Shown here piece after piece: positions 1 through 64,000 of a stretch of DNA of 64,000 nucleotides; position 1 is the stretch's first letter; the number at the start of each line of letters is the position of its first letter. A program made the position numbers and the translations under genes. The DNA comes from Halosimplex salinum (GTDB taxonomy: Archaea > Halobacteriota > Halobacteria > Halobacteriales > Haloarculaceae): positions 310,001-374,000 of the forward strand of contig NZ_QWGG01000003.1 in assembly GCF_003730195.1 (NCBI RefSeq). The letters run 5' to 3'. Under the pieces are notes generated by a model, which was not told the origin of the DNA, did not search any database, and saw nothing but the letters and a program-made list of their open reading frames with translations.

Positions 1-50
1 CCGGCGTCGCTGGCGTCGCTGGCGTCGCTGGTATCGTCGGGGTCGCTCAT
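1..50 (-). CDS. N-terminus of an unidentified protein (partial)
   Basis: Only the first 16 codons lie in the window. The reading frame starts with ATG at 50-48 and encodes an acidic stretch, MSDPDD followed by repeated Ser-Asp-Ala. The ATG overlaps the TGA of the preceding minus-strand gene (ATGA, 47-50), which is typical of a translationally coupled operon. The product cannot be named. The SDA repeats are coded by a nine-base repeat (ggcgtcgct). Confidence 0.6.
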   Translation of the reverse strand, partial: MSDPDDTSDASDASDA

Positions 51-496
51 ACGCGCTGTCCGACCGCGACCCGGTAAAGCGTGCCGTTGTACGAGACCAG
101 CACGCCGTCGTCCGAGACCGCCGTCGCGTTGCGCGCAGCCAGCGCGTCGCGCTCGTCGAACGGCGAGTGGGTGAACGCCTCCTTCAGCCCCCAGGGCCCC
201 TTCTGATAGGGGTCCGAGGCGCCGTCGCGGAGGGCTTTCGTGGTGTAGGGGTACTGGCGCTCCGAGAGCGCAGTGCCGTTGATCGCGGCGCTCGCGTTGG
301 CGACGGTCCCGTTACTGGCGACGGTAGCGTTGCCGCCGGCCGTCGCGTTCGGTCCGCCGTCTCCGGAATCGACGGGGTCGGCAGTCACGTAGTAGGGGTC
401 ACCGCTCGCGAGCAACGACGGGAGGGCCCCCAGCGCGAGAAGCGCGACCAGCACGACCAGAATCAGCAGGACGGCATTGCGAGTGACCCGACGCAT
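47..496 (-). CDS. Single-pass membrane-anchored hypothetical protein
   Basis: The 149-residue product begins with a basic MRRVTRN and a hydrophobic segment at about residues 8-30, which could be a signal anchor. A Thr/Asn/Gly-rich external part follows with many N-x-S/T sequons (NATAGGNATV, NGTVANAS), fitting a glycosylated cell-surface protein. The C-terminal third (about 80-149) looks like a small globular domain. Its stop overlaps the next start, so it is probably the first gene of an operon running off the left edge. I do not recognise the family. Confidence 0.7.
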   Translation of the reverse strand: MRRVTRNAVLLILVVLVALLALGALPSLLASGDPYYVTADPVDSGDGGPNATAGGNATVASNGTVANASAAINGTALSERQYPYTTKALRDGASDPYQKGPWGLKEAFTHSPFDERDALAARNATAVSDDGVLVSYNGTLYRVAVGQRV

Positions 497-565
497 AGCC
501 GCGCTACGGTCGTCGCCGTGAAAACGACACGGATACGCGCCGGGGCGGCCGGGCCAGCCACTTCC

Positions 566-1054
566 TCACTCGCCGCCCGCCTGGCCGTCTGAATCGTCCG
601 CCTCGTCGCTCCGCTCGTCCGCGTCGTCCGGCTCGCCGGCGACGAGTCCCTCGTAGACGCGCCCGAACGCCTGCCGGCGGAGCGTCCCGACGGCGGCCTC
701 GCGCTCGTCCTGGAAGGTCGCGGCGACGACGGTCTCGGCGGCGGGCGCGACGTGCCAGACGACGTTGTCGACGTGTTCGCTCCCGGCCTCGTGGACGTCG
801 TAGCCGTCGCGCTCGGCGACCCAGTCGTCGAACTCGTCGCGCGTCCCGACGCGGACCGCGAGCATCGAGGCGAACAGCGCGTCGCGAGCGGTCTCGACCA
901 CCTCGCTCGTGACCCGCTCGCGGTACTCGGCCTTGTCCATCTCCATCGCCTTGGCGACCTCCTTGACGACCACCTGCGCCGTCGGCCCGAGCGCCTCGTA
1001 GCGCTCCCGGGCCTCGGCGGCGGTGGCCGGCTCTATCGTCCCCTCGGTGTCCAT
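566..1054 (-). CDS. DUF5809-like haloarchaeal protein
   Basis: This is a 162-residue cytoplasmic protein. It is mostly alpha-helical by composition (ATAAEARERYEALGPTAQ near the start) and ends in an Asp/Glu/Ser-rich tail. From memory it resembles the DUF5809 family, which is restricted to haloarchaea and has no known function. It lies 24 bases downstream of the DUF5810-like gene on the same strand, so the two probably form one transcript. No catalytic motif is visible. Confidence 0.75.
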   Translation of the reverse strand: MDTEGTIEPATAAEARERYEALGPTAQVVVKEVAKAMEMDKAEYRERVTSEVVETARDALFASMLAVRVGTRDEFDDWVAERDGYDVHEAGSEHVDNVVWHVAPAAETVVAATFQDEREAAVGTLRRQAFGRVYEGLVAGEPDDADERSDEADDSDGQAGGE

Positions 1055-1078
1055 GTCCGACGATCCGGACGCCGGGAC

Positions 1079-1603
1079 TTAGGAACTCTCGGTTTCGTCG
1101 TCGGCATCGGCGCCAGCGTCGGCGTCCGCGTTCGACTCCGCTTCGCCGTCGGTCGCGTCGACCTCGTCGCCCGTGTTCTCCCGGCGCTTTCGAGTCAGTT
1201 CGCGCGCCTCGGCGAGCACGTCGTCGGTCTCGCCCTCGAAGTCGTCGAGGTCCGCCACACCGCCGGGGGCGGCGCTGTCGATCGCGTCCGGCGTGCTTCC
1301 CGGAGAGCGCCCGCTCCGTCCGTGGTCGTGTGCGTGGCCGCCGTGGCTCCCGTGGTCGTGCTCGTGACCCGCCTCGGCGCCGCCGGTCGTGTCCTCGAAG
1401 ACCTGCGGGAACTCCTCCTCGTCGGCGCGGTCGGCGACCCGCTCGGCGAGTTCCTCGGGAGCGAGGTCGGCCCAGCCGTCGACGTGGTCGTCCAGCCACG
1501 CCTCGTGGCCCTCCCCGCGGAGCATCGCCGTGAACGCGAGGTGGTTGGCGAGGTGCTCGGCGTCGGCCTGAGGGTCGTCGCAGACGGGACACGCGTAGCC
1601 CAT
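1079..1603 (-). CDS. DUF5810-like zinc-finger protein
   Basis: The 174-residue protein starts MGYACPVC. The CPVC and a following HLANH make a likely C2H2-type zinc site at about residues 5-22. A His/Asp/Gly-rich stretch (HEHDHGSHGGHAHDHG) lies near residue 100 and could bind metal, and an acidic tail follows. The ATG at 1603 was chosen because homologues as I remember them start at MGYACPVC; the open frame runs on upstream but there looks like antisense of the neighbouring gene. It is probably co-transcribed with the DUF5809-like gene. Confidence 0.78.
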   Translation of the reverse strand: MGYACPVCDDPQADAEHLANHLAFTAMLRGEGHEAWLDDHVDGWADLAPEELAERVADRADEEEFPQVFEDTTGGAEAGHEHDHGSHGGHAHDHGRSGRSPGSTPDAIDSAAPGGVADLDDFEGETDDVLAEARELTRKRRENTGDEVDATDGEAESNADADAGADADDETESS

Positions 1604-1720
1604 ACCCGGCCGGACGGCCGCGACGGGCATATGCCTTTCAGGAGCGAGTCGACGGCGACCGCCGGACCGCGTGCCAGCGAGGCGACAGACGTAAGGACCG
1701 CACGGCCGTCCCGTCGGGTG

Positions 1721-2290
1721 ATGTGGCCCTGGGGACACCTCGCGCTGGCCTACCTCGCCTACTCGCTGTACTCTCGGCTCCGCCGCGGTCACCGCCCGAT
1801 CGCGGCGACGGCGCTCGTCGTCGCTCTCGGCTCGCAGGCGCCCGACCTCGTCGACAAACCGCTCGCGTGGACGCTCTCGGTCCTGCCGAGCGGCCGGTCG
1901 CTGTCCCACTCGCTCCTGGTCGTCGTCCCCGTCGTCGCGCTCGTGTACACGGTCGCGCTCGTTCGCGACGAGGACGAGGAACCGCTGGCAGTCGCGTTCG
2001 GTGTCGGCGCGCTCACCCACCTGTTCGGCGACGCGCTCTACTCGCTGGTGGCGCTGGAGTTCCGCCACCTCGGCTTCCTGCTCTGGCCGGCGGTACCGCC
2101 GATCGAGTACGAGGTCGAACAGAGCTTCCTCGCCCACTTCGCCCTGCTCGAGTTCTCGCCCGAGTTCTACTTCGAACTCCTGCTCGTCGCGCTGGCGCTG
2201 GTCGTCTGGCGCACGGACGGCTACCCCGGCCTCGAGACGGTCGTCTCCTGGCCCGCCCGCGCCTGGCGCGGCGTCACCGGGACCGAGTGA
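1721..2290 (+). CDS. Membrane-bound metal-dependent hydrolase family (YdjM/DUF457-like)
   Basis: The 189-residue membrane protein has about four or five hydrophobic segments. It carries the family's conserved His/Asp positions: GHLALAYL near residue 5, DLVDKP near 45, SLSHSLL near 60 and LTHLFGD near 95. Members are predicted inner-membrane hydrolases; the substrate is unknown. The ATG at 1721 gives MWPWGHLA, the usual start. It ends 14 bases before the uracil-DNA glycosylase gene, so the two may share a transcript. Confidence 0.8.
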   Translation: MWPWGHLALAYLAYSLYSRLRRGHRPIAATALVVALGSQAPDLVDKPLAWTLSVLPSGRSLSHSLLVVVPVVALVYTVALVRDEDEEPLAVAFGVGALTHLFGDALYSLVALEFRHLGFLLWPAVPPIEYEVEQSFLAHFALLEFSPEFYFELLLVALALVVWRTDGYPGLETVVSWPARAWRGVTGTE

Positions 2291-2304
2291 CCGACCGACC
2301 GACC

Positions 2305-2943
2305 ATGCCGTCGTTTCCCGATCCCGACGACCGGAACGCGCTCGCCGACGACTGTCGGCGCTGTCCCGCGCTCACGGAGCACCGCCAGTGCATCTCGTGG
2401 GGGAACGGGCCCACCGACGCCGCGCTCGTGGTCGTCGGCGAGGCGCCGGCCGCGGGTGATCCCGACGCCGACCGCTGGCGGGGCGGCAACCTGACCGGGA
2501 TGGCCTACACCTCGCGGCGCTCCGGGCGGAAGATCAGGGAGATCGTCGCCGACGCCGGATTCGCCGGCGACGCCTACTACACGAACGCGGTGAAGTGTTT
2601 TCCACCGGACCCCGACGACCCGAGCGACAACCGCGAGCCGACCGCCGAGGAGCGGGCGAACTGCCGACCCTACCTCGTCGAGGAGATCCGGCAGGTCGAC
2701 CCCGTCGCCGTCCTCGCCACCGGGAAACACGCCACGAAGTCCGTGCTGGCGGTCGAGGGCCGGGACCTGGACGGGTTCCTCGACGCCGTGCTGGAGCCGG
2801 TCGCCTGTGACTCGCTCGGGACGACGCTCGTGCCGCTGGTTCACCCCTCGTACCAGGAGGTCTGGATCGGGCGACTGGGGTACGACCGCGAGGAGTACGT
2901 GGCGGCGATCCGGGAGACGCTGGCGGAAATCGCCGGCGGCTGA
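2305..2943 (+). CDS. Uracil-DNA glycosylase, family 4/5-like Fe-S enzyme
   Basis: The 212-residue protein removes uracil from DNA as the first step of base-excision repair. Motif 1 is GEAPAAGDP at about residues 45-53 and motif 2 is HPSY near 183. Four cysteines fit the [4Fe-4S] cluster of thermostable-type UDGs: C17 and C20 (CRRC), C98 (VKCFP) and C120 (ANCRP). The start is the ATG at 2305 directly after the membrane hydrolase gene. Family 4 versus 5 cannot be settled by eye. Confidence 0.88.
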   Translation: MPSFPDPDDRNALADDCRRCPALTEHRQCISWGNGPTDAALVVVGEAPAAGDPDADRWRGGNLTGMAYTSRRSGRKIREIVADAGFAGDAYYTNAVKCFPPDPDDPSDNREPTAEERANCRPYLVEEIRQVDPVAVLATGKHATKSVLAVEGRDLDGFLDAVLEPVACDSLGTTLVPLVHPSYQEVWIGRLGYDREEYVAAIRETLAEIAGG

Positions 2944-2954
2944 ACGGCGGGTCA

Positions 2955-3005
2955 GGGGCATCATCGGGCCGGGGGCGTCATCGGTCCGGGGGCGTCATCG
3001 GTCCG
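2955..3005. repeat. Three tandem 17-bp units over the 3' end of the histidine kinase gene
   Basis: Units at 2955-2971, 2972-2988 and 2989-3005 read GGGGCRTCATCGGKCCG; the last two are identical. The rightmost unit contains the stop codon of the minus-strand histidine kinase (2997-2995), so the other two are copies of the gene end lying downstream of it. Confidence 0.9.
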
Positions 3006-4572
3006 ACTGTTCGCCGTCGCGGAACTCGAACCGGGCGCCGCCGGTCGGGCTCTCGCCGACGGACACGTCCCAGCCGTGGGCCTCGGCGATGCGCTGGACG
3101 ATGTTGAGTCCGAACCCCGTCCCGTCCGGGTTGGTCGAGTAGCCCGGACGGAGGACGGTGTCGCGTTCGTCGGCGGGGATCCCCGGACCGTCGTCGGAGA
3201 CGGCGAACCCTCCCTCTATCCGCTCGACGGTCACGGTTACGCCCTCGCCGCCGTGCTCGACGCTGTTCCGGAACAGATTCTCCAGGAGTTGGCGCAGCCG
3301 GGGGCGGTCGGCGGCGATCACGCCGAGGTCGTCGGTTCGGAGCGTCGCCGCGGGCGAGTCGACCGAATTCCACGCCTCGGCGGCGACGGTGCCGAGCGAG
3401 ACCTGCTCGAACGACTCGACCGTCGCGCCCTGTCGGGCGAGCGCGAGCAGGTCCTCGATGAGTTCTTCCATCCGCGTCAGGGCGTCCGCGGCGGCGGCGA
3501 GGTGCTCGTCGTCGTCGGCCTCGCGCAGGTACTCGATGCGCCCCGCAGCCACGTTCAGCGGGTTGCGGAGGTCGTGGGACACGACGCCGGCGAACTCCTC
3601 GAGCCGGTCGTTCTGTCGGGCGAGTTCGCGCTCGCGGTCAGCCAGCCGCTCGTGGGCCTCGATCGACGCGATGGCGTGACCGATCGTCTCCCCGAGCTCG
3701 GAGAGGACCTCTCGCTCGCGCTCGTAGAACACGTCCTGTCTGTCCGCGTAGACGCTGAAGAAGCCGTACACGGTGTCGCCGTGTCCGATCGGGACGACCG
3801 CCAGCGACGTGATGCCGTGGGTCTCCAGGAGGTCCCACCACGGCTCCATGGTCGAGTCCTCGAACACGTCGGGGACGCACTGGATCTCGCGGGTCTCGAT
3901 CGCGCGACCGCCGGGGCCGCTGCCGGTCGGGCTATCGTCGACGGTGACGACGATGGACTCGACGTACTCGTCGTCGAAGCCGGACCACGCCGCCGGTCGG
4001 ACCCGCCGGTCGTCGGCGTCGTACCGACCGATCCAGACGGCGTCGTAGGGGTCGGAGTCGATCAGGCGGTCGCAGACGGCCTGTTCGAGGCTGTCTCGCT
4101 CGGTCTCGTCGACCAGTTCCTGGGTCGCGATGCGGAGCGTGTCGGTGATGCGGTTCAGCTGTTCGACGGAGCGCTGGCGTTCGAGCCGCCCGGCGTCGTA
4201 GACGCCGACGAGCGCCCCGGCGAGGGCGCCGAACGTCGCGAGGCCCAGCATCGCCGAGACCGGGTCGGCGAGCGTGAACCCCCTGGCGACGGCGTCCGCG
4301 AACACCCACGCGCCCAGCGCCGCGAGGGCCGCCGCGCCGGCGCCGGTCCACGCGAGCAATCGGCTCGCGAACCGGTCGGTGATGAGGCGCCCGCGCGCGA
4401 GTTCGACGCCGACGGCCGCGAGCGCGAGCGAGAGGAGGAGCGGCAGGAGTTCCGCGAGGAGCCGCGGACCCAGGACGCCGAGCTCGACGACGCCGTACAG
4501 GTGGTACGCGGTGAGCGCGAGACCCGAGACGGCGAGTATCCCGCCGCTCACACGGTTCGAGACACCGCCCAT
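2995..4572 (-). CDS. Membrane histidine kinase with GAF domain
   Basis: The 525-residue sensor kinase has four hydrophobic segments at about 8-125, a short coiled region, a GAF-like domain at about 145-300 (PYDAVWIGRYD, LAVVPIGHGDTVYGFFSVY) and a HisKA domain with phosphoacceptor motif SHDLRNPL at about 340. The HATPase follows, with the N box (LLENLFRNSVEHGG), the G1 box (DDGPGIP) and the G2 box (GTGFGLNI) up to residue 520. No receiver domain or response regulator is adjacent. A GTTTACG box about 25 bases ahead of the ATG at 4572 supports a leaderless start. The signal is unknown. Confidence 0.88.
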   Translation of the reverse strand: MGGVSNRVSGGILAVSGLALTAYHLYGVVELGVLGPRLLAELLPLLLSLALAAVGVELARGRLITDRFASRLLAWTGAGAAALAALGAWVFADAVARGFTLADPVSAMLGLATFGALAGALVGVYDAGRLERQRSVEQLNRITDTLRIATQELVDETERDSLEQAVCDRLIDSDPYDAVWIGRYDADDRRVRPAAWSGFDDEYVESIVVTVDDSPTGSGPGGRAIETREIQCVPDVFEDSTMEPWWDLLETHGITSLAVVPIGHGDTVYGFFSVYADRQDVFYEREREVLSELGETIGHAIASIEAHERLADRERELARQNDRLEEFAGVVSHDLRNPLNVAAGRIEYLREADDDEHLAAAADALTRMEELIEDLLALARQGATVESFEQVSLGTVAAEAWNSVDSPAATLRTDDLGVIAADRPRLRQLLENLFRNSVEHGGEGVTVTVERIEGGFAVSDDGPGIPADERDTVLRPGYSTNPDGTGFGLNIVQRIAEAHGWDVSVGESPTGGARFEFRDGEQSDR

Positions 4573-4706
4573 TACTCTGTATACTGCCGAGATCTACGTA
4601 AACGCTCGCCATCCGTTCGACAGGGTGATAGGTCTCGGACGACCCGCGTCGGGGCCGTCGCGTCGTCCGAATGTTCATAGTCGAGCGGGTGGAAGCCGTC
4701 GATCAG

Positions 4707-5228
4707 ATGTACGCCGTCGTCGGCTGTAGCGACTGCTCGATGCTCTGGATCGTCGAGGGGCGCCCGGAGACCAGCCAGTGTCCCCGCTGCGGGGCGAGCC
4801 GCCAGCACGCCAAGCGGAAGAAGTTCGTCAGCACGGACGACGAGGACCACGCTCGCGAGGTGCGCGCGTCGATGCTCGCCAACCGCCAGGGCCACGGCGA
4901 CGCCTTCGCCGAACTCGACTCGTTCACCGAGATGGAGGGCCAGATCGACGACGTGGGCCCCTCAGACGAGGAGTACCTCGAAGGCTCGGGCCTCGACGCC
5001 GACGCCGTCGCCGAGGCGGGCGAGCGAGTGATGGACTCCGGCCGGACGAAGAGCCGCAAAGAGACCGTCCGCGAGGCCGTCCGGGAAGTAGACGAGGCGA
5101 CGGAGTCGGCGGTCGTCGACTACGCGAGCGAGCGGGGCGTCGACGCCGCGTACACGCGCAAGGCCCTCGAAAAGCTCGTCAGGGCGGGCGAGGCGACGGA
5201 GAGCCGCGGCGTCTATCGGATCCTGTAA
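4707..5228 (+). CDS. DUF5817-like zinc-ribbon/HTH protein
   Basis: The 173-residue protein has an N-terminal zinc ribbon (CSDC and CPRCG at about residues 7-31), an acidic middle and a C-terminal winged-helix-like part (about 115-173, DYASERGVDAAYTRKALEKLVRAGE). It resembles the haloarchaeal DUF5817 family and may bind nucleic acid. The ATG at 4707 was preferred to the one at 4671 because a TTCATAG box lies about 30 bases ahead of 4707, and the upstream ATG falls against that box. It is divergent from the histidine kinase. Confidence 0.75.
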   Translation: MYAVVGCSDCSMLWIVEGRPETSQCPRCGASRQHAKRKKFVSTDDEDHAREVRASMLANRQGHGDAFAELDSFTEMEGQIDDVGPSDEEYLEGSGLDADAVAEAGERVMDSGRTKSRKETVREAVREVDEATESAVVDYASERGVDAAYTRKALEKLVRAGEATESRGVYRIL

Positions 5229-5379
5229 CCGAGCCGAACGGCAACTCACTTCGTGGGGGCGGTCGAACCGCCGACCGATGGATCCCGAATCGCTTCGCGC
5301 GCTCGGACGGCGGTTCTGGTACGCCTGGGGGACTGCGATGCTCGTCGGCGCTCGCGAACTGAGTCTCTCCGCTCCCGAC

Positions 5380-5763
5380 TCAGACGAGGAACAGCAGCGC
5401 GAATATCGGGATGCCGACGAAGTAGCAGATGCCGTAGAGGAACAGGTTCGTCGGAATCTTCCCCTCGTGGCGGGGTTCGTCGAGCGTCTCGTAGTCGATG
5501 GCGTCGTGGAACTGCGGGGGGATGTCCTCGCGGACGGTCGCGCGGTCGCGGAAGCGGTCGAGGGGGTCCCAGCCCGTCAGGCCGAGTTTCCAGCCCGCGG
5601 AGACGATCCAGACGACCCCCAGAACGGGCACGAGAAAGAGGCAGACGAGGCCGACGATCGGGTGGAGGAACCCGGAGTCGATCGCCACCCCGACGAGGCG
5701 GACGGTCACGACCGGTGCGAGGATGCCCGCGCCCGCCGCGTAGATCGGCGCCCTGTCGTCCAT
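5380..5763 (-). CDS. Hypothetical membrane protein
   Basis: The 127-residue protein has two close N-terminal hydrophobic segments (about 7-58), a soluble middle (about 60-100) and a last transmembrane segment at the end (FLYGICYFVGIPIFALLFLV). The ATG at 5763 gives MDDRAPIYAAG. The opposite strand is open over the same bases but codes a low-complexity Arg/Asp/Glu product, so the minus strand is taken as real. The family is not recognised. Confidence 0.65.
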   Translation of the reverse strand: MDDRAPIYAAGAGILAPVVTVRLVGVAIDSGFLHPIVGLVCLFLVPVLGVVWIVSAGWKLGLTGWDPLDRFRDRATVREDIPPQFHDAIDYETLDEPRHEGKIPTNLFLYGICYFVGIPIFALLFLV

Positions 5764-5834
5764 CGTCGGACACGAGGCGAGGAACCGATAAAGGGTTTTC
5801 TCCGGTGACGCCTCCGCGGGCCCGCCTCGCGGGC

Positions 5835-6011
5835 TCAGACGAGTCCCAGCGCCTTGGCGACGCCGACGAGGGCGGCCAGCGTCGTCGCGACGATCTTCAG
5901 CAGGCGCGCGACTCGCGTCGCCCGGCGGACGGTGTCGTCGTCGCGCTCGCGTTCCGTCTCGCGATCGCTCGCCGTGCGGACGGTCGAGTCCGTAGTGGTG
6001 TTCGAACGCAT
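5835..6011 (-). CDS. Small membrane protein, 58 residues
   Basis: The short frame from ATG 6011 to TGA 5835 codes a polar, charged N-terminal half (many Arg, Glu and Asp) followed by an amphipathic basic patch. One hydrophobic segment at about residues 38-58 (LLKIVATTLAALVGVAKALG) ends the protein. This tail-anchor layout is common in haloarchaeal small proteins. It lies on the same strand as hmgA upstream and the membrane protein downstream. The function is unknown. Confidence 0.55.
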   Translation of the reverse strand: MRSNTTTDSTVRTASDRETERERDDDTVRRATRVARLLKIVATTLAALVGVAKALGLV

Positions 6012-6162
6012 GGGTGTGGGTGCGCCCGCCGGCGCTCCCGGTCGGACGCACTCGATCTACCCGGGGGCCGAAGGTAAACGCCAGCCAACCCCGGAGCGGA
6101 AGTGAAAGTGAAACGTGCTGTTGGTCTGGGTTACTGTCCGGCGGTTCCGTCCGACGACCGAC

Positions 6163-7422
6163 TTACCGGCCGTGTTCCTCGTGGGCGCTGGCGAGGTGTC
6201 GCGAGGCGAGCGCCGAGACCAGGGAGAGTTCGCCCGCGAGCGCGCCGGCGGCGATGACCTCCGCGAGCGCGTCCGCGTTCGACCCGACGGGGTCGCCGCC
6301 GCCGGCGAACCCGATCACGTCGAGCAGCTCCGACTGGGTCGCCAGGTCGGTGCCGCCGCCGACGGTGCCGACCTGCAGGCTGGCGAGGTTGACGCTCGCG
6401 TAGAGCCCCTCGTCGCGGGCCTCGGCGGTCGTGATACAGTTCGATCCCTCGACGACGTGGGCCTCGTCCTGCCCGGTGGCGATGAACACGCCGGCGACGA
6501 CGTTGGCCGCCTGCGCGTTGAACCCGAGGCTCCCGGCCTTCGCGCTCCCGATCAGGTTCTTGCGGGTGTTGGCCTCCTCGATGGCCTCGGGCGTCGTGCC
6601 GAAGCGGTCCTCGACGGTCTCGCGCGGGATGGTCACGTCGGCGGTGACGGTGTGCCCGCGGCCCTCGACGGCGTTGATGGCGGCGGGTTTCTTGTCGACA
6701 CAGAGGTTCCCGGAGAGGGCGACGAGCGAGGCGGGCGTCGCTTCCTCGACGACCTCTGCGGCGGCGCGGGTGGCGATAGTAGCCATGTTCATCCCGTTGG
6801 CGTCGCCGGTGTCGTAGGAGAAGCGCAGGTAGACGGCGTCGCCGACGACGTAGGGGGTGACCGACTGGAGGCGCCCGTGGCTGGTCGTCTCCTCGGCGGC
6901 CTCGGCGAGGCGGTCCTCGTTGTCCTGCACCCACTCGGCCACCTCGGCGCCCTCGGACACGTCGGCGACGCGGAAGACCGGCGCGCGGGTCATCCCGCGC
7001 TTGGTCACGCGGACCGTCGCGCCCCCGGCGTCGGAGATGGCCGCACAGCCGCGGTTGACGCTTGCGACCAAGGCCCCCTCGGTGGTGGCGATGGGGAGGT
7101 AGAAGTCACCGTCGGCGGCCTCGCCGCGGACGGTGACGGGGCCGGCGACGCCGACCGGGAGCTGCGCCCCGCCGATCAGGTTCTCGATGTTGGACTCGGC
7201 GGACTCGGCGGCGAAGGTGTAGTCGCCGGTGGCCGAGAGGTCGACGCCGGTGTCGCGCTCGACGACGATGCGACGGGCCGTCGCGGCCGTCTCGGCGTCG
7301 GCGTGGTCGTCGAGTTCGTAGAGGCGCAGGTCGCCGTCGGCGACGCGGGCGGCGAGGATTTCGGGGTCGGCCTCGGAGTGGCCGCCCGCGCCGGGGTCCG
7401 TGGCGTCGGAGTCGTCGGTCAT
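6163..7422 (-). CDS. hmgA: 3-hydroxy-3-methylglutaryl-CoA reductase (NADPH), class I
   Basis: The 419-residue enzyme makes mevalonate from HMG-CoA, the committing step for archaeal isoprenoid lipids, and is the classical target of mevinolin in haloarchaea. Visible motifs are ENLIGGAQLPVGVAGP (about 80-95), TTEGALVASVNRG, the NADPH-binding DTGDANGMNM (about 205-215), the lysine site CVDKKPAAIN, GTVGGGTDL (about 350) and the catalytic histidine in SRHLASAHEEHG at the C-terminus. The length is normal. A single gene, divergent from the amidohydrolase. Confidence 0.96.
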   Translation of the reverse strand: MTDDSDATDPGAGGHSEADPEILAARVADGDLRLYELDDHADAETAATARRIVVERDTGVDLSATGDYTFAAESAESNIENLIGGAQLPVGVAGPVTVRGEAADGDFYLPIATTEGALVASVNRGCAAISDAGGATVRVTKRGMTRAPVFRVADVSEGAEVAEWVQDNEDRLAEAAEETTSHGRLQSVTPYVVGDAVYLRFSYDTGDANGMNMATIATRAAAEVVEEATPASLVALSGNLCVDKKPAAINAVEGRGHTVTADVTIPRETVEDRFGTTPEAIEEANTRKNLIGSAKAGSLGFNAQAANVVAGVFIATGQDEAHVVEGSNCITTAEARDEGLYASVNLASLQVGTVGGGTDLATQSELLDVIGFAGGGDPVGSNADALAEVIAAGALAGELSLVSALASRHLASAHEEHGR

Positions 7423-7532
7423 GCCCGGAGCGTCGCGGCCGACGCCCCTAACAGTTGCTGTCCCGGACGGGTCCGCGGCGCGTTCGAGCGGTCCCCCGAA
7501 CGCTTACCACGCCGCGCGCCCGCGATCCGACC

Positions 7533-9086
7533 ATGACAGCGGCCGCGGACCTCGTCCTCACGAACGCCGAAGTCCACACCCTCGCCGACCCCGACGAGAC
7601 GGCGGAGGCAGTCGCCGTCCGCGACGGTCGGATCGCCGCCGTCGGGTCGACACAGGACGTGACCCACCTCGCGGGCGTCGAGACGACCGTCAGGGACTGC
7701 GAGGGACGGGTCGTCCTCCCCGGGTTCGTCGACGCGCACACCCACCTGCCGATGGTCGGGCGGCGCCTCGTCGAGGCCGACCTCTCGGGCGCGGACTCGC
7801 CGGCGGACGCCGTCGACCTGCTCGCGGACCGCGCCGGGGAGACGGACCCCGACAGTTCCGGGCCGGACCGCGAGTGGGTGCTCGGCTTCGGCTACGACGA
7901 GAGCGCGTGGGACGACGACCGATACCTCACGACCGACGACCTCGACGTGGTGAGCGACGAGCGGCCGGTCGCCGCTATCCGCGAGGACATGCACCTCGCG
8001 TCGCTGAACGCGGTGGCACTCGACCGACTTCGCGACGACATGCCCGACGAGGACGTCCACACGAGCGGCGGCGACCCGACCGGGGTCGTCGTGGAAGACG
8101 CGCTCGATGCCCTGTGGGCGGCCGTCGAACCGGACCGCGCGGCGACGCGCCGTGCGGTCCACGCCGCACAGGAGCGCGCGAACGAACTCGGCGTCGTCGG
8201 TGTCCACGACATGGTCCGACGCTCCGAGGCGCCCGCGGTCTACCGCCAACTCGACCGCGTCGGTGAACTCTCCCTGCGGGTCCGGATCAACTACTGGGCC
8301 GACCACCTCGACGCCGTCCGCGAACTCGGCCTCCGCACGAACCACGGGAGCGACCGGGTCCGCACGGGCGCGATCAAGACCTACACCGACGGCTCGCTCG
8401 GCGGCCACACCGCGAAGCTCTCCGAACCGTACGCCGACGACGACTCGAACCGGGGCCAGTGGGTCGTCGACCCCGACGAACTCCGGGATATCGTCGCCCG
8501 CGCCGACGACGCGGACCTGCAGGTCGCCGTCCACGCCATCGGCGACGAGGCGGTCCGGGAGACGCTCGACGCCCTCGAATCCGCCGACGGGGAACGCCAC
8601 CGGATCGAACACGCGGAGGTGCTGACCGACGACCTCGTCGCCCGCATCGCCGAGGGGGACGTGGTCGCCTCGATGCAGCCGAACTTCCTGAAGTGGGCCC
8701 GCGAGGGAGGACTGTACGCAGATCGACTGGGAGACGAACGACGGCTGGCGTCGAACCGCTTCCGCGAACTCCTCGATTCGGGCGCCCGCCTCGCGTTCGG
8801 GAGCGACTGCATGCCGCTCGACCCCCTTCTGGGCGTCCAGCAGGCCGTCACCGCGCCCGACGACCGCCAGCGCCTGTCGGTCACCGAGGCGCTGCGCGCG
8901 TACACGAGCGGCGCCGCCTACGCTGGCTTCGACGAGCACCGACTCGGTACCGTCGAGACCGGGAAGCTCGCGGATCTCGTCGTCCTCGACCGGTCGCCGT
9001 GGGCCGTCGATCCGACCGCGATCGCCGACCTCGACGTGCGGGCGACGGTGGTCGGCGGCGAGGTCGTCTTCGACCGGGGCGCGTGA
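7533..9086 (+). CDS. Amidohydrolase, YtcJ-like
   Basis: The 517-residue metal-dependent hydrolase has a small N-terminal beta domain, the metal motif GFVDAHTHLP at about 65-74, a TIM barrel with KTYTDGSLGGHTA near 283, HAIGDEAV near 330, IEHAEVL near 355 and GSDCMPLDPLLG near 420. A beta domain closes the protein (KLADLVVLDRSPW). The order fits the YtcJ branch of amidohydrolases, whose substrates are mostly unknown. The ATG at 7533 is the first sensible start. It stands alone between hmgA and the fibronectin-III gene. Confidence 0.88.
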   Translation: MTAAADLVLTNAEVHTLADPDETAEAVAVRDGRIAAVGSTQDVTHLAGVETTVRDCEGRVVLPGFVDAHTHLPMVGRRLVEADLSGADSPADAVDLLADRAGETDPDSSGPDREWVLGFGYDESAWDDDRYLTTDDLDVVSDERPVAAIREDMHLASLNAVALDRLRDDMPDEDVHTSGGDPTGVVVEDALDALWAAVEPDRAATRRAVHAAQERANELGVVGVHDMVRRSEAPAVYRQLDRVGELSLRVRINYWADHLDAVRELGLRTNHGSDRVRTGAIKTYTDGSLGGHTAKLSEPYADDDSNRGQWVVDPDELRDIVARADDADLQVAVHAIGDEAVRETLDALESADGERHRIEHAEVLTDDLVARIAEGDVVASMQPNFLKWAREGGLYADRLGDERRLASNRFRELLDSGARLAFGSDCMPLDPLLGVQQAVTAPDDRQRLSVTEALRAYTSGAAYAGFDEHRLGTVETGKLADLVVLDRSPWAVDPTAIADLDVRATVVGGEVVFDRGA

Positions 9087-9266
9087 GCCGGTTCCCCGGG
9101 CCGCGACCGCTCCGCAGACCACCGGCGGATCCGTGTCGGCTCCCGGACACCAGTGGCGTCGAACTCCTCGCATCCAGCGGTCCGCCGATCACCGGTGGCT
9201 GACGAGTCAAAGAGAAAGTATTTTCCCAGAAGGGTGAAAGCGGACGTACGCAACGCGGCTGGGAAC

Positions 9267-12101
9267 ATGACAGGGAAGTCTACCACGGGGGCGCGTTCAG
9301 CGCTCCGTACGGTGGGTGTCGTACTGGTTCTCCTCGGTCTGACGGTCCAGGCCGGGGCAGCACACGTGTCGGTCGCGCAGGGGGACGGCGCGGTCGACGG
9401 GGCAGTCGTTCACGCCGACGCGGTGTCCGTCGAGACGACCTGGGCGGACCCGATAAACGAGTCCTCGGTCGTCGCGGCCGGCAACGTCACCGCGCTCGCG
9501 GCGAACGAGAGCGCGACCGTCTGGCTCGAATACCGACGGGACGGGGCCTCGACGTGGCAGTCGACGTCTCGACAGACCGTCGACTCCGTCGGGGATTTCC
9601 GAGAGGTCTTCACCGGCCTCGTCTCGGGAGCGAGCTACGAGTACCGCGCCCGCGCCGAGGCCGGGAACGACACCGTCAGCGGGTCGACCGGGACGTTCGA
9701 GGTCCCCGACAACCCGCCGACGGTGAAGGCCGGCGCGGTGCGCGACGTGGGCGAGCGGAGCGCGAACCTGACCGCTTCCGTCGGGTGGCTCGGCGGGGCC
9801 GACAGCGCCGAGGTGTACTTCGTCGTCAGCCCGGTCGACTCGGAGACGGCGTTCCCGACCGAGCGGCAGACGGTCACCGGTGACGGCCCGGTCAGTCACG
9901 TCACCGGCCAGCTCGAGCCGAACACGACCTACGAAAGTACCGTCCACGTCGAGGCGAGCGACGGCGACGACGCCACCGGCGAGCCGGTCCGGTTCACCAC
10001 CGCCGCCGCGTTCGCGGTCGAGACGCACGGGGTTGCCGCCGTCAACGCGACGGCGCTGAAAGCCTCGGGGGCGGTCACCGACTTCGGCGGTGCCGAGAGC
10101 GCCGACGTCGGCTTCGAGTACCGCCGAGCGGGCGCGAACGAGTGGACGGCCGCGGGCTGGACGACAGTCACCGGAACGGAGGCCGTCAGCGCGACGCTGA
10201 CCGGTCTCTCGCCGAACACGACCTACGAGGTGCGGGCCGTCGGCGCGGCCATCGACAACGACCGGGATATCGGCGAGACGCTGACCGTCACGACCGACGC
10301 CGCCGCCGACCCCGACACCGACCCGGCGGTTACGGCGACGGGCGCGACCGACGTGACCCAGCACACGGCGAACGTGACGGCTAGCGTCGCCGACCTCGGC
10401 GGCGCCGACAGCGCGGAGGTGGCGTTCCAGCTCCGTGGCGGCTTCGCCGATGACTGGTTCACCTTCGAGACGCGGACCGTCTCGGGACCGGCGGACCTGA
10501 CCGCCACGTTCCGGGACTTCCAGGCCAACACCACCTACGAGTACCGCGCCGTCCTCACCGCGAGCGACGGCGACAACGCCACCGGCGAGCCGGTCCGGTT
10601 CACCACCGACGAGGCCTTCGCAGTCCGAACGGACGGCGCATCGGCGGTGAACGCCTCCGCCGTGACCGTCGACGGGAGCGTGACGAACTTCGCCGACGCG
10701 AAGACGGCCGACGCCGTCGTCCAGTACCGAGAGGCCGGCTCGCTGTCCTGGACGAGCGGAGCCCGGACGAGCGTCTCGCCGGCCGGAACCTTCGAGGGGA
10801 CCGTCACCGGTCTCGACGCGGAGACCGACTACGAGTTCCGCATCCGCGCGGTCGCCGGTGACGGGGACGAGGACTATGGGGGCGTCGTGGAGGCCACGAC
10901 CGAGGCCGACCCCGAACCCGTCGTGACGACGGACGCCTCCGACGTGACCGAGCACACGGCGCGCCTGACCGCGAGCGTCACCGACCTCGGCGGCGCCGAC
11001 AGCGCCGACGTGACAGTCCAGGCGCGTCCGGTCGGCGCCGAGCGATGGTGGACCGTCGAGACGCGGACGGTCACCGCACCCGCGGCGGTGAACGGCACCT
11101 TCCGCGACTTCCAGGCCAACACCACCTACGAGTACCGCACCACGCTCACCGCGAGCGACGGCGACGACGCGACCAGCGGCGTCGGGACGCTGACGACCGA
11201 CACCGCGTTCGCCGTCAAGACGGATTCGGCCCGCGCCGGCGACGACACCACTGTCGACGTGACCGGGAGCGTCGCCGACCTGGGCGGCGCCGGCGGAGCG
11301 ACCGCGACCGTCGAGTACCGGGTCGCCGGCGCCGACGAGTGGACGACGGCTGAGCGAGCGAAACTCGGCGCCGCCGGCGAAGTCGACGTGACGATCACCG
11401 GCCTCGACCCCGGGACGGAGTACGAGGTCCGGGTCGGGGCGACCGCGACCGACGGCGACAGCGACACGGGGCGAGTCCTGTCGGTTCGCACGGACGCGCC
11501 GCTGGCCGTCGCGACCACCGGCGCGACCGACGTGACCGCGTCCTCGGCGACGCTGACCGGAAATCTGACCGGGTTCGGCGGCGCAGAGAGCGCGAGCGTC
11601 GCCTTCGAGTACCGCGCCGAGGGCGCCGACGAGTGGCGGACCGCGGCGGCCGAGAACCGGAGCGCCGCCGGCGAGTTCAGCCGGACCCTCACCGGTCTCG
11701 ACGCCGGAACGACCTACGAGGTCCGCGCAGTCGCCGACGCGACCGACGGCGACAGCGTGGAGGGACAGACGCAGTCGGTGACGACCGAGCGGGACGGGTC
11801 GGCGCCGACCATCGACTCCTTCGAGCTGTGGGAGTTCTATTCCCAGAACAAGCACCTCCCGTTCCTGGCCTACTGGGAGGTCTCGGACGACGACAGCGAC
11901 CTCGACTCCGCGACCGTCGAAGTCCTGAACAGCGACGGCGAGGTCGTCGACAGCAGGACGACCACCCTCGGCGGCGGCGACGACGGCGGCGCGAGCTACT
12001 TCCGCCTGAAACACGCCGACGGCGAGGAGTACACCGTCCGACTGACCGTCACCGACGAGAGCGGGAAGACGACGACCGACACCCGGACGATCTCCGGGTA
12101 G
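9267..12101 (+). CDS. Secreted protein with eight fibronectin-III-like repeats
   Basis: The 944-residue exported protein has a Sec-type signal at about residues 12-35 (TVGVVLVLLGLTVQAGA). Eight repeats of roughly 95 residues follow, each with a pattern like DLGGADSA, EYR, TGL and NTTYEYR, as in fibronectin type III domains. A final PKD/Ig-like domain occupies about 850-944 (SFELWEFYS through TVRLTVTDESG). N-x-S/T sequons are frequent. There is no C-terminal anchor or PGF-CTERM tail, so it may be released or held by a partner. ATG 9267 was chosen because the signal peptide follows at once; an AAAGTATTTTCC box lies near 9214. Its role may be surface adhesion. Confidence 0.85.
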   Translation: MTGKSTTGARSALRTVGVVLVLLGLTVQAGAAHVSVAQGDGAVDGAVVHADAVSVETTWADPINESSVVAAGNVTALAANESATVWLEYRRDGASTWQSTSRQTVDSVGDFREVFTGLVSGASYEYRARAEAGNDTVSGSTGTFEVPDNPPTVKAGAVRDVGERSANLTASVGWLGGADSAEVYFVVSPVDSETAFPTERQTVTGDGPVSHVTGQLEPNTTYESTVHVEASDGDDATGEPVRFTTAAAFAVETHGVAAVNATALKASGAVTDFGGAESADVGFEYRRAGANEWTAAGWTTVTGTEAVSATLTGLSPNTTYEVRAVGAAIDNDRDIGETLTVTTDAAADPDTDPAVTATGATDVTQHTANVTASVADLGGADSAEVAFQLRGGFADDWFTFETRTVSGPADLTATFRDFQANTTYEYRAVLTASDGDNATGEPVRFTTDEAFAVRTDGASAVNASAVTVDGSVTNFADAKTADAVVQYREAGSLSWTSGARTSVSPAGTFEGTVTGLDAETDYEFRIRAVAGDGDEDYGGVVEATTEADPEPVVTTDASDVTEHTARLTASVTDLGGADSADVTVQARPVGAERWWTVETRTVTAPAAVNGTFRDFQANTTYEYRTTLTASDGDDATSGVGTLTTDTAFAVKTDSARAGDDTTVDVTGSVADLGGAGGATATVEYRVAGADEWTTAERAKLGAAGEVDVTITGLDPGTEYEVRVGATATDGDSDTGRVLSVRTDAPLAVATTGATDVTASSATLTGNLTGFGGAESASVAFEYRAEGADEWRTAAAENRSAAGEFSRTLTGLDAGTTYEVRAVADATDGDSVEGQTQSVTTERDGSAPTIDSFELWEFYSQNKHLPFLAYWEVSDDDSDLDSATVEVLNSDGEVVDSRTTTLGGGDDGGASYFRLKHADGEEYTVRLTVTDESGKTTTDTRTISG

Positions 12102-12230
12102 GCGGAGACGACCGACGGGTCGGACCGGGCGACCCCCCGATCCGGCACACGAACCCCATTTTTGAGCGCCACGGCGAACCCTTCCGAGAGTGCTGCGACC
12201 GTTCGGACGAGCTGGCGGCCGTCCCGGGCC

Positions 12231-14570
12231 CTACGACACGTCGGCGGCGATCCCCTCTCGGACGTGCAGCGCGTGGGCGAACGCGGCGTTGGCCCAGGCG
12301 AGCGCGGCGAAGTTGTGGTCGCCCGAGCGGTCGACCTCCTCGGCGAGGGTGCCGCCGGGGAGGCGCTCGGTCTGGAGCGCGGCGAGCACGCGGTCGCCCT
12401 CGGACTCGCGACCGGCGGCGTACAGCGCGGCGGCGTAGGTGAACTCCCGCGGGAGCCAGTACGCCGCGCCGTCGCGATGGATCTCCGCGAAGCCGTCGAG
12501 CAGCGGCTCCGTGTAGCCGTAGTCGGCCGCCCAGCCCGTCGGATGGACCGCCGCCGAGAACGCGACGTTTCCGTCGCGTTCCGCGCCCCTGATGGTCAGT
12601 TGCGTGGCGAACCGGTCGCGGTCCGCGAAGAAGGTGCGCTCGACGGCGTCGCCGACGCGGGCCGCCGCGCGGCGGTAGCGCTCGCCGTCGGCCCCGACCC
12701 GGTCGGCGAGCGCCGCGCCGTCGAGCAGTCCGCGATAGGCGAACGCGTTGGTCCAGAGGCTCTGGCGCGCGTGGGTCGGCATCTCGGCGAAGTCCGGCGT
12801 CGCCCGGAGGAGGCCGTTGTCCGCGATGGCGTCGACCGTGTAGTCGAGCGCGTCGGCGACCGCCGGCCAGGCCGCCCGCACCAGCGCGTCGTCGTCGGTC
12901 ACGTCGTCGACGGCACGGACCGCGTGGACGTAGATCGGCTGCTGGTCGTTCTCCCGGGGGATGACTCCCGCGGGCGCGCCGTCGCTCGTGTAACACTGCT
13001 CGAACCCGCCGTCGGCGCCCTGGACCGACGGGAGGAACCGTCCGAGGTACGCCACCGCCGGGCCGGGGACGCCCGCCTCGGCGAGCGCGACCGCGACGAA
13101 CGCGCCGTCGCGCGGCCACGACGGGTAGTACGTCGGCTGGAAGTTCGGCGCCGCCGAGAGACTCCCCGAAACGGGGTCGAACAGCTTCGTCACGCCCGCG
13201 ACGGAGCGCTCGTACTGGTCGGCGAAGCGCTCCGGCACCTGCTCCACGGGCACGTCCGCGAGCCACGTCGCCCACCCCTCCGAGACCTCCCCGTCACTTG
13301 CCCTGCGTCCGCCCGCGGACAGCACCCCGTCGTTCCCGGCCGATCCGACGGTCCCAGCCGGATCGGCGGGATCGGTCGGTTCGGTCGTCTCGGCCGCTCC
13401 GGTGCCCGCGTCGGCCGCTCCGGTACTCGCGTCGGCCGCACCGGTGCCCGCGTCGGCCGCACCGTCGGTGCGAACCCGCGTCTCCGGTCCGTGCTCGCGT
13501 CCGTCGACGTCGGTCCCCACCGAACGCCGGGTACCGGCCGATCGGTCCGTGGCGGTCTCGTCCTCGTTCGCTCCGTCACCGCTCGCTGCACCGCCCCACC
13601 CGGTTCGGACGGTGACGGTCGTCTCCGCGCCGGGTTCGAGGGGTGCGTCGAACGAGAGGACGCCGCCGACGTGGCGCCCAGTCCGCACGCGCCGCGCGTC
13701 GGCCAGCGCGTCGTCGAGCGGGCCGGTGACGACGCCGGTCCCGGCGACGGAGTCGGCGGCGGAGAGTTCGAGCCGGCGGTCGCTCCGCCGGTCGCGCCAC
13801 TCGACGCCGCGGTCGCCGGCGACCACGCGGTTCGGGCTGGTGATGCCCGGCACGTACTGCTGGTTGTCGTTGGCGTTCGCCTGCATGTAGTACAGGACCC
13901 GGGCGATGCGGCGGTCGCTCACGTTGCGAACCGTGAGTTCGCGGACGACCGTCTCGGAGCCCGGCGGGACGAACACCCGCTCGGTGGCCGCGACCGGCCC
14001 CGCCTGCCGAGGCTCGTAAGTCAGCGAGAGCTCCCCTGCGGCGGGCCCGGACGCCATCTCGTGGTCGAACGACGACTCCCAGAGCCAGGTCACCCCGTCG
14101 TCGCGGGGTCCGCAGTCGCTCCCCGTACCCCCTGCTGGCGAACGCTGGACGCCGAAGAAGGCGCCCTCGCGGGGCCGCGCGCCGTCGAGGACCGTCCCGC
14201 CGGTCTCGTAGTAGGGCAACTGCTGGGTGTACCCCGTGTGGGGACAGAACAGCGTGCTCATCCGACCGCGTTCGGTGAACCCCGCGAGAACGCCGTCGAC
14301 CGGCGTCGAGACGTATCCGGCGACCGGACAGTGGCGCTGGAAGGCGTTCATGTCGTCGGGCGCGAACACGAAGTTCCGCACCGTTCGGGGCAGTTCGCGT
14401 GACACGAGGTCGCGGTTGTAGTACCAGTCCGCCGCCGACGGGCGCGTCAGTATCGAGAGCGCGTTCGGCAACATCCGGAGATTGCGATAGTCGAGCCGAC
14501 CGAGAAACTCGACCGCCGTCGCCAGCCGCGCCGGCAGCGATGTGTCGTCCGCCGTGTCGCGCGGAAGCAT
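12231..14570 (-). CDS. Glucoamylase-type glycoside hydrolase (GH15)
   Basis: The 779-residue protein is laid out like archaeal/bacterial GH15: an N-terminal beta-sandwich (about 20-330; LPNALSILTRP, MSTLFCPHTGY) and a C-terminal alpha/alpha barrel (about 450-770). The barrel holds SWPRDGAF near 485, PRENDQQPIYVHA near 545, WTNAFAYRG near 610 and LPREFTYAAAL near 715. The family releases glucose from alpha-glucans. No signal peptide is seen, so it is probably cytoplasmic. Residues about 342-420 are a Gly/Ala/Asp/Thr/Pro low-complexity insert between the two domains. It is convergent with the fibronectin-III gene. Confidence 0.85.
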   Translation of the reverse strand: MLPRDTADDTSLPARLATAVEFLGRLDYRNLRMLPNALSILTRPSAADWYYNRDLVSRELPRTVRNFVFAPDDMNAFQRHCPVAGYVSTPVDGVLAGFTERGRMSTLFCPHTGYTQQLPYYETGGTVLDGARPREGAFFGVQRSPAGGTGSDCGPRDDGVTWLWESSFDHEMASGPAAGELSLTYEPRQAGPVAATERVFVPPGSETVVRELTVRNVSDRRIARVLYYMQANANDNQQYVPGITSPNRVVAGDRGVEWRDRRSDRRLELSAADSVAGTGVVTGPLDDALADARRVRTGRHVGGVLSFDAPLEPGAETTVTVRTGWGGAASGDGANEDETATDRSAGTRRSVGTDVDGREHGPETRVRTDGAADAGTGAADASTGAADAGTGAAETTEPTDPADPAGTVGSAGNDGVLSAGGRRASDGEVSEGWATWLADVPVEQVPERFADQYERSVAGVTKLFDPVSGSLSAAPNFQPTYYPSWPRDGAFVAVALAEAGVPGPAVAYLGRFLPSVQGADGGFEQCYTSDGAPAGVIPRENDQQPIYVHAVRAVDDVTDDDALVRAAWPAVADALDYTVDAIADNGLLRATPDFAEMPTHARQSLWTNAFAYRGLLDGAALADRVGADGERYRRAAARVGDAVERTFFADRDRFATQLTIRGAERDGNVAFSAAVHPTGWAADYGYTEPLLDGFAEIHRDGAAYWLPREFTYAAALYAAGRESEGDRVLAALQTERLPGGTLAEEVDRSGDHNFAALAWANAAFAHALHVREGIAADVS
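13402..13464. repeat. Three 21-bp tandem repeats inside the GH15 gene
   Basis: Units at 13402-13422, 13423-13443 and 13444-13464 differ by a few bases (GTGCCCGCGTCGGCCGCACC type). On the minus strand they code seven-residue repeats of the GAADAGT type in the interdomain linker. Further degenerate copies extend to about 13380. Confidence 0.9.
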
Positions 14571-14653
14571 TCGCTACGCTCGCTTGTGGCTTGGTACCTT
14601 TGAACATGTTGTCCGGGTGGCGGAGCGGGGACGAGAACGGGGGGACCGCGCGG

Positions 14654-16204
14654 CTACTCCGCGTCGTCGCTCTCGGTGGAGTCCCCGCGGCGGAGGAGTG
14701 CACCGCCGCCGAGTGCCGCCAGCGCCGTGCCGACCCCGAACCCGGCACCGTCGTCGGAGGTGGTCTCTGCCGCGTCGTCCGCCTCCGTCGGCTCGTCGGT
14801 CGCCATCTCGGTCGGTTCGGGCGTCGGGGAGTCCGTCGGCTCCGGCGTCGCCGTCGGTTCCGGCGTCGGCGACGGCGTGGGGGAGGGGGAGTCCGTCGGC
14901 TCCGGCGTCGCCGTCGGCGTCGCCGCCGCCTCGCCGCCGAGTTTGACGAGCCACGCCTCGCCGGGCGTATCGGCGGTGTCGTCGTCGGTCTGTGCCTGCC
15001 CCGCGATCGCGATCCCGCCGTCGCTCGTCGTGACCACGTCCTGGAACTGGTTGGTCTGTTTGCGCGCTGCCGTCTCCGTCCAGCCGAGTTCGGCGTTCGC
15101 GTCCATGGCACCGAGCCAGGCGCGCGTCCCGTCGGCGCTCTGGTCCGTGAGCATCCCCGTCGCGTAGGCGGTGCCGTCGCCGGCCGTGACGCTCGACAGC
15201 CTGAGCCGCTTTTCCTCAGCGTCCGGGCCGACAGTCCGCGTCGTCCGAACCGACCCGTCCGCGTCCGCGGCGACGACCCACGCCGAACTGTCGACGAGCC
15301 CGCCCGTCACCCCGACGAGGAGGTAGCCGTCCTCGGTCGACGCGTGGTCGACGACCCGGTTCGCCTGGTTCGTCTGACCGTCGTTCGTCTCGACGAGTTC
15401 CGTCTGCCACGTGACCGACCCCTCCTCGTCGAATCGGAAGAGGACGCTCTTCACCGGCGGTCGCTCGTCCTCGTTCTCGGGCGGCTGCCGCATGACCCCG
15501 CTGGCGACGTAGCCGTCGCCGTCGGCCGTGAGCGTCTGAACGAGCGCGAGGCGGTCCTCGAGGAAGTAGTGGCGCCACTGTTCCGTGCCCTCGGTGTCGA
15601 CCTTGAGGGCGAGCGCGGTCGCCGCGTCCGCGCTCGTGGTGTCCGAGTCCCGCGCGACGTAGCCGGCGACGAGGTAGCCGTCGTCGACCGCCTGGAGGGC
15701 CAGGCCGAGAAGCTGCGTGGACTCGCCCTCGATCGATGGCTCGTACGCCTGGCTCCAGGTCTCTTCGCCGTCGGTCGAGACCTGCCGGAGGCGGGACCGG
15801 TCTCCCTGGCTCGGAGTCTCCAGCAGGACGAACCCGTCGTCGGCCGGAGCGACCGCCTGTGTCGAAAACGGCTCTTCACCGCCCTCGAAGACGTGGCTCC
15901 ACTGCCCCTCGCCGGTGGTGGCGTCCACCGAGAACAGCCAGTCGGCACCGGACCCGTACTGCGACTCCTGTGCGCCGCCGAGGACGACCAGGCTCCCGTC
16001 GTTGGTCTCGAGGATCGACCGTGCGCTGTTGTACGAGCGCGGTCCGTACGCCCGATTCCAGCGGACCGCGGGCGGGTCGAGCGCGCGACTGGAGGGCTGT
16101 TCGACTCCGTCCGTCCCGGCCGCTCCGGCGACGGACGCCGCGCCGACCGTGGCCGCGAGCCCGGCCGACGCGAGGAGGCGGCGTCGCGTCATATCGCGTT
16201 CCAT
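14654..16204 (-). CDS. Tat-exported beta-propeller-like protein with PGF-CTERM tail (paralogue 1)
   Basis: The 516-residue surface protein starts with a twin-arginine signal (TRRRLLASAG, hydrophobic to about residue 30). About eight repeats follow of the type ETNDGSLVVLGG and DDGFVLLETPS, as in the loosely defined propeller/delta-60 group. A Pro/Thr/Ser/Glu linker (about 415-480) leads to the sorting tail GFGVGTALAALGGGALLRR with acidic residues after it. Such tails are cut by archaeosortase A and lipid-linked. The ATG at 16204 gives MERDMTRRR; a TTATCTG box lies about 30 bases upstream. The 'PGF' here is 'AGF'. Confidence 0.85.
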   Translation of the reverse strand: MERDMTRRRLLASAGLAATVGAASVAGAAGTDGVEQPSSRALDPPAVRWNRAYGPRSYNSARSILETNDGSLVVLGGAQESQYGSGADWLFSVDATTGEGQWSHVFEGGEEPFSTQAVAPADDGFVLLETPSQGDRSRLRQVSTDGEETWSQAYEPSIEGESTQLLGLALQAVDDGYLVAGYVARDSDTTSADAATALALKVDTEGTEQWRHYFLEDRLALVQTLTADGDGYVASGVMRQPPENEDERPPVKSVLFRFDEEGSVTWQTELVETNDGQTNQANRVVDHASTEDGYLLVGVTGGLVDSSAWVVAADADGSVRTTRTVGPDAEEKRLRLSSVTAGDGTAYATGMLTDQSADGTRAWLGAMDANAELGWTETAARKQTNQFQDVVTTSDGGIAIAGQAQTDDDTADTPGEAWLVKLGGEAAATPTATPEPTDSPSPTPSPTPEPTATPEPTDSPTPEPTEMATDEPTEADDAAETTSDDGAGFGVGTALAALGGGALLRRGDSTESDDAE

Positions 16205-16297
16205 ACACACCGCGATTCAAACAGGTAACAGATAAGTGACGCTATCTCGGTCGACAGCACACGGCGCCGGATCGAGTGACCGCGGTGGCGTCCGGCG

Positions 16298-17830
16298 TTA
16301 CTCCTCGTCCGTATCGGCCGCGTCCGAGAGGCCGCGCCGCAGGAGCGCGCCGCCGCCGAGCGCCGCCAGCGCACTGGCGGCGCCGAACCCGGGGCCGTCG
16401 CCGGCCGTCGTCTCCGCCTCGTCCGTCGGCGTCGCCGTTCCGGTACCCATCGCCGTTCCGGCGGGCGTCGGCGACGGTGTCGGTGACGGCGTCTCCGACG
16501 GGGTCGGCGAGGGAGTCGGAGAGGGGGTCGGCGTCTCGGTGGCCGTCTCGGACGGCGTGGCCGTCGGCGTCCCCGTCGGCACCGGGTCACCGCCGAACTT
16601 GACGACGAGCGCGTCGGCCGTCGTCCGGTCGCCCTCGACGTTGACGGTCCCGAACGCGGCGAGCCCGCCGTCCGACGCTTCGAGCGCGGTGAGGACCTGA
16701 CTCCCGTTGCCGTACCGCTCGGTGGCCGACCACTGTTCGGTCAGGTCCGTGTCGATACCGGCGAGCCAGACGTTCGGGGGGTCTGTCGTCCCTTCCTGAC
16801 CGATGCCCGCGAGGGCGTACCCGTCCTCGAACGGCAGGAGGCGCTGGATCTGGGCGACGTCCATCCCCGACGGCCGGGTCAGCAGCTGTCCCTGTCGTCC
16901 ACCGCTCTCGTCGGTCGACACCACCCAGCCCTGCTGGCCGCCGAGGAGGTCCCGGCCGGTGTTCCCGGCCGCGAGATACCCCGAGCCGGCGACGTGGACG
17001 TCGTAGAAGAAGTTCACCTGGTGGTCGGTCCCGTCGGTCGTCTCGCGATAGGTCTCCGACCACTGCTGGGCGCCCTCGCCGTCGACCGCCGACAGCCAGC
17101 CGACGAACGGCGGCTGCTGGTCCTCCTCGGTCGGTTCGTCGCGAACCGCGCCGCCGAGGAGGAAGCCACCGTCCCCGGTCTCCGCGACGCTCGCCACGTA
17201 GTTGGTGTAGCGCGGGGCGTACGTCTTGTTCCACTGGACCTCGCCGGAGCCGTCGACCACGAACAGCCACGCCGAGATGTCGAGAGTCTCTCCGCCGCGG
17301 GCGATCGCGGCGCCGAAATACCGGTCGTCACCGACGGGAACCAGCGAGACGAGGTTCCCACCGTCGCGCGGCGACTCGACGGTCTCGCGCCACTGCACCG
17401 CCTGATCCGGGCCCAGCCTGACGAGGATCGCCTCCTGGTCCTGGGCCCCCTGCCCCCGGTACCCGCCGAGGAGGAAGCCGCCGTCTCCGGTCTCGACGAC
17501 CGTGTTGAACCCGCTCGACTCGTCGGTATCGATCGTCTGTTGCCACCGGCGACCGCCCCGCTCGTCGATCGAGAACACCCACGGGGCGACGGCGTTCGAG
17601 TCGCCGGACTGACCGGCGGCCACGTAGTTCCCTTCGTCCGTCTGGAGCGCGTCGTGGACGGAATCGGCCGTCGCACGGTCGTACGTCTCGGCCCAGCGGA
17701 TCGGCGGCGGGTCCGCGACCGATCCGTCGACGGCTCCGCCGGAGGCCCCTGCCACCTGCGTGAAGAGTCCGCCTGCGAACAGGGCGCCACCAGATGCCAG
17801 CAGACTGCGTCGCGAAAGGTCCTCTGTCAT
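16298..17830 (-). CDS. Tat-exported beta-propeller-like protein with PGF-CTERM tail (paralogue 2)
   Basis: The 510-residue paralogue has a Tat signal (LSRRSLLASGG), propeller-like repeats (ETGDGGFLLGG appears twice) and a TPSPTP-rich linker at about 420-470. The archaeosortase tail DGPGFGAASALAALGG is followed by LLRRG and acidic residues. Residues such as PPIRWAETYDRA after the signal match the other two copies. A GTTTATC box about 27 bases ahead of ATG 17830 gives it its own promoter. The function is unknown; the structure suggests a wall-attached binding or scaffolding protein. Confidence 0.87.
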   Translation of the reverse strand: MTEDLSRRSLLASGGALFAGGLFTQVAGASGGAVDGSVADPPPIRWAETYDRATADSVHDALQTDEGNYVAAGQSGDSNAVAPWVFSIDERGGRRWQQTIDTDESSGFNTVVETGDGGFLLGGYRGQGAQDQEAILVRLGPDQAVQWRETVESPRDGGNLVSLVPVGDDRYFGAAIARGGETLDISAWLFVVDGSGEVQWNKTYAPRYTNYVASVAETGDGGFLLGGAVRDEPTEEDQQPPFVGWLSAVDGEGAQQWSETYRETTDGTDHQVNFFYDVHVAGSGYLAAGNTGRDLLGGQQGWVVSTDESGGRQGQLLTRPSGMDVAQIQRLLPFEDGYALAGIGQEGTTDPPNVWLAGIDTDLTEQWSATERYGNGSQVLTALEASDGGLAAFGTVNVEGDRTTADALVVKFGGDPVPTGTPTATPSETATETPTPSPTPSPTPSETPSPTPSPTPAGTAMGTGTATPTDEAETTAGDGPGFGAASALAALGGGALLRRGLSDAADTDEE

Positions 17831-17971
17831 GTGCCCGTCAGTTGCGGCGGCCGATAGATAAACGGCGCTGTTCGGCGACCGTCAGCGCGCCCGCTGTCGC
17901 TCCACGAGTGGACGTCGCTGCCGTCGTCGGAGAACGGGGGCTTTAGGTCGCTGGCCGCTGAATCGCCGGGC

Positions 17972-18058
17972 ATGAGTTACGCGACGAAGTTCACGCTCGG
18001 GACCATCGGCATCGCCGCTGCACTGGCAATCGCGCTCGTTCTCGTCTTCCTCTCGTAG
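17972..18058 (+). CDS. 28-residue single-span membrane peptide
   Basis: A short frame of ATG plus 27 sense codons and TAG codes MSYATKFTLGTIG followed by a hydrophobic Ala/Ile/Leu/Val stretch to the end. A CTTTAGG box at about 17940 lies some 27-30 bases ahead of the ATG, the spacing of a leaderless haloarchaeal promoter. It runs opposite to the two paralogue genes that flank it. The promoter spacing and clean single-span composition argue for a real gene; I know of no named family. Confidence 0.5.
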   Translation: MSYATKFTLGTIGIAAALAIALVLVFLS

Positions 18059-18087
18059 CGCGACGACCGGAGACGGCGGGGGCGACG

Positions 18088-19620
18088 TCACTCCCCGTCG
18101 TTCGACCTCCCGGTCAGCAGCGCGCCACCGCCCAGCGCCGCTAGCGCCGCACCGACCCCGAACCCGGGGCCGTCGCCCGTGGTCGTGTTCTGGTTCGACT
18201 CCGGCGCGGATTCGTCGGTTTCGCCCGTCTTCGACGCCGGAGCGCGTGTGTTCGCGTCCGTGGCTGTCGGGGTTCGCGTGGCCGTAGCGGTCGGCGTGAG
18301 AGTGGCGGTCGGCGTCCGTGACGGTGTGGTCGTCGCCGTCGGCGTCGGCGTGGCCGTCTCGACGGGGTCGCCGCCGAGTTTCGCGACGAACGGGTCGGCC
18401 CACCCGTCGTCGCTGTCGTGGTTGCCCGTGAGCGCGACGCCGCCGTCGCTCGTCGCCACCGCGTCGTGGACGACGGTCGGACGCCCGAGCGGGTCCAGCG
18501 CGTCCCAGTTCGTCGAGAGCGACGCGTCGACGCTCCGGATCCAGGAGACTTCCACGTCGCCGTCTGCGGTCGTCGGTCCACTCCCGACGAGCAGGTGGCC
18601 GTCGTCGGACGGGACGGCCGCGACGAACTCTCCGTCCCCGTTGGACCCCGGCTGGGCGAGCGTGCTGTACAGCCGACCGCCGGCGGAGTCGGTCGAGATC
18701 GCCCACGCCCGCCCCGAATCGTCGGCGTCGGTCGAGACGTACCCGGCGAACAGGTACCCGTCGTCCGTCTCGACCGCGTCGGCCAGGTAGTGATACTCGC
18801 TCTCCTCGCCCGCCGAGCGCTGTGCGTATCGCCGCGACCACTGCCGGTCGCCGTCGGGACCGACCTTCGCGACCCACCCGTCCTGTCTGTCGATATCCCA
18901 CTGTTCTCCTCGCCGCGCACCGCCGTAGACGAGGAACCCCTCGTCGTCGGTCTGCTCGACGCCGATCCCGTACGTCGCGAAGAACTCGTCCAGCGTTCGC
19001 TCCCACCGGACCGACCCGTCGGCGCCGACGGCCACCAGCCACGTGTTCGGGTTGTCGATGTCGGTCGAATGGCCGACGAAGACGGCGCCACCGCTCGCGT
19101 CCGGTGTGAGATCCGTCACGCGGAAGTAGTCGAACGGCGGTTCGTAGGTCCGCCGCCACGCCGCCTCCCCGTCGCCGCCCGCCCGGACGAGCGTCGGCAG
19201 TCTGGTCGCGTCCTCGGCGTCGGGTTCCGCGGTGTATCTCCCGAGGAACACGCGGTCGCCGTCCCCGATCGGCGCGGACCCCTGTGTCAGGAACCGGCCG
19301 TCGACGTCGAGCGTCAGGTCGGACCGCGCCGATCCGTCGACCGCGTCGACCGACACCGACCAGGGGTCCGCCGTGTCGTACTCGTCCCCGCTGAACCCGC
19401 CGACCGCGAGTCGTCCGCCGCTCGCTCGTATCCCCGTCGGTCTGGTGAGGTCGTCGCCGTCGTTCGCGACCGCCTCGTGCCACCGGACGGGCGGCACGTC
19501 GTCCCGTCCACCGTCGCGCTTCGCCGCCGCCGCGGTCGTCCCGTATTTCGTCGCGATACCCCCCGACAGCGCGGCGCCCGCCGACAGCAGGACGCCCCGC
19601 CGCGATACGTCGTCGACCAT
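18088..19620 (-). CDS. Tat-exported beta-propeller-like protein with PGF-CTERM tail (paralogue 3)
   Basis: The 510-residue protein has a Tat signal (VSRRGVLLSAG), the shared PPVRWHEAVAN motif after it, propeller-like repeats (QTDDEGFLVYGG, ETDDGYLFAGY, TSDGGVALTG) and a Thr/Pro-rich linker at about 415-470. The tail GDGPGFGVGAALAALGGGA is followed by a short basic/acidic end. A GTTTATAAC box lies about 25 bases ahead of ATG 19620. It is the most divergent of the three copies in its linker, but has the clearest PGF motif. Confidence 0.87.
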   Translation of the reverse strand: MVDDVSRRGVLLSAGAALSGGIATKYGTTAAAAKRDGGRDDVPPVRWHEAVANDGDDLTRPTGIRASGGRLAVGGFSGDEYDTADPWSVSVDAVDGSARSDLTLDVDGRFLTQGSAPIGDGDRVFLGRYTAEPDAEDATRLPTLVRAGGDGEAAWRRTYEPPFDYFRVTDLTPDASGGAVFVGHSTDIDNPNTWLVAVGADGSVRWERTLDEFFATYGIGVEQTDDEGFLVYGGARRGEQWDIDRQDGWVAKVGPDGDRQWSRRYAQRSAGEESEYHYLADAVETDDGYLFAGYVSTDADDSGRAWAISTDSAGGRLYSTLAQPGSNGDGEFVAAVPSDDGHLLVGSGPTTADGDVEVSWIRSVDASLSTNWDALDPLGRPTVVHDAVATSDGGVALTGNHDSDDGWADPFVAKLGGDPVETATPTPTATTTPSRTPTATLTPTATATRTPTATDANTRAPASKTGETDESAPESNQNTTTGDGPGFGVGAALAALGGGALLTGRSNDGE

Positions 19621-19735
19621 ATCCGGGCTTGGCCTCGTATTCTGTTATAAACCTTCGCGCGAACGGGTCGGTAGCGGGCGGTAGCGACCGTCCGGGACCG
19701 GTGGGGTTTACTCCGAACGGCCCCTTCCGTCGGAC

Positions 19736-19816
19736 ATGACCACCCCGTCGAACGGCGACTCCATCGACCGGGACCCGACCGCGACCGTGTCCCACGCGCG
19801 CGGCGGATCCGACTGA
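19736..19816 (+). CDS. 26-residue upstream micro-ORF, possibly coupled to the next gene
   Basis: ATG 19736 opens a 26-codon frame (MTTPSNGDSIDRD...) ending in TGA at 19814-19816. The last A is the first base of the next gene's ATG (TGATG). A GGGTTTACT box at about 19704-19712 sits some 27 bases before this ATG, so the transcript probably begins at the micro-ORF rather than at 19816. The peptide is hydrophilic and unremarkable; a leader or coupling role is inferred. Confidence 0.45.
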   Translation: MTTPSNGDSIDRDPTATVSHARGGSD

Positions 19817-20601
19817 TGTTCAGCGAACGTGAGCTGTCGGCCGACCTCGCGGCCGTCCGCGACGAGCACGCCCCCGGCGCGCTCGTGCTCGACTGCGCCC
19901 ACGACTTCGAGACGGTGCCCGCCGCCCAGGCCGAGGAGCTGGCGCTGGTCACCGACTCGCTCGACCCGCGGTCGTACCCGACCGAGTGGCTCCCCGCCGA
20001 CGCGCCCGAAATCCTGTATCAGTACGCGAGCGACGAGTTGACCGTCGGCGCACCGGGCGACGGCGGCGTCGCGTGGACGCACCAGACCGACCCGCCGGTC
20101 GTCCTCGTCAAACCTCGTCTGGCGGGGTCGCCCGACGCCTTCGTCGACTTCCTCGTCGCCGAGGCGCTCGTCCAGGCCGGACTCGACCTGCCGGAGCACT
20201 TCCTCGGTTTCTTCGGCGAGCGCTATCCCGACCTCGTCGCAGCGACCGAGGACCGCCTGGACCCCACCGACACCTACCAGGTCGCGGCCGCGCTCTACGA
20301 CGCGTATCTCGGCCTGCACACCCGCGACGTCTTCGCCGACTGGGCCGACGACTACCCCGCGCTCTTCGACGCCTGGGTCGACGCCGGCGACCGCCTCGAA
20401 CCCAGACTGGTCGATCTCTCGACCGAACTCGCCCGCGGCGAGACCGGCTTCGGGAACGCGGCGGAGCTGGCCTGCGCCGCGATCAAACACCGGACCGAAC
20501 CGCCGACCCCCTTCGGCGCGCTCGACACCGAAGCCTACCGCGAGTACGGCGCCGACTACGCCGTCGAGTGGGCCCGGAAGACCTTCGACCGGCTGGACTG
20601 A
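19816..20601 (+). CDS. Haloarchaeal hypothetical protein (DUF7089-like)
   Basis: The 261-residue acidic, soluble, mostly helical protein has no signal or membrane segment. Motifs such as ALVLDCAHDFETVP near 25 and LAGSPDAFVDFLVAEALV near 105 look conserved, but I know no function. I recall a haloarchaeal DUF7089 of similar type, with low certainty. The ATG overlaps the micro-ORF stop, suggesting termination-reinitiation. The 286 bases after it, to 20887, hold no gene that I can see. Confidence 0.7.
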   Translation: MFSERELSADLAAVRDEHAPGALVLDCAHDFETVPAAQAEELALVTDSLDPRSYPTEWLPADAPEILYQYASDELTVGAPGDGGVAWTHQTDPPVVLVKPRLAGSPDAFVDFLVAEALVQAGLDLPEHFLGFFGERYPDLVAATEDRLDPTDTYQVAAALYDAYLGLHTRDVFADWADDYPALFDAWVDAGDRLEPRLVDLSTELARGETGFGNAAELACAAIKHRTEPPTPFGALDTEAYREYGADYAVEWARKTFDRLD

Positions 20602-20887
20602 GCGGGCGCGCCTCGCCACTCCGTCACACACCCCCATTTCCCGTGGAGTCGACTGGACGGTCCCGCGCTGGAGAAACCCCACGACTGCGGCCGTGTGACG
20701 AGCGTCTGACGGGGCGCAGTGAAAGTACAGTTTTCGTCACAGAATCGCAGTACGTGGGTGCGGCTCGAGTGGAAACGGAGGGGTAATCGCGAGAGTGGGG
20801 AGTAGCGGCGGTTTGAGTCGAAACGAGGGGGTTCGGTAGCTGGTGTCGAAAGAGAGGTTCGCGCGGTCGCGGGGGCGAGCCTCAGTG

Positions 20888-21952
20888 TCAGTCGTCGGCG
20901 GACTGCTTGCCGGTGCCCCGGAGGTCCTCGCCGCCGACCGACGAGCGCAGGGCGTCCATGCCGTCGTCGCGGTCGACGCCGAAGTTGTCGCGGTAGAGCT
21001 CCTCGACGCGCTCGAACTCCTCGTCGGAGAGGGCGGGCGTGTCGGGCGCGGCGGCCCAGTCGTCGATGTCCTCGGTCGTGCGGAAGGTCGGGGTGACCGA
21101 CGCCACCTCGTCGTGGGCGAGGAGCCACTGGAGCGACGCCTGAGCCATCGTGCGCGTCCCCTCGGCGTGGTCGGGGGCTTCGAGGAACCGCAGCGCGTCG
21201 ACCTTCTCCCAGCCCGTCTCGTACCACTCCTGGGGCCGGTGCGAGCGGTGGTCGCCCTCGCCGAGTTCCGTGTCGGGCGTGACCTGCTCGTTCAGGAGCC
21301 CCGAGGAGTGCGGCACGCGCGGGATGACGCTCGTCTCCGCGTCGAGTTCTCGGATCTGGTCGATGGTGTGGCGACCGGGGGTCTGCTCGAAGACGTTGAA
21401 CACGAGCTGGACGGCGTCGAAGCCCTCCTCGACCGCCTTCGTCGCCTCGGCGAGCCAGCCGATGGAGGGGCCGAGCGCCCAGCCGACGGAGTCGACGCGA
21501 CCGGACTCCTGGAGCCGGTCGAGCGTTTCCAGCACGTCCTCGTCCACCTCGTCGACGTTGGCGTTGTGGAGCATCAGGTGGTCGACGTACTCCATGTCGA
21601 GCCTGTCGAGCGACCGGTCGAGCGCCGTCTGGACCCACTCGGGGTCGAGCCGTTTGGGGAGTTCGCCGTGGCCGGCCTGCGGGTTGTTGTAGAAGTCGTA
21701 GCCGACCTTCGTGGAGACGGTGACCTCGTCGCGGTACTCGCCGAGCGCGTCGCCGACGAGTTCCTCGCTGTCGCCGTGCCCGTACACGTCGCCCGTGTCG
21801 AAGTAGGTGATACCCCGGTCGACCGCGTGGTGAAGCATGTCGATGGCCTGCTCGCGTGAGCGGTCGCCCCACCAGTCGGTGCCGACGACCCACGCGCCGA
21901 AGCCGATCTCGCTGACCTCGACGCCCGAGGAACCGAGTTCGCGCTGGTTCAT
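20888..21952 (-). CDS. Aldo/keto reductase
   Basis: The 354-residue NADPH-dependent oxidoreductase of the AKR fold starts with the typical LGSSGVEVSEIGFGAWV. The tetrad is visible: Asp and Tyr in FDTGDVYGHGDSEE (about 50-55), Lys in STKVGYD (about 82) and His in DHLMLHNA (about 123). The C-terminal cofactor region includes SLQWLLAHDEVASV. The substrate is unknown. It is monocistronic. Confidence 0.92.
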   Translation of the reverse strand: MNQRELGSSGVEVSEIGFGAWVVGTDWWGDRSREQAIDMLHHAVDRGITYFDTGDVYGHGDSEELVGDALGEYRDEVTVSTKVGYDFYNNPQAGHGELPKRLDPEWVQTALDRSLDRLDMEYVDHLMLHNANVDEVDEDVLETLDRLQESGRVDSVGWALGPSIGWLAEATKAVEEGFDAVQLVFNVFEQTPGRHTIDQIRELDAETSVIPRVPHSSGLLNEQVTPDTELGEGDHRSHRPQEWYETGWEKVDALRFLEAPDHAEGTRTMAQASLQWLLAHDEVASVTPTFRTTEDIDDWAAAPDTPALSDEEFERVEELYRDNFGVDRDDGMDALRSSVGGEDLRGTGKQSADD

Positions 21953-22030
21953 GCGCGTCGATTAGGAGGCGGCGCACTTAGCCGCCGCGGTTGCCGAACG
22001 CCCCGGGTGCCGACGGAGGGAGCCGCAGAA

Positions 22031-22288
22031 TCAGTCGCTCGCGGACCGGGGCGTCGCCGTTCGCGGCGCGTCGCCCAGTCGGTAGTACGTCGTGCCCGCG
22101 CTGTCCACGTCCACGGCTTCGACGCGCCCCTCCGATTCGAGGCGTTCCAGGTGGGGCTCCAGCGCGTCGTACGTGATCGTCACGTCGGCGGTGTAGGCGA
22201 GCTGACGGCGGATCGCGGTGGTGTCCGCGCTGGACCGGTCGCCCAGGAAGTCGAGGATCTCGCGCTGGATCGCGTACAGGTGGGTCAT
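22031..22288 (-). CDS. Small winged-helix DNA-binding protein
   Basis: The 85-residue protein starts MTHLYAIQREILDFLG and contains a helix-turn-helix (TAIRRQLAYTADVTITYDAL) and a wing (LESEGRVEAVDVDSAGTTYYRL). The fold suggests a regulator of the PadR/ArsR type, but it lacks any effector domain. The ATG at 22288 was preferred to the upstream 22387 start because the latter adds basic residues not expected in this protein; a TTTATATG box lies just ahead. Confidence 0.75.
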   Translation of the reverse strand: MTHLYAIQREILDFLGDRSSADTTAIRRQLAYTADVTITYDALEPHLERLESEGRVEAVDVDSAGTTYYRLGDAPRTATPRSASD

Positions 22289-22428
22289 TACCGGAGAGGT
22301 GGCCGTACAGACATATAAACGGCTGCTGAGTCGGGTCCGAGTAAAGAGTTGGACAGCGGGGCACGCGAGCGCTCGCCGGAGAAGCACTCGCCGCGGGAGC
22401 TACCCCGGACGACGGTCCCGCTCGACAG

Positions 22429-24780
22429 TCATTCCTCGCCGGTGAGTCGCCGCTTCAGTGCGTAGCCGACGCCGCCGAACGCGGCCAGCGCGCCGCCGAC
22501 ACCGAACCCGGGTCCGTCGCCGCTCGTCCCCGTCTCCGCGTCCTGCTGGCCGGTCGACCCGTCCCCGTCGGGAGTCTGCTCGGCCGTCTGAGCGAGTTGG
22601 TCAGCGGTCCCGGCGGGTCGGCCCGTTGCAGTCGACGAATCCCACGGAGTGGGTGAGTCCGTCGGAGTCGGCGAATCCGTCGGAGTCGGCGAATCCGTCG
22701 CCCGGTCGGTTCCGTCCTGCCCGTCGTTCGAGGAGTCCGTCGGCGTCGGTTCGTCGGTCTCCGTCTCGCCGCTGCCGTCCTCGTCTTCCTCGCCCTCGCC
22801 ATCGTCCCGGAATGCGTCGGTGAGTGCCGACTCGCCGCCGGCGATCGGGAGCGCGACGGAGCTCTCCGACAGCGAGACCGTCATCTCCCTGTTCCCCGGC
22901 GGGTGGAGGGTGAACGCCCGGTCGCTCGCGAAGACCACCACGCCGATGCGGGACCCGGACTCGAAGACGTGGTCGGTCGCCTGGAGCGGGAACTCGACCT
23001 CGACCCGTTCGCCCTCGTCCAGCGGACTCGACTCGCGGAGCGACTCCCGGTACGCGAGCGGCGTGTCGTGCTCGCCGTAGGACGGTCGGTTCAGCGGGTC
23101 GGCCCAGCCGCGGGTCACGATCTCGGCCCCGTCGTCGGTGTACTCCACGAGCGCGGCGCTCACGACCGTCGGCTCCGCGAACGACAGCGTGAGCGAGGGA
23201 ACGACCCGCCCGCTGACGTGGACCGACTCGGAGAGCGTCGGCGTCTCGTAGCGGAGGCGGTTGTCGGACTCCTCTGCCGCGACGAGGTCCGAGGCGGGGA
23301 TCGACGGGTCGTCGGCGAGCGACTCCGTGGTCTCGTCGGGCTCGTCGACCGTCACACCGCCGGCGCTCGCGCCGCCGGACGTGAATCGGAGCGTCGTCTC
23401 CTCGGTGTCGGGCACCGGCCACGACTCGTAGGTCTCCAGCGACCCCCGGGCCGGCGACCGGCCGCCGCGCACGACGGTCACCGGGTCCTCGTCCATGACG
23501 TCGGTGTCCTCTCCCTTGAGCCAGTGTGCCCACCAGCGGTCGAGCGTGTCCACGTACGCCTCGCCGCCGGGCGACGTGTGCCCCCCTTCGTGGAGCCAGA
23601 GCTTGCGGTCCACGTCGTGCTCGCCGAGCGTCTCGTACCAGTCCGCGACGTTGTTCGGCTTGACGATGGGGTCGTCGACGGCGTGGGTCATCAGCACCGC
23701 GCAGTCGACGGAATCGGCGTCGGTGAGGAAGGTGCGCTCGTGCCAGAAGTCGTTGTAGTCGCCGGTCTCGCGGTCCTGGCCGTCCTCGGCGATTTCCGTC
23801 CAGTGGTCGCAGTCGTCTCGTCTGGCGTTGCTGGCCTGTATCCACGTGCCCAGATCGGTCATCCCCTCGGTCTCGTCCGCGACGACGGAGATCGGCGTGC
23901 CGTTCGCGCGGAACAGCGAGTACTGGCCGACGTTGGCGGCCTGTGGCACGATCGCTTCGAGCCCGTCGACGCCCGTGGTCGCGACGCCGTTGGCGAGTTC
24001 GCCCAGCGCGGACGTGCCGATCATCCCCGTCGTTCCGTCGGTCCAGTCGGCATCGACCGTCTCGCCGCCCTCCCGGGCGTCGTAGGCCGTCGCGCGACCG
24101 TTGAACCAGTCGATCACTGCCCGGAGCGCCTCGATCGTCTCGGGCCCCGCGGCGGTGTAACAGCCCGTCGACTCGTGAGTCCCGAGCGACGAGACGTGCG
24201 CGACCGCGTACCCCCGGGGCACGTACCGTCGTTCGAGATGGCCCGGTGCGGACAGCGACTCTCGCGGCGAGTGGGTCGGGCCCGGACCCGAACGCGAACC
24301 CGGACCCGTGGCGGCGTGGCCGCCCTCGGCGTCGAGGGCGGCGGCCGCGTCGTCGGAGTCGTCCCCCGCGCTCGCAGCGGGTGCGATCGCCCGGTCGTAG
24401 TACATCTCCTCGGTCGCGTCGCTGTGGGTCTGTTCGCCGTAGTAGGGGCTCGCGGTCGCGATGACGGGGACCGCTTCGTCGTCCTCGGTCGAGTCCGGCC
24501 GGGTCACCCTGACGAGGATCCGGTCGGAGACGCCGTCGTCGTCCGTGTCGACGTCCGTCTCGACCCACGCTTCGTCGCGGACCACCTCGACGCCGTCGTA
24601 CTCCGACGGAGCGTCGCTGGTGTCTCCGCCCTCCAGCGGCGCCGCGGCCGTGCAACCGGTCAGCGCGCCCCCGGCGAGCGCCGTCGCGGTCGCCGACGCG
24701 AGCAGTCGCCGTCTGGAGAGGCCTGTCCGCGCCGGTCCGTCGGAACCGTCGTCGGCTCCCCCGCCGTGCTGATTCGACAT
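22429..24780 (-). CDS. Exported S15-type X-Pro dipeptidyl-peptidase with lipobox and PGF-CTERM tail
   Basis: The 783-residue secreted hydrolase has a Tat signal (LSRRRLLASATATALAG) running into a lipobox (ALTGC). The alpha/beta-hydrolase core follows, with nucleophile Ser in GMIGTSALGE (about 260), acid Asp in THAVDDPIVKP (about 370) and His in LHEGGHTSPGG (about 400). A C-terminal jelly-roll domain lies at about 440-660. A Thr/Pro/Ser/Asp linker leads to the archaeosortase-type tail GDGPGFGVGGALAAFGG. The family cuts X-Pro from peptide N-termini or acts on related esters. A GTTACTTTCC box lies about 26 bases upstream of ATG 24780. Confidence 0.85.
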   Translation of the reverse strand: MSNQHGGGADDGSDGPARTGLSRRRLLASATATALAGGALTGCTAAAPLEGGDTSDAPSEYDGVEVVRDEAWVETDVDTDDDGVSDRILVRVTRPDSTEDDEAVPVIATASPYYGEQTHSDATEEMYYDRAIAPAASAGDDSDDAAAALDAEGGHAATGPGSRSGPGPTHSPRESLSAPGHLERRYVPRGYAVAHVSSLGTHESTGCYTAAGPETIEALRAVIDWFNGRATAYDAREGGETVDADWTDGTTGMIGTSALGELANGVATTGVDGLEAIVPQAANVGQYSLFRANGTPISVVADETEGMTDLGTWIQASNARRDDCDHWTEIAEDGQDRETGDYNDFWHERTFLTDADSVDCAVLMTHAVDDPIVKPNNVADWYETLGEHDVDRKLWLHEGGHTSPGGEAYVDTLDRWWAHWLKGEDTDVMDEDPVTVVRGGRSPARGSLETYESWPVPDTEETTLRFTSGGASAGGVTVDEPDETTESLADDPSIPASDLVAAEESDNRLRYETPTLSESVHVSGRVVPSLTLSFAEPTVVSAALVEYTDDGAEIVTRGWADPLNRPSYGEHDTPLAYRESLRESSPLDEGERVEVEFPLQATDHVFESGSRIGVVVFASDRAFTLHPPGNREMTVSLSESSVALPIAGGESALTDAFRDDGEGEEDEDGSGETETDEPTPTDSSNDGQDGTDRATDSPTPTDSPTPTDSPTPWDSSTATGRPAGTADQLAQTAEQTPDGDGSTGQQDAETGTSGDGPGFGVGGALAAFGGVGYALKRRLTGEE

Positions 24781-24896
24781 ACGTCGGCGTACAGATCGGG
24801 AAAGTAACACCCTTTCGGAATGTCAAACGAGTCTGTACGTAACGAACGTCCCTCCGGGATCGGGCTATCGCGGGTCAGCGAGCGCCGAGACCGCCG

Positions 24897-25982
24897 TCAC
24901 TCGATCGACGGCTCGTCGGCGCGGTCCGCGTCGGCCGGCGCCTCGCCATCGGGAGCGTCGCGCTCGTCCGCTGTCGCCGACTGTCGGAGCGTCGGCCGGG
25001 CGACGGCCGTCCGCCACCGGAGCGCGCCCTCGCGCCAGCGGACCCAGCCGACGAGTGCGCCGAACCCGACGACGAGCGCCACCAGCGCGAGGAGGCCGCC
25101 CTCGGGACCGAAGGCGCCGCCGGTCAGCGCGCGCGGCCCGGACTGCTCGACGGCGACGACGGTCACGGGCGTCGTGAAGCCGCTGACGGGGAACCCGAAG
25201 ACGGAAGCGATTGAGAAGTTCCAGGTGACGTGCAGGCCGATGGCGATCGCGATGCGCCCGGTGAGGAGGTAGGTTGCCGCGAACAGCACGCCGAACAGCG
25301 CGATGTTGGCGAGCGCGAGCGCCGTCACGTTCGGGTTCAGGCCGTGGCCGACGCCGAAGGCCAGACTGGACACGACCGTCGCGCCGGCGAACGCGCCCCC
25401 TCGCCCGATCCCCCGCCAGCCGAACAGCCCCTCGGCGACGTTCGTCAGGACGTAGCCGCGAAAGAGGAGTTCCTCGAAGACGCCGACGCCGACGAAGTAG
25501 GCGAGCGTCAGCGCGAGCGCCAGCGCCAGCGGGACGCCGGGAGCGATCCCGAGCGAGGCCTCCGAGCGGGCGACGAGCGTCCCGGTCACCCGCAGGAAGC
25601 CGGCGGCGAGTTCGACCGCGAACACGAGCGCGGGGAGCGCGACGCCGAGCGCCAGCCCGAAAGTCAGGTCGGCCCACCAGGCTCGCGAGCGGCCCAGTCC
25701 GAGGTCGACGAGGCGTCGGCGGTCGACCAGCCACGCCGCGGCCAGGAGACCGCCCACGAACCCGGCGAGCTGGAGGAGGCGCGCGACGACGGTGGCGACC
25801 GCGACCAGCGCGGGCCCGGCCGTCTCGGGGAAGAGCGCGACCAGTCCCGACGCGCCCATCACGCCGGCGACGCCGCCGACGACCAGTACGACCAGCGCGA
25901 GTCCGAGGCGCCAGGGCGCACGGGGCCGGCGCTCGTCGTCGTTCCAGAGGAGGCCACGGAGCGTCCGCTCGGGTCTCGCCAT
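24897..25982 (-). CDS. CPBP-family intramembrane metalloprotease
   Basis: The 361-residue protein has about eight transmembrane segments and the three CPBP (Abi/Rce1-like) motifs: EELLFRGYVL near 165, AFGVGHGLNP near 203 and HVTWNFSI near 250. The glutamates and histidines there bind zinc. The C-terminal tail is charged. Family members process prenylated or membrane proteins; the substrate here is unknown. The start is MARPERTLRGLLW. Confidence 0.88.
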   Translation of the reverse strand: MARPERTLRGLLWNDDERRPRAPWRLGLALVVLVVGGVAGVMGASGLVALFPETAGPALVAVATVVARLLQLAGFVGGLLAAAWLVDRRRLVDLGLGRSRAWWADLTFGLALGVALPALVFAVELAAGFLRVTGTLVARSEASLGIAPGVPLALALALTLAYFVGVGVFEELLFRGYVLTNVAEGLFGWRGIGRGGAFAGATVVSSLAFGVGHGLNPNVTALALANIALFGVLFAATYLLTGRIAIAIGLHVTWNFSIASVFGFPVSGFTTPVTVVAVEQSGPRALTGGAFGPEGGLLALVALVVGFGALVGWVRWREGALRWRTAVARPTLRQSATADERDAPDGEAPADADRADEPSIE

Positions 25983-26112
25983 CGACGGGACGTCGGCGCA
26001 GGCGGGGATAAATCACCCGACGCCGAGAGCCGACCGGGGCGGTTACATCCATGTCACCCCGTGACGGGCCGGTAAGGAAACCCCTATTGTCGGCGGGACC
26101 GATCCACGCGGT

Positions 26113-27024
26113 ATGACAAAGCGCCACGTCTCGCTCCCGCCCGGGGGCGAGGAAGGCATCCACGCGTTCATCGAGGAAGTCGACGAGCGCCTCTCGGGCG
26201 AGGAAGACACCTGCGACGTGGTCGAAGACGTGCTCGTCGACCTGTTCGGCGACCGCGAGGCCTACGAGCGCTGGCAGTCCGGCGGCGACGTGACCCCCGC
26301 CGAGCGCGTCCGCCTCCAGGGGTACGACCCCTGCAACGTCACCCTCGAGAGCGAGTACTACGCCGAGGTCGAGGCCATGGACGACGGGGAGTTCGAGCAC
26401 ACGAAGTACCTCCAGTGGCTCTGGCGGCAGTTCGATGCGACGCCGATGGCCGACAACGTCGAGTTCGCGCTCCGGTTCCGTCGCATGCTCGCCGACCACC
26501 TCTTCGCCGAGTGCGGGGAGAACTGCCGGTTCTTCAAGGGCATCTCCTTCACCTACGGCCACAACATCTCCGTCGGGGACAACGTCGTCATCCACGACGA
26601 CGTCCACCTCGACGACCGCGGCATGCTGACCATCGGCGACCGCGTCTCTATCTCCGACGACGCCCACCTCTACAGCCACGACCACGACGTCAACGACCAG
26701 ACCGCCGTCGACAACTACCACACCATCGTCGAGGACGACGTCCGCGTCACCTACGACTCGATGGTCCGCGCCGGGGTTCGGCTCGGCGAGAACAGCGTCC
26801 TCGCGGCCAAGTCCATCGCCAGCGCGGACGTGCCCGCCCACCACATCGCCGCCGGCACGCCCGCCAAATCGATCGCCGTGAAGGACGGCTGGGAGCCCGT
26901 CGCCGACCCGCTCGAAGACGCCAACGTCGACCGCCGCGAGTCGCGACAGCTGGACTACGAACTCCCCGAGACACTGAACGTCTTCGACGAGTTCGGCCGC
27001 GACCGGCAGCCGCCGGGTCACTGA
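26113..27024 (+). CDS. Left-handed beta-helix acyltransferase (maltose O-acetyltransferase-like)
   Basis: The 303-residue protein has a helical N-terminal region (about 1-140) unlike standard acetyltransferases. A hexapeptide-repeat domain follows (about 145-260; ISVGDNVVIHDDVHLD, LTIGDRVSISD, AGVRLGENSVLAAKSI). The catalytic His is probably in HLYSHDHDVND. The pattern ending in AAGTPAKSI is typical of CoA-dependent O-acetyltransferases. A CCCTATTG box lies about 27 bases before the ATG. It is convergent with the DUF4097-like lipoprotein gene, 12 bases apart. Confidence 0.82.
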   Translation: MTKRHVSLPPGGEEGIHAFIEEVDERLSGEEDTCDVVEDVLVDLFGDREAYERWQSGGDVTPAERVRLQGYDPCNVTLESEYYAEVEAMDDGEFEHTKYLQWLWRQFDATPMADNVEFALRFRRMLADHLFAECGENCRFFKGISFTYGHNISVGDNVVIHDDVHLDDRGMLTIGDRVSISDDAHLYSHDHDVNDQTAVDNYHTIVEDDVRVTYDSMVRAGVRLGENSVLAAKSIASADVPAHHIAAGTPAKSIAVKDGWEPVADPLEDANVDRRESRQLDYELPETLNVFDEFGRDRQPPGH

Positions 27025-27036
27025 CCGGGCCGGGCC

Positions 27037-27879
27037 TCAGAGGCCCAGCAGCGTCACGTCGCCGTTCGTCGACCGGAGTTCGAGTTCGTACTCCGGGTCG
27101 TCGTCCTCGCCACCGCCGAGCCGTCCCTCGATCCGCCGACTCCCCGACCTCGTGGTCTCGATAGCGACGCCGGACACCTCGGCGTCACCGTTGCTCGTCC
27201 GCAGACTGACGCTGGCGTCCAGATCGCTGGGAGCGGCGACCGTCACGTCGCCGTTGGTGGATTCGCAGGTCACGTCCTGTCGAACGGCGGGGGCGTCGAC
27301 CGTCACGTCGCCGTTGGTCGTGCGGGCGCCGTCGAGTCCCCCGACGTCGCTCGCGGACACGTCGCCGTTGGTCGATTCGACGGTGACGAAGCCGTCGACG
27401 CCGTCCACGTCGACGTCACCGTTCGAAGTGCGGTAGGTGCCGTCGCCGGAGACGTCGTCGGCGGACACCTCGCCGTTGCTGGAGGTCACCTGGGTGACGG
27501 CCAGTCCCTCGGGGACCGAGAGGTCGAGGCTCACCGAGACCGTCGCGCCCCGGTCGGGACGGTCCGGCGCGATGATCAGGGTGCCGTCTTCGACGCGGCC
27601 CTCGACGGTCACGTCGTCGAGGGCGTCCTCCCCCGAGACGGACCGCTTCTCGACGGTCGCCGAGACGGTGTCGCCGTCGCCGGGCGAGAGCGTCACGTCG
27701 CCGTCCTCGGTCTCGACGGCGAGGTCCTCGGCGTCGCCGGGGTCGAACTCCTGCTCGACGGTCTCCGTGTACGGCTCCGTCGAGATGATACAGCCTGCGA
27801 GGCCGACCCCGCCGACGAGGGCGGCGCTCGTTCGGAGGTAGCGTCGTCGGGTCGCACGCGTGGCGTCCGGGGAGGGCAT
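27037..27879 (-). CDS. DUF4097-type beta-solenoid lipoprotein
   Basis: The 280-residue exported lipoprotein has Tat-like residues (TRRRYLRTSAAL), a hydrophobic segment and a lipobox (VGLAGC at about 30). The body is a beta-helix of short repeats with STNGDV, TSNGEV, RTTNGDV and similar, at least six copies, as in DUF4097 adhesin-like proteins. ATG 27879 was preferred over the longer frame to 28041 because the signal peptide follows directly. It is probably anchored outside the cell; the function is unknown. Confidence 0.85.
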   Translation of the reverse strand: MPSPDATRATRRRYLRTSAALVGGVGLAGCIISTEPYTETVEQEFDPGDAEDLAVETEDGDVTLSPGDGDTVSATVEKRSVSGEDALDDVTVEGRVEDGTLIIAPDRPDRGATVSVSLDLSVPEGLAVTQVTSSNGEVSADDVSGDGTYRTSNGDVDVDGVDGFVTVESTNGDVSASDVGGLDGARTTNGDVTVDAPAVRQDVTCESTNGDVTVAAPSDLDASVSLRTSNGDAEVSGVAIETTRSGSRRIEGRLGGGEDDDPEYELELRSTNGDVTLLGL

Positions 27880-28070
27880 TAGGTCGGAGTGACACGATCG
27901 GTCCGCAAAAACGTGGCGGTGACAGCGCGTATCTCCGCTTCGCTCGCTCCGTCCCACCGGCCCGGAAGTCGGTGACCGCAGCCGGATTCGAGCGGAGCGC
28001 TTCCCGCCCGCACGCTCCCGTTCGGCCGCGCAGCCAAACACCCAAGTGCCGTGACAACGTATACCACAAC

Positions 28071-28364
28071 ATGGAGCCCTGGGGCTGGATCATCGTCTAC
28101 CTCGTCGGGTTCACCCTCTTCCAGCTGTTGCTGGTCCGGTACTTCTCGGACGACCGGACGCTGGGGGGCGTCTCGCTGGAGTCGAACGAGGCCTCGCCGC
28201 CCCAGTCCGGCGACCCGGGTCGGTCCGTGCGGGAGAGTCACCTGGTCGCGAGCGACGACGCGGACGAGGAGGTCGACGGCGTCCGCTGTCCCCAGTGTGG
28301 CGCCGCCAACGCGGACGAACAGAACTTCACGTACTGCCGGAAGTGCCTCGCGCAGCTCCGGTGA
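28071..28364 (+). CDS. Membrane-anchored zinc-ribbon protein (DUF7577-like) A
   Basis: The 97-residue protein has one N-terminal transmembrane segment (WGWIIVYLVGFTLFQLLLV), an acidic linker and a C-terminal zinc ribbon (CPQCGAANADEQNFTYCRKC). Its twin follows 84 bases downstream. ATG 28071 starts directly before the membrane segment. Such small proteins are common in haloarchaea and have no known function. Confidence 0.8.
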   Translation: MEPWGWIIVYLVGFTLFQLLLVRYFSDDRTLGGVSLESNEASPPQSGDPGRSVRESHLVASDDADEEVDGVRCPQCGAANADEQNFTYCRKCLAQLR

Positions 28365-28448
28365 CGCCGCTCCCCGGGCGCGTACGCGACTATCACAGCC
28401 GATACTCGAGCCCGAAGGTTCAAGGAGCGAGCGGCGCGGAAGCCGACT

Positions 28449-28739
28449 ATGTACGGCTGGGCGTTCGCCGCCGCCGGACTCGTCGTGGTCCTGCTGGGTG
28501 AGTTCCTGCTGTTCCGGTACGTCGGTCCCGACCGGATGCCGACGCTCGAGGCTCGCGGAGCGGTCGAGTCGGACGACCACGCCGAGACGCGACCAAACGG
28601 AACGGCGCCGTCGGTCGATGGGACCGGCGCCGCCGGAGCCGAAACTGACGCCGTCGTCGCTTGCCGACACTGCGGGACGGCCAACGCCGAGGCGGCCGCC
28701 GTCGTGTTCTGCCGGTCGTGTCTCGGCCGACTGCGCTGA
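28449..28739 (+). CDS. Membrane-anchored zinc-ribbon protein (DUF7577-like) B
   Basis: The 96-residue paralogue of the preceding gene has an N-terminal transmembrane segment (WAFAAAGLVVVLLGEFLLF), a variable acidic linker and a C-terminal ribbon (CRHCGTANAEAAAVVFCRSC) ending in LGRLR, like LAQLR in the first copy. A recent tandem duplication is the simplest explanation. Confidence 0.8.
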   Translation: MYGWAFAAAGLVVVLLGEFLLFRYVGPDRMPTLEARGAVESDDHAETRPNGTAPSVDGTGAAGAETDAVVACRHCGTANAEAAAVVFCRSCLGRLR

Positions 28740-28825
28740 CCGCCACGGGCGGGGCGCCGTTTTATCGTTATCAGCGGTGAAAAATAGGGGGTAAAGGTCT
28801 ATACCCGGAACGGGCATTGCTCTGT

Positions 28826-29512
28826 ATGCGCGTCTCAAGCGGCGTTCCTGGGTTCGACGAGTTGGTCCAGGGCGGCCTCCTGAAAGACAGACTCTACGTG
28901 GTGAGTGGTCCGCCGGGCAGCGGGAAGACGACGTTCTCGTCGCAGTTCATCACACAGGGTGCGAAAGCGGGAGAGAACTGCCTCTACGTGACGATGCACG
29001 AGACCAAGGAGGAACTGGCACAGGACATGTCGGGCTACGAGTTCGGCTTCGACCAGGTGATGGCCTCGGGCAAGGTGCAGTTCCTCAACCTGATGACCGA
29101 CGGCGGCAAGCGGACGATCACCCAGTTCGGGACGGAGGGCGGGCTCACGAACCGGATCGTCGCCTTCCTCGAACAGCAGGACATCGACCGGGCGGTCATC
29201 GACTCGACGATGCTCCTCCAGCACTTCTTCAACGACGTCTCCGACGAGATAACGGGCTTTCTCTCCGCGCTGAAACAGACGGGGACGACCGTCGTCCTCA
29301 TCTCGGAGATGACCGACCCCTCCTCGTACGCCGACGAGCACTACCTCGCTCACGGCGTGATCTTCTTCCACAACTACCTCGAGAAGGGCGGGATGACCCG
29401 CGGCGTGCAGGTTATCAAGATGCGCGGGACCGCGATCGACTGTGACATCCGGGCTATCGAGTTCTCGAACAACGGGTTGCGCGTGCTGCCGGACAAGAAA
29501 GTCGAGGCGTGA
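28826..29512 (+). CDS. RecA-like ATPase of the KaiC/RAD55 type
   Basis: The 228-residue single-domain ATPase has Walker A GPPGSGKT at 28-35, a Walker-B-like strand at DRAVIDST near 128 and KaiC-like MRGTAIDCDIRAIEFSNNG near the end. Haloarchaea have many such proteins, often linked to signal transduction. ATG 28826 is preferred to the TTG at 28817: a TCTATACC box lies 25 bases ahead. The stop at 29512 precedes the next ATG by two bases, so the two genes are one unit. Confidence 0.85.
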   Translation: MRVSSGVPGFDELVQGGLLKDRLYVVSGPPGSGKTTFSSQFITQGAKAGENCLYVTMHETKEELAQDMSGYEFGFDQVMASGKVQFLNLMTDGGKRTITQFGTEGGLTNRIVAFLEQQDIDRAVIDSTMLLQHFFNDVSDEITGFLSALKQTGTTVVLISEMTDPSSYADEHYLAHGVIFFHNYLEKGGMTRGVQVIKMRGTAIDCDIRAIEFSNNGLRVLPDKKVEA

Positions 29513-29514
29513 CC

Positions 29515-29922
29515 ATGGGGCTGTACGAACAGGAGTACGACACGTCGTGGGGTGCCCTCGACAGGGACGAAGCGACCGAACGCGCCTACGCGCTGGGTGT
29601 CGCCGAGCGACTCGGCGAGTACAACCGCGAGGAGTTCGAGGCCGTCCACGACGAGATGGACACGGCCTACGCCAAGAGCATGGTCGAGCTGGCCTTCCGC
29701 GAAGGGAAGAACGAGGCCCGCGACGCCGTCCCCGACGGCGCCGACGACGACCAGGTCTGGCGCGAGCTCGTCGAGGGGGAGACCGTCGTCGTCGACGAGG
29801 ACGACCTCCCGACGGGCGGCCGCGACGGGCTCCCCGAGGCCGTCGACAAGTTCGAGGGCATCGAGAAACCCAACCCCGACGAGATAGACGCGACCGACCG
29901 GCCGGACTTTCTCGACAGGTAA
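29515..29922 (+). CDS. Acidic hypothetical protein downstream of the KaiC-like ATPase
   Basis: The 135-residue acidic, soluble, helical protein (MGLYEQEYDTSWGALDRDEA) has a negatively charged C-terminus. It is probably co-transcribed with the RecA-like ATPase two bases upstream, which suggests a partner role. There is no cysteine motif or known domain. I do not recognise the family. Confidence 0.7.
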   Translation: MGLYEQEYDTSWGALDRDEATERAYALGVAERLGEYNREEFEAVHDEMDTAYAKSMVELAFREGKNEARDAVPDGADDDQVWRELVEGETVVVDEDDLPTGGRDGLPEAVDKFEGIEKPNPDEIDATDRPDFLDR

Positions 29923-29999
29923 CCGCGCCCGTGGACCGGTCCGATCGGTTCGATGCGCCGGACCGCAACCGGCTTGGCCGCGGGGCGTCACACCTCCGT

Positions 30000-30812
30000 A
30001 TGGTCGCCGCGGATCTCCACGTCCATACGACGAACTCCGACGGAACCTTCCGTCTCCCGGAAGTCGCGCCGGCGGCGCGGGCCGCGGGGCTCGACGCCGT
30101 CGCGATCACCGACCACGACCGTGTCCACCCCGACCTCGACGCGCCGGTCGTCACCCGTGACGACGTCACGCTGATCCACGGGATCGAACTCCGCGTCGAC
30201 GCCGGCGATCAGCGAGTCGACCTCCTGGGCTACGGCGTCCGCCCGACCGAGACGCTCGAGGCGGAGATCGACCGCCTCCAGCGCGACCGCGTCGAACGCG
30301 GGCGGGCGATCGTCGACTGCCTCGAGTCCCGACTGGGCGTCTCGCTCCCGGTGGACCCCGAACCGGGTCTGGGTCGCCCCGACATCGCCCGCGCGGTCGT
30401 CGCGAGCGACGCCGACTACGACGAGATCGGCACCGTCTTCGACGACCTCATCGGCGACGGGGACCCCTGCTACGTCGCCCGCGACATCCCGTCGTTCGAC
30501 CGCGGTCGCGAACTGCTGGCCGAGGCGTGCGCCGTCGTCGGCCTCGCCCATCCCCTCCGCTACCCAGACCCGGACGCGGCGCTCGAACTGGCGCCGCGAC
30601 TCGACGCGCTCGAAGTCGCCTACCCGTACGGCGCCCGCGGCCACACCGGCTCGAACGGCCGCCTCGGCCCCGAGGCGGTTCGGACCGTGGCCGAACGCCA
30701 CGACCTGATCGTCACCGGCGGGAGCGACGCCCACGACCGGTCGCTCGGCGAAGCCGGGCTCACGACCGCCGAGTACGAGCGGGTCGTCGCCGAACTCGAC
30801 GGCAGTCGGTAG
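30000..30812 (+). CDS. PHP-domain metal-dependent phosphoesterase
   Basis: The 270-residue PHP-family hydrolase has metal motifs DLHVHTTNSDG (5-15), AITDHDRVHPD (about 36-46), IHGIELRVD (about 60), LAHPLRYPD (about 183) and TGGSDAHDRS (about 240). Members hydrolyse phosphoesters such as 3',5'-nucleotides or histidinol phosphate. The product is of the short TrpH/YciV type. The ATG at 30000 gives MVAADLHVH. Confidence 0.88.
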   Translation: MVAADLHVHTTNSDGTFRLPEVAPAARAAGLDAVAITDHDRVHPDLDAPVVTRDDVTLIHGIELRVDAGDQRVDLLGYGVRPTETLEAEIDRLQRDRVERGRAIVDCLESRLGVSLPVDPEPGLGRPDIARAVVASDADYDEIGTVFDDLIGDGDPCYVARDIPSFDRGRELLAEACAVVGLAHPLRYPDPDAALELAPRLDALEVAYPYGARGHTGSNGRLGPEAVRTVAERHDLIVTGGSDAHDRSLGEAGLTTAEYERVVAELDGSR

Positions 30813-30920
30813 GCGACGGTATCGATTTCGTACCCTCGTAGGCATTCGATCTGCTTCGTCCGTCAGACGCTCGTCGGCCGCGGTCGCAGGGTTCAATGCC
30901 CCCCGGGTGCAAGGACGGGT

Positions 30921-31085
30921 ATGCAGTGTCATTACTGCGACCGCGAAGCGGAGATCGCGGTCGAGAAAGACGGCGTCAAAGTCGGGGTGTGCAAGACCCA
31001 CTTCCGCGAGCAGATGGAGGAGATCGCGGACTCCGACTGGCTCGACGGTATCGAGGAGGACCTCGATATCGACCGCGCCGAGTAA
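30921..31085 (+). CDS. Small zinc-binding protein (DUF6757-like), 54 residues
   Basis: ATG 30921 to TAA 31085 codes a 54-residue acidic protein. It has CHYC at residues 3-6 and CKTH at about 25-28, a likely C3H zinc site, followed by an acidic helix. It matches from memory the haloarchaeal DUF6757 family (MQCHYCDREA start). It stands alone between the PHP gene and the cupin gene. Confidence 0.75.
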   Translation: MQCHYCDREAEIAVEKDGVKVGVCKTHFREQMEEIADSDWLDGIEEDLDIDRAE

Positions 31086-31196
31086 CTCGCCCACCCGTCC
31101 GTCCCCGAGCCCCGCCCCCACCCGCCCGGTCTCGCGCTCGCGCTCGCCCTCCAGGTCCCCGCGAGACTTTACTGACTCGCCCGCGTATCCGACCGT

Positions 31197-31664
31197 ATGA
31201 AACGCGTCGACCGCGAGGACCCCGAGCGGCGGATGGGGCCGGCCGCGGACAAGCGCGCGCTCGCCGCCGCCCTCGACACGGAGGAACTGGCGCTCAACTA
31301 CTACGAACTCGAACCCGGCGATAGCTTCGGCTTCGGCTACCACCGCCACCCCGAACAGGAGGAGGTGTTCTACGTGATCGAGGGCACGGCGACCTTCGAG
31401 ACCGAGGAGGGCGACGTGGCGGTCTCGGCCGGCGAGGCCGTCCGCTTCGCGCCCGGCGAGTGGCAACTGGGTCGCAACGCCGGCGAGGACCGGGTCGTCG
31501 CGCTCGCGATTGGCGCGCCCAGGGACGCCCCGGGCACCGAGATGCTCCGGGAGTATCCCGACTGCGGCGGCCGCACGGAGAACACCGTCGAGATGGCCGA
31601 CGACCGCGACGCGCTCCTCACCCGGTGTCTCGACTGCGGTTCCGAGACCGGTCGCTTCACCTGA
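31197..31664 (+). CDS. Cupin-domain protein with C-terminal zinc ribbon
   Basis: The 155-residue protein has a cupin core (FGYHRHPEQEEVFYVIEG near 42-58 and FAPGEWQLGRN near 83) and a C-terminal extension with CGG and CLDCG. That extension resembles half a zinc ribbon at about 117-150. Its role is unknown; sugar or auxin-type binding is typical of the fold. An ACTTTACTG box lies about 25 bases upstream of ATG 31197, suggesting a leaderless transcript. Confidence 0.82.
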   Translation: MKRVDREDPERRMGPAADKRALAAALDTEELALNYYELEPGDSFGFGYHRHPEQEEVFYVIEGTATFETEEGDVAVSAGEAVRFAPGEWQLGRNAGEDRVVALAIGAPRDAPGTEMLREYPDCGGRTENTVEMADDRDALLTRCLDCGSETGRFT

Positions 31665-31725
31665 TCGGCGGGCGCGTCGGACGGTGTCTGTTTCGACGGG
31701 TGGCCGGCGTCCCCGATCCGGGAAA

Positions 31726-32733
31726 CTACCGCCGTCGGCTTCGGACCGCGTCGGCGAGTTCGCCGGCGACGGCCGCGATCCCGCGGGCTCGGGGGCGCTC
31801 GTCGGGTCCGATCCCCCCGTTCTGCACGTCGAGCGCCAGCAGGTAGGTGACGAGAATTACTGCCCACCAGCCCTCGCGCCGTCGTTCGACGCCCAGCGGG
31901 AGCGAGCGCACCGATTCGTACCCCGCCCGGAACGCCGAGAGCGTCGGCCGCGGGTCGAGGTCGCTGGTGTGGAAACAGGGGATCGCCGTCCGCCAGTAGT
32001 CGTACTCGGCGGGCGCGACCAGTGCGTGCTCGAAGTCGACGAGCGCCGCGAGTTCGAGCGGGGCGTCGCTGCGGACAGTGTCGCCCGACCCCGACCGCTC
32101 GAACGCCACGTGCTCGGGGAGGACGTTCCCGTGACAGAGCACGGGCGTCCCCGCGCCGTCGAACAGGTCGGGTCGGTCGTCGAGCAGGGCCAGCACCTCG
32201 TCGGCGGGGCCCGCCCACCCGATGTCGACCAGATAGTCACGGATCGCCGAGACGACCGCGCGGGCGAGTGCGTGCCAGTCCCGGTGAGTCTCGACCGCCA
32301 GTCGGTCGTCCGGGTCGCCCGCCGAGCCCGGCCCCCACGGCGTTCCGAGGCGGGGGACGCCCGGTCGGGGGAACTGGCCCGCCGTCGCGTCGTGGAGCCG
32401 TGCCAGTCCGGCCCCGAGCGCGCGGGCGTCTTCGGGGTCGTCGCGGTCGACCGTCGTCTCCTCGCCCGCGAGCGCGTCCAGCCACGTCGCGACGAACGCG
32501 TCCTCGTCGGCGGCGAGCACCGTGGGGACCGGTAGGTCCGTGTGGCGGTCGACGTGGTCCATCGCGACCGCCTCGCGCCCCACGTCGGCGGTCTCCCCGC
32601 GTGCGACCTTGCAGACGGCCCGTCGGCCGTCGACGCGCACCTCGTAGACGGCGTGGGGCGGGACGTCGTGTAGCTGTGCACGGATCTCGTGGCGCTCGAA
32701 AGCCTCGAGCGCGCTGTGTACGTCCTGTGGCAT
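31726..32733 (-). CDS. Aminoglycoside-phosphotransferase-like protein with altered catalytic loop
   Basis: The 335-residue protein has the APH/choline kinase fold. The N lobe contains AVYEVRVDGRRAVCKVARGE near 35, whose Lys would bind ATP. The C lobe has a Brenner-like loop LCHGNVLPEHV near 200 and a metal motif LVDFEHALVAPAEYDYW near 237. In active members the loop reads HGDxxxxN; here the Asp is Asn and the Asn is His. It is convergent with the cupin gene. It may be a small-molecule kinase or a non-catalytic relative. Confidence 0.8.
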   Translation of the reverse strand: MPQDVHSALEAFERHEIRAQLHDVPPHAVYEVRVDGRRAVCKVARGETADVGREAVAMDHVDRHTDLPVPTVLAADEDAFVATWLDALAGEETTVDRDDPEDARALGAGLARLHDATAGQFPRPGVPRLGTPWGPGSAGDPDDRLAVETHRDWHALARAVVSAIRDYLVDIGWAGPADEVLALLDDRPDLFDGAGTPVLCHGNVLPEHVAFERSGSGDTVRSDAPLELAALVDFEHALVAPAEYDYWRTAIPCFHTSDLDPRPTLSAFRAGYESVRSLPLGVERRREGWWAVILVTYLLALDVQNGGIGPDERPRARGIAAVAGELADAVRSRRR

Positions 32734-32880
32734 GCGTGTGGCCGCGTGACGGGCGGCGGCCGGCCGGAGCGGCGCGGCCGCTCCGGCCTCGAGAGAAGTC
32801 AGTCACGAATCGGACCGGCCCGGGCAAAAGCGTTGTGCCGCGAGAGCGGCCGTCGCGAACCGACGGACCGTCGGGGTCGC

Positions 32881-33405
32881 TCAGGCGTAGCGTTCCACGA
32901 GGTGATACAGGCCGAGTCCGGCGAGCGCGGGGCCCAGCGTCACGACGAGGACGAGCGTCATCCAGGCGACGCTGGCGGCGAGCCCGGAGAGTGCGGTCAC
33001 GTCCGACCCGCCGAACCCGCCGGGGGAGACGAAGAGGACGAGGCTGATCACGAGCGCGACCGGCCAGCCCAGCGTCGCGTACTCCAGGGTCTCGTCGACG
33101 TTCAGCAGCGTCCATCGGTCGAGCAGCTGCTGGCCGATGAGGACCGGGAACACCGCGAGTACGAGCGTGGCCGCGAGGGCGACCACCGCGAAGACGAGAG
33201 CGGAGCCGAGCGAGACGAACAGCAGGAACGCTGTCGCGACGGAGGCGATGAGGCCGGCCGACCCCGCGGCGACCGTCCCGAGCGCCGTGCCGAACGAGTC
33301 GCGGCGCTGGGAGAGCGCCCACGCCAGCAGCGCGACGAGCGGCGACGCGAACACCAGCCCGAAGTAGACGAACACCGCCAGCGCCCCGACGAACCCGTTT
33401 GCCAT
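32881..33405 (-). CDS. Hypothetical integral membrane protein
   Basis: The 174-residue protein has about five hydrophobic segments. ATG 33405 (MANGFVGALAVF) was preferred over 33432 because a TACTTATG box lies about 28-33 bases ahead of it, and the earlier ATG falls on that box. The first segment then starts immediately, as is usual. The family is not recognised; it lies between the kinase-like gene and the acyl-CoA dehydrogenase gene on the same strand. Confidence 0.75.
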   Translation of the reverse strand: MANGFVGALAVFVYFGLVFASPLVALLAWALSQRRDSFGTALGTVAAGSAGLIASVATAFLLFVSLGSALVFAVVALAATLVLAVFPVLIGQQLLDRWTLLNVDETLEYATLGWPVALVISLVLFVSPGGFGGSDVTALSGLAASVAWMTLVLVVTLGPALAGLGLYHLVERYA

Positions 33406-33504
33406 CGCCGGGGTGTCGCGGTGTGCCCACATAAGTACCCGGGAGACGGACCCCGCGATTCCCGGCGGTAGGGCCCCGGAAGCGAGGCGAATCCGGTCAG
33501 TGAC

Positions 33505-33586
33505 TCAGTCGAAGGCCGCGATGCCGCTCGCTGACCGACATCGCGCCGACTCGAACACGGTCGATCACTCGAAGGCCGCGATGCCG
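33505..33586. repeat. Duplicated 3' end of the acyl-CoA dehydrogenase gene
   Basis: The minus-strand gene ends GGCATCGCGGCCTTCGAGTGA (stop at 33567-33565). The same bases with one change recur exactly 60 bases downstream (stop at 33507-33505) in the same frame, as GGCATCGCGGCC followed by TTCGACTGA. The first-copy region is 33565-33585 and the second 33505-33525. Confidence 0.9.
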
Positions 33587-34728
33587 GTCAGGTCCTCCCC
33601 CAGGATCAGCGAATGGATGTCGTGGGTCCCCTCGTACGTGTACACTGTCTCCATGTTCGCGAGGTGGCGCATCGGCGAGTAGTCGGTCGTGATGCCGTTG
33701 CCGCCGAGCATCTCCCGGGCTATCGGCGCCACCTCGCGGCACATCGAGACGTTGTTGCGCTTGGCCATCGACACCTGCTGGGGCCGCAGGTCCCCGCGCT
33801 CCTTCAGGTCGGCCAGTCGGTACGCCAGGAGCTGGGCGGTCGTAATCTCCGTCGCCATCTCCGCGAGCTTCCCCTGCTGGAGCTGGAAGCGAGCGATGGG
33901 GCCGCCGAACTGCTCGCGGTCGGTCGCGTACTCGCGGGCCGTCTCGAAGCAGTCCCGCGCCGCACCGACAGCACCCCATGCGATGCCGTACCGGGCCTGC
34001 GTGAGACAGGAGAGCGGTCCTTTCATGCCCGACACGTCCGGCAGGACGCTCTCCTCTGGGACGAAACAGTCCGAGAGCGAAATCTCGCCGGTCACCGACG
34101 CGCGCATCGAGAGCTTCCCGTCGATGTGGTTCGTCTCGACCCCGTCGCGGTCGGTCTCGATCAGGAACCCCCGGACCGGGTTCCCGTCGACCGAGCGGTC
34201 CTTCGCCCACACGAGCGCCACGTCGGCGATGGGCGCGTTCGTGATCCACGTCTTGGAGCCCGTGAGTCGGTAGCCGTCCCCGTCGCGCTCGGCGCTGGTC
34301 TCCATCGCGCTCGGGTTCGACCCGTGGTCCGGTTCGGTGAGCCCGAAACAGCCGACCGCCGAGCCGTCGGCCAGGTCGGGGAGCCAGCGCTCGCGCTGGG
34401 CCGCGGAGCCGAAGGCGTGGATCGGGTACATCACCAGGGCCCCCTGCACCGAGGCCATCGACCGGACCCCCGAGTCGCCGGCCTCCAGTTCCTGCATCAG
34501 CAGGCCGTAGGCGCGCTCGCCGACGTTCGCCGTCGCCTCGTGGTCGAGATTCGGCGCGTAGAAGCCGAGTTCGCCCATCTCCGCGATCAGGTCCTCGGGG
34601 AACGTCCCGGCCTCGAAGTGGTCGCCGATGTCCGGTCGGACCTCCTCGTCGACGAACTCGCGAGCGGTGTCGCGGATGAGCCGCTCCTCCTCGCTCAGAT
34701 CCGCCTCCAGATCCACGTAATCGAGCAT
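33565..34728 (-). CDS. Acyl-CoA dehydrogenase, glutaryl-CoA dehydrogenase type
   Basis: The 387-residue flavoprotein has the ACAD architecture: an N-terminal helical domain (about 1-120), a beta domain (GCFGLTEPDHGSNPSAMET near 126) and a C-terminal helical domain. The last contains the catalytic Glu in YTYEGTHDIHSLILG near 366. The segments SMASVQGALVMYPIHAFGS and the Thr-Glu-Pro pattern are typical of glutaryl-CoA dehydrogenases, which decarboxylate to crotonyl-CoA in lysine/tryptophan or benzoate degradation. Its electron acceptor genes are not nearby. Confidence 0.88.
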   Translation of the reverse strand: MLDYVDLEADLSEEERLIRDTAREFVDEEVRPDIGDHFEAGTFPEDLIAEMGELGFYAPNLDHEATANVGERAYGLLMQELEAGDSGVRSMASVQGALVMYPIHAFGSAAQRERWLPDLADGSAVGCFGLTEPDHGSNPSAMETSAERDGDGYRLTGSKTWITNAPIADVALVWAKDRSVDGNPVRGFLIETDRDGVETNHIDGKLSMRASVTGEISLSDCFVPEESVLPDVSGMKGPLSCLTQARYGIAWGAVGAARDCFETAREYATDREQFGGPIARFQLQQGKLAEMATEITTAQLLAYRLADLKERGDLRPQQVSMAKRNNVSMCREVAPIAREMLGGNGITTDYSPMRHLANMETVYTYEGTHDIHSLILGEDLTGIAAFE

Positions 34729-34810
34729 ACGGGATCATGGGCGGCGGTCGTGAAAAACGCTCGCTGGGTTCGGGCGGTCGAAAACGGACCCGATACCGAG
34801 TCCGCTCCGC

Positions 34811-35101
34811 TCAGGGGCCTGCTTCGTGCGCCTGTTCCCGGTCGAGCGCGATCTCGATCAGGAACGCCGCGAGCGATCGCCCGTCCGCGGGCTTCAGCCC
34901 CGCTCGCTCGAAGCGGTCCTCGAAGCCTGATTTCACGGTTTCCTCGCGCTCCTCGTCGACGAGGGCGGTCCCCTCGGCGGACTTGACGGCCGCGATCGCT
35001 TCGGCCGTCTCGATCCGCTCGGCGATCAGTTCGGCGATGCTGTCGTCGATCCGGTCGACGTCTCCCCGCAACTCCTCTAGCTCGGCAGTCGTGTCGGTCA
35101 T
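34811..35101 (-). CDS. Chorismate mutase, AroQ type
   Basis: The 96-residue protein is all-helical. Its AroQ motifs are LRGDVDRIDDSIAELIAERI (11-30), AIAAVKSAEGTALVDEEREE (about 36-55) and a third helix to the end. Key Arg, Lys and Glu positions are in place. It converts chorismate to prephenate for Phe and Tyr synthesis. Chain length is normal for a monofunctional archaeal enzyme. ATG 35101 was chosen; the longer upstream frame is antisense to the glutamine amidotransferase. Confidence 0.88.
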   Translation of the reverse strand: MTDTTAELEELRGDVDRIDDSIAELIAERIETAEAIAAVKSAEGTALVDEEREETVKSGFEDRFERAGLKPADGRSLAAFLIEIALDREQAHEAGP

Positions 35102-35199
35102 CGGATCTGTCGCTGGTCGACGTGTCTGCTGTCTCCCTGAAAAACCTGTTCGAACGCGACGTATTCGTCGAGTCGCGTGAGCGTCCGAGGCGGGGAGCG

Positions 35200-35940
35200 T
35201 CAGTCGTCGGAGGTGACGGCGTCGCCGTCGGCCTCGCTCGCGGCCGCGGCCTCGACGCCGTTCACGTCGACCTCGCGCACGTAGGCGAGGAAGTTGTCGA
35301 ACACCTGTTTGGCCTCGCAGGCGGCGTCGAAGTTCTCCGGCGTGATGCCGTCGAGGACCGACTGGATGCGCTCCTCGGGCAGGTCCTTGCCCTTCGTCAC
35401 TTCCTCGGCGGTCCGCACGTCGTACTCGGGGTGGAACTGGACGCCGAAGACGCGGTCCTTGCGGAAGCCGTGGACGCCGTAGTCGTTGGCGGCGATGCGC
35501 TCGGCGCCCGGCGGGAGTTCGACGACGGCGTCCGAGTGGGTGGTGAAGACGGTGAACTCGTCGTCGACGCCGTCGAACAGGCGCGACTCGCCGGAGTGCT
35601 CGACGGTGCGGTAGCCGATCTCGTACTCGCCCATCGCGTCGACGGTGCCGCCGAGCACGTCGGCGAGTAGCTGGTGGCCGTAACACACGCCCAGGAAGGG
35701 GATCCCGCGGTCGATAGCAGTCCCGACCCACTCCTGGGTCGGGGCGATCCACTCCTCGTCCCAGTAGACGGAGGCGCGAGACCCGGTGACGACGCACCCG
35801 TCGAAGTCGTACGTCTCCGGGTAGTCGCCGCCCGGGAGGTGGAACTCCGTGAGGTCCGCGTCCAGTTCCCGGCGGAAGTTGCGCCGGTTGCCCTCCGGCT
35901 CGTGGGCGCCGTTCAGCAGGGCGATGCGTGGCCGTGTCAT
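35200..35940 (-). CDS. Class I glutamine amidotransferase (GMP synthase-like)
   Basis: The 246-residue protein has the Cys-His-Glu triad: nucleophile Cys in FLGVCYGHQLLAD (about 86), and His and Glu in GVQFHPEYD (about 176-178). The oxyanion motif is CVVTGSRASVY near 50. It resembles free-standing GMP-synthase-glutaminase-type proteins of haloarchaea, whose synthetase partner is not obvious. The tail after residue 225 is acidic. Upstream of chorismate mutase on the same strand. Confidence 0.87.
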   Translation of the reverse strand: MTRPRIALLNGAHEPEGNRRNFRRELDADLTEFHLPGGDYPETYDFDGCVVTGSRASVYWDEEWIAPTQEWVGTAIDRGIPFLGVCYGHQLLADVLGGTVDAMGEYEIGYRTVEHSGESRLFDGVDDEFTVFTTHSDAVVELPPGAERIAANDYGVHGFRKDRVFGVQFHPEYDVRTAEEVTKGKDLPEERIQSVLDGITPENFDAACEAKQVFDNFLAYVREVDVNGVEAAAASEADGDAVTSDD

Positions 35941-35990
35941 CGTCGTGATCGTTCGACTCGGCGAGTAAAAGCCTGTCTACCACGGCAGGA

Positions 35991-36509
35991 CTACGAGCCG
36001 TGCGAACGGCCCTCACTTACGGGTTCGCCGTCGCTGTCGGCGGCCGCCTCGGCCGGACGGGACCGACGGAGCGCCGCGGCCGCGACGCCGCCGTAGCCCG
36101 CGGCGACGCCGATCAGCCACAGCGGCCGGTCGGTCAGGAACCACGGGACTGCGACGCCGTAGCCCAGTCCCAGCAGGACGCCGCTGCCGGTCCGAACGGC
36201 GTTCGATCCGCGCCGGTCGGTGAACGTCGTCGCCGCCCAGTCGACGAGGGCCGGCGCGGGACCGCAGACGACCAGCCACGGCCACGCCGCTGGTGCGGTG
36301 TCCGTGAGAACGAACGCGAGGCCCCCGAGGATACCCGGATAGATGCCGCTACAGCGGGCACAGAGGCGAACCGTCCGGTCGCTGACGGTGACGGTGTGAC
36401 ACCGGTAGTACTCGCGAGGTTCGTGATGGGAGAGGAGATACCGGCGGGTGGGCGCGAGGGCGGCGCGGAGCTCGCGAACGCGGGCGGTGCGGCCGGGGGT
36501 CGCGCGGTC
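35991..36509 (-). CDS. DUF2085-like membrane protein lacking a canonical start codon
   Basis: The frame ending at TAG 35993-35991 codes a protein with the DUF2085 signature: YLLSHHEPREYYRCH, then VRLCARCSGIYPG, then three hydrophobic segments and a polar tail. Upstream it stays open to an in-frame TGA at 36563-36561. Between that TGA and the conserved Cys-His motif there is no ATG, GTG or TTG. The upstream TM2 gene ends GAGGACTGAC at 36508, in the other frame, directly before this frame's first codons. The start could be non-canonical, come from a +1 frameshift at that stop, or be lost by mutation. Coordinates give the frame from just after the TM2 stop. Confidence 0.6.
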   Translation of the reverse strand, partial: DRATPGRTARVRELRAALAPTRRYLLSHHEPREYYRCHTVTVSDRTVRLCARCSGIYPGILGGLAFVLTDTAPAAWPWLVVCGPAPALVDWAATTFTDRRGSNAVRTGSGVLLGLGYGVAVPWFLTDRPLWLIGVAAGYGGVAAAALRRSRPAEAAADSDGEPVSEGRSHGS

Positions 36510-36867
36510 AGTCCTCCAGATACTGTCGGCGAAACTCCTCGTCGCTCTTCGAGAGGTAGATCACGCCTTCGATTATCCCGATGATGCCCGGGATCCCCGT
36601 CCAGAAGAAACAGAGGTATATCACGCCGACCTTGTTCTCCCCGAGGTAGAACTTGTGCGCGCCGAAGCTCCCGAGGAGGATCGCGAGCAACGCGGTGACG
36701 AGTCGCTCGTCGCCGCCGGACCCCATGCCCGGCTGGCGGACGCCACACTCCGGGCAGATCTCCGCCTTCTCGTTGATGATCGACCCACACTCGGCGCAGT
36801 ACTTCTCGCCGGGGGGCGCGGGATCGCCCGGCTGGTCGCCGTCGGTCACGGAGTCGTCCGATGACAT
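36508..36867 (-). CDS. Zinc-ribbon and TM2-domain membrane protein
   Basis: The 119-residue protein has a double CxxC zinc ribbon near residues 20-42 (CAECG, CPECG). A TM2 domain follows with two transmembrane helices (LVTALLAILLGSFGAHKFYLG and GVIYLCFFWTGIPGIIGIIEG) and a charged tail. ATG 36867 is preferred over GTG 36888 because a GTTTTACGC box lies about 28-32 bases ahead of it. TM2 proteins are small and of unclear role. It overlaps the DUF2085-like frame downstream. Confidence 0.82.
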   Translation of the reverse strand: MSSDDSVTDGDQPGDPAPPGEKYCAECGSIINEKAEICPECGVRQPGMGSGGDERLVTALLAILLGSFGAHKFYLGENKVGVIYLCFFWTGIPGIIGIIEGVIYLSKSDEEFRRQYLED

Positions 36868-36935
36868 ATCACGATCGACGGCTGTCACGAGCGTAAAACT
36901 ACCGGCGGGCGGTGTTCGGAGCGCCCGTCCGGCTC

Positions 36936-37742
36936 TCAGGCCGACTCCTCCAGCCAGCCCAGGAGCGCGTCGTTGACCGCCGTGCTCTCCTCGACGAAAC
37001 AGAGGTGTCCGCCCTCGACGGCGACGAACTCGCCGCGAGGGAGGCCGTCGGCGAGATCACGGCCCGCGTCGGTCGGGACAACCACGTCGTCGACGCCGTG
37101 GTACACCCGCGTCGGCGTCGTGATCTCGAAGAGCGAATCGGTGCGGTCGAAGCCCGTCGTCGCGGCGACCTGCGCCTCGAAGCCAGCGCGGTCGGCGTCC
37201 TCCTCGCGCCGCCAGCCGACGATCTCGTTCACGACGTCCTCGTAGGCGTCGAGGTCGGCGGCGAACGCGTTCCGGAGCGATGCCCGGAGCGCCTCGGAGT
37301 CGTCGCGCGGCGCGAACAGGGAATCGAGCGCGTCGGCGTCGACGCGGTCGCCACTCGCGGCCGTCCCGAACAGCGACAGCGAGGCCGCGCGGCCGTAGCG
37401 GTGGGCGTGCTCCAGCGCGACCATCCCGCCGAGTCCCGCGCCGACGAGGTGGACGTCGCCGACGCCGTGGTCCGAGAGGACCGCTTCGAGGTCGCCCGCG
37501 AGCGACCGGACGGTGTAGGGACCGTCGGGCGCGTCGGACCGACCGGTCCCCCGCAGGTCCCAGGTCACGGTCTCGAACCCCTCGACGAGCGCGGCGTGTT
37601 GCCAGCCCCACACCCACGCACCGTAGCCCGCGGGATTGACGAACGCCACCGTGTCCGCCGCGCGGTCGACGTCTTCCGGCGGTCGCGGGTCCCCCTTCGC
37701 CTCGTAGTAGAGGTCGACGCCCCCGTTCGTGACGACTGTCAT
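36936..37742 (-). CDS. Alpha/beta-hydrolase fold protein without the nucleophile serine
   Basis: The 268-residue protein follows the alpha/beta-hydrolase pattern: VNPAGYGAWVWGW near 35, a TWDLRGTGRSD strand at 60-70, the nucleophile elbow at 100-106, RVYHGVDDVVVP near 213 (acid Asp) and VEGGHLCFVEE near 240 (His). The elbow reads VGAGLGG instead of G-x-S-x-G, so Gly103 replaces the usual serine. The rest of the elbow is intact. It may be inactive or a lyase/dehalogenase-like variant. Confidence 0.82.
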   Translation of the reverse strand: MTVVTNGGVDLYYEAKGDPRPPEDVDRAADTVAFVNPAGYGAWVWGWQHAALVEGFETVTWDLRGTGRSDAPDGPYTVRSLAGDLEAVLSDHGVGDVHLVGAGLGGMVALEHAHRYGRAASLSLFGTAASGDRVDADALDSLFAPRDDSEALRASLRNAFAADLDAYEDVVNEIVGWRREEDADRAGFEAQVAATTGFDRTDSLFEITTPTRVYHGVDDVVVPTDAGRDLADGLPRGEFVAVEGGHLCFVEESTAVNDALLGWLEESA

Positions 37743-37847
37743 CGGTCGGTGTTGGCGCGGTCGTCGTAAGGGCGTCTCGGTTCAGTGCGGACTGGCGACG
37801 GCGAGGGCGAACGCGACGGAGAGAATGGAACGGAACAGTCACCAGCG

Positions 37848-37967
37848 CTACCGCGCGGCGTCGTCGGGGGCGCGAGTCGGGTCTTCCGCGCCGGCCCCGA
37901 ACAGTTCCGGCGCGACGTCGAAGGCGGCTGTCGAGCGCCGCCGGTCGGTGGGTCGGTCGCCGCGCAT
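37848..37967 (-). CDS. Possible 39-residue protein after nirA
   Basis: The frame runs from ATG 37967, two bases after the nirA stop, to TAG 37848. It codes a hydrophilic Arg/Asp/Ala-rich peptide (MRGDRPTDRRRSTAAF, then DVAPELFGAG). The tight spacing to nirA suggests translation from the same mRNA. There is no known family, and the composition alone cannot exclude chance. Confidence 0.35.
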   Translation of the reverse strand: MRGDRPTDRRRSTAAFDVAPELFGAGAEDPTRAPDDAAR

Positions 37968-37969
37968 CG

Positions 37970-39736
37970 TCAGTCGTCCGCCGAGAGCGGGTGGCCCTCG
38001 GCGTCGGTGGGCGCGGGGCTCTCGCCGTCGGCGAACGGGTACCAGGACTGCTTCCCGTCGGCGAGACAGGGGTCCTCGTACCCCTCGACCTCGCCGGGTT
38101 CGGCGAGTTCGACGATGGTCTCGTGACCGGTGGCGTCGACCCACTCGCGGAACGTCTGCCCGTCCTCGCGCAGGGCCGCGTAGGCCTCGACGAGGTTCCG
38201 GATCATGCCCGGCACCTCGTCGGCGGGGACGCGCTGGCGAACCCACTCGATGAACGACGGGTCCTCGCCGATGCCGCCGCCGACGCCCACGTCCATCGCC
38301 TCGACCATCTCGCCGTCCTTCCGGGCGCGCATGCCCTGCAGGCCGATGTCGGCGGTCATCGCCTGTCCGCAGTCGGCGGTACAGCCCGAGTAGTGCATCT
38401 TGATGCGGTCCACGTCGTCGGGCAGGTCGACGGTCTCGCCGAGCCAGCGGAGCAGGCGGGCCATGCGGGCTTTCGTCTCCGTGAGCGCGAGCGAGCAGAA
38501 CTCGGTCCCGGTACAGGCCATCGCCCCCTGCTCGAAGGGGTTCGGTTCGGGCCGGTAGGTCTCCAGCAGGTCCTCGTTGAGCAGGTTCGCCAGCTGACCG
38601 TCCGGTACGTCCACGATCAGCGGGTTCTGCCGGCGGCTCAGTCGGATCTCGCCGGAGCCGTAGGCCGACGCGAGGTCGGCGAGTTCGATGGCGTCCTCGG
38701 CGGGCATCCGGCCGACCGGCACCGAGAGGCCGACGTAGTTCTTCCCGTCCGCCTGGTCGTAGACGCCGACGTGGTCGTGGGCACCGCGGTCGGTGGACTT
38801 CCCGGCGTTGTACGTGTAGTCGCCGCGGAAGTCCGTGCCCGCGCGCTCGAGTTCGAAGTCGAGGCGTTCGTCGAGTTCCTCGCGGATGGCGTCCGTGCCG
38901 TGTTCGTCGACGAAGAAGCGCGCGCGGTTCTTCGAGCGGTTCTCGCGGTTGCCCGCCTCGTGGTAGTACTCGACGAACGCCCGCACCGTCTCCGTGGCCT
39001 GCTCGCGCGTGACGAACAGGTCGAGCGGGCGCGCCTCGCGCGGCTCGCGGCCGCCGAGTCCGCCGCCGACGCGGACGTTGAAGCCCTTCTTCCGTTCGCC
39101 GTCGACCAGTTTGCGCGCGGGTTCGAGACCGACGTCGTTGATCGAGTCCTGGGCACAGCCCTGTCGACACCCCGTCACCGAGATGTTGAACTTCCGGGGC
39201 ATGTTACAGAGGTCGTCGTCGCCGCGGATCTCCGCCTGTATCTCGTCCAGCAGTTCGCGGCTCTCCACGTACTCCTCGGCCTTGCCGGCGACCGGACAGC
39301 CGGAGATGTTGCGCATCGTGTCCCCGCCCGCCGAGCGCGAGGAGACGCCGACCGCTTCGAGTTGCTCCCATATCTCGGGGATGTCCTCGAGTTTCAGCCA
39401 GTGAAGCTGGATCGACTGGCGGGTCGTGAAGTCGATCCAGCCGTTGCCGAACTCGGGATTCTCCGCGGGCCCTTTCGCGTACTCGCGGGCGACCTCGCCG
39501 ATGGCGCGCAGCTGTCCCGGCTCAAGCACGCCCCCGCAGTTGGTCAGTCGCATCATGAAGTACGACTCCTGCCCGCCGCGGTGGTGGAACACGCCCCAGA
39601 ACTTGAACCGGGAGAACCACTCGTCCCGCTCGTCCGCCGGGATCGCGTCCCACCCCCGCTCCGCGAACTCCTCGATTTTCTCGCGCACGGCGTCGCCGTA
39701 CATCTCGTCTTTCCAGGCTTCCTTCTTGTGTGGCAT
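37970..39736 (-). CDS. nirA: Ferredoxin-dependent assimilatory nitrite reductase
   Basis: The 588-residue siroheme/[4Fe-4S] enzyme reduces nitrite to ammonium with six electrons from ferredoxin. Both ferredoxin-like halves are present (RLTNCGGVLEPGQL near 65 and GKNYVGLSVPVGRMP near 328). The siroheme-binding segments are TTRQSIQLHW near 103 and CRQGCAQDSIN near 193. The cluster cysteines follow in ACTGTEFC (about 410) and YSGCTADCGQ (about 450). The length is typical. The start is MPHKKEAWKDEMYGD, and a GGATAAAC box lies about 20-28 bases upstream. Confidence 0.93.
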   Translation of the reverse strand: MPHKKEAWKDEMYGDAVREKIEEFAERGWDAIPADERDEWFSRFKFWGVFHHRGGQESYFMMRLTNCGGVLEPGQLRAIGEVAREYAKGPAENPEFGNGWIDFTTRQSIQLHWLKLEDIPEIWEQLEAVGVSSRSAGGDTMRNISGCPVAGKAEEYVESRELLDEIQAEIRGDDDLCNMPRKFNISVTGCRQGCAQDSINDVGLEPARKLVDGERKKGFNVRVGGGLGGREPREARPLDLFVTREQATETVRAFVEYYHEAGNRENRSKNRARFFVDEHGTDAIREELDERLDFELERAGTDFRGDYTYNAGKSTDRGAHDHVGVYDQADGKNYVGLSVPVGRMPAEDAIELADLASAYGSGEIRLSRRQNPLIVDVPDGQLANLLNEDLLETYRPEPNPFEQGAMACTGTEFCSLALTETKARMARLLRWLGETVDLPDDVDRIKMHYSGCTADCGQAMTADIGLQGMRARKDGEMVEAMDVGVGGGIGEDPSFIEWVRQRVPADEVPGMIRNLVEAYAALREDGQTFREWVDATGHETIVELAEPGEVEGYEDPCLADGKQSWYPFADGESPAPTDAEGHPLSADD

Positions 39737-39957
39737 CGATTTTCTCCGTGTTTGTGTTTATCCGCAATTTCCGCAAATATCCGAACGTTCGTCTTCTGAT
39801 TTACGTTTTAGCTAGCCGACTGCGACCAATATAAGCGTAATCGTTTACATAATCCAGATATAGGGCCCGGATTCGAACGCACGCTCGAAATACAAAGACC
39901 TTAAACGCATTTGGGTGGGGTGTCGGGAGGGTTCGAGCAGAGCCGCGCGGGCCGCTG
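39737..39957 (-). promoter_or_regulatory. AT-rich control region of nirA
   Basis: The 221 bases between nirA and mobA drop sharply in GC. Reading toward nirA they hold a GCTAGC, the ten-base palindrome CGAACGTTCG (39782-39791), a direct repeat TTGCGGA/TTGCGGA (about 39763-39780) and a GGATAAAC TATA-like box close to the ATG. This layout suits a regulated promoter, presumably nitrate- or ammonium-responsive. Confidence 0.6.
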
Positions 39958-40512
39958 TCAGTCCGTCGCGGGCGCGACGTCCGCGTGCGAGCCGATGGTC
40001 AGCGGGTGGGCGTCGACGTCGGGCGCCTCGGCGTCGACGACGACGGGATCGAGTCGCGAGAGAACGTCGTAGAGCCGGCCGGAACCCGCGGCGAGCGTGT
40101 GGTCGCAGGCGACGCGGACGGCCGCGGCGTCGTAGACCGCGTGGAGCGGATGGAGTCGCCCGTCGCTCCGGGGCACCGCGGCCGTCTCGCACGCGTCGAA
40201 GAGGTCGTCGAGCAGTCGCGTGTCGACGGTCGGGACGTCGCCGGCCACGATAGCGACCGAGCCGCCGTTCACGACGCGAACACCCGTGCGCATGGCCCCG
40301 ACGGGCCCCTCGTCCGCGACCGGGTCGACGGCGAGTCGGTGTTCGATGTCGGGCAGCGCGGCCGCGACCGCGCTCCGCCGACCGTCGGGACAGGCCACGA
40401 CGAGTTCGTCGACCGCGGGAGTCACAGCCTCGGCGACCGCCCGGAGCGGCGGTCCCGACTCCGAGGGGTCGAAGGCGCGCCCGAACCCGGTCAGCAGGAG
40501 CGCGGACCGCAT
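39958..40512 (-). CDS. mobA: MobA-type molybdenum cofactor nucleotidyltransferase, divergent
   Basis: The 184-residue protein resembles MobA, which attaches GMP to molybdopterin. AIVAGDVPTVDTRLLDDLFD near 90 matches the Asp motif of the family, and HPLHAVYDAAAV near 121 the substrate strand. The N-terminal signature LAGGxSxRMGxDK is replaced by LLLTGFGRAFDPSESG, which lacks the Lys. It follows narK by one base and would supply the cofactor for NasA, as in other haloarchaeal nitrate clusters. Confidence 0.78.
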   Translation of the reverse strand: MRSALLLTGFGRAFDPSESGPPLRAVAEAVTPAVDELVVACPDGRRSAVAAALPDIEHRLAVDPVADEGPVGAMRTGVRVVNGGSVAIVAGDVPTVDTRLLDDLFDACETAAVPRSDGRLHPLHAVYDAAAVRVACDHTLAAGSGRLYDVLSRLDPVVVDAEAPDVDAHPLTIGSHADVAPATD

Positions 40513-40513
40513 C

Positions 40514-41836
40514 TCAGTCGTCCCCCGGGGCCGCAGACTCGGTCGCGCGCCCGTCGCCGGCGAAGCCGCTCTCGGTCGCGATCTCCGCGATGTGGGGCTG
40601 GAACACCCACGCCGCGAGCCCGAGGATGGGAACCATCGAGACGGCGACGACGGAGTAGCCCAGGTGCAGGTTCGCCAGGAACGGCGCGGAGTAGACGAGC
40701 GGGTAGACGATGCCGCCGACCGTGCCGACGCCGCCGACGACGCCCGCCACGGCGCCCGAGCTGTTGGGGAACATCGCCGGTACCTGCGCGAAGATCGACC
40801 CCTCCGCGAAGGCGCAGGCCATCCCGACCACGAAGCCGGCGCCGACGGCGATCAGGACCTGTCCCGAGAGCCCCGCCAGCGTCATCCCGAACATCGAGAG
40901 GACCACGAAACACAGCGTCACGAACGTCCACTGCTCGCGGTAGCGACCCGTGAAGATCGGGAGGATGTTCTTTTCCTCGCGAGCGAGCACGTCGCTGACG
41001 TACCCGCCGATGGGTCGGAGGAGCCCGGCCGCGACGGAGAACGTCGCGGCGAACGTCGACGCGAGCACGAGGTTGTCGGTGCTGAAGCCCTCGCGGTAGT
41101 AGGTCGCGAGCCAGCCGTTCATCGACAGTTCGAGGCCGAAGGTCATCACGTAGGCGAGCGCGAGCACGACCGTCCCGTACCGCGTCGCCGTGTAGAACCA
41201 GCCCTGGAAGCTCGCGTTGTCGGCGGTCGCCTGTCGCTTCTCCTCGCTCCTGGCCGCCTCGCCGAGCGCGTAGTAGACGACCGCGAGCAGGATGGAGACA
41301 CAGCCCGTGTAGAAGAAGGCCGCCCGCCAGTTCGTGTCGAACAGCGGCCCGCTCCAGTTCGGCCCGAACACGCGCGGGAGGATCAGCGCGCCGCCGGCCG
41401 CGCCGGCGTTCCCGATGCCCGCGTAGATGCCTTCGGCCGTCCCGAGCTGCCCCTCCTCGAACCACTCGGAGACGTGCTGGATGCCGATGACGAACGTGAT
41501 CCCCGCCGTCGCGACGATGAGTCGTTCGACGAAGAACACGGTGTAGCTCTGTGCGAACGCGCTGGCGATCGAGAACACGCCGACGTACGTGAGTACGATG
41601 GCGAAGACGGCCGGCGCGCCGAACTTGTCCGAGAGCCAGCCCGTCAGGATACGACCGAAGGGCGCCAGCCAGATCGCCGCGCTCGCCAGGATCCCGATCT
41701 CGGCCAGCGAGAGGCCGAACTCCTCGGCCATCGGCCCCGTGAACGGGGCGAACGAGAACCAGATCAGGAACGAGAAGTTGAACCCGACCGTGGCGAGCAC
41801 GAGCGTCCGCCACTTGGTCATCCTGATCAGCCCCAT
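40514..41836 (-). CDS. narK: Nitrate/nitrite transporter, MFS NarK family
   Basis: The 440-residue protein has about 12 transmembrane segments. A family motif lies at [13 protein letters not shown] (about 140) and its counterpart [18 protein letters not shown] (about 370), the Gly-rich nitrate signatures of NarK/NNP transporters. ATG 41836 gives [11 protein letters not shown]; the upstream GTG at 41872 adds a basic stretch and is less likely. It is the first gene of a narK-mobA unit; a GATAAAATATT box lies about 80-95 bases upstream. Confidence 0.9.
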
Positions 41837-42258
41837 GCCGACACCCCCCTGTCGACGACGGCCGCTCCGCACGCCGCCGATCCATAATTGACGATCATTT
41901 CCGTTCGGTTGTCCAATATTTTATCGAATCTCATTTTGAACGTCCATCTTTGTACGGATATTGGTTGCAAGCTCGAATATTATAACCCTAGGCGTTTAGA
42001 AACTAAACCGTGTAGTCTGCAGTCTGGACGGACGAACGATATTAGGACAGATACTGCAGATATAAGGATGTAATACGTCGAATCGGCGGACGGAAAACCG
42101 GACGGGCGTCTACTTCGACGGGTCGGGCGCGGTTCCGCCGGCGTCACCGGCTGAGGTGCGAGCGCGCGCCGAACGCGCGCCGCGGCTGGTCGAAGCAGTC
42201 CGAGCGTATCGCCGCTCCGCGGAAAATACGGCAGTTTCGGGGGCCGAGGGGTCTCGGG
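41837..42258 (-). promoter_or_regulatory. Intergenic control region upstream of narK, with nasA terminator-like hairpin
   Basis: The 422 bases hold no gene that I can support. Bases 41888-42075 are AT-rich. They contain GATAAAATATT (41917-41929, TATA-like), a 15-base palindrome GTTTAGAAACTAAAC (41994-42008) and a CCTAGG. A GC-rich half nearer nasA carries a hairpin with seven-base GCGCGCG arms at 42162-42180. The TATA box and palindrome suit narK-mobA; the hairpin may end nasA transcription. Confidence 0.6.
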
Positions 42259-44463
42259 TCAGTCGTCGGCGCGTAGCGGGGTGTCCGCGCCCGCGGCCGC
42301 CTCGTCGGCGGGCGCGACGAGTCGAACGGCGCACTGCTTGAAGTTCGGTTCCTTCGACTGGGGGTCGAGCGCGTCGACGGTCAGGCGGTTGGTCGCGGGG
42401 TGGTGGATGGGGAGCCAGACGAGCCCCTCGGGGACCGCTGGATCCGGTTCGACCGACGCGGGGACCGCGTCGCGGCGCGACTCGACGACGACCGCGTCGT
42501 CCGAGACCGCCTCGCTGGTCGCGACCGTTGCGGGGTTGATCCGCGCCGCGACCGGGTCGAGGTCGTCCACGTCTCGCGACCGAACGCCCGTGTTGTACGC
42601 GTCCGGATCGCGAGCCGTCGTCAGCGTCAGCGGGTAGTCGTCGTCGACCGGTTCGGGGAGCCCCTCCTGGCGCGCCGTCGAGAAGCCCGCCAGCCCACTC
42701 GCAGTGGGGAACGACCACGACTCCGCACCGTCCGCGGTCGTCTCGTCGGTCGCATCGTCGTCTCTCGGGACGTAGCCGCGGTCGCCGTCGTCGCCGTCGT
42801 AGTAGCGATAGCCGGCGTCGGCTTCGGCGTCGGGCGCCGGCCAGCGGACCGCCTTGAGGTCCGCGAGGCGGTCGTAGGTGATCCCGGACATGTCCGCCAC
42901 GGTGCCGGCGGTCAGGCCCGCGAACTCGTCGAACAGCGTCTCGGGGTCGGGGTCGGCGTCCGCGAACAGGTCCGGGAAGAGGCGCGCGCCGACGGTCGAG
43001 ATTATCCGCAGATCGCTCCAGACACCGCTCGGCGCTTCCGTCGCGGCCCGAACCCGAGAGACGGTGCGCTCCATGTTCATCGCGGTTCCCTCGGACTCGC
43101 CCCACGTCGCCGCCGGCAGCACGACGTCGGCGAGGTCCGTCGTCTCCGTTCGGAACGCGTCCTGCGCGACGAGGAACACGTCCTCCAGGCGCTCCTTCGC
43201 GGCGCTCGCGTCCGGCATCCCCGCGACGGGGTTGGTCGCCACGGTGTAGGCCACCTCGACCTCCTCGCCGAAGGCCTCGACCGTCCCGACGGGGCCGGGC
43301 CCGGGGTCGGGTGGGAGTCGCTCGACGGGGATCCCCCACTCGTCGGCGACCGCCTCGCGTTCGTCGGGGTCCTGGAACGGTCGGTGGCCCGGCCACGTGC
43401 CCTTGCACGAGCAGACGCGCGTCCCCATCGAGTTGGCCTGGCCGGTCAGCGAGAAGGGGCCGCTCCCCGGCCGGAGGTTGCCCGTCGCGAGACAGATGTC
43501 GATCAGCGCCCGCGCGATATCGGTCCCCTGGACGTGCTGGTTGACGCCCATCCCCCAGTAACAGAGCGCGTCACGCTCGAATGCGTCGGCGAGCAGGTTT
43601 ACGTCGGCCGACGAGACGCCGGCCCGCTCGGCGGCGGTGTCGCTGTCGGGCAGGACCGATCTGAGGTCGTCGAACCCCTCGGTCGCTTCCGCGACGAACT
43701 CCTCGTCGACGCGGTCGGTCTCGACGATTCGGGCGAGCACTGCTCGCGCGAGTGCGAGGTCCTGACCCGGGTCGGGCGCGACGTGTCCGTCGGCAGCCTC
43801 GGCCGTCTCCGTCTCGACGGGGTCGACGGCGATCAACTCGACGCCGTCTTCGTTCGCGTCCTCGGGCGCGTCAGCAACCGAGGGCTCGTCGGAGCTCGCT
43901 CCGGCGGCGGCCTGTCGGATCCACCGGAACAGCACCGGATGCGCCGCGGCCGGGTTCGCGCCCCAGACGACGTGGGCCTCGGCCTCGGGGATGTCGTCGT
44001 AACTACAGGGCGGCGCGTCGCTCCCGAACGCCTGGTAGTAGGCCGTGACGGCGCTGGCCATGCACAGCGTCGTGTTCGCGTCGTAGTAGCGGGTCCCGAA
44101 CCCGCCGCGGGCGAGTTTGCCCAGGGCGTAGGCGGCCTCGTTCGTCTGCTGTCCGCTCCCGAGCACCGCCACCTCGCCGTCGGCCGCCTCGGTCCGCTGG
44201 AACGCCTGGATGACCTCGGAGAGCGCCACGTCCCACGTCGTCGAGACGAGTTCTCCGTCCCGCCGGACCTTCGGGCGCGTCAGCCACTCCCCCTCCGGGT
44301 CTGCCGACTCGCGGACGCCGCGCGCGCAGGCGAGCCCCTGGCTGACCGGATGCGCGGCGTCCCCGCGCACCACGTCGATCCCGCTCCCGATGTCGGCGCC
44401 TCGCTGGAGGTGTCCACAGCCGACGGCACACCGCATACACGTCGTCGGTACCCAGTCGCTCAT
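42259..44463 (-). CDS. nasA: Assimilatory nitrate reductase, molybdopterin catalytic subunit
   Basis: The 734-residue enzyme reduces nitrate to nitrite with ferredoxin-type electrons. An N-terminal [4Fe-4S] site has C9-x2-C12-x3-C16 and C46 (GLACARG). The Mo-ligand Cys is probably C134 in NTTLCMASAV. Typical molybdopterin segments are GMGVNQHVQGTDIARAL and NMERTVSR. The C-terminal domain (about 600-734) binds the dinucleotide cofactor. ATG 44463 gives MSDWVPTTCMRC; upstream sequence adds a basic leader of different character. It has no fused FAD/NAD domain. Confidence 0.92.
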   Translation of the reverse strand: MSDWVPTTCMRCAVGCGHLQRGADIGSGIDVVRGDAAHPVSQGLACARGVRESADPEGEWLTRPKVRRDGELVSTTWDVALSEVIQAFQRTEAADGEVAVLGSGQQTNEAAYALGKLARGGFGTRYYDANTTLCMASAVTAYYQAFGSDAPPCSYDDIPEAEAHVVWGANPAAAHPVLFRWIRQAAAGASSDEPSVADAPEDANEDGVELIAVDPVETETAEAADGHVAPDPGQDLALARAVLARIVETDRVDEEFVAEATEGFDDLRSVLPDSDTAAERAGVSSADVNLLADAFERDALCYWGMGVNQHVQGTDIARALIDICLATGNLRPGSGPFSLTGQANSMGTRVCSCKGTWPGHRPFQDPDEREAVADEWGIPVERLPPDPGPGPVGTVEAFGEEVEVAYTVATNPVAGMPDASAAKERLEDVFLVAQDAFRTETTDLADVVLPAATWGESEGTAMNMERTVSRVRAATEAPSGVWSDLRIISTVGARLFPDLFADADPDPETLFDEFAGLTAGTVADMSGITYDRLADLKAVRWPAPDAEADAGYRYYDGDDGDRGYVPRDDDATDETTADGAESWSFPTASGLAGFSTARQEGLPEPVDDDYPLTLTTARDPDAYNTGVRSRDVDDLDPVAARINPATVATSEAVSDDAVVVESRRDAVPASVEPDPAVPEGLVWLPIHHPATNRLTVDALDPQSKEPNFKQCAVRLVAPADEAAAGADTPLRADD

Positions 44464-44716
44464 CCGTCGACCACCGCCGGAAGACTGTCGAAATGTCCCG
44501 GTCTTCCTCTGTATTGTATACGAACGCAAACCATTCTGTCGTTTCCTAGTCCAGACTTCCCATACTAAACAGTATCCCTTGAACAATTAAAACACAACAC
44601 GAGGGCGTCGAAACGGGCGGTTAGTTTCCGCGGTGGACCGGATCACGACGGGAGAGCGGTGTCGGTCGACCCACGAGCACTGCACCGAACGCAGTTCTGC
44701 GACCGGGCTGCGGGAC
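44464..44716 (-). promoter_or_regulatory. AT-rich promoter region of nasA
   Basis: The 253 bases upstream of nasA drop in GC. TATACAATA (44520-44512) lies about 50 bases ahead of the ATG. A 14-base palindrome ATACTAAACAGTAT (44562-44575) sits about 45 bases further up. Its ACTAAAC core recurs in the narK palindrome (AAACTAAACC). The rest, to 44716, has no gene. Confidence 0.6.
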
Positions 44717-45472
44717 CTATCCGGGCAGGTAGTCCGTCAGCGAGGACGATTCGGGCGTGGGCAGATCGAGATCGCTCCCGATGACAGTCTCGACGGCCGC
44801 CTCGACAGCGGCGGCGAACGGCGACGCGTCCACAGCGACGGGCGCTGCCGAGAGGTCGGGCACCTCGCTCGTCGGCACCGCGACGTCGGCGGCGGGGACG
44901 GCGACCGCGTCCGGGTCGGCCCGGTTCGCGACGACCGCGTCCACGGCCGCGTCGACGTCGGCCAGTCGGTCGCACGTGCGCGGGACGGCGTCGCTCCCGC
45001 GCTCGCTATCGGGGACCACCAGCGCGACGGCGTCGGCCGCGGTCACCGCCGCGACCGCCTGGTTGGCTCCGACGGGCGGTACGTCGACGAAGACGGCGTC
45101 GTAGCGGTCGCTCGCGGCCGAGATTCGTTCGGCGAGACGGCGAGCGCACTCGCTGGTCTTCGAACGCGCCAGCCGTTCGAAGGGCGCTCGCGCCGGCGCG
45201 ACGGCGACCGACCCCGGCACGTCGACCGGCAGCCGCATCGTCGCCTCGGCCAGCGGTCGGTCGTCCGTGACGACCCGCGTCACGTCCGGCTCGAGCCGCC
45301 CGTCGACCACCCCCGCCAGTCCCTGCGTCGTGAACGCCGCGTCGACGACGAGCGCGTCGCGCCCGTCCCGCGCGAGCGTCGCCGCGAACTCGACGGACAG
45401 TCGCGTCGCCCCCGCGCCGCCGACGCCGCTCACCACCGCGAACACGTCACCGGCCCCCTGAGTCACACTCAT
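44717..45472 (-). CDS. ParA/MinD-like protein with degenerate P-loop
   Basis: The 251-residue protein has the ParA/MinD fold: FAVVSGVGGAGATRLSVEFAATLA (11-34) at the P-loop position, DALVVDAAFTTQGLAG near 40, DAVFVDVPPVGANQAV near 129 and VVANRADPDAVAV near 185. In active ParA/MinD the loop reads KGGVGKT; here both the signature Lys and the P-loop Lys are replaced (V17, A22). The other ATP-fold strands are kept. It may be a nucleotide-independent relative or bind nucleotide weakly. No ParB-like gene is adjacent. Confidence 0.75.
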   Translation of the reverse strand: MSVTQGAGDVFAVVSGVGGAGATRLSVEFAATLARDGRDALVVDAAFTTQGLAGVVDGRLEPDVTRVVTDDRPLAEATMRLPVDVPGSVAVAPARAPFERLARSKTSECARRLAERISAASDRYDAVFVDVPPVGANQAVAAVTAADAVALVVPDSERGSDAVPRTCDRLADVDAAVDAVVANRADPDAVAVPAADVAVPTSEVPDLSAAPVAVDASPFAAAVEAAVETVIGSDLDLPTPESSSLTDYLPG

Positions 45473-45548
45473 GTGATCGTCTTGTCACCTACCCACTCAA
45501 AAACCTACGTGTCGACGGGCGAACAATCCGGGCCGCGTCGCCGTCCGT

Positions 45549-45980
45549 TCAGTCGTCGGTCCCGTCCGCGATAGACGCCGCGATGTCGTCGAGTTCATCG
45601 TCCGCGAGATTGGGTCGGTCGCCGAAGATGGAGTGGATCGGACGGCTCCCGTCGTCCTCGAAGCGCGGGACGATGTGGCCGTGGGTGTGGGGCACCTCCT
45701 GCCCGGCGACCTCGCCGTTGTTGAACGCGACGGTCGACCCGTCGGCGTCGACGGCCGACTCGACCGGCTCGACGAGCCGGTTCAACACCGCGAACACGTC
45801 GCCGGCGAGGTCGCTCGGCATGTCCTGGACGTGTTCGTGATGCGCTTTCGGGATGACGAGCGTGTGCCCCGGCGCCAGCGGGTTGGCGTCGAGGAACGCG
45901 AGCACGTCGTCGTCCTCGTACACGGTGCGACTCGGGATCTCTCCGGCCACGATCGAACAGAAGATGCAGTCCTCGCTCAT
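45549..45980 (-). CDS. HIT-family nucleotide hydrolase
   Basis: The 143-residue protein has an N-terminal zinc-like CIFC (5-8), LAPGHTLVIPKAHHEHV near 35-51 and the histidine triad VPHTHGHIVPR near 97-107. HIT proteins hydrolyse nucleoside phosphoramidates or dinucleoside polyphosphates. ATG 45980 gives MSEDCIFC; the longer frame to 46010 has a non-ATG start and lies in the leader. The upstream region has interleaved inverted repeats. Confidence 0.9.
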   Translation of the reverse strand: MSEDCIFCSIVAGEIPSRTVYEDDDVLAFLDANPLAPGHTLVIPKAHHEHVQDMPSDLAGDVFAVLNRLVEPVESAVDADGSTVAFNNGEVAGQEVPHTHGHIVPRFEDDGSRPIHSIFGDRPNLADDELDDIAASIADGTDD

Positions 45981-46322
45981 GTGCGTGGTGTCGAAGGGGT
46001 CCCAAATCAAGGTTTACACGACGACCGATTTCCCGGAGGGGTGTCCTCGGTCGTCGGCGCTGCGGGCACCCCTCCGGGAAAGACATGGTGTCGCCGAGCG
46101 ATGCGAGACGACACTCGGGAGAGCGGCGCTCTCCCGGTGGTGAAAAAGGCAGCGAGCGCCGCCGGCGCTCGCGGTAGGACCGGCGCGCTTCGCCCGCTGG
46201 ACGCCGGCCGCTACCGACCGGTTCCGCCGAGCATTCGCGTGCCTGCGACACGCGGTTCAGCCGTCACCGACGAAGAGACGGTCGGCGGAACCGAGAGCGG
46301 AGACAGTGTCCCGCGAGGCGTC
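45981..46322. other. Intergenic region with interleaved and simple inverted repeats
   Basis: No gene is supported in these 342 bases. A perfect 10-base repeat (46019-46028, partner 46047-46056) and a perfect 15-base repeat TTTCCCGGAGGGGTG (46029-46043, partner 46067-46081) are interleaved, so in RNA they would form a pseudoknot or two exclusive hairpins. A GGGAGAGC hairpin (46117-46135) and a GCGAGCGCC hairpin (46152-46172) follow, each with three-base loops. The HIT gene starts 39 bases from the first element. Confidence 0.85.
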
Positions 46323-46538
46323 TCACTCGTCGGTCGCCCTGAAGGCCCCGAATGTGTACTCCAGACCGAACAGGACGAACGCCATCGCGAACGCCTGCAC
46401 GAGGAGGAGTTCCCGACTCAGCAGGAGGCCGACGGCGAGAACGCCGACAGCGCCCGACAGCCCCAGCAAGACCGCGTACGGGCCGCGAGAGATGTTCCGC
46501 ACCCACTCGTCGCTGTGGCCGTAGAGACGTCTTAGCAC
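46323..46538 (-). CDS. Small membrane protein with two transmembrane segments
   Basis: The 71-residue protein starts at GTG 46538 (VLRRLYGHSDEWV) and has two hydrophobic segments (YAVLLGLSGAVGVLAVGLLL and LLLVQAFAMAFVLFGLEYTF), ending in RATDE. A longer frame reaches ATG 46625, but the extra part would cover the shared promoter with the cupin gene. TATTC (about 46556-46561) and TTTATC (46568-46573) boxes lie upstream of the GTG. The family is not recognised. Confidence 0.6.
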   Translation of the reverse strand: MLRRLYGHSDEWVRNISRGPYAVLLGLSGAVGVLAVGLLLSRELLLVQAFAMAFVLFGLEYTFGAFRATDE

Positions 46539-46653
46539 GACTGTGTCTGGAACGTGAATACCGTCCGATAAATCCGTTTCGAGAGCGCTCGCCGGAGTGG
46601 TGGCGACGCGAGTACCACCCATCATTAGGTGCGCCCGCGCCCATCGCCCACCT

Positions 46654-46992
46654 ATGCAGGTCGAAGCTCACTCGGCACACGAGACGGTCGAAGTCGTCGA
46701 CGGCGTCCACCTCACACAGCTCGCGGTCGGCGAGCGCGCGAGCGTCCAGCACGTCCACATGGAGCCGGGCTCGGAGGTGCCCGAGCACAGCCACGAGCAC
46801 GAACAGGTCGGCTACATCACGAGCGGGTCGGGCGTGTTCGTGGTCGACGGCGAGGAGTTCCCCGTCAGTTCCGGCGACTCCTACCACCTCGCCTCGGAGG
46901 AGCCACACAGTCTGGAGAACACCGGCGAGGAACCGCTCGAAGGCATCGACGTGTTCGCGCCGCCGCGCGCGAACCCCGACTGGCAGGACTGA
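46654..46992 (+). CDS. Small cupin protein
   Basis: The 112-residue single cupin domain has VEPGS-like HMEPGSEVPEHSHEHEQ at about 35-51 (His ligands) and SSGDSYHLASEEPHS near 73-87. ATG 46654 is preferred to upstream starts because a TCATTAGG box lies 25-30 bases ahead. Members of this size are often metal-binding isomerases or dioxygenases; the function is unknown. It is divergent from the small membrane protein. Confidence 0.85.
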   Translation: MQVEAHSAHETVEVVDGVHLTQLAVGERASVQHVHMEPGSEVPEHSHEHEQVGYITSGSGVFVVDGEEFPVSSGDSYHLASEEPHSLENTGEEPLEGIDVFAPPRANPDWQD

Positions 46993-46997
46993 GCGAT

Positions 46998-47987
46998 TCA
47001 GGTGCCCCGAACCGCACGTTGCCAGGCGCGGGTCGCGCGTCGCCGGACGCGAATGCCAATGCTCGTCGCGACGTAGCAGCCGATCGCGACGAGGACGATG
47101 GTTCCGCCGGCGGCGACGCCGTACTGGTAGGAGAGGGTCGCGCCGGCGACGGTCGCGACCTGTCCGGCGAGGACGGCCGCGGCGACCGACCGCTTGAACC
47201 CGCGAACCGAACTCGCGGTCGCGACCGGGACGACGAGCATGGCGGCCACGAGGACGACGCCCATGATCTGCATGGCACCGACGACGACCAGCGCCGTCAA
47301 CACCACGAGCACGTAGTTGTAGCGAGTCACGTCGATCCCGGCCGCGCGGGCGGCGGTCTCGTCGAAGGTCGCGTACAGGAGCGGACGGTAGGCGAGCGCG
47401 ACGACCGCCACCACGAGCGCCGTCAGCGCGAGCAGAACGCCGACGTTCCCCCTGGAGACCGTCGCGAGCGACCCGAAGAGGTAGGCGTTGATCCCGACGG
47501 CGATCCCTCCGTCGGTGGCAGTGACGAGGACGCTCCCGACCGCGAATCCGCCGGTCAGCACGATGGCCAGCGACGTGTCGGTGTAGAGCCCGAGGCGCTC
47601 GACCAGCGTCTGGACGACCACCGCCGCGACCACCGCGACCGCGAGCGCCGTCAGGAACGGCGACACCGAGAACGCGAACGTGGCGTTGACGAACAGGCCG
47701 ACCGCCACGCCCGCGAACGCGGCGTGGGCCAGCGTGTCGCCGATCATCCCCATCTCCCGGTGGACGAGGAAGCTCCCGACGACCGGGCCGATCACACCGA
47801 TACAGACCGCTGCGAGGTAGGCCCGCTGCATGAACGGCGACCCGAGCACGTCGAACCCGAGCAGATCGGCGAGGGCGTCCATCGCCACGCCGTAGGCGTC
47901 GTCGAGGAACCAGTCGCGGGCGCTCGCCGGACCGTCGGCGAGGAGTTGCAGTTCCACCAGCGTCACGAGAGCTGTCGTCGCGACCAT
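46998..47987 (-). CDS. znuB: Zinc/manganese ABC transporter permease
   Basis: The 329-residue permease of the ZnuB/MntB (ABC-3) family has about nine transmembrane segments. The conserved HREMGMIGDTLAHAAFAGVA (about 74-93) and VVGAMQIMGVVLVAAMLVVP (about 235-254) are visible. ATG 47987 shares a base with the stop of the ATPase gene (TGATG), which marks translational coupling in znuA-znuC-znuB order. Metal specificity cannot be told from sequence, but the His-rich substrate-binding protein points to zinc. Confidence 0.9.
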   Translation of the reverse strand: MVATTALVTLVELQLLADGPASARDWFLDDAYGVAMDALADLLGFDVLGSPFMQRAYLAAVCIGVIGPVVGSFLVHREMGMIGDTLAHAAFAGVAVGLFVNATFAFSVSPFLTALAVAVVAAVVVQTLVERLGLYTDTSLAIVLTGGFAVGSVLVTATDGGIAVGINAYLFGSLATVSRGNVGVLLALTALVVAVVALAYRPLLYATFDETAARAAGIDVTRYNYVLVVLTALVVVGAMQIMGVVLVAAMLVVPVATASSVRGFKRSVAAAVLAGQVATVAGATLSYQYGVAAGGTIVLVAIGCYVATSIGIRVRRRATRAWQRAVRGT

Positions 47988-48724
47988 CAGTGCCCGTGCG
48001 AGACGACGCGACGGTCGGTCCCGTACGCCTCGGCCAGCGCGTCGGTCTCGACGAACGTCTCGGGGTCGCCGTGGAAGTAGAGCCGCCGGTTGAGACACGC
48101 GATCTCGGTCGCGCGGGCGGTCACCACGCCGATGTCGTGTTCGACGAGCACGACCGTCAGCCCCTCGTCGTTCAGCGAGTCGAGCAGGTCGTAGAACGCC
48201 GTCCGGGACTCGGCGTCGACGCCGACGGTCGGCTCGTCCAGCGCGAGCAGGTCAGCTTCGGCCGCGAGCGCCCGAGCGATGAACACCCGCTGGCGCTGCC
48301 CGCCCGAGAGCCGTCCGACTCGCCGCTCGGCGAGGTCGGCGATCCCGACTCGCTCCAGCGCGTCGTCGACCGCCCGCCGGTCGTCGTCGGTGAACCGACC
48401 ACGGAGCCGCCGGGGATAGCGCCCCATCCGCACCGCCTCCGCGACGGTCACCGACATCGAGTCGCCCGCGCCGGCGTCGTCCTGAGCGACGTAGCCGACC
48501 CGCTCGCCGTCGGCGAACTCGTGGGCCGGCGAACCGAACAGTCGCACGCTCCCCGAATCGGGGCGACGCAGGCCGATCAACAGCTCCAGCAGCGTCGTCT
48601 TCCCCGACCCGTTCGGGCCGACGAGCCCGAGGAAGGCCCCGGGCTCGACCGTCAGCGAGACCCCCTCGAGGACCGGCCGGTCGCCGTATCCGAAGGTGAG
48701 GTCCGAGACTTCGAGGACGCTCAT
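47987..48724 (-). CDS. znuC: Zinc/manganese ABC transporter ATPase
   Basis: The 245-residue ATPase has Walker A GPNGSGKTT near 38, a Q-loop in GYVAQDDAG near 83, the signature LSGGQRQR near 147, Walker B LLALDEPTVGVD near 167 and the switch His in LVEHDIGVV near 203. It drives metal import through the ZnuB-like permease. ATG 48724 overlaps the stop of the binding-protein gene (ATGA), so the three genes are one operon. Confidence 0.93.
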   Translation of the reverse strand: MSVLEVSDLTFGYGDRPVLEGVSLTVEPGAFLGLVGPNGSGKTTLLELLIGLRRPDSGSVRLFGSPAHEFADGERVGYVAQDDAGAGDSMSVTVAEAVRMGRYPRRLRGRFTDDDRRAVDDALERVGIADLAERRVGRLSGGQRQRVFIARALAAEADLLALDEPTVGVDAESRTAFYDLLDSLNDEGLTVVLVEHDIGVVTARATEIACLNRRLYFHGDPETFVETDALAEAYGTDRRVVSHGH

Positions 48725-49938
48725 TCGACCTCCAGCGCCCGCTCGAGGGTCGGGAGGTTCACCGATTCCATCACGTCGACGTAGCCCCATCCCTCCTCCG
48801 CCCAGCCCTCGCTCCGGCCGGGGATCGAAGTCAGCGGGAGCACCGCCTCGGCGTCGGTCTCGGCGACCAGTTCGGTCGCCGCGCGCTGGGACTCGAGCGG
48901 GTCGGCACAGACGTACCGCAGGTCGTGCTCCTCGATGCGGTGCTGGGCGCGCTCGATATCGCGCGCTGTCGGCCCCTGGTCCGGCGAGAGCCCCGTCAGC
49001 GTCACGAACTCGACGCCGTAGCGAGCGCCGAGATAGCCGAACGCGTCGTGCCCGGCGACCAGCACCACGTCCTTCGTCGCGCCCGCGAGTCGCGACTCGA
49101 AGGACTCGTCGAGCGCGTCCAGTCGCTCCCGGTAGGCCGTCGCGTTCTCGGCGTACCGTGAAGCGTTGTCGGGGTCGACGGCCTCGAACGCCTCGCGGAC
49201 CCGCTCGACCGCCGCGCTCGCCCGTCGTGGGTCGAGCCAGAAGTGCGGGTCCGCGACGCCGTGGTCGTGTTCGTCCTCGTGACGGTCGCCGTGGCCTTCG
49301 TCAGTGTGTTCTTCCTCGTGGTGGCCCGTCTCCGTGTGTTCGTCGCCGTGACCGTCGTCGGTGTGTTCGTCGCCGTGACCGTCGTCGGTGTGTTCGTCGC
49401 CGTGACCGTCGTCGGTGTGTTCGTCGCCGTGACCGTCGTCGGTGTGTTCGTCGCCGTGGCCCTCGTCGGTGTGTTCGTCGTCGTGGCCCTCGTCGGTGTG
49501 TTCGTCGTGGCTGGCGTCACCCTCGCCGTGGTCAGCGTCGATCAGGTCCACGTCGGCGCCGACCGCGACGGGCCGGACCGCTTCCTCGTCGGCGCGCACG
49601 TCGCGGACGATGTCGTCGGCCCACGGCTGGAACCCCTCCATCCCGTAGACGAACAGGTCGGCCTCCGCGACCGACTGGCGGACCTGCGGTCCGGGCTCCC
49701 ACCCGTGGCCGTGCTGGCCGATGGGGACGAGCGTCTCCGCACGCGCGGCGTCGCCGGCGACGTGCCGAGCGAAATCGCCGAACACGAAAAAGGACGACTG
49801 CGCGACCGATCGCTCGTCGCCGCCGTCCGTCGCCCCGCCCCCGGCCGGACCCGCGCTACCGCTGCACCCCGCAAGTGCGGTTACCGTCGGTACTCCCGCC
49901 GCCGCTCCGAGAAACGCCCGCCTCGTGTATCGATCCAT
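48721..49938 (-). CDS. znuA: Zinc ABC transporter substrate-binding lipoprotein with His-rich repeats
   Basis: The 405-residue protein has a Tat-like signal (YTRRAFLGAAAG) and lipobox (ALAGC near 22). The ZnuA/TroA fold has metal ligands His in IGQHGHGWEPGP near 83, His in VADPHFWLDPR near 230, and HDAFGYLGARYG near 300. Residues about 141-228 are a His/Asp/Glu/Gly loop with nine-residue repeats GHGDEHTDD. Such loops buffer zinc. ATG 49938 was chosen; an upstream extension in the same frame is antisense to the NifU-like gene. Confidence 0.92.
   Translation of the reverse strand: MDRYTRRAFLGAAAGVPTVTALAGCSGSAGPAGGGATDGGDERSVAQSSFFVFGDFARHVAGDAARAETLVPIGQHGHGWEPGPQVRQSVAEADLFVYGMEGFQPWADDIVRDVRADEEAVRPVAVGADVDLIDADHGEGDASHDEHTDEGHDDEHTDEGHGDEHTDDGHGDEHTDDGHGDEHTDDGHGDEHTDDGHGDEHTETGHHEEEHTDEGHGDRHEDEHDHGVADPHFWLDPRRASAAVERVREAFEAVDPDNASRYAENATAYRERLDALDESFESRLAGATKDVVLVAGHDAFGYLGARYGVEFVTLTGLSPDQGPTARDIERAQHRIEEHDLRYVCADPLESQRAATELVAETDAEAVLPLTSIPGRSEGWAEEGWGYVDVMESVNLPTLERALEVE
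49330..49500. repeat. 27-bp tandem repeats coding the His-rich loop of ZnuA
   Basis: A 27-base unit (plus strand TGTGTTCGTCGCCGTGACCG plus TCGTCGG) is repeated from about 49335. Four copies are near identical; two more (GTGGCCCTCGTC variants) are degenerate. On the minus strand they code GHGDEHTDD. Copy number changes would lengthen or shorten the metal-binding loop in steps of nine residues. Confidence 0.92.
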
Positions 49939-50097
49939 GTTATTACATCTAAAACAATATCTAATAAGAGTTGTGAAGATTAGGAGTATAGTTATTAATC
50001 GGGCCCGGGCCGAATTCGGGTACGGTGGTCGCGCTCGAAGCGGTCGAACGCGTGAGTCCAAAGGTCTAAGCACCGTCGTCGCTAACGTGCGGATACT
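49939..50097. promoter_or_regulatory. Bidirectional promoter between the znu operon and nifU-like gene
   Basis: The 159 bases hold an AT-rich island at about 49938-50000. Read toward znuA it has CTTATTAGATATT about 25-35 bases before the ATG and a dyad GATTA-N13-TAATC at 49978-50000, a possible metalloregulator site. Toward the NifU-like gene an AAGGTCTAAG box lies about 30 bases before ATG 50098. Confidence 0.6.
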
Positions 50098-50472
50098 ATG
50101 AGCACCGAAACCGAGGGCGGCGACGACCTCGAAGAGCGCATCTCGAACTTCCTGCGCCGGAACTTCCCGCAGATCCAGATGCACGGCGGGAGCGCGGCCA
50201 TCGAGGAGATCAACCGCGAGGAGGGCTCCGTCACGATCCAGCTCGGCGGCGCCTGTTCCGGCTGTGGCATCTCCCCGATGACCATCCAGGCCATCAAGAC
50301 GCGAATGACCAAGGAGATCCCCGAGATCGAGACCGTCAACGCCCGCACCGGCGGCGGCATGGGCGGCGGCGAAGGCATGATGGGCGGCGACACCGGCCCC
50401 TCGATGCCCGGCGACTCCCGCGGCGGCGACATCGGCGGCGACGACGACGAAGGCCCCGAAGCCCCGTTCTAA
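50098..50472 (+). CDS. NifU-type iron-sulfur cluster scaffold
   Basis: The 124-residue protein has the NifU C-terminal domain at about 10-85, with the cluster cysteines in GGACSGCGISPMTIQ (about 53-67). A Gly/Met/Asp-rich tail follows. It would hold a [4Fe-4S] cluster for delivery to apo-proteins, a need shared by NasA and NirA nearby, though linkage is not shown. It is probably leaderless from ATG 50098. Confidence 0.9.
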   Translation: MSTETEGGDDLEERISNFLRRNFPQIQMHGGSAAIEEINREEGSVTIQLGGACSGCGISPMTIQAIKTRMTKEIPEIETVNARTGGGMGGGEGMMGGDTGPSMPGDSRGGDIGGDDDEGPEAPF

Positions 50473-50555
50473 CTCCGCCCCCTCGGTCACGTTCTCGTCT
50501 TTTTCAATTCGGTAGTCGCGACGCTATCCGTCGGAGCGTCCACAGAAGCGAAGCC

Positions 50556-50592
50556 CTTCAGAGTCCGAGTGCCTCTTCAGAGTCCGAGCGCC
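50556..50592. repeat. 19-bp tandem repeat over the 3' end of the presenilin-like gene
   Basis: CTTCAGAGTCCGAGTGCC (50556-50573) and CTTCAGAGTCCGAGCGCC (50575-50592) are tandem copies with one mismatch. The right copy contains the stop codon (TGA 50579-50577) of the minus-strand presenilin-like gene; the left copy lies just beyond it. Confidence 0.9.
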
Positions 50593-51641
50593 GCGGTGAT
50601 CGGGACCCCTGCGACGACTGCACCGAGGAGGTAGCCAGCGAGGACGCCGGCGTTCAGCGGCGGCAGCCCGGCGTGAGCGCCCTCGACCCGGTGGACCAGA
50701 TAGAGGAGTCCGCCCATCCCGACGAGGCCGCCGACGAGCGCGCCGACGGCGGGGGCGTTGGCGTTGAGCGCCGGGACGACGGTGGGGGCGTCGAGGAAGT
50801 GGCCGGCGCTGACCGCGAGCATCCCCGGGATGAGCGCGTCGCCCAGTCCGAGGATGGCGACCTCCGAGCGGGCGGGGCTCTCCGCCGCCGGGTCGTCGGC
50901 TGACGCCGTTTCTCCCTCGTCCGCGTCCCCCTCCGCGCTGCCCATCAGGTCGAACTCGGGGTCGCGCATCGAGAAGGAGAGCGAGTGCGGGACGACGAAG
51001 ACGATGGGCGCCTTGAGGTCGCCCAGCCCCGCGGCGAGTTCCTGCATGTGCCCGGAGACGTAGACGGCGTAGGCGTCGTACCCCGCCCACGCGATCAGGA
51101 GGACGACCACCGGGAGCGGACCGAAGCCGAGGCCGAGCATCGGGATCGCCGCCGCGCCGAAGACGACCGCCGCGAGGTCGTTGACGTACCACTCCGGGTA
51201 CACCCAGAGGACGGCGAAGGTCACGAGCGCGACGCCGATAGAGACGGGACTCGACGGGAGCCCCATCAGGGCGCTCCCGTTCCCGGCGATCGTCCCGATC
51301 CCGGTCAGCGCGACGAACGCGACGGAAGTGAGCGTGCTCGCCGAGCCGAGGAGGAAGACTCTGACGAGGAGTTCGCCCAGGCCGTAGCGGAAGGCGGCGA
51401 CCATCGCGCCGGTCGCGACCAGCAACATTACGGCGAAGACACCCACGTTCCCGACGTTCCCGGGGTCCTGGAACATGGCCAGCCCCATCTCGGCAACCTC
51501 GTCGGTCAGCGCGAGTCCGCCGAGGATGGTGGCCGCGTAGAGCGTCACGATCCCGACGTACGCGAACGTCCCCGACGGGATCCCGGTGGTCTCGTCGGCC
51601 CCCTGCGTGTCGTCGGCCGGTTCGACGGGCTGCTCACTCAT
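50577..51641 (-). CDS. Presenilin/SPP-type intramembrane aspartyl protease
   Basis: The 354-residue protein has about nine hydrophobic segments and the two catalytic motifs of the GxGD family: WAGYDAYAVY near 187 (YD) and ILGLGDALIPGML near 266 (GLGD), with LPPLNAG (PAL-like) near 325. Archaeal homologues are presenilin-type proteases that cleave membrane segments. A hydrophilic acidic loop at about 225-255 separates the catalytic helices. ATG 51641 starts MSEQPVEPADD. Confidence 0.88.
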   Translation of the reverse strand: MSEQPVEPADDTQGADETTGIPSGTFAYVGIVTLYAATILGGLALTDEVAEMGLAMFQDPGNVGNVGVFAVMLLVATGAMVAAFRYGLGELLVRVFLLGSASTLTSVAFVALTGIGTIAGNGSALMGLPSSPVSIGVALVTFAVLWVYPEWYVNDLAAVVFGAAAIPMLGLGFGPLPVVVLLIAWAGYDAYAVYVSGHMQELAAGLGDLKAPIVFVVPHSLSFSMRDPEFDLMGSAEGDADEGETASADDPAAESPARSEVAILGLGDALIPGMLAVSAGHFLDAPTVVPALNANAPAVGALVGGLVGMGGLLYLVHRVEGAHAGLPPLNAGVLAGYLLGAVVAGVPITAALGL

Positions 51642-52101
51642 CGGTCGACCCCACGTCCGATGTCGTCGACTCCCGGCGCGGCGGCACCCGTTGCATGTTC
51701 GGGCCCGACGGTCACCGCGTGCAAATACTTCTCGGACTCCGGCGAGGTGTTGTCGGAGGCAGACCGTCGGCCTGCGACAGCACAGCACCGATCTGGAACG
51801 CCAACACAGCAGGAAAGTCCCACCCGTGTCGGCTGGACAGTTAGTCTGTGCGGGTGGGACTGAAAGGGGCCGCTGCTCTCGACGAAGCACGAGGACGCAA
51901 GCACCGCAGCGAAGCGAGGAGCGCAGCGACTCGCGCGAGTCGAGAGCAGCGGGGGCTTTCATGTTGTCTCGGATGGGTCCTGGCAGTCGTCTGCGTCCCT
52001 GGTCGTCGGTAGAGACCCTCCAGCGCTGGAATCACGGACCCGAACTACGCCTCGAACCCGGAATCACGGACTTTAATTCCGTGCGTGGCGCTTGCCCATC
52101 C
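51642..52101. other. 460-base gene-free region with nested inverted repeats
   Basis: Between divergent genes, several inverted repeats are stacked. An imperfect hairpin GTGTTGTCGGAGG...CCTGCGACAGCAC lies at about 51749-51785. Perfect 10-base arms GTCCCACCCG (51817-51826) pair with CGGGTGGGAC (51849-51858). A 23-base near-palindrome spans 51859-51961 (see the repeat entry). An ACTTTAATTCC box at about 52070 sits 26-30 bases before the next gene's ATG 52102 and is its likely promoter. No gene or ORF here is convincing. Confidence 0.75.
51859..51961. repeat. TGAAAG...CTTTCA-bounded near-palindromic element, copy 1
   Basis: The left arm (51859-51881) and right arm (51939-51961) are inverted copies matching at 20 of 23 bases, starting TGAAAG and carrying CCGCTGCTCTCGAC. 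The loop has many GCGAAG/GCAGCGA-like short motifs. The overall form recurs at 56986-57102. Its GC content and ends suggest a dispersed haloarchaeal repeat. Confidence 0.8.
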
Positions 52102-53655
52102 ATGAGCGAGACAGACGGTCCGGGGAACGTCCTCTTCGTCGTCACGGACACGGTCCGGAAGAGCCACCTCTCGGTGTATGGCTACGACCGGCCGACGACG
52201 CCGAACCTGGAGGCGTTCGCCGACGACGCGCGGGTCTACGAACAGGCCGTCGCGCCGGCGCCCTGGACCCTGCCCGTCCACGCCTCGCTGTTCACGGGCC
52301 TCTACCCCACCCAGCACGGCGCCACGCAGGAGAACCCCTACCTGGAAGGCGCCACGACGCTCGCCGAGTCGCTCTCGGCGGCCGACTACGCCACCGCCTG
52401 CTACTCGTCGAACGCCTGGATCACTCCCTACACCAACCTCACGGACGGCTTCGACGACCAGGACAACTTCTTCCAGGTCATGCCCGGCGACTTCCTCTCG
52501 GGCCCGCTGGCGAAGCTCTGGAAGACGATGAACGACAACGAGACCCTCCGCTCCGTCGCGGACCGTCTCGTCGAACTCGGCAACACCGCCCACGAGTACT
52601 TCGCACAGGGCGGCGGCGGCGACTCCAAGACGCCCGAGATCGTCGACCGCGTCCGGGACTTCGTCGAGGCGAGCGAGGCCGACGGCGACGACTGGTTCAC
52701 GTTCGTCAACCTGATGGACGCCCACCTGCCGTACCACCCGCCCGACGAGTTCGCCGAGGAGTTCGCCCCCGGCGTCGACTCCACCGAGGTCTGCCAGAAC
52801 TCCAAGGAGTACAACTCCGGGGCCCGCGACATCGACGACGAGGAGTGGGAGGCAATCGAGGGCCTGTACGACGCCGAGATCGCACACATCGACCACCACC
52901 TCGGGCGCCTGTTCGACTGGCTGCAGGAGACCGACCGCTGGGAGGACACCCTCGTCGTCGTCTGCGCCGACCACGGCGAACTCCACGGCGAACACGACCT
53001 GTACGGCCACGAGTTCTGCATCTACGACCCGCTCGTGAACGTCCCGCTCATGGTCAAACACCCCGACCTCGACGCCGAGCGCGACGACGAGACGCAGGTC
53101 GAACTGCAGGACCTGTACCACACCGTCCTCGACCACGCCGGCGTCTCGGCCGCGGCGGGCGGGGAACCGTTCGACGCGGCGCGGTCGCTCCTGCGCGCCG
53201 ACTACCGGGAGTTCGCGGGCGTCGACGCGCCGACGGGCGCCGAGTCGCGCTTCGCCGCTCACGACGCGGGCGACCTCGACGACTACGCGTTCGTCGACTA
53301 CCACCGGCCGGTCGTCGAGCTCAACCAGCTGGAGAGCAAGGCCGCGGCGGCCGGGATCGAACTCGACACCGACTCGCGGTTCTACTCGCGCATGCGCTCG
53401 GCGCGGCGGGCGGACGGGAAGTACATCCGCAACGAGCGCATCCCGGACGAAGCCTACCGGATCGACACCGACCCGGACGAACTCGACGATGTGGCGGGCA
53501 CCGACGACGAGGTGGTCGCCGCGACCGAGGAGGCGCTGGTCACCTTCGAGTCCGAGATGGACGGCGAGTGGGACGACGTGACCGACGAGGACGTGCTCGA
53601 CGACATGGGTGACGAGGCGAAGGACCGCCTGTCGGACCTGGGATACATCGAGTAA
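52102..53655 (+). CDS. Sulfatase-like (alkaline phosphatase superfamily) enzyme with Thr at the nucleophile position
   Basis: The 517-residue protein begins LFVVTDTVRKSHLSVYGY (metal Asp16), then WTLPVHASLFTGLYPTQHG at about 55-73. The site where sulfatases have the C/S-x-P-x-R formylglycine motif reads T-L-P-V-H. Metal ligands continue in CADHGELHGEHDLYGHE (about 293-309). Thr nucleophiles occur in LtaS-like phosphoglycerol transferases, so phosphotransfer is possible. GTG 53658 of the next gene lies two bases after its stop. Confidence 0.82.
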   Translation: MSETDGPGNVLFVVTDTVRKSHLSVYGYDRPTTPNLEAFADDARVYEQAVAPAPWTLPVHASLFTGLYPTQHGATQENPYLEGATTLAESLSAADYATACYSSNAWITPYTNLTDGFDDQDNFFQVMPGDFLSGPLAKLWKTMNDNETLRSVADRLVELGNTAHEYFAQGGGGDSKTPEIVDRVRDFVEASEADGDDWFTFVNLMDAHLPYHPPDEFAEEFAPGVDSTEVCQNSKEYNSGARDIDDEEWEAIEGLYDAEIAHIDHHLGRLFDWLQETDRWEDTLVVVCADHGELHGEHDLYGHEFCIYDPLVNVPLMVKHPDLDAERDDETQVELQDLYHTVLDHAGVSAAAGGEPFDAARSLLRADYREFAGVDAPTGAESRFAAHDAGDLDDYAFVDYHRPVVELNQLESKAAAAGIELDTDSRFYSRMRSARRADGKYIRNERIPDEAYRIDTDPDELDDVAGTDDEVVAATEEALVTFESEMDGEWDDVTDEDVLDDMGDEAKDRLSDLGYIE

Positions 53656-53657
53656 TC

Positions 53658-54683
53658 GTGAGCCAGTCAGACGGGCGCGTCGACCTCCTCGACCGCCAGA
53701 CGGCCCTGAAGATCGTCGGCGGATTCGCCATCGCGCTCGTCGTCCTCGCGCTGATCGCCTACGGCATCGGACTCGACAAGATCCAGCGGGAGCTCGCCGA
53801 CGCCGACCTCCGGTGGCTGGCCGCGGGGTGTCTCTCGACGGCGATCGGCCTCGTCGCGTGGGCCAAGGCGTGGCAGGTCGTTCTCGGCGTCGTCGGCTAC
53901 CGCGTCCCCTTCCGAAAGCTCGTCGTCACCTACTACGCGGCGACGTTCGCCAACTACGTCACGCCGCTGGGACAGGCCGGCGGCGAGCCGTTCATCGCCT
54001 ACGTGCTCTCCCGTGACACGGAGGCCAGTTACGAGGACTCACTGGCCTCCGTCGTGACGGCCGACCTCCTCAATCTCCTGCCCTTCTTCACGTTCGCGGC
54101 CATCGGGACGGTCGTCCTGGTCGCACAGCAGACCCTCTCGAACAGAATCCGCGGCGTCGCCGGCATCCTCGTCGTCTTCGCCGTCGGCGCGCCCGTCGTG
54201 GCGGTGCTCGGCTGGCGCTCCCGACGGCGCCTCGGCGCGCTCGCGCTCCGTGTCGTCGCACCGGTCGCGAACCGGACGCGGTTCGTGACTCTCGACGGTA
54301 TCCGCGAGCGACTGCGCGAACTCAACACGGCCTTCGAGCGTATCGCCGCCGACCGGCGGGCGCTCGCCCACGCGCTCGCCTACTCCTTCGTCGGCTGGCT
54401 GTTCTTCGCGCTCCCCCTCTACTTCGCCGTACTGGCAGTCGGCCGGGAGATATCGCTCTTCCTCGTCTTCTTCATCGTCCCCGCGAGCACGCTCGCCGGG
54501 CTGACGCCATCGCCCGGCGGTCTCGCAGGCGTGGAGGCGGCGCTCGCCGGCCTGCTCGGGACGCTCGGCGGGTTCACGTTCGCGACGGGGCTCTCCATCG
54601 CCATCGTCTACCGGCTGGCGAGCTACGTGTTCGCCGTGCTGGTCGGCGGCGTCGCGGCGCTGTACGTCCTCTCCCGGTCCTGA
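53658..54683 (+). CDS. Lysylphosphatidylglycerol synthase TM-domain / UPF0104 flippase-like protein
   Basis: The 341-residue protein has about eight transmembrane segments. The typical UPF0104 motif is ANYVTPLGQAGGEPFIAYVL near 95, and the end carries GGLAGVEAALAGLLG near 290. Such proteins are flippase or lipid-modification partners. The start is GTG 53658, just after the sulfatase-like stop, so the two genes are coupled; together they suggest surface lipid or glycan modification. Confidence 0.85.
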   Translation: MSQSDGRVDLLDRQTALKIVGGFAIALVVLALIAYGIGLDKIQRELADADLRWLAAGCLSTAIGLVAWAKAWQVVLGVVGYRVPFRKLVVTYYAATFANYVTPLGQAGGEPFIAYVLSRDTEASYEDSLASVVTADLLNLLPFFTFAAIGTVVLVAQQTLSNRIRGVAGILVVFAVGAPVVAVLGWRSRRRLGALALRVVAPVANRTRFVTLDGIRERLRELNTAFERIAADRRALAHALAYSFVGWLFFALPLYFAVLAVGREISLFLVFFIVPASTLAGLTPSPGGLAGVEAALAGLLGTLGGFTFATGLSIAIVYRLASYVFAVLVGGVAALYVLSRS

Positions 54684-54761
54684 TCGGGGCGCGCTCGCGG
54701 CGAGATCAGCCCGGCGCGACGGTACCACTATCTACCACGTCCACGAACCACGCAACCAGAG

Positions 54762-56111
54762 ATGGCGACAGACCGGGAGTCGGTCGGCGTCCTCGACCCG
54801 TTTCGGCGATTGCTCTCGCTCGAACGCGACGTGCTCGTGCTCTCGGCGGCGATGTTCGCGTTCAGCCTCGGCTTCCAGATGACCAGCCGGTTCCTCCCGG
54901 AGTACATGGTCGCGCTCGGCGCCTCCGGGTTCGTCGTCGGGCTGTTCGGGACCGTCGGGAACATCATCTCCGCCGTCTACCCCTATCCCGGCGGCGCGGT
55001 GTCGGACCGCATCGGCTCGCGGTACGCGCTGACGGTGTTCGGCCTGCTCTCGACGGTCGGCTTCGGCTTCTGGCTCGTCGCCCCGGGCATCGGAACGGTG
55101 TCGGTCGGCGGCGTCACGCTCGCGCCGTGGCTCTGGATCTTCGTCGGCCTCTTCCTCGCCCAAGCGTGGAAGTCGTTCGGCCTCGGCGCCTCCTTCGCCG
55201 TCGTCAAGCAGGCGACCGACCCCTCGAAGCTCGCCGCGGGGTTCGCCAGCACGGAGACCTTTCGGCGAACTGCCTTCCTCGTCGGCCCCGTGATGGCCGC
55301 CGTCCTGATCGGCCTCCATCCCGACTTCACCGTGAGTTTCCAGTACGTCCTCGCGGTCGCCGTCGTGTTCGGGGTCGTCGGCACCGTCGTCCAGCACCTC
55401 CTCTACGACGCCAGTTCGGACACCATCGGCGACAGCTTCGAGGGCGTCGACCAGATCGCCAGCGACCTCCGGGAGATGCCCGAGGAACTCCGACCGCTGC
55501 TGGTCGGCGACACGCTCGTCCGCTTCGCCAACGGCATGGTGTACGTGTTCTTCGTCCTCGTGATCACCCAGATATTCCAGGTCGGACTGGAGACCACGGT
55601 GGCGCTCGGCGGGGCCTCCTACGCCGTCGACCTCTCGCCCGAGGCCTTCTTCGGGTACCTCCTCGGCGTGGAGATGCTCGTCGCGCTCCTCGTGATGGCC
55701 CCGGCGGCGAAGGTCGCGGAGCGAGTGGGACTGAAGCCCGTCGTCGCGCTCGGGTTCGCCGTCTACGCGGTCTTCCCGCTCGTGCTGATCTTCGGCCCGG
55801 AGTACGCGGCACCGTACCTCTCGCCCGCCGCGGTCATGATCGTCGTGTTCGCCTTCTCCGGCCTGCGCTTCGCGGGCCTGCCGTCGCACAAGGCCCTGAT
55901 CGTCGGTCCGGCGGAACAGGGCGCCGGCGGGCGCGTCACCGGGACGTACTACCTGCTCCGGAACACCATCGTCATCCCGAGCGCCGCGCTGGGCGGGTAT
56001 CTCTGGGACTTCGTCAGCCCCGAACTGGCCTTCACCGTCGCGGCCGTTATCGGGCTCGTCGGAACCGGGTACTTCCTCGTGTTCGGCGAGGAGTTCGAGG
56101 CCTACGCCTGA
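54762..56111 (+). CDS. MFS transporter
   Basis: The 449-residue protein has 12 predicted transmembrane segments in two halves with a soluble loop at about 215-245. The first half carries the MFS motif A region YPYPGGAVSDRIGSRYAL near 73. The substrate is not identifiable. ATG 54762 follows a CTATCTACC box by about 28 bases, so the gene has its own promoter; it is not in the sulfatase-like operon. It is convergent with the RNA ligase partner. Confidence 0.85.
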   Translation: MATDRESVGVLDPFRRLLSLERDVLVLSAAMFAFSLGFQMTSRFLPEYMVALGASGFVVGLFGTVGNIISAVYPYPGGAVSDRIGSRYALTVFGLLSTVGFGFWLVAPGIGTVSVGGVTLAPWLWIFVGLFLAQAWKSFGLGASFAVVKQATDPSKLAAGFASTETFRRTAFLVGPVMAAVLIGLHPDFTVSFQYVLAVAVVFGVVGTVVQHLLYDASSDTIGDSFEGVDQIASDLREMPEELRPLLVGDTLVRFANGMVYVFFVLVITQIFQVGLETTVALGGASYAVDLSPEAFFGYLLGVEMLVALLVMAPAAKVAERVGLKPVVALGFAVYAVFPLVLIFGPEYAAPYLSPAAVMIVVFAFSGLRFAGLPSHKALIVGPAEQGAGGRVTGTYYLLRNTIVIPSAALGGYLWDFVSPELAFTVAAVIGLVGTGYFLVFGEEFEAYA

Positions 56112-56171
56112 GCGGTCGGGTGGTCGGCGGTCTGGTGGCCGAGCGGACCGACAGACGCTGCGCCGGCGGGC

Positions 56172-56843
56172 CTACATCTCGACGTAGTCCTCGTGCCCGC
56201 TGGCGACCAGATACTCCCGGAGCAGCGCGGGGAAGTTCCGCCCCTGCAGGTACCGGAGGCCGAAGTCGTCGGCCCAGCCGACGATCCCCTGGTCCTCGGT
56301 GACGACGCCGGCGTCGAGCTCGCGAGCGAGGATGAGCAGGTCGAAGTCCTCGCGGGAGTCGAGCACGCCCTGCCGGAGCGCCCGGCGGTACTGGTCGCGC
56401 AGGTCGGAGATGACGCGGTCGACCTCGGTCATGTGGTCGTGGTTCTCGACGGTGTCGCTCGAGGACTGCTCGGCCTCGCGGACGGCCTTCTCGGCGACGC
56501 GCAGCCCCCGGTTCACGCGGTCGGACATCTCGTCGACGAACTCGTAGACGACGTGGGCGGGGATCGTCACCTCGTAGCGCGCGGGCGCTTTCGTGATGAC
56601 CCACGTGTCGAGCTTCGCGAAGATCTCCTCGTCCACGTCGCGCTCGGCGAGCATCTGGGTGAGTTCGTCGTCGATCGCGGGCGGGATGTAACAGGAGATG
56701 TTCAGCGTCAGCTTCGCGTCCGCGATCAGGGTCAGCAGTTCGAGGCAGGCGTCCTCCAGGTCCTGGCCCTCCTCGCGGATCTCCGGTGTGATGAACACCG
56801 ACGTGTCGAGCACGAACCGCTGTTTGAGCGGCGAGTCCGCCAT
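56172..56843 (-). CDS. RNA ligase partner protein (UPF0278, PIN domain)
   Basis: The 223-residue protein belongs to the family annotated as RNA ligase partner. PIN-like acidic motifs are [14 protein letters not shown] at 9-22, and [22 protein letters not shown] near 165-186. Members are PIN nuclease-type proteins genetically paired with an RNA ligase. The ligase gene is divergent from it, about 460 bases upstream. An AAATTATTG box lies about 27 bases ahead of ATG 56843. Confidence 0.88.
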
Positions 56844-57307
56844 TGTCGGGTACTACGCGTCGAGTCCTCAATAATTTCGGGGCCGATATCTGGTGTTCGG
56901 TCCGATCTGCGAGTTGAGTGGTTGTTTCTGTGTAGTGAGTCGTGAATAGAAGTCGGATTGGAGTGACTGCAGAAGACGAAGAGAGTTGAAAGCCCTCGCC
57001 CCGCTCGCGGTCGCTGAGCGGGATATCCTCGCTCCGGTCGGATAGTGCCCGCTCAGCGACTCCGCTCCCTCCGGTCGCCGCGACCGAGCCTCGCCCTTTC
57101 AGTCCGCCAGGAACTGCATCGCACGGTACCGCGCCACATACCTCCCCAGCCGATTGCGGTGCTCACTTCGTTGCGCTCCTCATCCCTCGCACGGTGCTGT
57201 CGCGAGATAGAACTCGCGACAGCGCGCGCCACCGCGACTGGTCACTTTGTGGGCTGTCCCGAGCACCCGCCGCGGAGTCTAAGCACGTGGCGCTCGAACG
57301 ATAGGTC
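56844..57307. other. 464-base gene-free region between the RNA ligase partner and RNA ligase genes
   Basis: Bases 56865-56876 (AAATTATTGAG on the minus strand) are the partner promoter, and GAGTCTAAG (about 57275-57283) is the ligase promoter. Between them lies the palindromic element 56986-57102. It is followed by a perfect hairpin GCTGTCGCGAG...CTCGCGACAGC at 57196-57223 with an ATAGAA loop. No ORF is convincing. Confidence 0.8.
56986..57102. repeat. TGAAAG...CTTTCA-bounded near-palindromic element, copy 2
   Basis: The element opens with TTGAAAG (56986-56992) and closes with CTTTCAG (about 57096-57102). Perfect 13-base inner arms GTCGCTGAGCGGG (57010-57022) and CCCGCTCAGCGAC (57048-57060) flank a loop with GATATCC and GCTCCGG motifs. 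The end sequences match those of copy 1 at 51859-51961. Confidence 0.75.
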
Positions 57308-58435
57308 ATGGGCCGAGACTGGGCGGCGGTGTTCGGCGTCGCCGACACGGACCACCTGTTCGAGCACTTCCAGTCCGAGCGCTACCGCGGGCGCGAGTAC
57401 CGCTACCTGCCGGACGCGCGCCACGGCGTCGAACGTGGGACTGCCATCCTCGGCGACGCCGTCGTCCGCGGGTTCCCCTCCATCCCGCGCACGCTCGTCC
57501 TCGATCCGGGGATCCCCGAGTACTTCGACGGGCCCGTCGCGGTCGAGGAGAAACTGAACGGCTACAACGTGCGCGTCGCCGACGTGAACGCGGGCCACTG
57601 GGAGGAGTTCGGCCCGCTGGCGTTCACCCGGAGCGGCCACGTCTGTCGCTACACGACCGAGACCGTCCGCGATCAGTGTCCGCTGGACGACTTCTTCGCC
57701 GACCACCCGGACCTGCAGGTGTGCGCCGAGGTCGTCGGCCCGGAGAACCCCTACACGACCCACGACTACGACGAGGTCGAGTCGGTCGCCGTCCGCGTCT
57801 TCGACCTGCGCGACCGGGAGACGGGCGACCCGCTCCCGGTGGCCGAACGGCGCGACCTCTGCGAGGCGTACGGCTTCGAACAGGTCCGGTCGTTCGGCGT
57901 CCACGACCCCGATGCGGCCGTCGACGCGGTGGGCGACGCCATCGACGAACTCGACGAGCAAGGGCGGGAGGGTGTCGTCCTCACCGCGGCCGACGGGCGC
58001 CGACGGCTCAAGTACACCACCTCCGCGATCCACCGCTCGGACCTCGAACACGCGTTCGCGCTCCCGTTCGACTACGGTCGCGACTTCCTCTTCTCGCGGG
58101 TGATCCGTGAGGTGTTTCAGGCGGTCGAGCGCGACGAGCGCGACGAGGTCGTCCGCGAGCGCGCACGGAATCTCGGCGAGTCGATCCTCCTGCCCGCGGT
58201 CGAGACGGTCCGGGCCGTCGACCGGGGCGAACCCGTCGGTGACGAGCACGTCGTCCGCGGCGACCCCGAGGTCCTCGACCGCTTGCTCGACCAGTTCCGC
58301 GACCGGGGTCTCGAACTCGACGTGCGCGCGGACCGCCGCGACGGCGACGAGCGCGTCGTCGAGTTCGTCAAACTCGCCAGAGCCACCCGCGACAAGACGG
58401 AGTTCTACCTCGAGGGCGGAACGATCGACGAGTGA
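57308..58435 (+). CDS. ATP-dependent RNA ligase (archaeal Rnl3 type)
   Basis: The 375-residue ligase has the adenylated lysine in motif I, VEEKLNGYNVR with Lys82, then motif IIIa-like ESVAVRVFDLRD near 158, motif IV EGVVLTAADG near 222 and motif V RRLKYTTSAIHR near 232. A C-terminal helical domain (about 245-375) completes the length typical of the dimeric archaeal enzyme. It seals RNA ends; archaeal members have been linked to circular RNA formation. It pairs divergently with the RNA ligase partner gene. Confidence 0.9.
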   Translation: MGRDWAAVFGVADTDHLFEHFQSERYRGREYRYLPDARHGVERGTAILGDAVVRGFPSIPRTLVLDPGIPEYFDGPVAVEEKLNGYNVRVADVNAGHWEEFGPLAFTRSGHVCRYTTETVRDQCPLDDFFADHPDLQVCAEVVGPENPYTTHDYDEVESVAVRVFDLRDRETGDPLPVAERRDLCEAYGFEQVRSFGVHDPDAAVDAVGDAIDELDEQGREGVVLTAADGRRRLKYTTSAIHRSDLEHAFALPFDYGRDFLFSRVIREVFQAVERDERDEVVRERARNLGESILLPAVETVRAVDRGEPVGDEHVVRGDPEVLDRLLDQFRDRGLELDVRADRRDGDERVVEFVKLARATRDKTEFYLEGGTIDE

Positions 58436-58468
58436 CGGCGTGGCTGGCGGACCGGTCCGCCAGCCGGC

Positions 58469-58624
58469 TCACCGACGCTGGAACAGCGGTGTGATCTCGG
58501 CCTCGTGACAGGACTGGCAGACGAATCTATCGCGGATCCCCTCCTCGTCCTGCGGGTTGACTAGCAGGTGGACGGTCGCATCGAACGGGACTCGCTCGCC
58601 ACAGATGCCGCACTGTTCGGTCAC
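58469..58624 (-). CDS. Small zinc-finger protein, about 51 residues
   Basis: The frame from GTG 58624 (VTEQCGICGERVPFDA) to the stop at 58469 has CGIC near 5-8 and CQSC near 41-44, a double-CxxC zinc site, and an acidic middle. A longer frame to a TTG at 58654 is less likely. It is convergent with the RNA ligase gene. Such minimal zinc proteins are common in haloarchaea. Confidence 0.65.
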   Translation of the reverse strand: MTEQCGICGERVPFDATVHLLVNPQDEEGIRDRFVCQSCHEAEITPLFQRR

Positions 58625-58715
58625 GGTCTCCCCCTGCGTGCGATACGGTCCCAATCAGCAAAGGTGTGTGGGTCGGTCGGACGACCCTCGAAGATCGGAG
58701 TCGCTGTCGTCGGGG

Positions 58716-60572
58716 TCAGTCGGCCGCGACGGCGTCGTCGAGCTCCTGAGCGTTGGCGAGGACGTCCTCGACCGAATCGCCCGTCGGCTCGTTGTTGAGG
58801 AGGACGTCGATGGGCAGGGTCGGCGCCCCGTCGACGAGGTTCTCCATGATGACGAGTCGCTCGCGAGCGCGGGACATCCCGACGTAGAACACCCGGCGCT
58901 CGTTGTCCGTGAGGGTCGGAACCGGCGAGGTGTGTTTGGTGAACTCCTCGTCGCCGGGCACGTCGCGGTTGGACTGGTCGACGGTCGCGGCCATCTGCTC
59001 GACGACCTTCTCCGTCAGGTCCGTCGCGACGAACACGTGGTCGGCCTCACGACCCTTCGCGCTGTGGATGGTGCCCACGCGGACGCGGTCGGTCTGCATC
59101 CCCGCGTACTCGCCGCCGAAGTACGCCTCGACGCTCCGTTCCTGGAAGTTCGTCACCTTCCGGAGCATGTCCGCGGCCGCCCGCGGGTCCGGGACGAACG
59201 GCGCGAAGTCGCGGATCGTCTCGGGGTCGACCGAGAGCTCTTCGAGGTCCTCGACGTCCGACGCCTCCTCCATCTCGTCGAGTTCGTCGAACAGGTCGTC
59301 GCGCTCGCTCGTCCCGAAGGCCGAGTCGGCGAGCATGTCCGCGAGTCGACGGGCCTCCAGCCCGGTGACGGCTTCCTCTTCGTCGAGTTTCTCGATGGCG
59401 CGGACGTACTGGGTCAGCCGGTCGGTCCACATCCGCTGGTCGGTCAGGCAGGTGAACGGGATCCCCTCGTCGATGAACTCGTCGATGAACTGGAACATCT
59501 GGTAGCGCGCGCGGAAGAGGATCATCGCGGTGCCCTCCTCGTCCTGTTCGATCGTCGTGCGGACGTTCCGGACGAGGTCGATCATCGTCGGGTTCTGGAC
59601 GCCCTCGACGCGACCGCCCTCCTTGCGCGGGTTGAGGTCCTTCTCCTGGCGCTTCTCGATGTGGCTGACCTCCTTGTTGACGACGTTGAGGATCCGGGAG
59701 GGGAGCCGGTAGGAGTTGGGCAGGATGTTGTCGTCGGTGACGTCCTCCTCCAGGAGCAGGTCGGGGTCGGCGCCCTGCCAGGCGTACACGACCTGGTCGT
59801 CGTCGCCGGCGATGAGCACCGTCTCCATGTGCGGACGCCACTCGCGGTATACGTCGTACTGCAGCGTCGTGATGTCCTGGAACTCGTCGATGACGAGGTA
59901 GTCGACGCTGGGCATGAGCGAGCGCTGGGCGACGCGTTCGAGCATGTCGGCGAAGCCGACCACGTCGTGTTCGCCCTTGTACTGGCGCCACGCGCGGATC
60001 GTCTCGGGGACGCTGATCCGGTCGTCGTCGCTCGGCCACGTCGGCGTGTACTTGTTGCCCGTCTGGGCGTTCTCGTCGATGTCCGGCGGGAGCCGGATGA
60101 CTTCGTCGTCCCACTTGAACGGGACGTCGTACCAGTCGGCCACGTCCCTGCGGGTCCGCTGGAGCCACTGGCTCGTGGCGATGATCTTGTTCCCGATGGT
60201 CGTCGACCGGGCCGAGCGGCGTCGCGAGCCCTCGTACTCGTCCTCGTAGTCGATGCCGAACTCGTCGCAGAACTCCTCCTTGTCGGACTCGCCCACGACG
60301 TCCCCCCGCGAGAGGTTGAGCAGTTCGTAGGCTTTCGCGTGCATCGTGCAGACGTTCCCCTTGAGCGCCCGCGGCGACTCCCCCAGTCGCTCCGCGAGGC
60401 GTTCACGGATCTCCGCGGCGGCCGCACGCGTGTAGGACACCACGAGCACGTCACGGAACTCCACGTCGTCGTTCTCTTCGAGCAGGGTCTCGACCCTGTC
60501 GAGCAGTGCCGTCGTCTTCCCGCTCCCGGGACCACCGAACAGGCGCGTCACCTGGGTGGACGGTTCAGTCAT
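58716..60572 (-). CDS. UvrD/REP-type superfamily 1 helicase
   Basis: The 618-residue helicase has all SF1 motifs: Walker A GGPGSGKTT near 14, Ia SYTRAAAAEIRERL near 47, II VIDEFQDI near 225, III AGDDDQVVYAWQG near 250, V VGTIHSAKGREADHV near 500 and VI FYVGMSRARERLV near 570. It is a 3'-5' DNA helicase type used in repair or replication restart. ATG 60572 follows a CCCTTATGGG box by 25-34 bases, so the start is well supported. Confidence 0.92.
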   Translation of the reverse strand: MTEPSTQVTRLFGGPGSGKTTALLDRVETLLEENDDVEFRDVLVVSYTRAAAAEIRERLAERLGESPRALKGNVCTMHAKAYELLNLSRGDVVGESDKEEFCDEFGIDYEDEYEGSRRRSARSTTIGNKIIATSQWLQRTRRDVADWYDVPFKWDDEVIRLPPDIDENAQTGNKYTPTWPSDDDRISVPETIRAWRQYKGEHDVVGFADMLERVAQRSLMPSVDYLVIDEFQDITTLQYDVYREWRPHMETVLIAGDDDQVVYAWQGADPDLLLEEDVTDDNILPNSYRLPSRILNVVNKEVSHIEKRQEKDLNPRKEGGRVEGVQNPTMIDLVRNVRTTIEQDEEGTAMILFRARYQMFQFIDEFIDEGIPFTCLTDQRMWTDRLTQYVRAIEKLDEEEAVTGLEARRLADMLADSAFGTSERDDLFDELDEMEEASDVEDLEELSVDPETIRDFAPFVPDPRAAADMLRKVTNFQERSVEAYFGGEYAGMQTDRVRVGTIHSAKGREADHVFVATDLTEKVVEQMAATVDQSNRDVPGDEEFTKHTSPVPTLTDNERRVFYVGMSRARERLVIMENLVDGAPTLPIDVLLNNEPTGDSVEDVLANAQELDDAVAAD

Positions 60573-60647
60573 TGGACCACTAGTGAGGCTACACACCCAT
60601 AAGGGAAGCGACTCGCGTTCAACTCGACGCTCCCGCGTCCCGCCCAC

Positions 60648-60709
60648 GCCGTCTGACGGTCGCCACGGCGCGCGTTCCGCTTCGCCGTCCGACGGTCGCC
60701 ACGGCGCGC
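60648..60709. repeat. Direct 26-bp repeat, 36 bases apart
   Basis: GCCGTCTGACGGTCGCCACG followed by GCGCGC occurs at 60648-60673 and, with one base changed, at 60684-60709. The repeats lie in the 223-base stretch between the helicase start and the next minus-strand gene. Each copy contains a short self-complementary GCCGTC...GACGG. Confidence 0.85.
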
Positions 60710-60795
60710 CCTGCCCATGCCTCCCGGATCGAGGTGTCGGTCCAGAACGTCTCGTCTCGGTCGAGTCTCGACCCTCGCGAACGCTACGCGTTCGC

Positions 60796-61095
60796 TCAGT
60801 CCCTGTACAGCGAGATGTACAGCATCGTGAAGCCGATGATGAACGGGATCGACTCCGTCATCTGGAAGAACAACCGGACGACTTCGGTCGCCTCGCGAGC
60901 GCCGATCTGGGCGATCACGGTACTCGCGACGCCCATGCTGATGAACGCGAAGCCCATGAACGCGTACTGCAGGCGGTCCGAGGGGCGCTGGCGATACGCC
61001 TGGAAGCTGATCAGGGTGATCCCGAGCGACAGCCCGAACACTGCCAGCCGCATCAGCGCCAGTAGTCCGCGCATGATCGCTGCGACGTCCACCAT
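60796..61095 (-). CDS. DUF7521-like small membrane protein
   Basis: The 99-residue protein has three hydrophobic segments (LLALMRLAVFGLSLGITLI near 11, LQYAFMGFAFISMGVASTV near 42, IPFIIGFTMLYISLY at the end). It resembles the haloarchaeal DUF7521 family, which is found next to a HTH regulator, as here. It has its own strong promoter at 61119-61132. The function is unknown. Confidence 0.78.
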   Translation of the reverse strand: MVDVAAIMRGLLALMRLAVFGLSLGITLISFQAYRQRPSDRLQYAFMGFAFISMGVASTVIAQIGAREATEVVRLFFQMTESIPFIIGFTMLYISLYRD

Positions 61096-61118
61096 CGTGT
61101 CGTCTGTCGACAGGATAG

Positions 61119-61132
61119 TCTGGTTTATAATT
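61119..61132 (-). promoter_or_regulatory. BRE/TATA promoter of the DUF7521-like gene
   Basis: Read on the minus strand this is CGAAATTATAAACC: a purine BRE and a TATA box, centred 27 bases before ATG 61095. It is one of the clearest TATA boxes in the window and gives a leaderless start. Confidence 0.8.
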
Positions 61133-61205
61133 TCGCCGGTCCAGTCCGGGGACGACGCGGTCGTGCCGTCGCTCGCCCCGGGCGGTCACCGGACCCGCTG
61201 GCGAC

Positions 61206-61556
61206 TTACTCGGGGTTGAGGTCGTCCCAGAGCTGACTGAATCGGTCGGGGAGGTTCTCCTCGCGGTAGATGCGCACCTTGTACTCGTCGTCCTCGAGAG
61301 AGATGACCGTCGACTCGAAGTTCGACTCGTACACCTTGTAGTGGTTGCCGTCGTCCGCGACGAGCGTCTGGTCCGTCACGAGATCGTACTGGTTGAGCAT
61401 CTCGATGCGCCGGTAGACGGTCGGTAGCGACAGGTCACACTCCTCGCTCAGTTCCTTCGCCGACCGGGGCTCGCGACTGAGCGCGGCCAGCACCCGCCGA
61501 GCGTGTTCGTCGCCGATAGTATCGAGTATCTCCTCGATTGCCCGTTCTTCGTCCAC
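61206..61556 (-). CDS. Winged-helix transcriptional regulator (ArsR-like)
   Basis: The 116-residue protein has an N-terminal winged helix (HARRVLAALSREPRSAKELS, then ECDLSLPTVYRRIEMLNQYDLV) and a C-terminal beta part (VISLEDDEYKVRIYREENLP). It is the regulator usually paired with the small membrane protein downstream. The GGTCTATATAACACC promoter lies at 61577-61591, 25-30 bases ahead of ATG 61556. The signal is unknown. Confidence 0.85.
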   Translation of the reverse strand: MDEERAIEEILDTIGDEHARRVLAALSREPRSAKELSEECDLSLPTVYRRIEMLNQYDLVTDQTLVADDGNHYKVYESNFESTVISLEDDEYKVRIYREENLPDRFSQLWDDLNPE

Positions 61557-61576
61557 TACCGGTGTGATCTCTCGAG

Positions 61577-61591
61577 GTGTTATATAGACCT
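61577..61591 (-). promoter_or_regulatory. TATA promoter of the winged-helix regulator gene
   Basis: On the minus strand the sequence reads GGTCTATATAACACC, with CGAAA just upstream as a possible BRE. Its distance to ATG 61556 is about 25-30 bases. This is a strong TATA match and supports the chosen start. Confidence 0.8.
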
Positions 61592-61634
61592 TTCGAGGGT
61601 GAGCTCTTTCAGGCTCAGAAAACGCCCCTGCCCC

Positions 61635-61995
61635 ATTATACGAATCCCCTCACTACCCAGTGATGCGGACCAAGTGTGAGCCCGAGCGGCCCATCGCACC
61701 GTGCGCATCCGTGTGTGCCAGTGGTGGGGTGTGGGTTCGTCCGATCCGCGGGCGGGAGGTCGAGACCACGCCTGACGGCGTTCGACGCTCCCCCGCGGAC
61801 CGGTACGGGCCGCCCGGGCTCGCATGCGGTCCTCGCCGGCACGAGCGCGCTGCCGGAGGTCGGTTCCGGTGCCATTCCCCCTATGCGTCTCCCCCGACGC
61901 AAATCGGAACCGAACGGGTCTCACGACCCGCCGGCTATCCCCCTGCCGGGCCTCCGTTGCCCGCCTTCCGGTGGACTTCCCCCTTATTCCCCCCA
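61635..61995 (+). ncRNA. Candidate structured RNA with five consecutive hairpins and repeated T(C)5 motifs
   Basis: There is no convincing ORF on either strand from 61557 to 62146. Plus strand: a TATA-like ATTATA at 61635-61640, then five perfect or near-perfect hairpins. These are 61745-61799 (long, nested), 61836-61856 (CCGGCA arms), 61862-61911 (GGTTCCG arms with inner TGCGTC-TCCCCC-GACGCA), 61915-61930 (CGGGTC-TCAC-GACCCG) and 61931-61949 (CCGGC arms, TATCCCCCT loop). Five T(C)5 runs occur in loops or linkers at 61877, 61891, 61939, 61979 and 61989. If transcribed from the other strand the motif becomes GGGGGA. It does not match RNase P or SRP RNA features. Transcript ends are guesses. 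Confidence 0.45.
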
Positions 61996-62146
61996 ACAAT
62001 TTCGACCCGTCCCAGCGACGGGCTCGCCCGTGACCCGCGACCAGTAACCGCGCTCCGACGACCGCCGGGCCCGAGCCGTCGCTACCGAACTCTCGTCGAC
62101 GCGCGTCGTGTCACGAAAAAACGGTAGAACGGTTCGTCGTCGTGTC

Positions 62147-62323
62147 TCAGGCCGGAGACCAGCCGCATACCGAGCACTCTGTCGCGGCCGTTTCGTGCAG
62201 TCCTCCGCAGTCGGGGCACTGCTTCTTGTTGTAGTTCTCTTCCCAGCCCGTCGCCTCGACGTCGTGTCCACGGTCGGTCAAGAACTCGTCGAACATGTCG
62301 TCGGTGCTCGGTGCGGACGCCAT
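62147..62323 (-). CDS. HVO_0416-like zinc-finger protein, 58 residues
   Basis: The 58-residue protein starts MASAPSTDDMFDEFLTDRG and has CPDCG near 38-42 and CSVCG near 51-55, a classic double-CxxC zinc site. It matches from memory the HVO_0416 family of small haloarchaeal zinc-finger proteins. ATG 62323 was chosen because a CTATATGC box on its strand lies about 27 bases upstream; the longer frame to 62350 lies over that box. Confidence 0.8.
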   Translation of the reverse strand: MASAPSTDDMFDEFLTDRGHDVEATGWEENYNKKQCPDCGGLHETAATECSVCGWSPA

Positions 62324-62491
62324 ACGTGCTAAGGTATACCACACCAGCATATAGGTCTATTGGTATGCGAAACCCTTGCACAGTATCGATCGGTTCGGCG
62401 GGACGGCGTCGTCGACGGTCGGTCCGTTTCGGAGCGGAGCGTCGCCGAAGGAACCCAAGAGCATATGAGTCAGTTCACCGATACCACGGCT

Positions 62492-63814
62492 ATGTCACGG
62501 AAACGGGCGGATCGTCGTCAGTTCCTGGCGGCAGTGGCGGCCGCGTCGACGGTCGGGTTGAGCGGATGTGGGTCCGACGACGACCCGACGGCGAGCGAGG
62601 GGGGCGGTAGCACGGGCGCGGGCACGCCGACCGAGTCACCGACGGACGCACCGACAGACACGCCGGAAGCGACCGACACGCCGGACCCGACGGACACGCC
62701 GGAAGCGACCGACACGCCGGACCCGACGGACACGCCGACCGCGACGCCGGGCGCCGAATCGTTCGCCTCGTGGCCCACGTTCATGCGCAACAACGAACAC
62801 TGGGGCCACCACGCCGACGCGGAGGCACCCCACGAGGACGTCTCGGTCGACTGGTCGAGGGAGTTCGAACAGGACCAGGTCAACGCGACACCGGTGCTGT
62901 CCGACGGGACGCTGTACATCGGCGCGGGCGGTGCCGGTGACCCGAACGGGTCCTTCCACGCGCTGGACCCCGTCACCGGCGAGACGAAGTGGTCGAAAGA
63001 CACCGCGGCACCGGTCACGAGCGCGGCGGCGGTCGACGAGGGACTGCTCTACATCGGCACCAGCGGCGGCATCATCTACGCGCTCCAGACCGCCGACGGG
63101 TCGGAGCTCTGGGACTGGGACCTCACGTCGACGGAGGCGGTCACCGCGCCCGTCGTCGCCGGCCGTCACGTCTACGTCGGCACCACCGGCAGCGACGTCT
63201 ACAAGTTCGACGCGTACAACGGCGAACTGAAGTGGAACCAGAACACCTACGGCGCGATCACGTCGTCGCCGGTGTTCACCGACGACATGGTCTACGCCAC
63301 CAGCGCCGACCACGACCTCTACGCGGTGACCGCGTCCGGCAGCCTCGAGTGGCAGAAATCGCTGGGCTCGAGCGCCAACGGCGTCTCCTACCGCGACCGA
63401 CGGCTCTACGTTACCAGCGAGGACGGCCGACTCACCCAGATCAACACCCGCGGGAGCGTCGACTGGGAGACCTCCTTCGCCGGCAACGTCGCCGCTACCC
63501 CCGCGGTCACCGAAGACCGGGTGTTCGTCGGGACGCGGGACAACACGCTGTACGCCGTCGACGCCAGCGACGGGATCGAGCTCTGGCGGTTCACCCACCC
63601 GAGCGACGGCGTCACCGCGCCCCCGGTCGTCGCGGACGGCACCGTCTACGTCGGCAGTCGCGACGACAACGTCTACGCCGTCGACGCTGAGACCGGTGAC
63701 CTCGAGTGGTCGTTCGAGACCGGCAACAACATCGAGACGGCCGCCCCCGTCGTCGCCGGCGGCCGCGTCTATATCGGGAGTCAGGACGGGACCTTCTACG
63801 CTCTCAGCGAGTAG
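62492..63814 (+). CDS. PQQ-type beta-propeller lipoprotein
   Basis: The 440-residue protein has a Tat signal (RADRRQFLAAVAAAS) and lipobox (LSGC near 28). A Thr/Pro/Asp-rich spacer follows (TDTPEATDTPDPTDTP repeats, about 45-85), then about eight PQQ/BamB-like blades (GTLYIGAGG, GLLYIGTSGG, GTVYVGSRDDN and so on). ATG 62492 is preferred; ATG 62465 adds MSQFTDTTA before the signal. It is probably cell-surface and assists folding or binding. It is close in style, but not paralogous in detail, to the 14.6-19.6 kb trio. Confidence 0.85.
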   Translation: MSRKRADRRQFLAAVAAASTVGLSGCGSDDDPTASEGGGSTGAGTPTESPTDAPTDTPEATDTPDPTDTPEATDTPDPTDTPTATPGAESFASWPTFMRNNEHWGHHADAEAPHEDVSVDWSREFEQDQVNATPVLSDGTLYIGAGGAGDPNGSFHALDPVTGETKWSKDTAAPVTSAAAVDEGLLYIGTSGGIIYALQTADGSELWDWDLTSTEAVTAPVVAGRHVYVGTTGSDVYKFDAYNGELKWNQNTYGAITSSPVFTDDMVYATSADHDLYAVTASGSLEWQKSLGSSANGVSYRDRRLYVTSEDGRLTQINTRGSVDWETSFAGNVAATPAVTEDRVFVGTRDNTLYAVDASDGIELWRFTHPSDGVTAPPVVADGTVYVGSRDDNVYAVDAETGDLEWSFETGNNIETAAPVVAGGRVYIGSQDGTFYALSE

Positions 63815-63840
63815 CGGAGCGCGATATCGACCGCCGACCC

Positions 63841-63880
63841 GTCTCTCCGCCGACTCGTCTCTCCGCCGACTCGTCTCGCC
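63841..63880. repeat. 16-bp tandem repeat after the PQQ lipoprotein gene
   Basis: GTCTCTCCGCCGACTC occurs at 63841-63856 and 63857-63872, followed by a partial third copy (GTCTCGCC). It lies in the short space between the PQQ lipoprotein gene and the convergent CrcB-like gene and could serve as transcript-end sequence. Confidence 0.85.
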
Positions 63881-63887
63881 GTCCGCC

Positions 63888-64000
63888 TCACCACGCCAGT
63901 CCCGCGACCGTCGATCCGATCCACACCGCGAGCAGCGCGCCGACCAGGTTGACGAGCGCGTTCGCCAGCGCGCGCCGACGCTCACCGGTCTCGAACAGCC
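63888..64000 (-). CDS. crcB: Fluoride channel CrcB/FluC, C-terminal end (partial)
   Basis: Only the last 36 codons lie in the window. The minus-strand frame ends TGA 63888 and codes LFETGERRRALANALVNLVG, then a last hydrophobic segment ending VAGLAW. The FE-x-G-x8-ANxxxN pattern matches the C-terminal helix of CrcB proteins, which export fluoride as dimers. Haloarchaea often carry two crcB genes in tandem; whether a second one follows is outside the window. Confidence 0.7.
   Translation of the reverse strand, partial: LFETGERRRALANALVNLVGALLAVWIGSTVAGLAW

Follow-up and report, generated by a model that had tools for sequence, protein, structure and literature searches.

A putative structured RNA with repeated C-loops beside a winged-helix regulator gene in Halosimplex and related haloarchaea

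Large structured stand-alone regulatory RNAs are, to our knowledge, few in archaea. RNAs of the CsrB/RsmZ type carry repeated GGA motifs in hairpin loops that are bound by the protein CsrA. The staphylococcal IsrR is a C-rich-region sRNA in which, according to the accessible part of its report, the C-loops act by base pairing, and selectivity is tied to the scarcity of G-runs outside Shine-Dalgarno sites in an AT-rich genome (PMC9410917). Among haloarchaea, the 138 nt sRNA132 of Haloferax volcanii folds into two stems, lies beside HVO_1405, has been reported only in Haloferax and has a regulon that includes HVO_0416 (PMC6560208). No protein-titrating RNA in haloarchaea is described in the literature that we found, and titles and abstracts, with incomplete coverage of subscription papers, contained no description of the RNA presented here.

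The stretch of DNA analysed (the window) comprises 64,000 nucleotides of the 5.07 Mb genome of Halosimplex salinum. A putative structured RNA of about 330 nt, the C-loop RNA, occupies positions 61664..61997 of the plus strand, with both ends placed by conservation. It resembles the CsrB/RsmZ RNAs in being a stand-alone RNA with many copies of one short single-stranded motif in its loops and linkers, but differs in the motif itself ([U/A]CCCC(C)), in its archaeal host and in having a large conserved core that is not a repeat. Membership of that type is not supported, as the loops on the supported plus strand carry C-runs and not GGA. With IsrR and the other Firmicutes C-rich-region sRNAs, compared by their description in the accessible part of the report, it shares several unpaired C-rich loop stretches of four to seven C (PMC9410917); it has no known sequence relation to them, shows no bacterial-type intrinsic terminator and belongs to a high-GC archaeon in which G-runs are common. 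Like sRNA132 it would be an intergenic haloarchaeal sRNA that stands alone under its own promoter and includes a single-stranded, pyrimidine-rich portion (PMC6560208). That candidate looked promising because its paper names HVO_0416, a family member of which adjoins the C-loop RNA, yet HVO_0416 appears there only as a regulon member (PMC6560208); identity was ruled out by the different neighbouring genes and by the length of ~330 nt versus 138 nt. Archaeal RNase P RNA (RF00373), which is likewise structured and ~330 nt long, was rejected, since the genome has its own copy at C22:159189-159539 and no Rfam family matched at the locus. A search with the Rfam 15 covariance models gave no match at the gathering score anywhere in the window, the best sub-threshold hit having an E-value of 1.1 and lying off the locus. 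The proposal of a new regulatory RNA with repeated C-loops, made in the initial annotation of this DNA, thus gains from the lack of a Rfam match as well as from the conservation and compensatory changes described below, and a regulatory role is probable.

The C-loop RNA lies between a divergent winged-helix regulator gene (HTH_20; 61206..61556, minus strand), which is its conserved left-hand neighbour and for which, at the cut-off applied, 117 of the 146 family genomes yielded orthologues, and a convergent gene on its right for a zinc-finger small protein of the HVO_0416 family (62147..62320, minus strand). A conserved element on the plus strand, TTTCAGGCTCAGAAAAC (TTTCA-N6-GAAAA; 61607..61623), is common to the PadR promoter of sister genera. 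It is followed by a TATA-like ATTATA on the same strand (61635..61640), in place of which the homologues keep TTATR, TTAAG or TTAAT. This box had been read as preceding a start at about 61663, which agrees with the homologue alignments: it lies ~25 nt upstream of the conserved 5' end on the plus strand, and we infer that transcription would start from it at about 61662-61666. The winged-helix gene has a promoter-like stretch of its own at 61578-61598 that faces the RNA promoter; in relatives the same stretch reads GAAAACGCTTATAT on the minus strand and resembles the element of the RNA and PadR promoters.

Each of the seven other Halosimplex species conserves positions 61562-61997 at 74-86% identity, and all seven alignments stop between 61983 and 61997, at the last C-run. 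Recognisable copies were also found at the same locus in three genomes (G014, G033 and G023) of two further genera (g8 and g17), all of which retain the promoter element, the first bases, the core and the C-runs. The most conserved part is a core within domain I (61695..61737, plus strand) with the invariant alignment columns CGCACYGUGCGCAUCCGUGUGUGCC..GGUGGGGYGUGGGUU. Among GTDB contigs the exact core pattern occurs in three named Halosimplex species, three Halobacteriales MAGs and two bacterial contigs, the last two being taken as chance matches. A model (R1) run on the 146 genomes of the family and on 292 sampled from the class gave no confident member beyond Halosimplex, g8 and g17, although very divergent members could escape it because the filters were strict. 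A stand-alone non-coding structured RNA encoded on the plus strand is, on comparative grounds, the best explanation of the region.

Six runs of at least five C begin at 61790, 61877, 61891, 61939, 61979 and 61989; these six lie within ~200 nt, and nowhere else in the 64 kb window are C-runs so dense (the runner-up has 3 per 280 nt). All eleven homologues contain between four and seven such runs and none has a run of five or more G in the RNA. The initial annotation had placed repeated T(C)5 motifs in hairpin loops and linkers, and the runs are indeed located there and are mostly predicted to be unpaired on the plus strand. The C5 runs in the internal loop between P4 and P5 (61877..61881), in the P5 hairpin loop (61891..61895) and in the P7 hairpin loop (61939..61943), all on the plus strand, have predicted probabilities of being unpaired of 0.98, 1.0 and 1.0 respectively, and the plus-strand 3' tail (61979..61994; CCCCCUUAUUCCCCCC) adds a C5 and a C6 run, read from the letters and the homologue alignment. 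For the runs of domain II this probability is ~1 in most species, compared with 0.30-0.41 averaged over all C, and the C5-C8 runs are mostly predicted to be single-stranded. Exceptions are single runs in L009, L010 and L011, which are predicted to be partly or mostly paired, and the domain I run (61790..61794, plus strand), which is predicted to be paired in the window species and mostly unpaired at the equivalent site in the other genera. The run itself is kept, and its flanks vary ([U/A]CCCC).

The five hairpins first described between 61745 and 61949 were found at those positions, but the conserved structure is predicted to consist of two long-range domains and not of five consecutive local hairpins. 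Domain I is closed by the long-range helix P1, in which the 5' arm (61667..61684; GGACCAAGUGUGAGCCCG) pairs with the 3' arm (61815..61832), both on the plus strand, so that the extreme 5' end GGACC... meets ...GGUCC. Both arms carry compensatory changes, and inner P1 is rebuilt in g8 and g17 with different pairs (GGGCAC/GUGCCC, AGGCAAC/GUUGCCU and GGCGGG/CCCGCC). P1 and the inner helix have standard pairs in 89.5% of cells versus 27-49% with slid partners, and double changes in 10 cells versus 3.7 +/- 1.9 in shuffles, in a model-fitted alignment. This alignment is fitted to the structure, and one of its 12 rows is a weak match of L010 on the reverse strand. A plain MAFFT alignment of seven sequences gives 90.5% pairing versus 30-50% slid and a covariation score above all but one of 500 shuffles, with a count of doubly changed pairs no higher than in shuffles.

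Domain II (61834..61973, plus strand) is predicted to form a multiloop of the hairpins P4/P5, P6 and P7 closed by P2 (61834-61839/61968-61973). Its further helices on this strand are P3 (61854-61859/61951-61956), P4 (61861-61868/61905-61912), the C-loop hairpin P5 (61884-61901), P6 (61915-61930) and the C-loop hairpin P7 (61931-61949); P5 and P7 correspond to the C-loop hairpins of the initial description that end at 61901 and 61949. P2 to P5 are present in 10-11 of the 11 homologues, P6 and P7 are kept in Halosimplex, and P2, P6 and P7 carry pair-preserving changes such as C-G to U-A. The arms of P2 to P7 were picked from folds before their presence and pairing were checked in the homologues, and these helices are therefore supporting rather than blind evidence. 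A hairpin at 61741-61803 was found within Halosimplex only, and P1 and P2 have a competitor in a GC palindrome around 61806-61843.

We inspected the DNA adjoining the winged-helix gene in about 88 genomes and found the same slot to be filled in different ways. The C-loop RNA occupies it in Halosimplex, g8 and g17. In four genomes of g4 (G029, G010, G059 and G062; loci L061, L065, L095 and L098) it holds a shorter stretch that is rich in C, resembles a transcript and begins with GGAUC.... In each of the four, this beginning matches an arm further downstream at 12-13 of 13 pairs to give a covarying closing stem, the pairs varying from species to species, and all four stretches have AUCCCCCCAGGUGUCG in common; they probably represent a distinct class at the same locus. 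G060 has a similar closing stem with no C5 run inside, and G061 lacks the feature. A PadR-family gene fills the slot in g6, g21, g3, g14, g20 and G106 of g12, in the last of which no zinc-finger gene was found beside it. The slot is empty or holds other genes in g2, g7, g13 and the inspected regions of g18, g10, g43, g9, g15 and g16. Two g6 genomes (G066 and G079; loci L129 and L130) lack both PadR and a C-run array but have a promoter-like stretch; between this element and the zinc-finger gene extends a long region that is GC-rich and prone to hairpins.

The PadR gene mostly stands behind the same TTTCA-N6-GAAAA element, and its leader begins with UGCGGAUC or a similar sequence; homology of the promoters of the RNA and PadR slots is well supported by these comparisons. 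Many haloarchaeal messages are leaderless. The PadR leaders (L059, L060, L062, L128 and others) end with AGGTGA a few bases 5' of the ATG, likely a Shine-Dalgarno site. Among 59 relatives, the RNA-bearing genomes gave no match to this PadR gene at E-values up to 1e-8, and a tree of the neighbouring gene (26 rows) does not separate a PadR-to-RNA order from an RNA-to-PadR order.

C-loop hairpins were also found downstream of PadR when its 3' UTR was scanned at 25 loci. In seven g6 genomes (L173, L177, L178, L179, L180, L182 and L185) the hairpins present a 9-nt loop, [A/C]CUGACCCC, that is invariant on differing stems with compensatory changes (for example GACG/CGUC, GACC/GGUC, GACU/AGUC and GGCU/AGCC), and G080 and G077 have two such hairpins in tandem. 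Four more g6 genomes and G112 show C5-C7 in 3' UTR loops; the scan detected no C-loop hairpin at L175, L181, L183, L186, L062, L063, L068, L188 and L189. Head-to-tail CTTTCGACCCCCCTTATCGAAAG hairpin repeats were noticed downstream of PadR at L127, and G114 has a CTTTCGACCCCCCTTATCGAAAG array at G114:C6:134087-134196 and again near the start of a second contig (G114:C2:170-279). Elsewhere in the family C6 arrays are mostly low-complexity runs, together with the PadR 3' UTR of G112 and G114 at the RNA locus. The 3' C-loop parts of the RNA are likely homologous to those of the PadR 3' UTR, a relation that rests on a short motif.

The function that we favour, with a probability of roughly 0.4, is titration: the C-loop RNA may work by sequestering a factor that binds C-runs. 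Several copies of one binding site are suggested because exposed C-runs recur with variable neighbours. An RNA with such repeated unpaired runs would soak up a factor recognising short C-runs, following the logic of CsrB without belonging to its family, and the hairpins in the PadR 3' UTR could be sites for the same factor. We count against this reading the predicted pairing of the domain I run in the window species, the partial pairing of some runs in L009-L011, the lack of C-loop hairpins in some PadR 3' UTRs and the base-pairing mode of staphylococcal C-loop sRNAs such as IsrR. A broader interpretation, which we put forward tentatively and with more doubt than confidence, is that a single promoter slot beside the winged-helix gene serves different transcripts in different genera, a PadR mRNA with a C-loop 3' UTR in some and a non-coding C-loop RNA in others; such a switch between message and non-coding RNA, in either direction, would keep the binding sites and define a new archaeal family of titrating RNAs. 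The locus offers a natural comparison, as the same promoter element and C-loops accompany a PadR gene in certain genera and occur without one elsewhere, so that the gain or loss of a coding part by a regulatory transcript could be studied. The architecture of the C-loop RNA itself is clear, and the parts that can be tested are few: the promoter, P1 and the C-runs.

The main competing explanation, a possible one that we find somewhat doubtful, is a trans-acting antisense RNA whose C-loops pair with G-runs of mRNAs and alter their translation or stability. The C-run is the conserved unit, and the exposed runs in loops and tail recall the three C-rich regions of IsrR, as given in the accessible part of its report (PMC9410917). 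However, C-runs alone would choose targets poorly because a GC-rich genome has G-runs beyond its ribosome-binding sites, and no wider conserved seed surrounds the runs. The mRNAs of the neighbouring winged-helix, zinc-finger and DUF7521 genes contain no G5 run, and a different role would have to be found for the large conserved core and the two-domain fold.

We consider it unlikely that the core and P1 form a scaffold or ribonucleoprotein RNA with a partner of its own, the C-runs being processing or termination signals. The core is the most conserved part, the last C-runs coincide with the end of conservation, and the C-loop hairpins 3' of the PadR stop codon stand where terminators would be. 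At least three C-runs are nevertheless internal to the RNA and lie in loops, and the second RNA class (G029 and G010) lacks such a core and carries its C-runs well away from the 3' end. Archaeal aCPSF1 termination is moreover tied to U-tracts in the accessible text of its report (PMC8716108), and a search for C-rich signals in archaeal FttA termination turned up no paper.

The initial annotation held that the strand could not be decided from the letters and considered CsrB-type GGA loops on the minus strand; with homologues the RNA can be assigned to the plus strand, because the promoter element, the TATA box and the conserved 5' end lie on it, the C-runs are mostly unpaired on it and its fold is better, all of which speaks against the GGA loops. 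In the window species positions 61660-62000 give z -5.2 on the plus strand, with none of 100 shuffles as stable, and the minus strand also folds beyond shuffles (z -3.1). The plus strand beats dinucleotide shuffles in all eleven homologues (z -1.9 to -5.5), whereas the minus-strand effect is weaker in ten of them and fades outside Halosimplex, down to z -0.8. A function at the DNA level, such as quadruplexes of the G-rich strand, or a minus-strand RNA is very improbable on this evidence.

A coding gene or pseudogene with incidental hairpins, for example a decayed PadR gene, can be dismissed as scarcely credible, for even though PadR fills the same slot in sister genera and the high GC content of the DNA produces long chance open frames in several reading frames, the helices carry compensatory changes and a 30-sequence PadR profile with filters off shows no similarity in six frames, which also excludes a PadR remnant inside the RNA. 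The earlier observation that no convincing reading frame covers the hairpins was borne out, as each Halosimplex homologue differs from the window by four to six indels with lengths not divisible by three, so that no coding frame is conserved.
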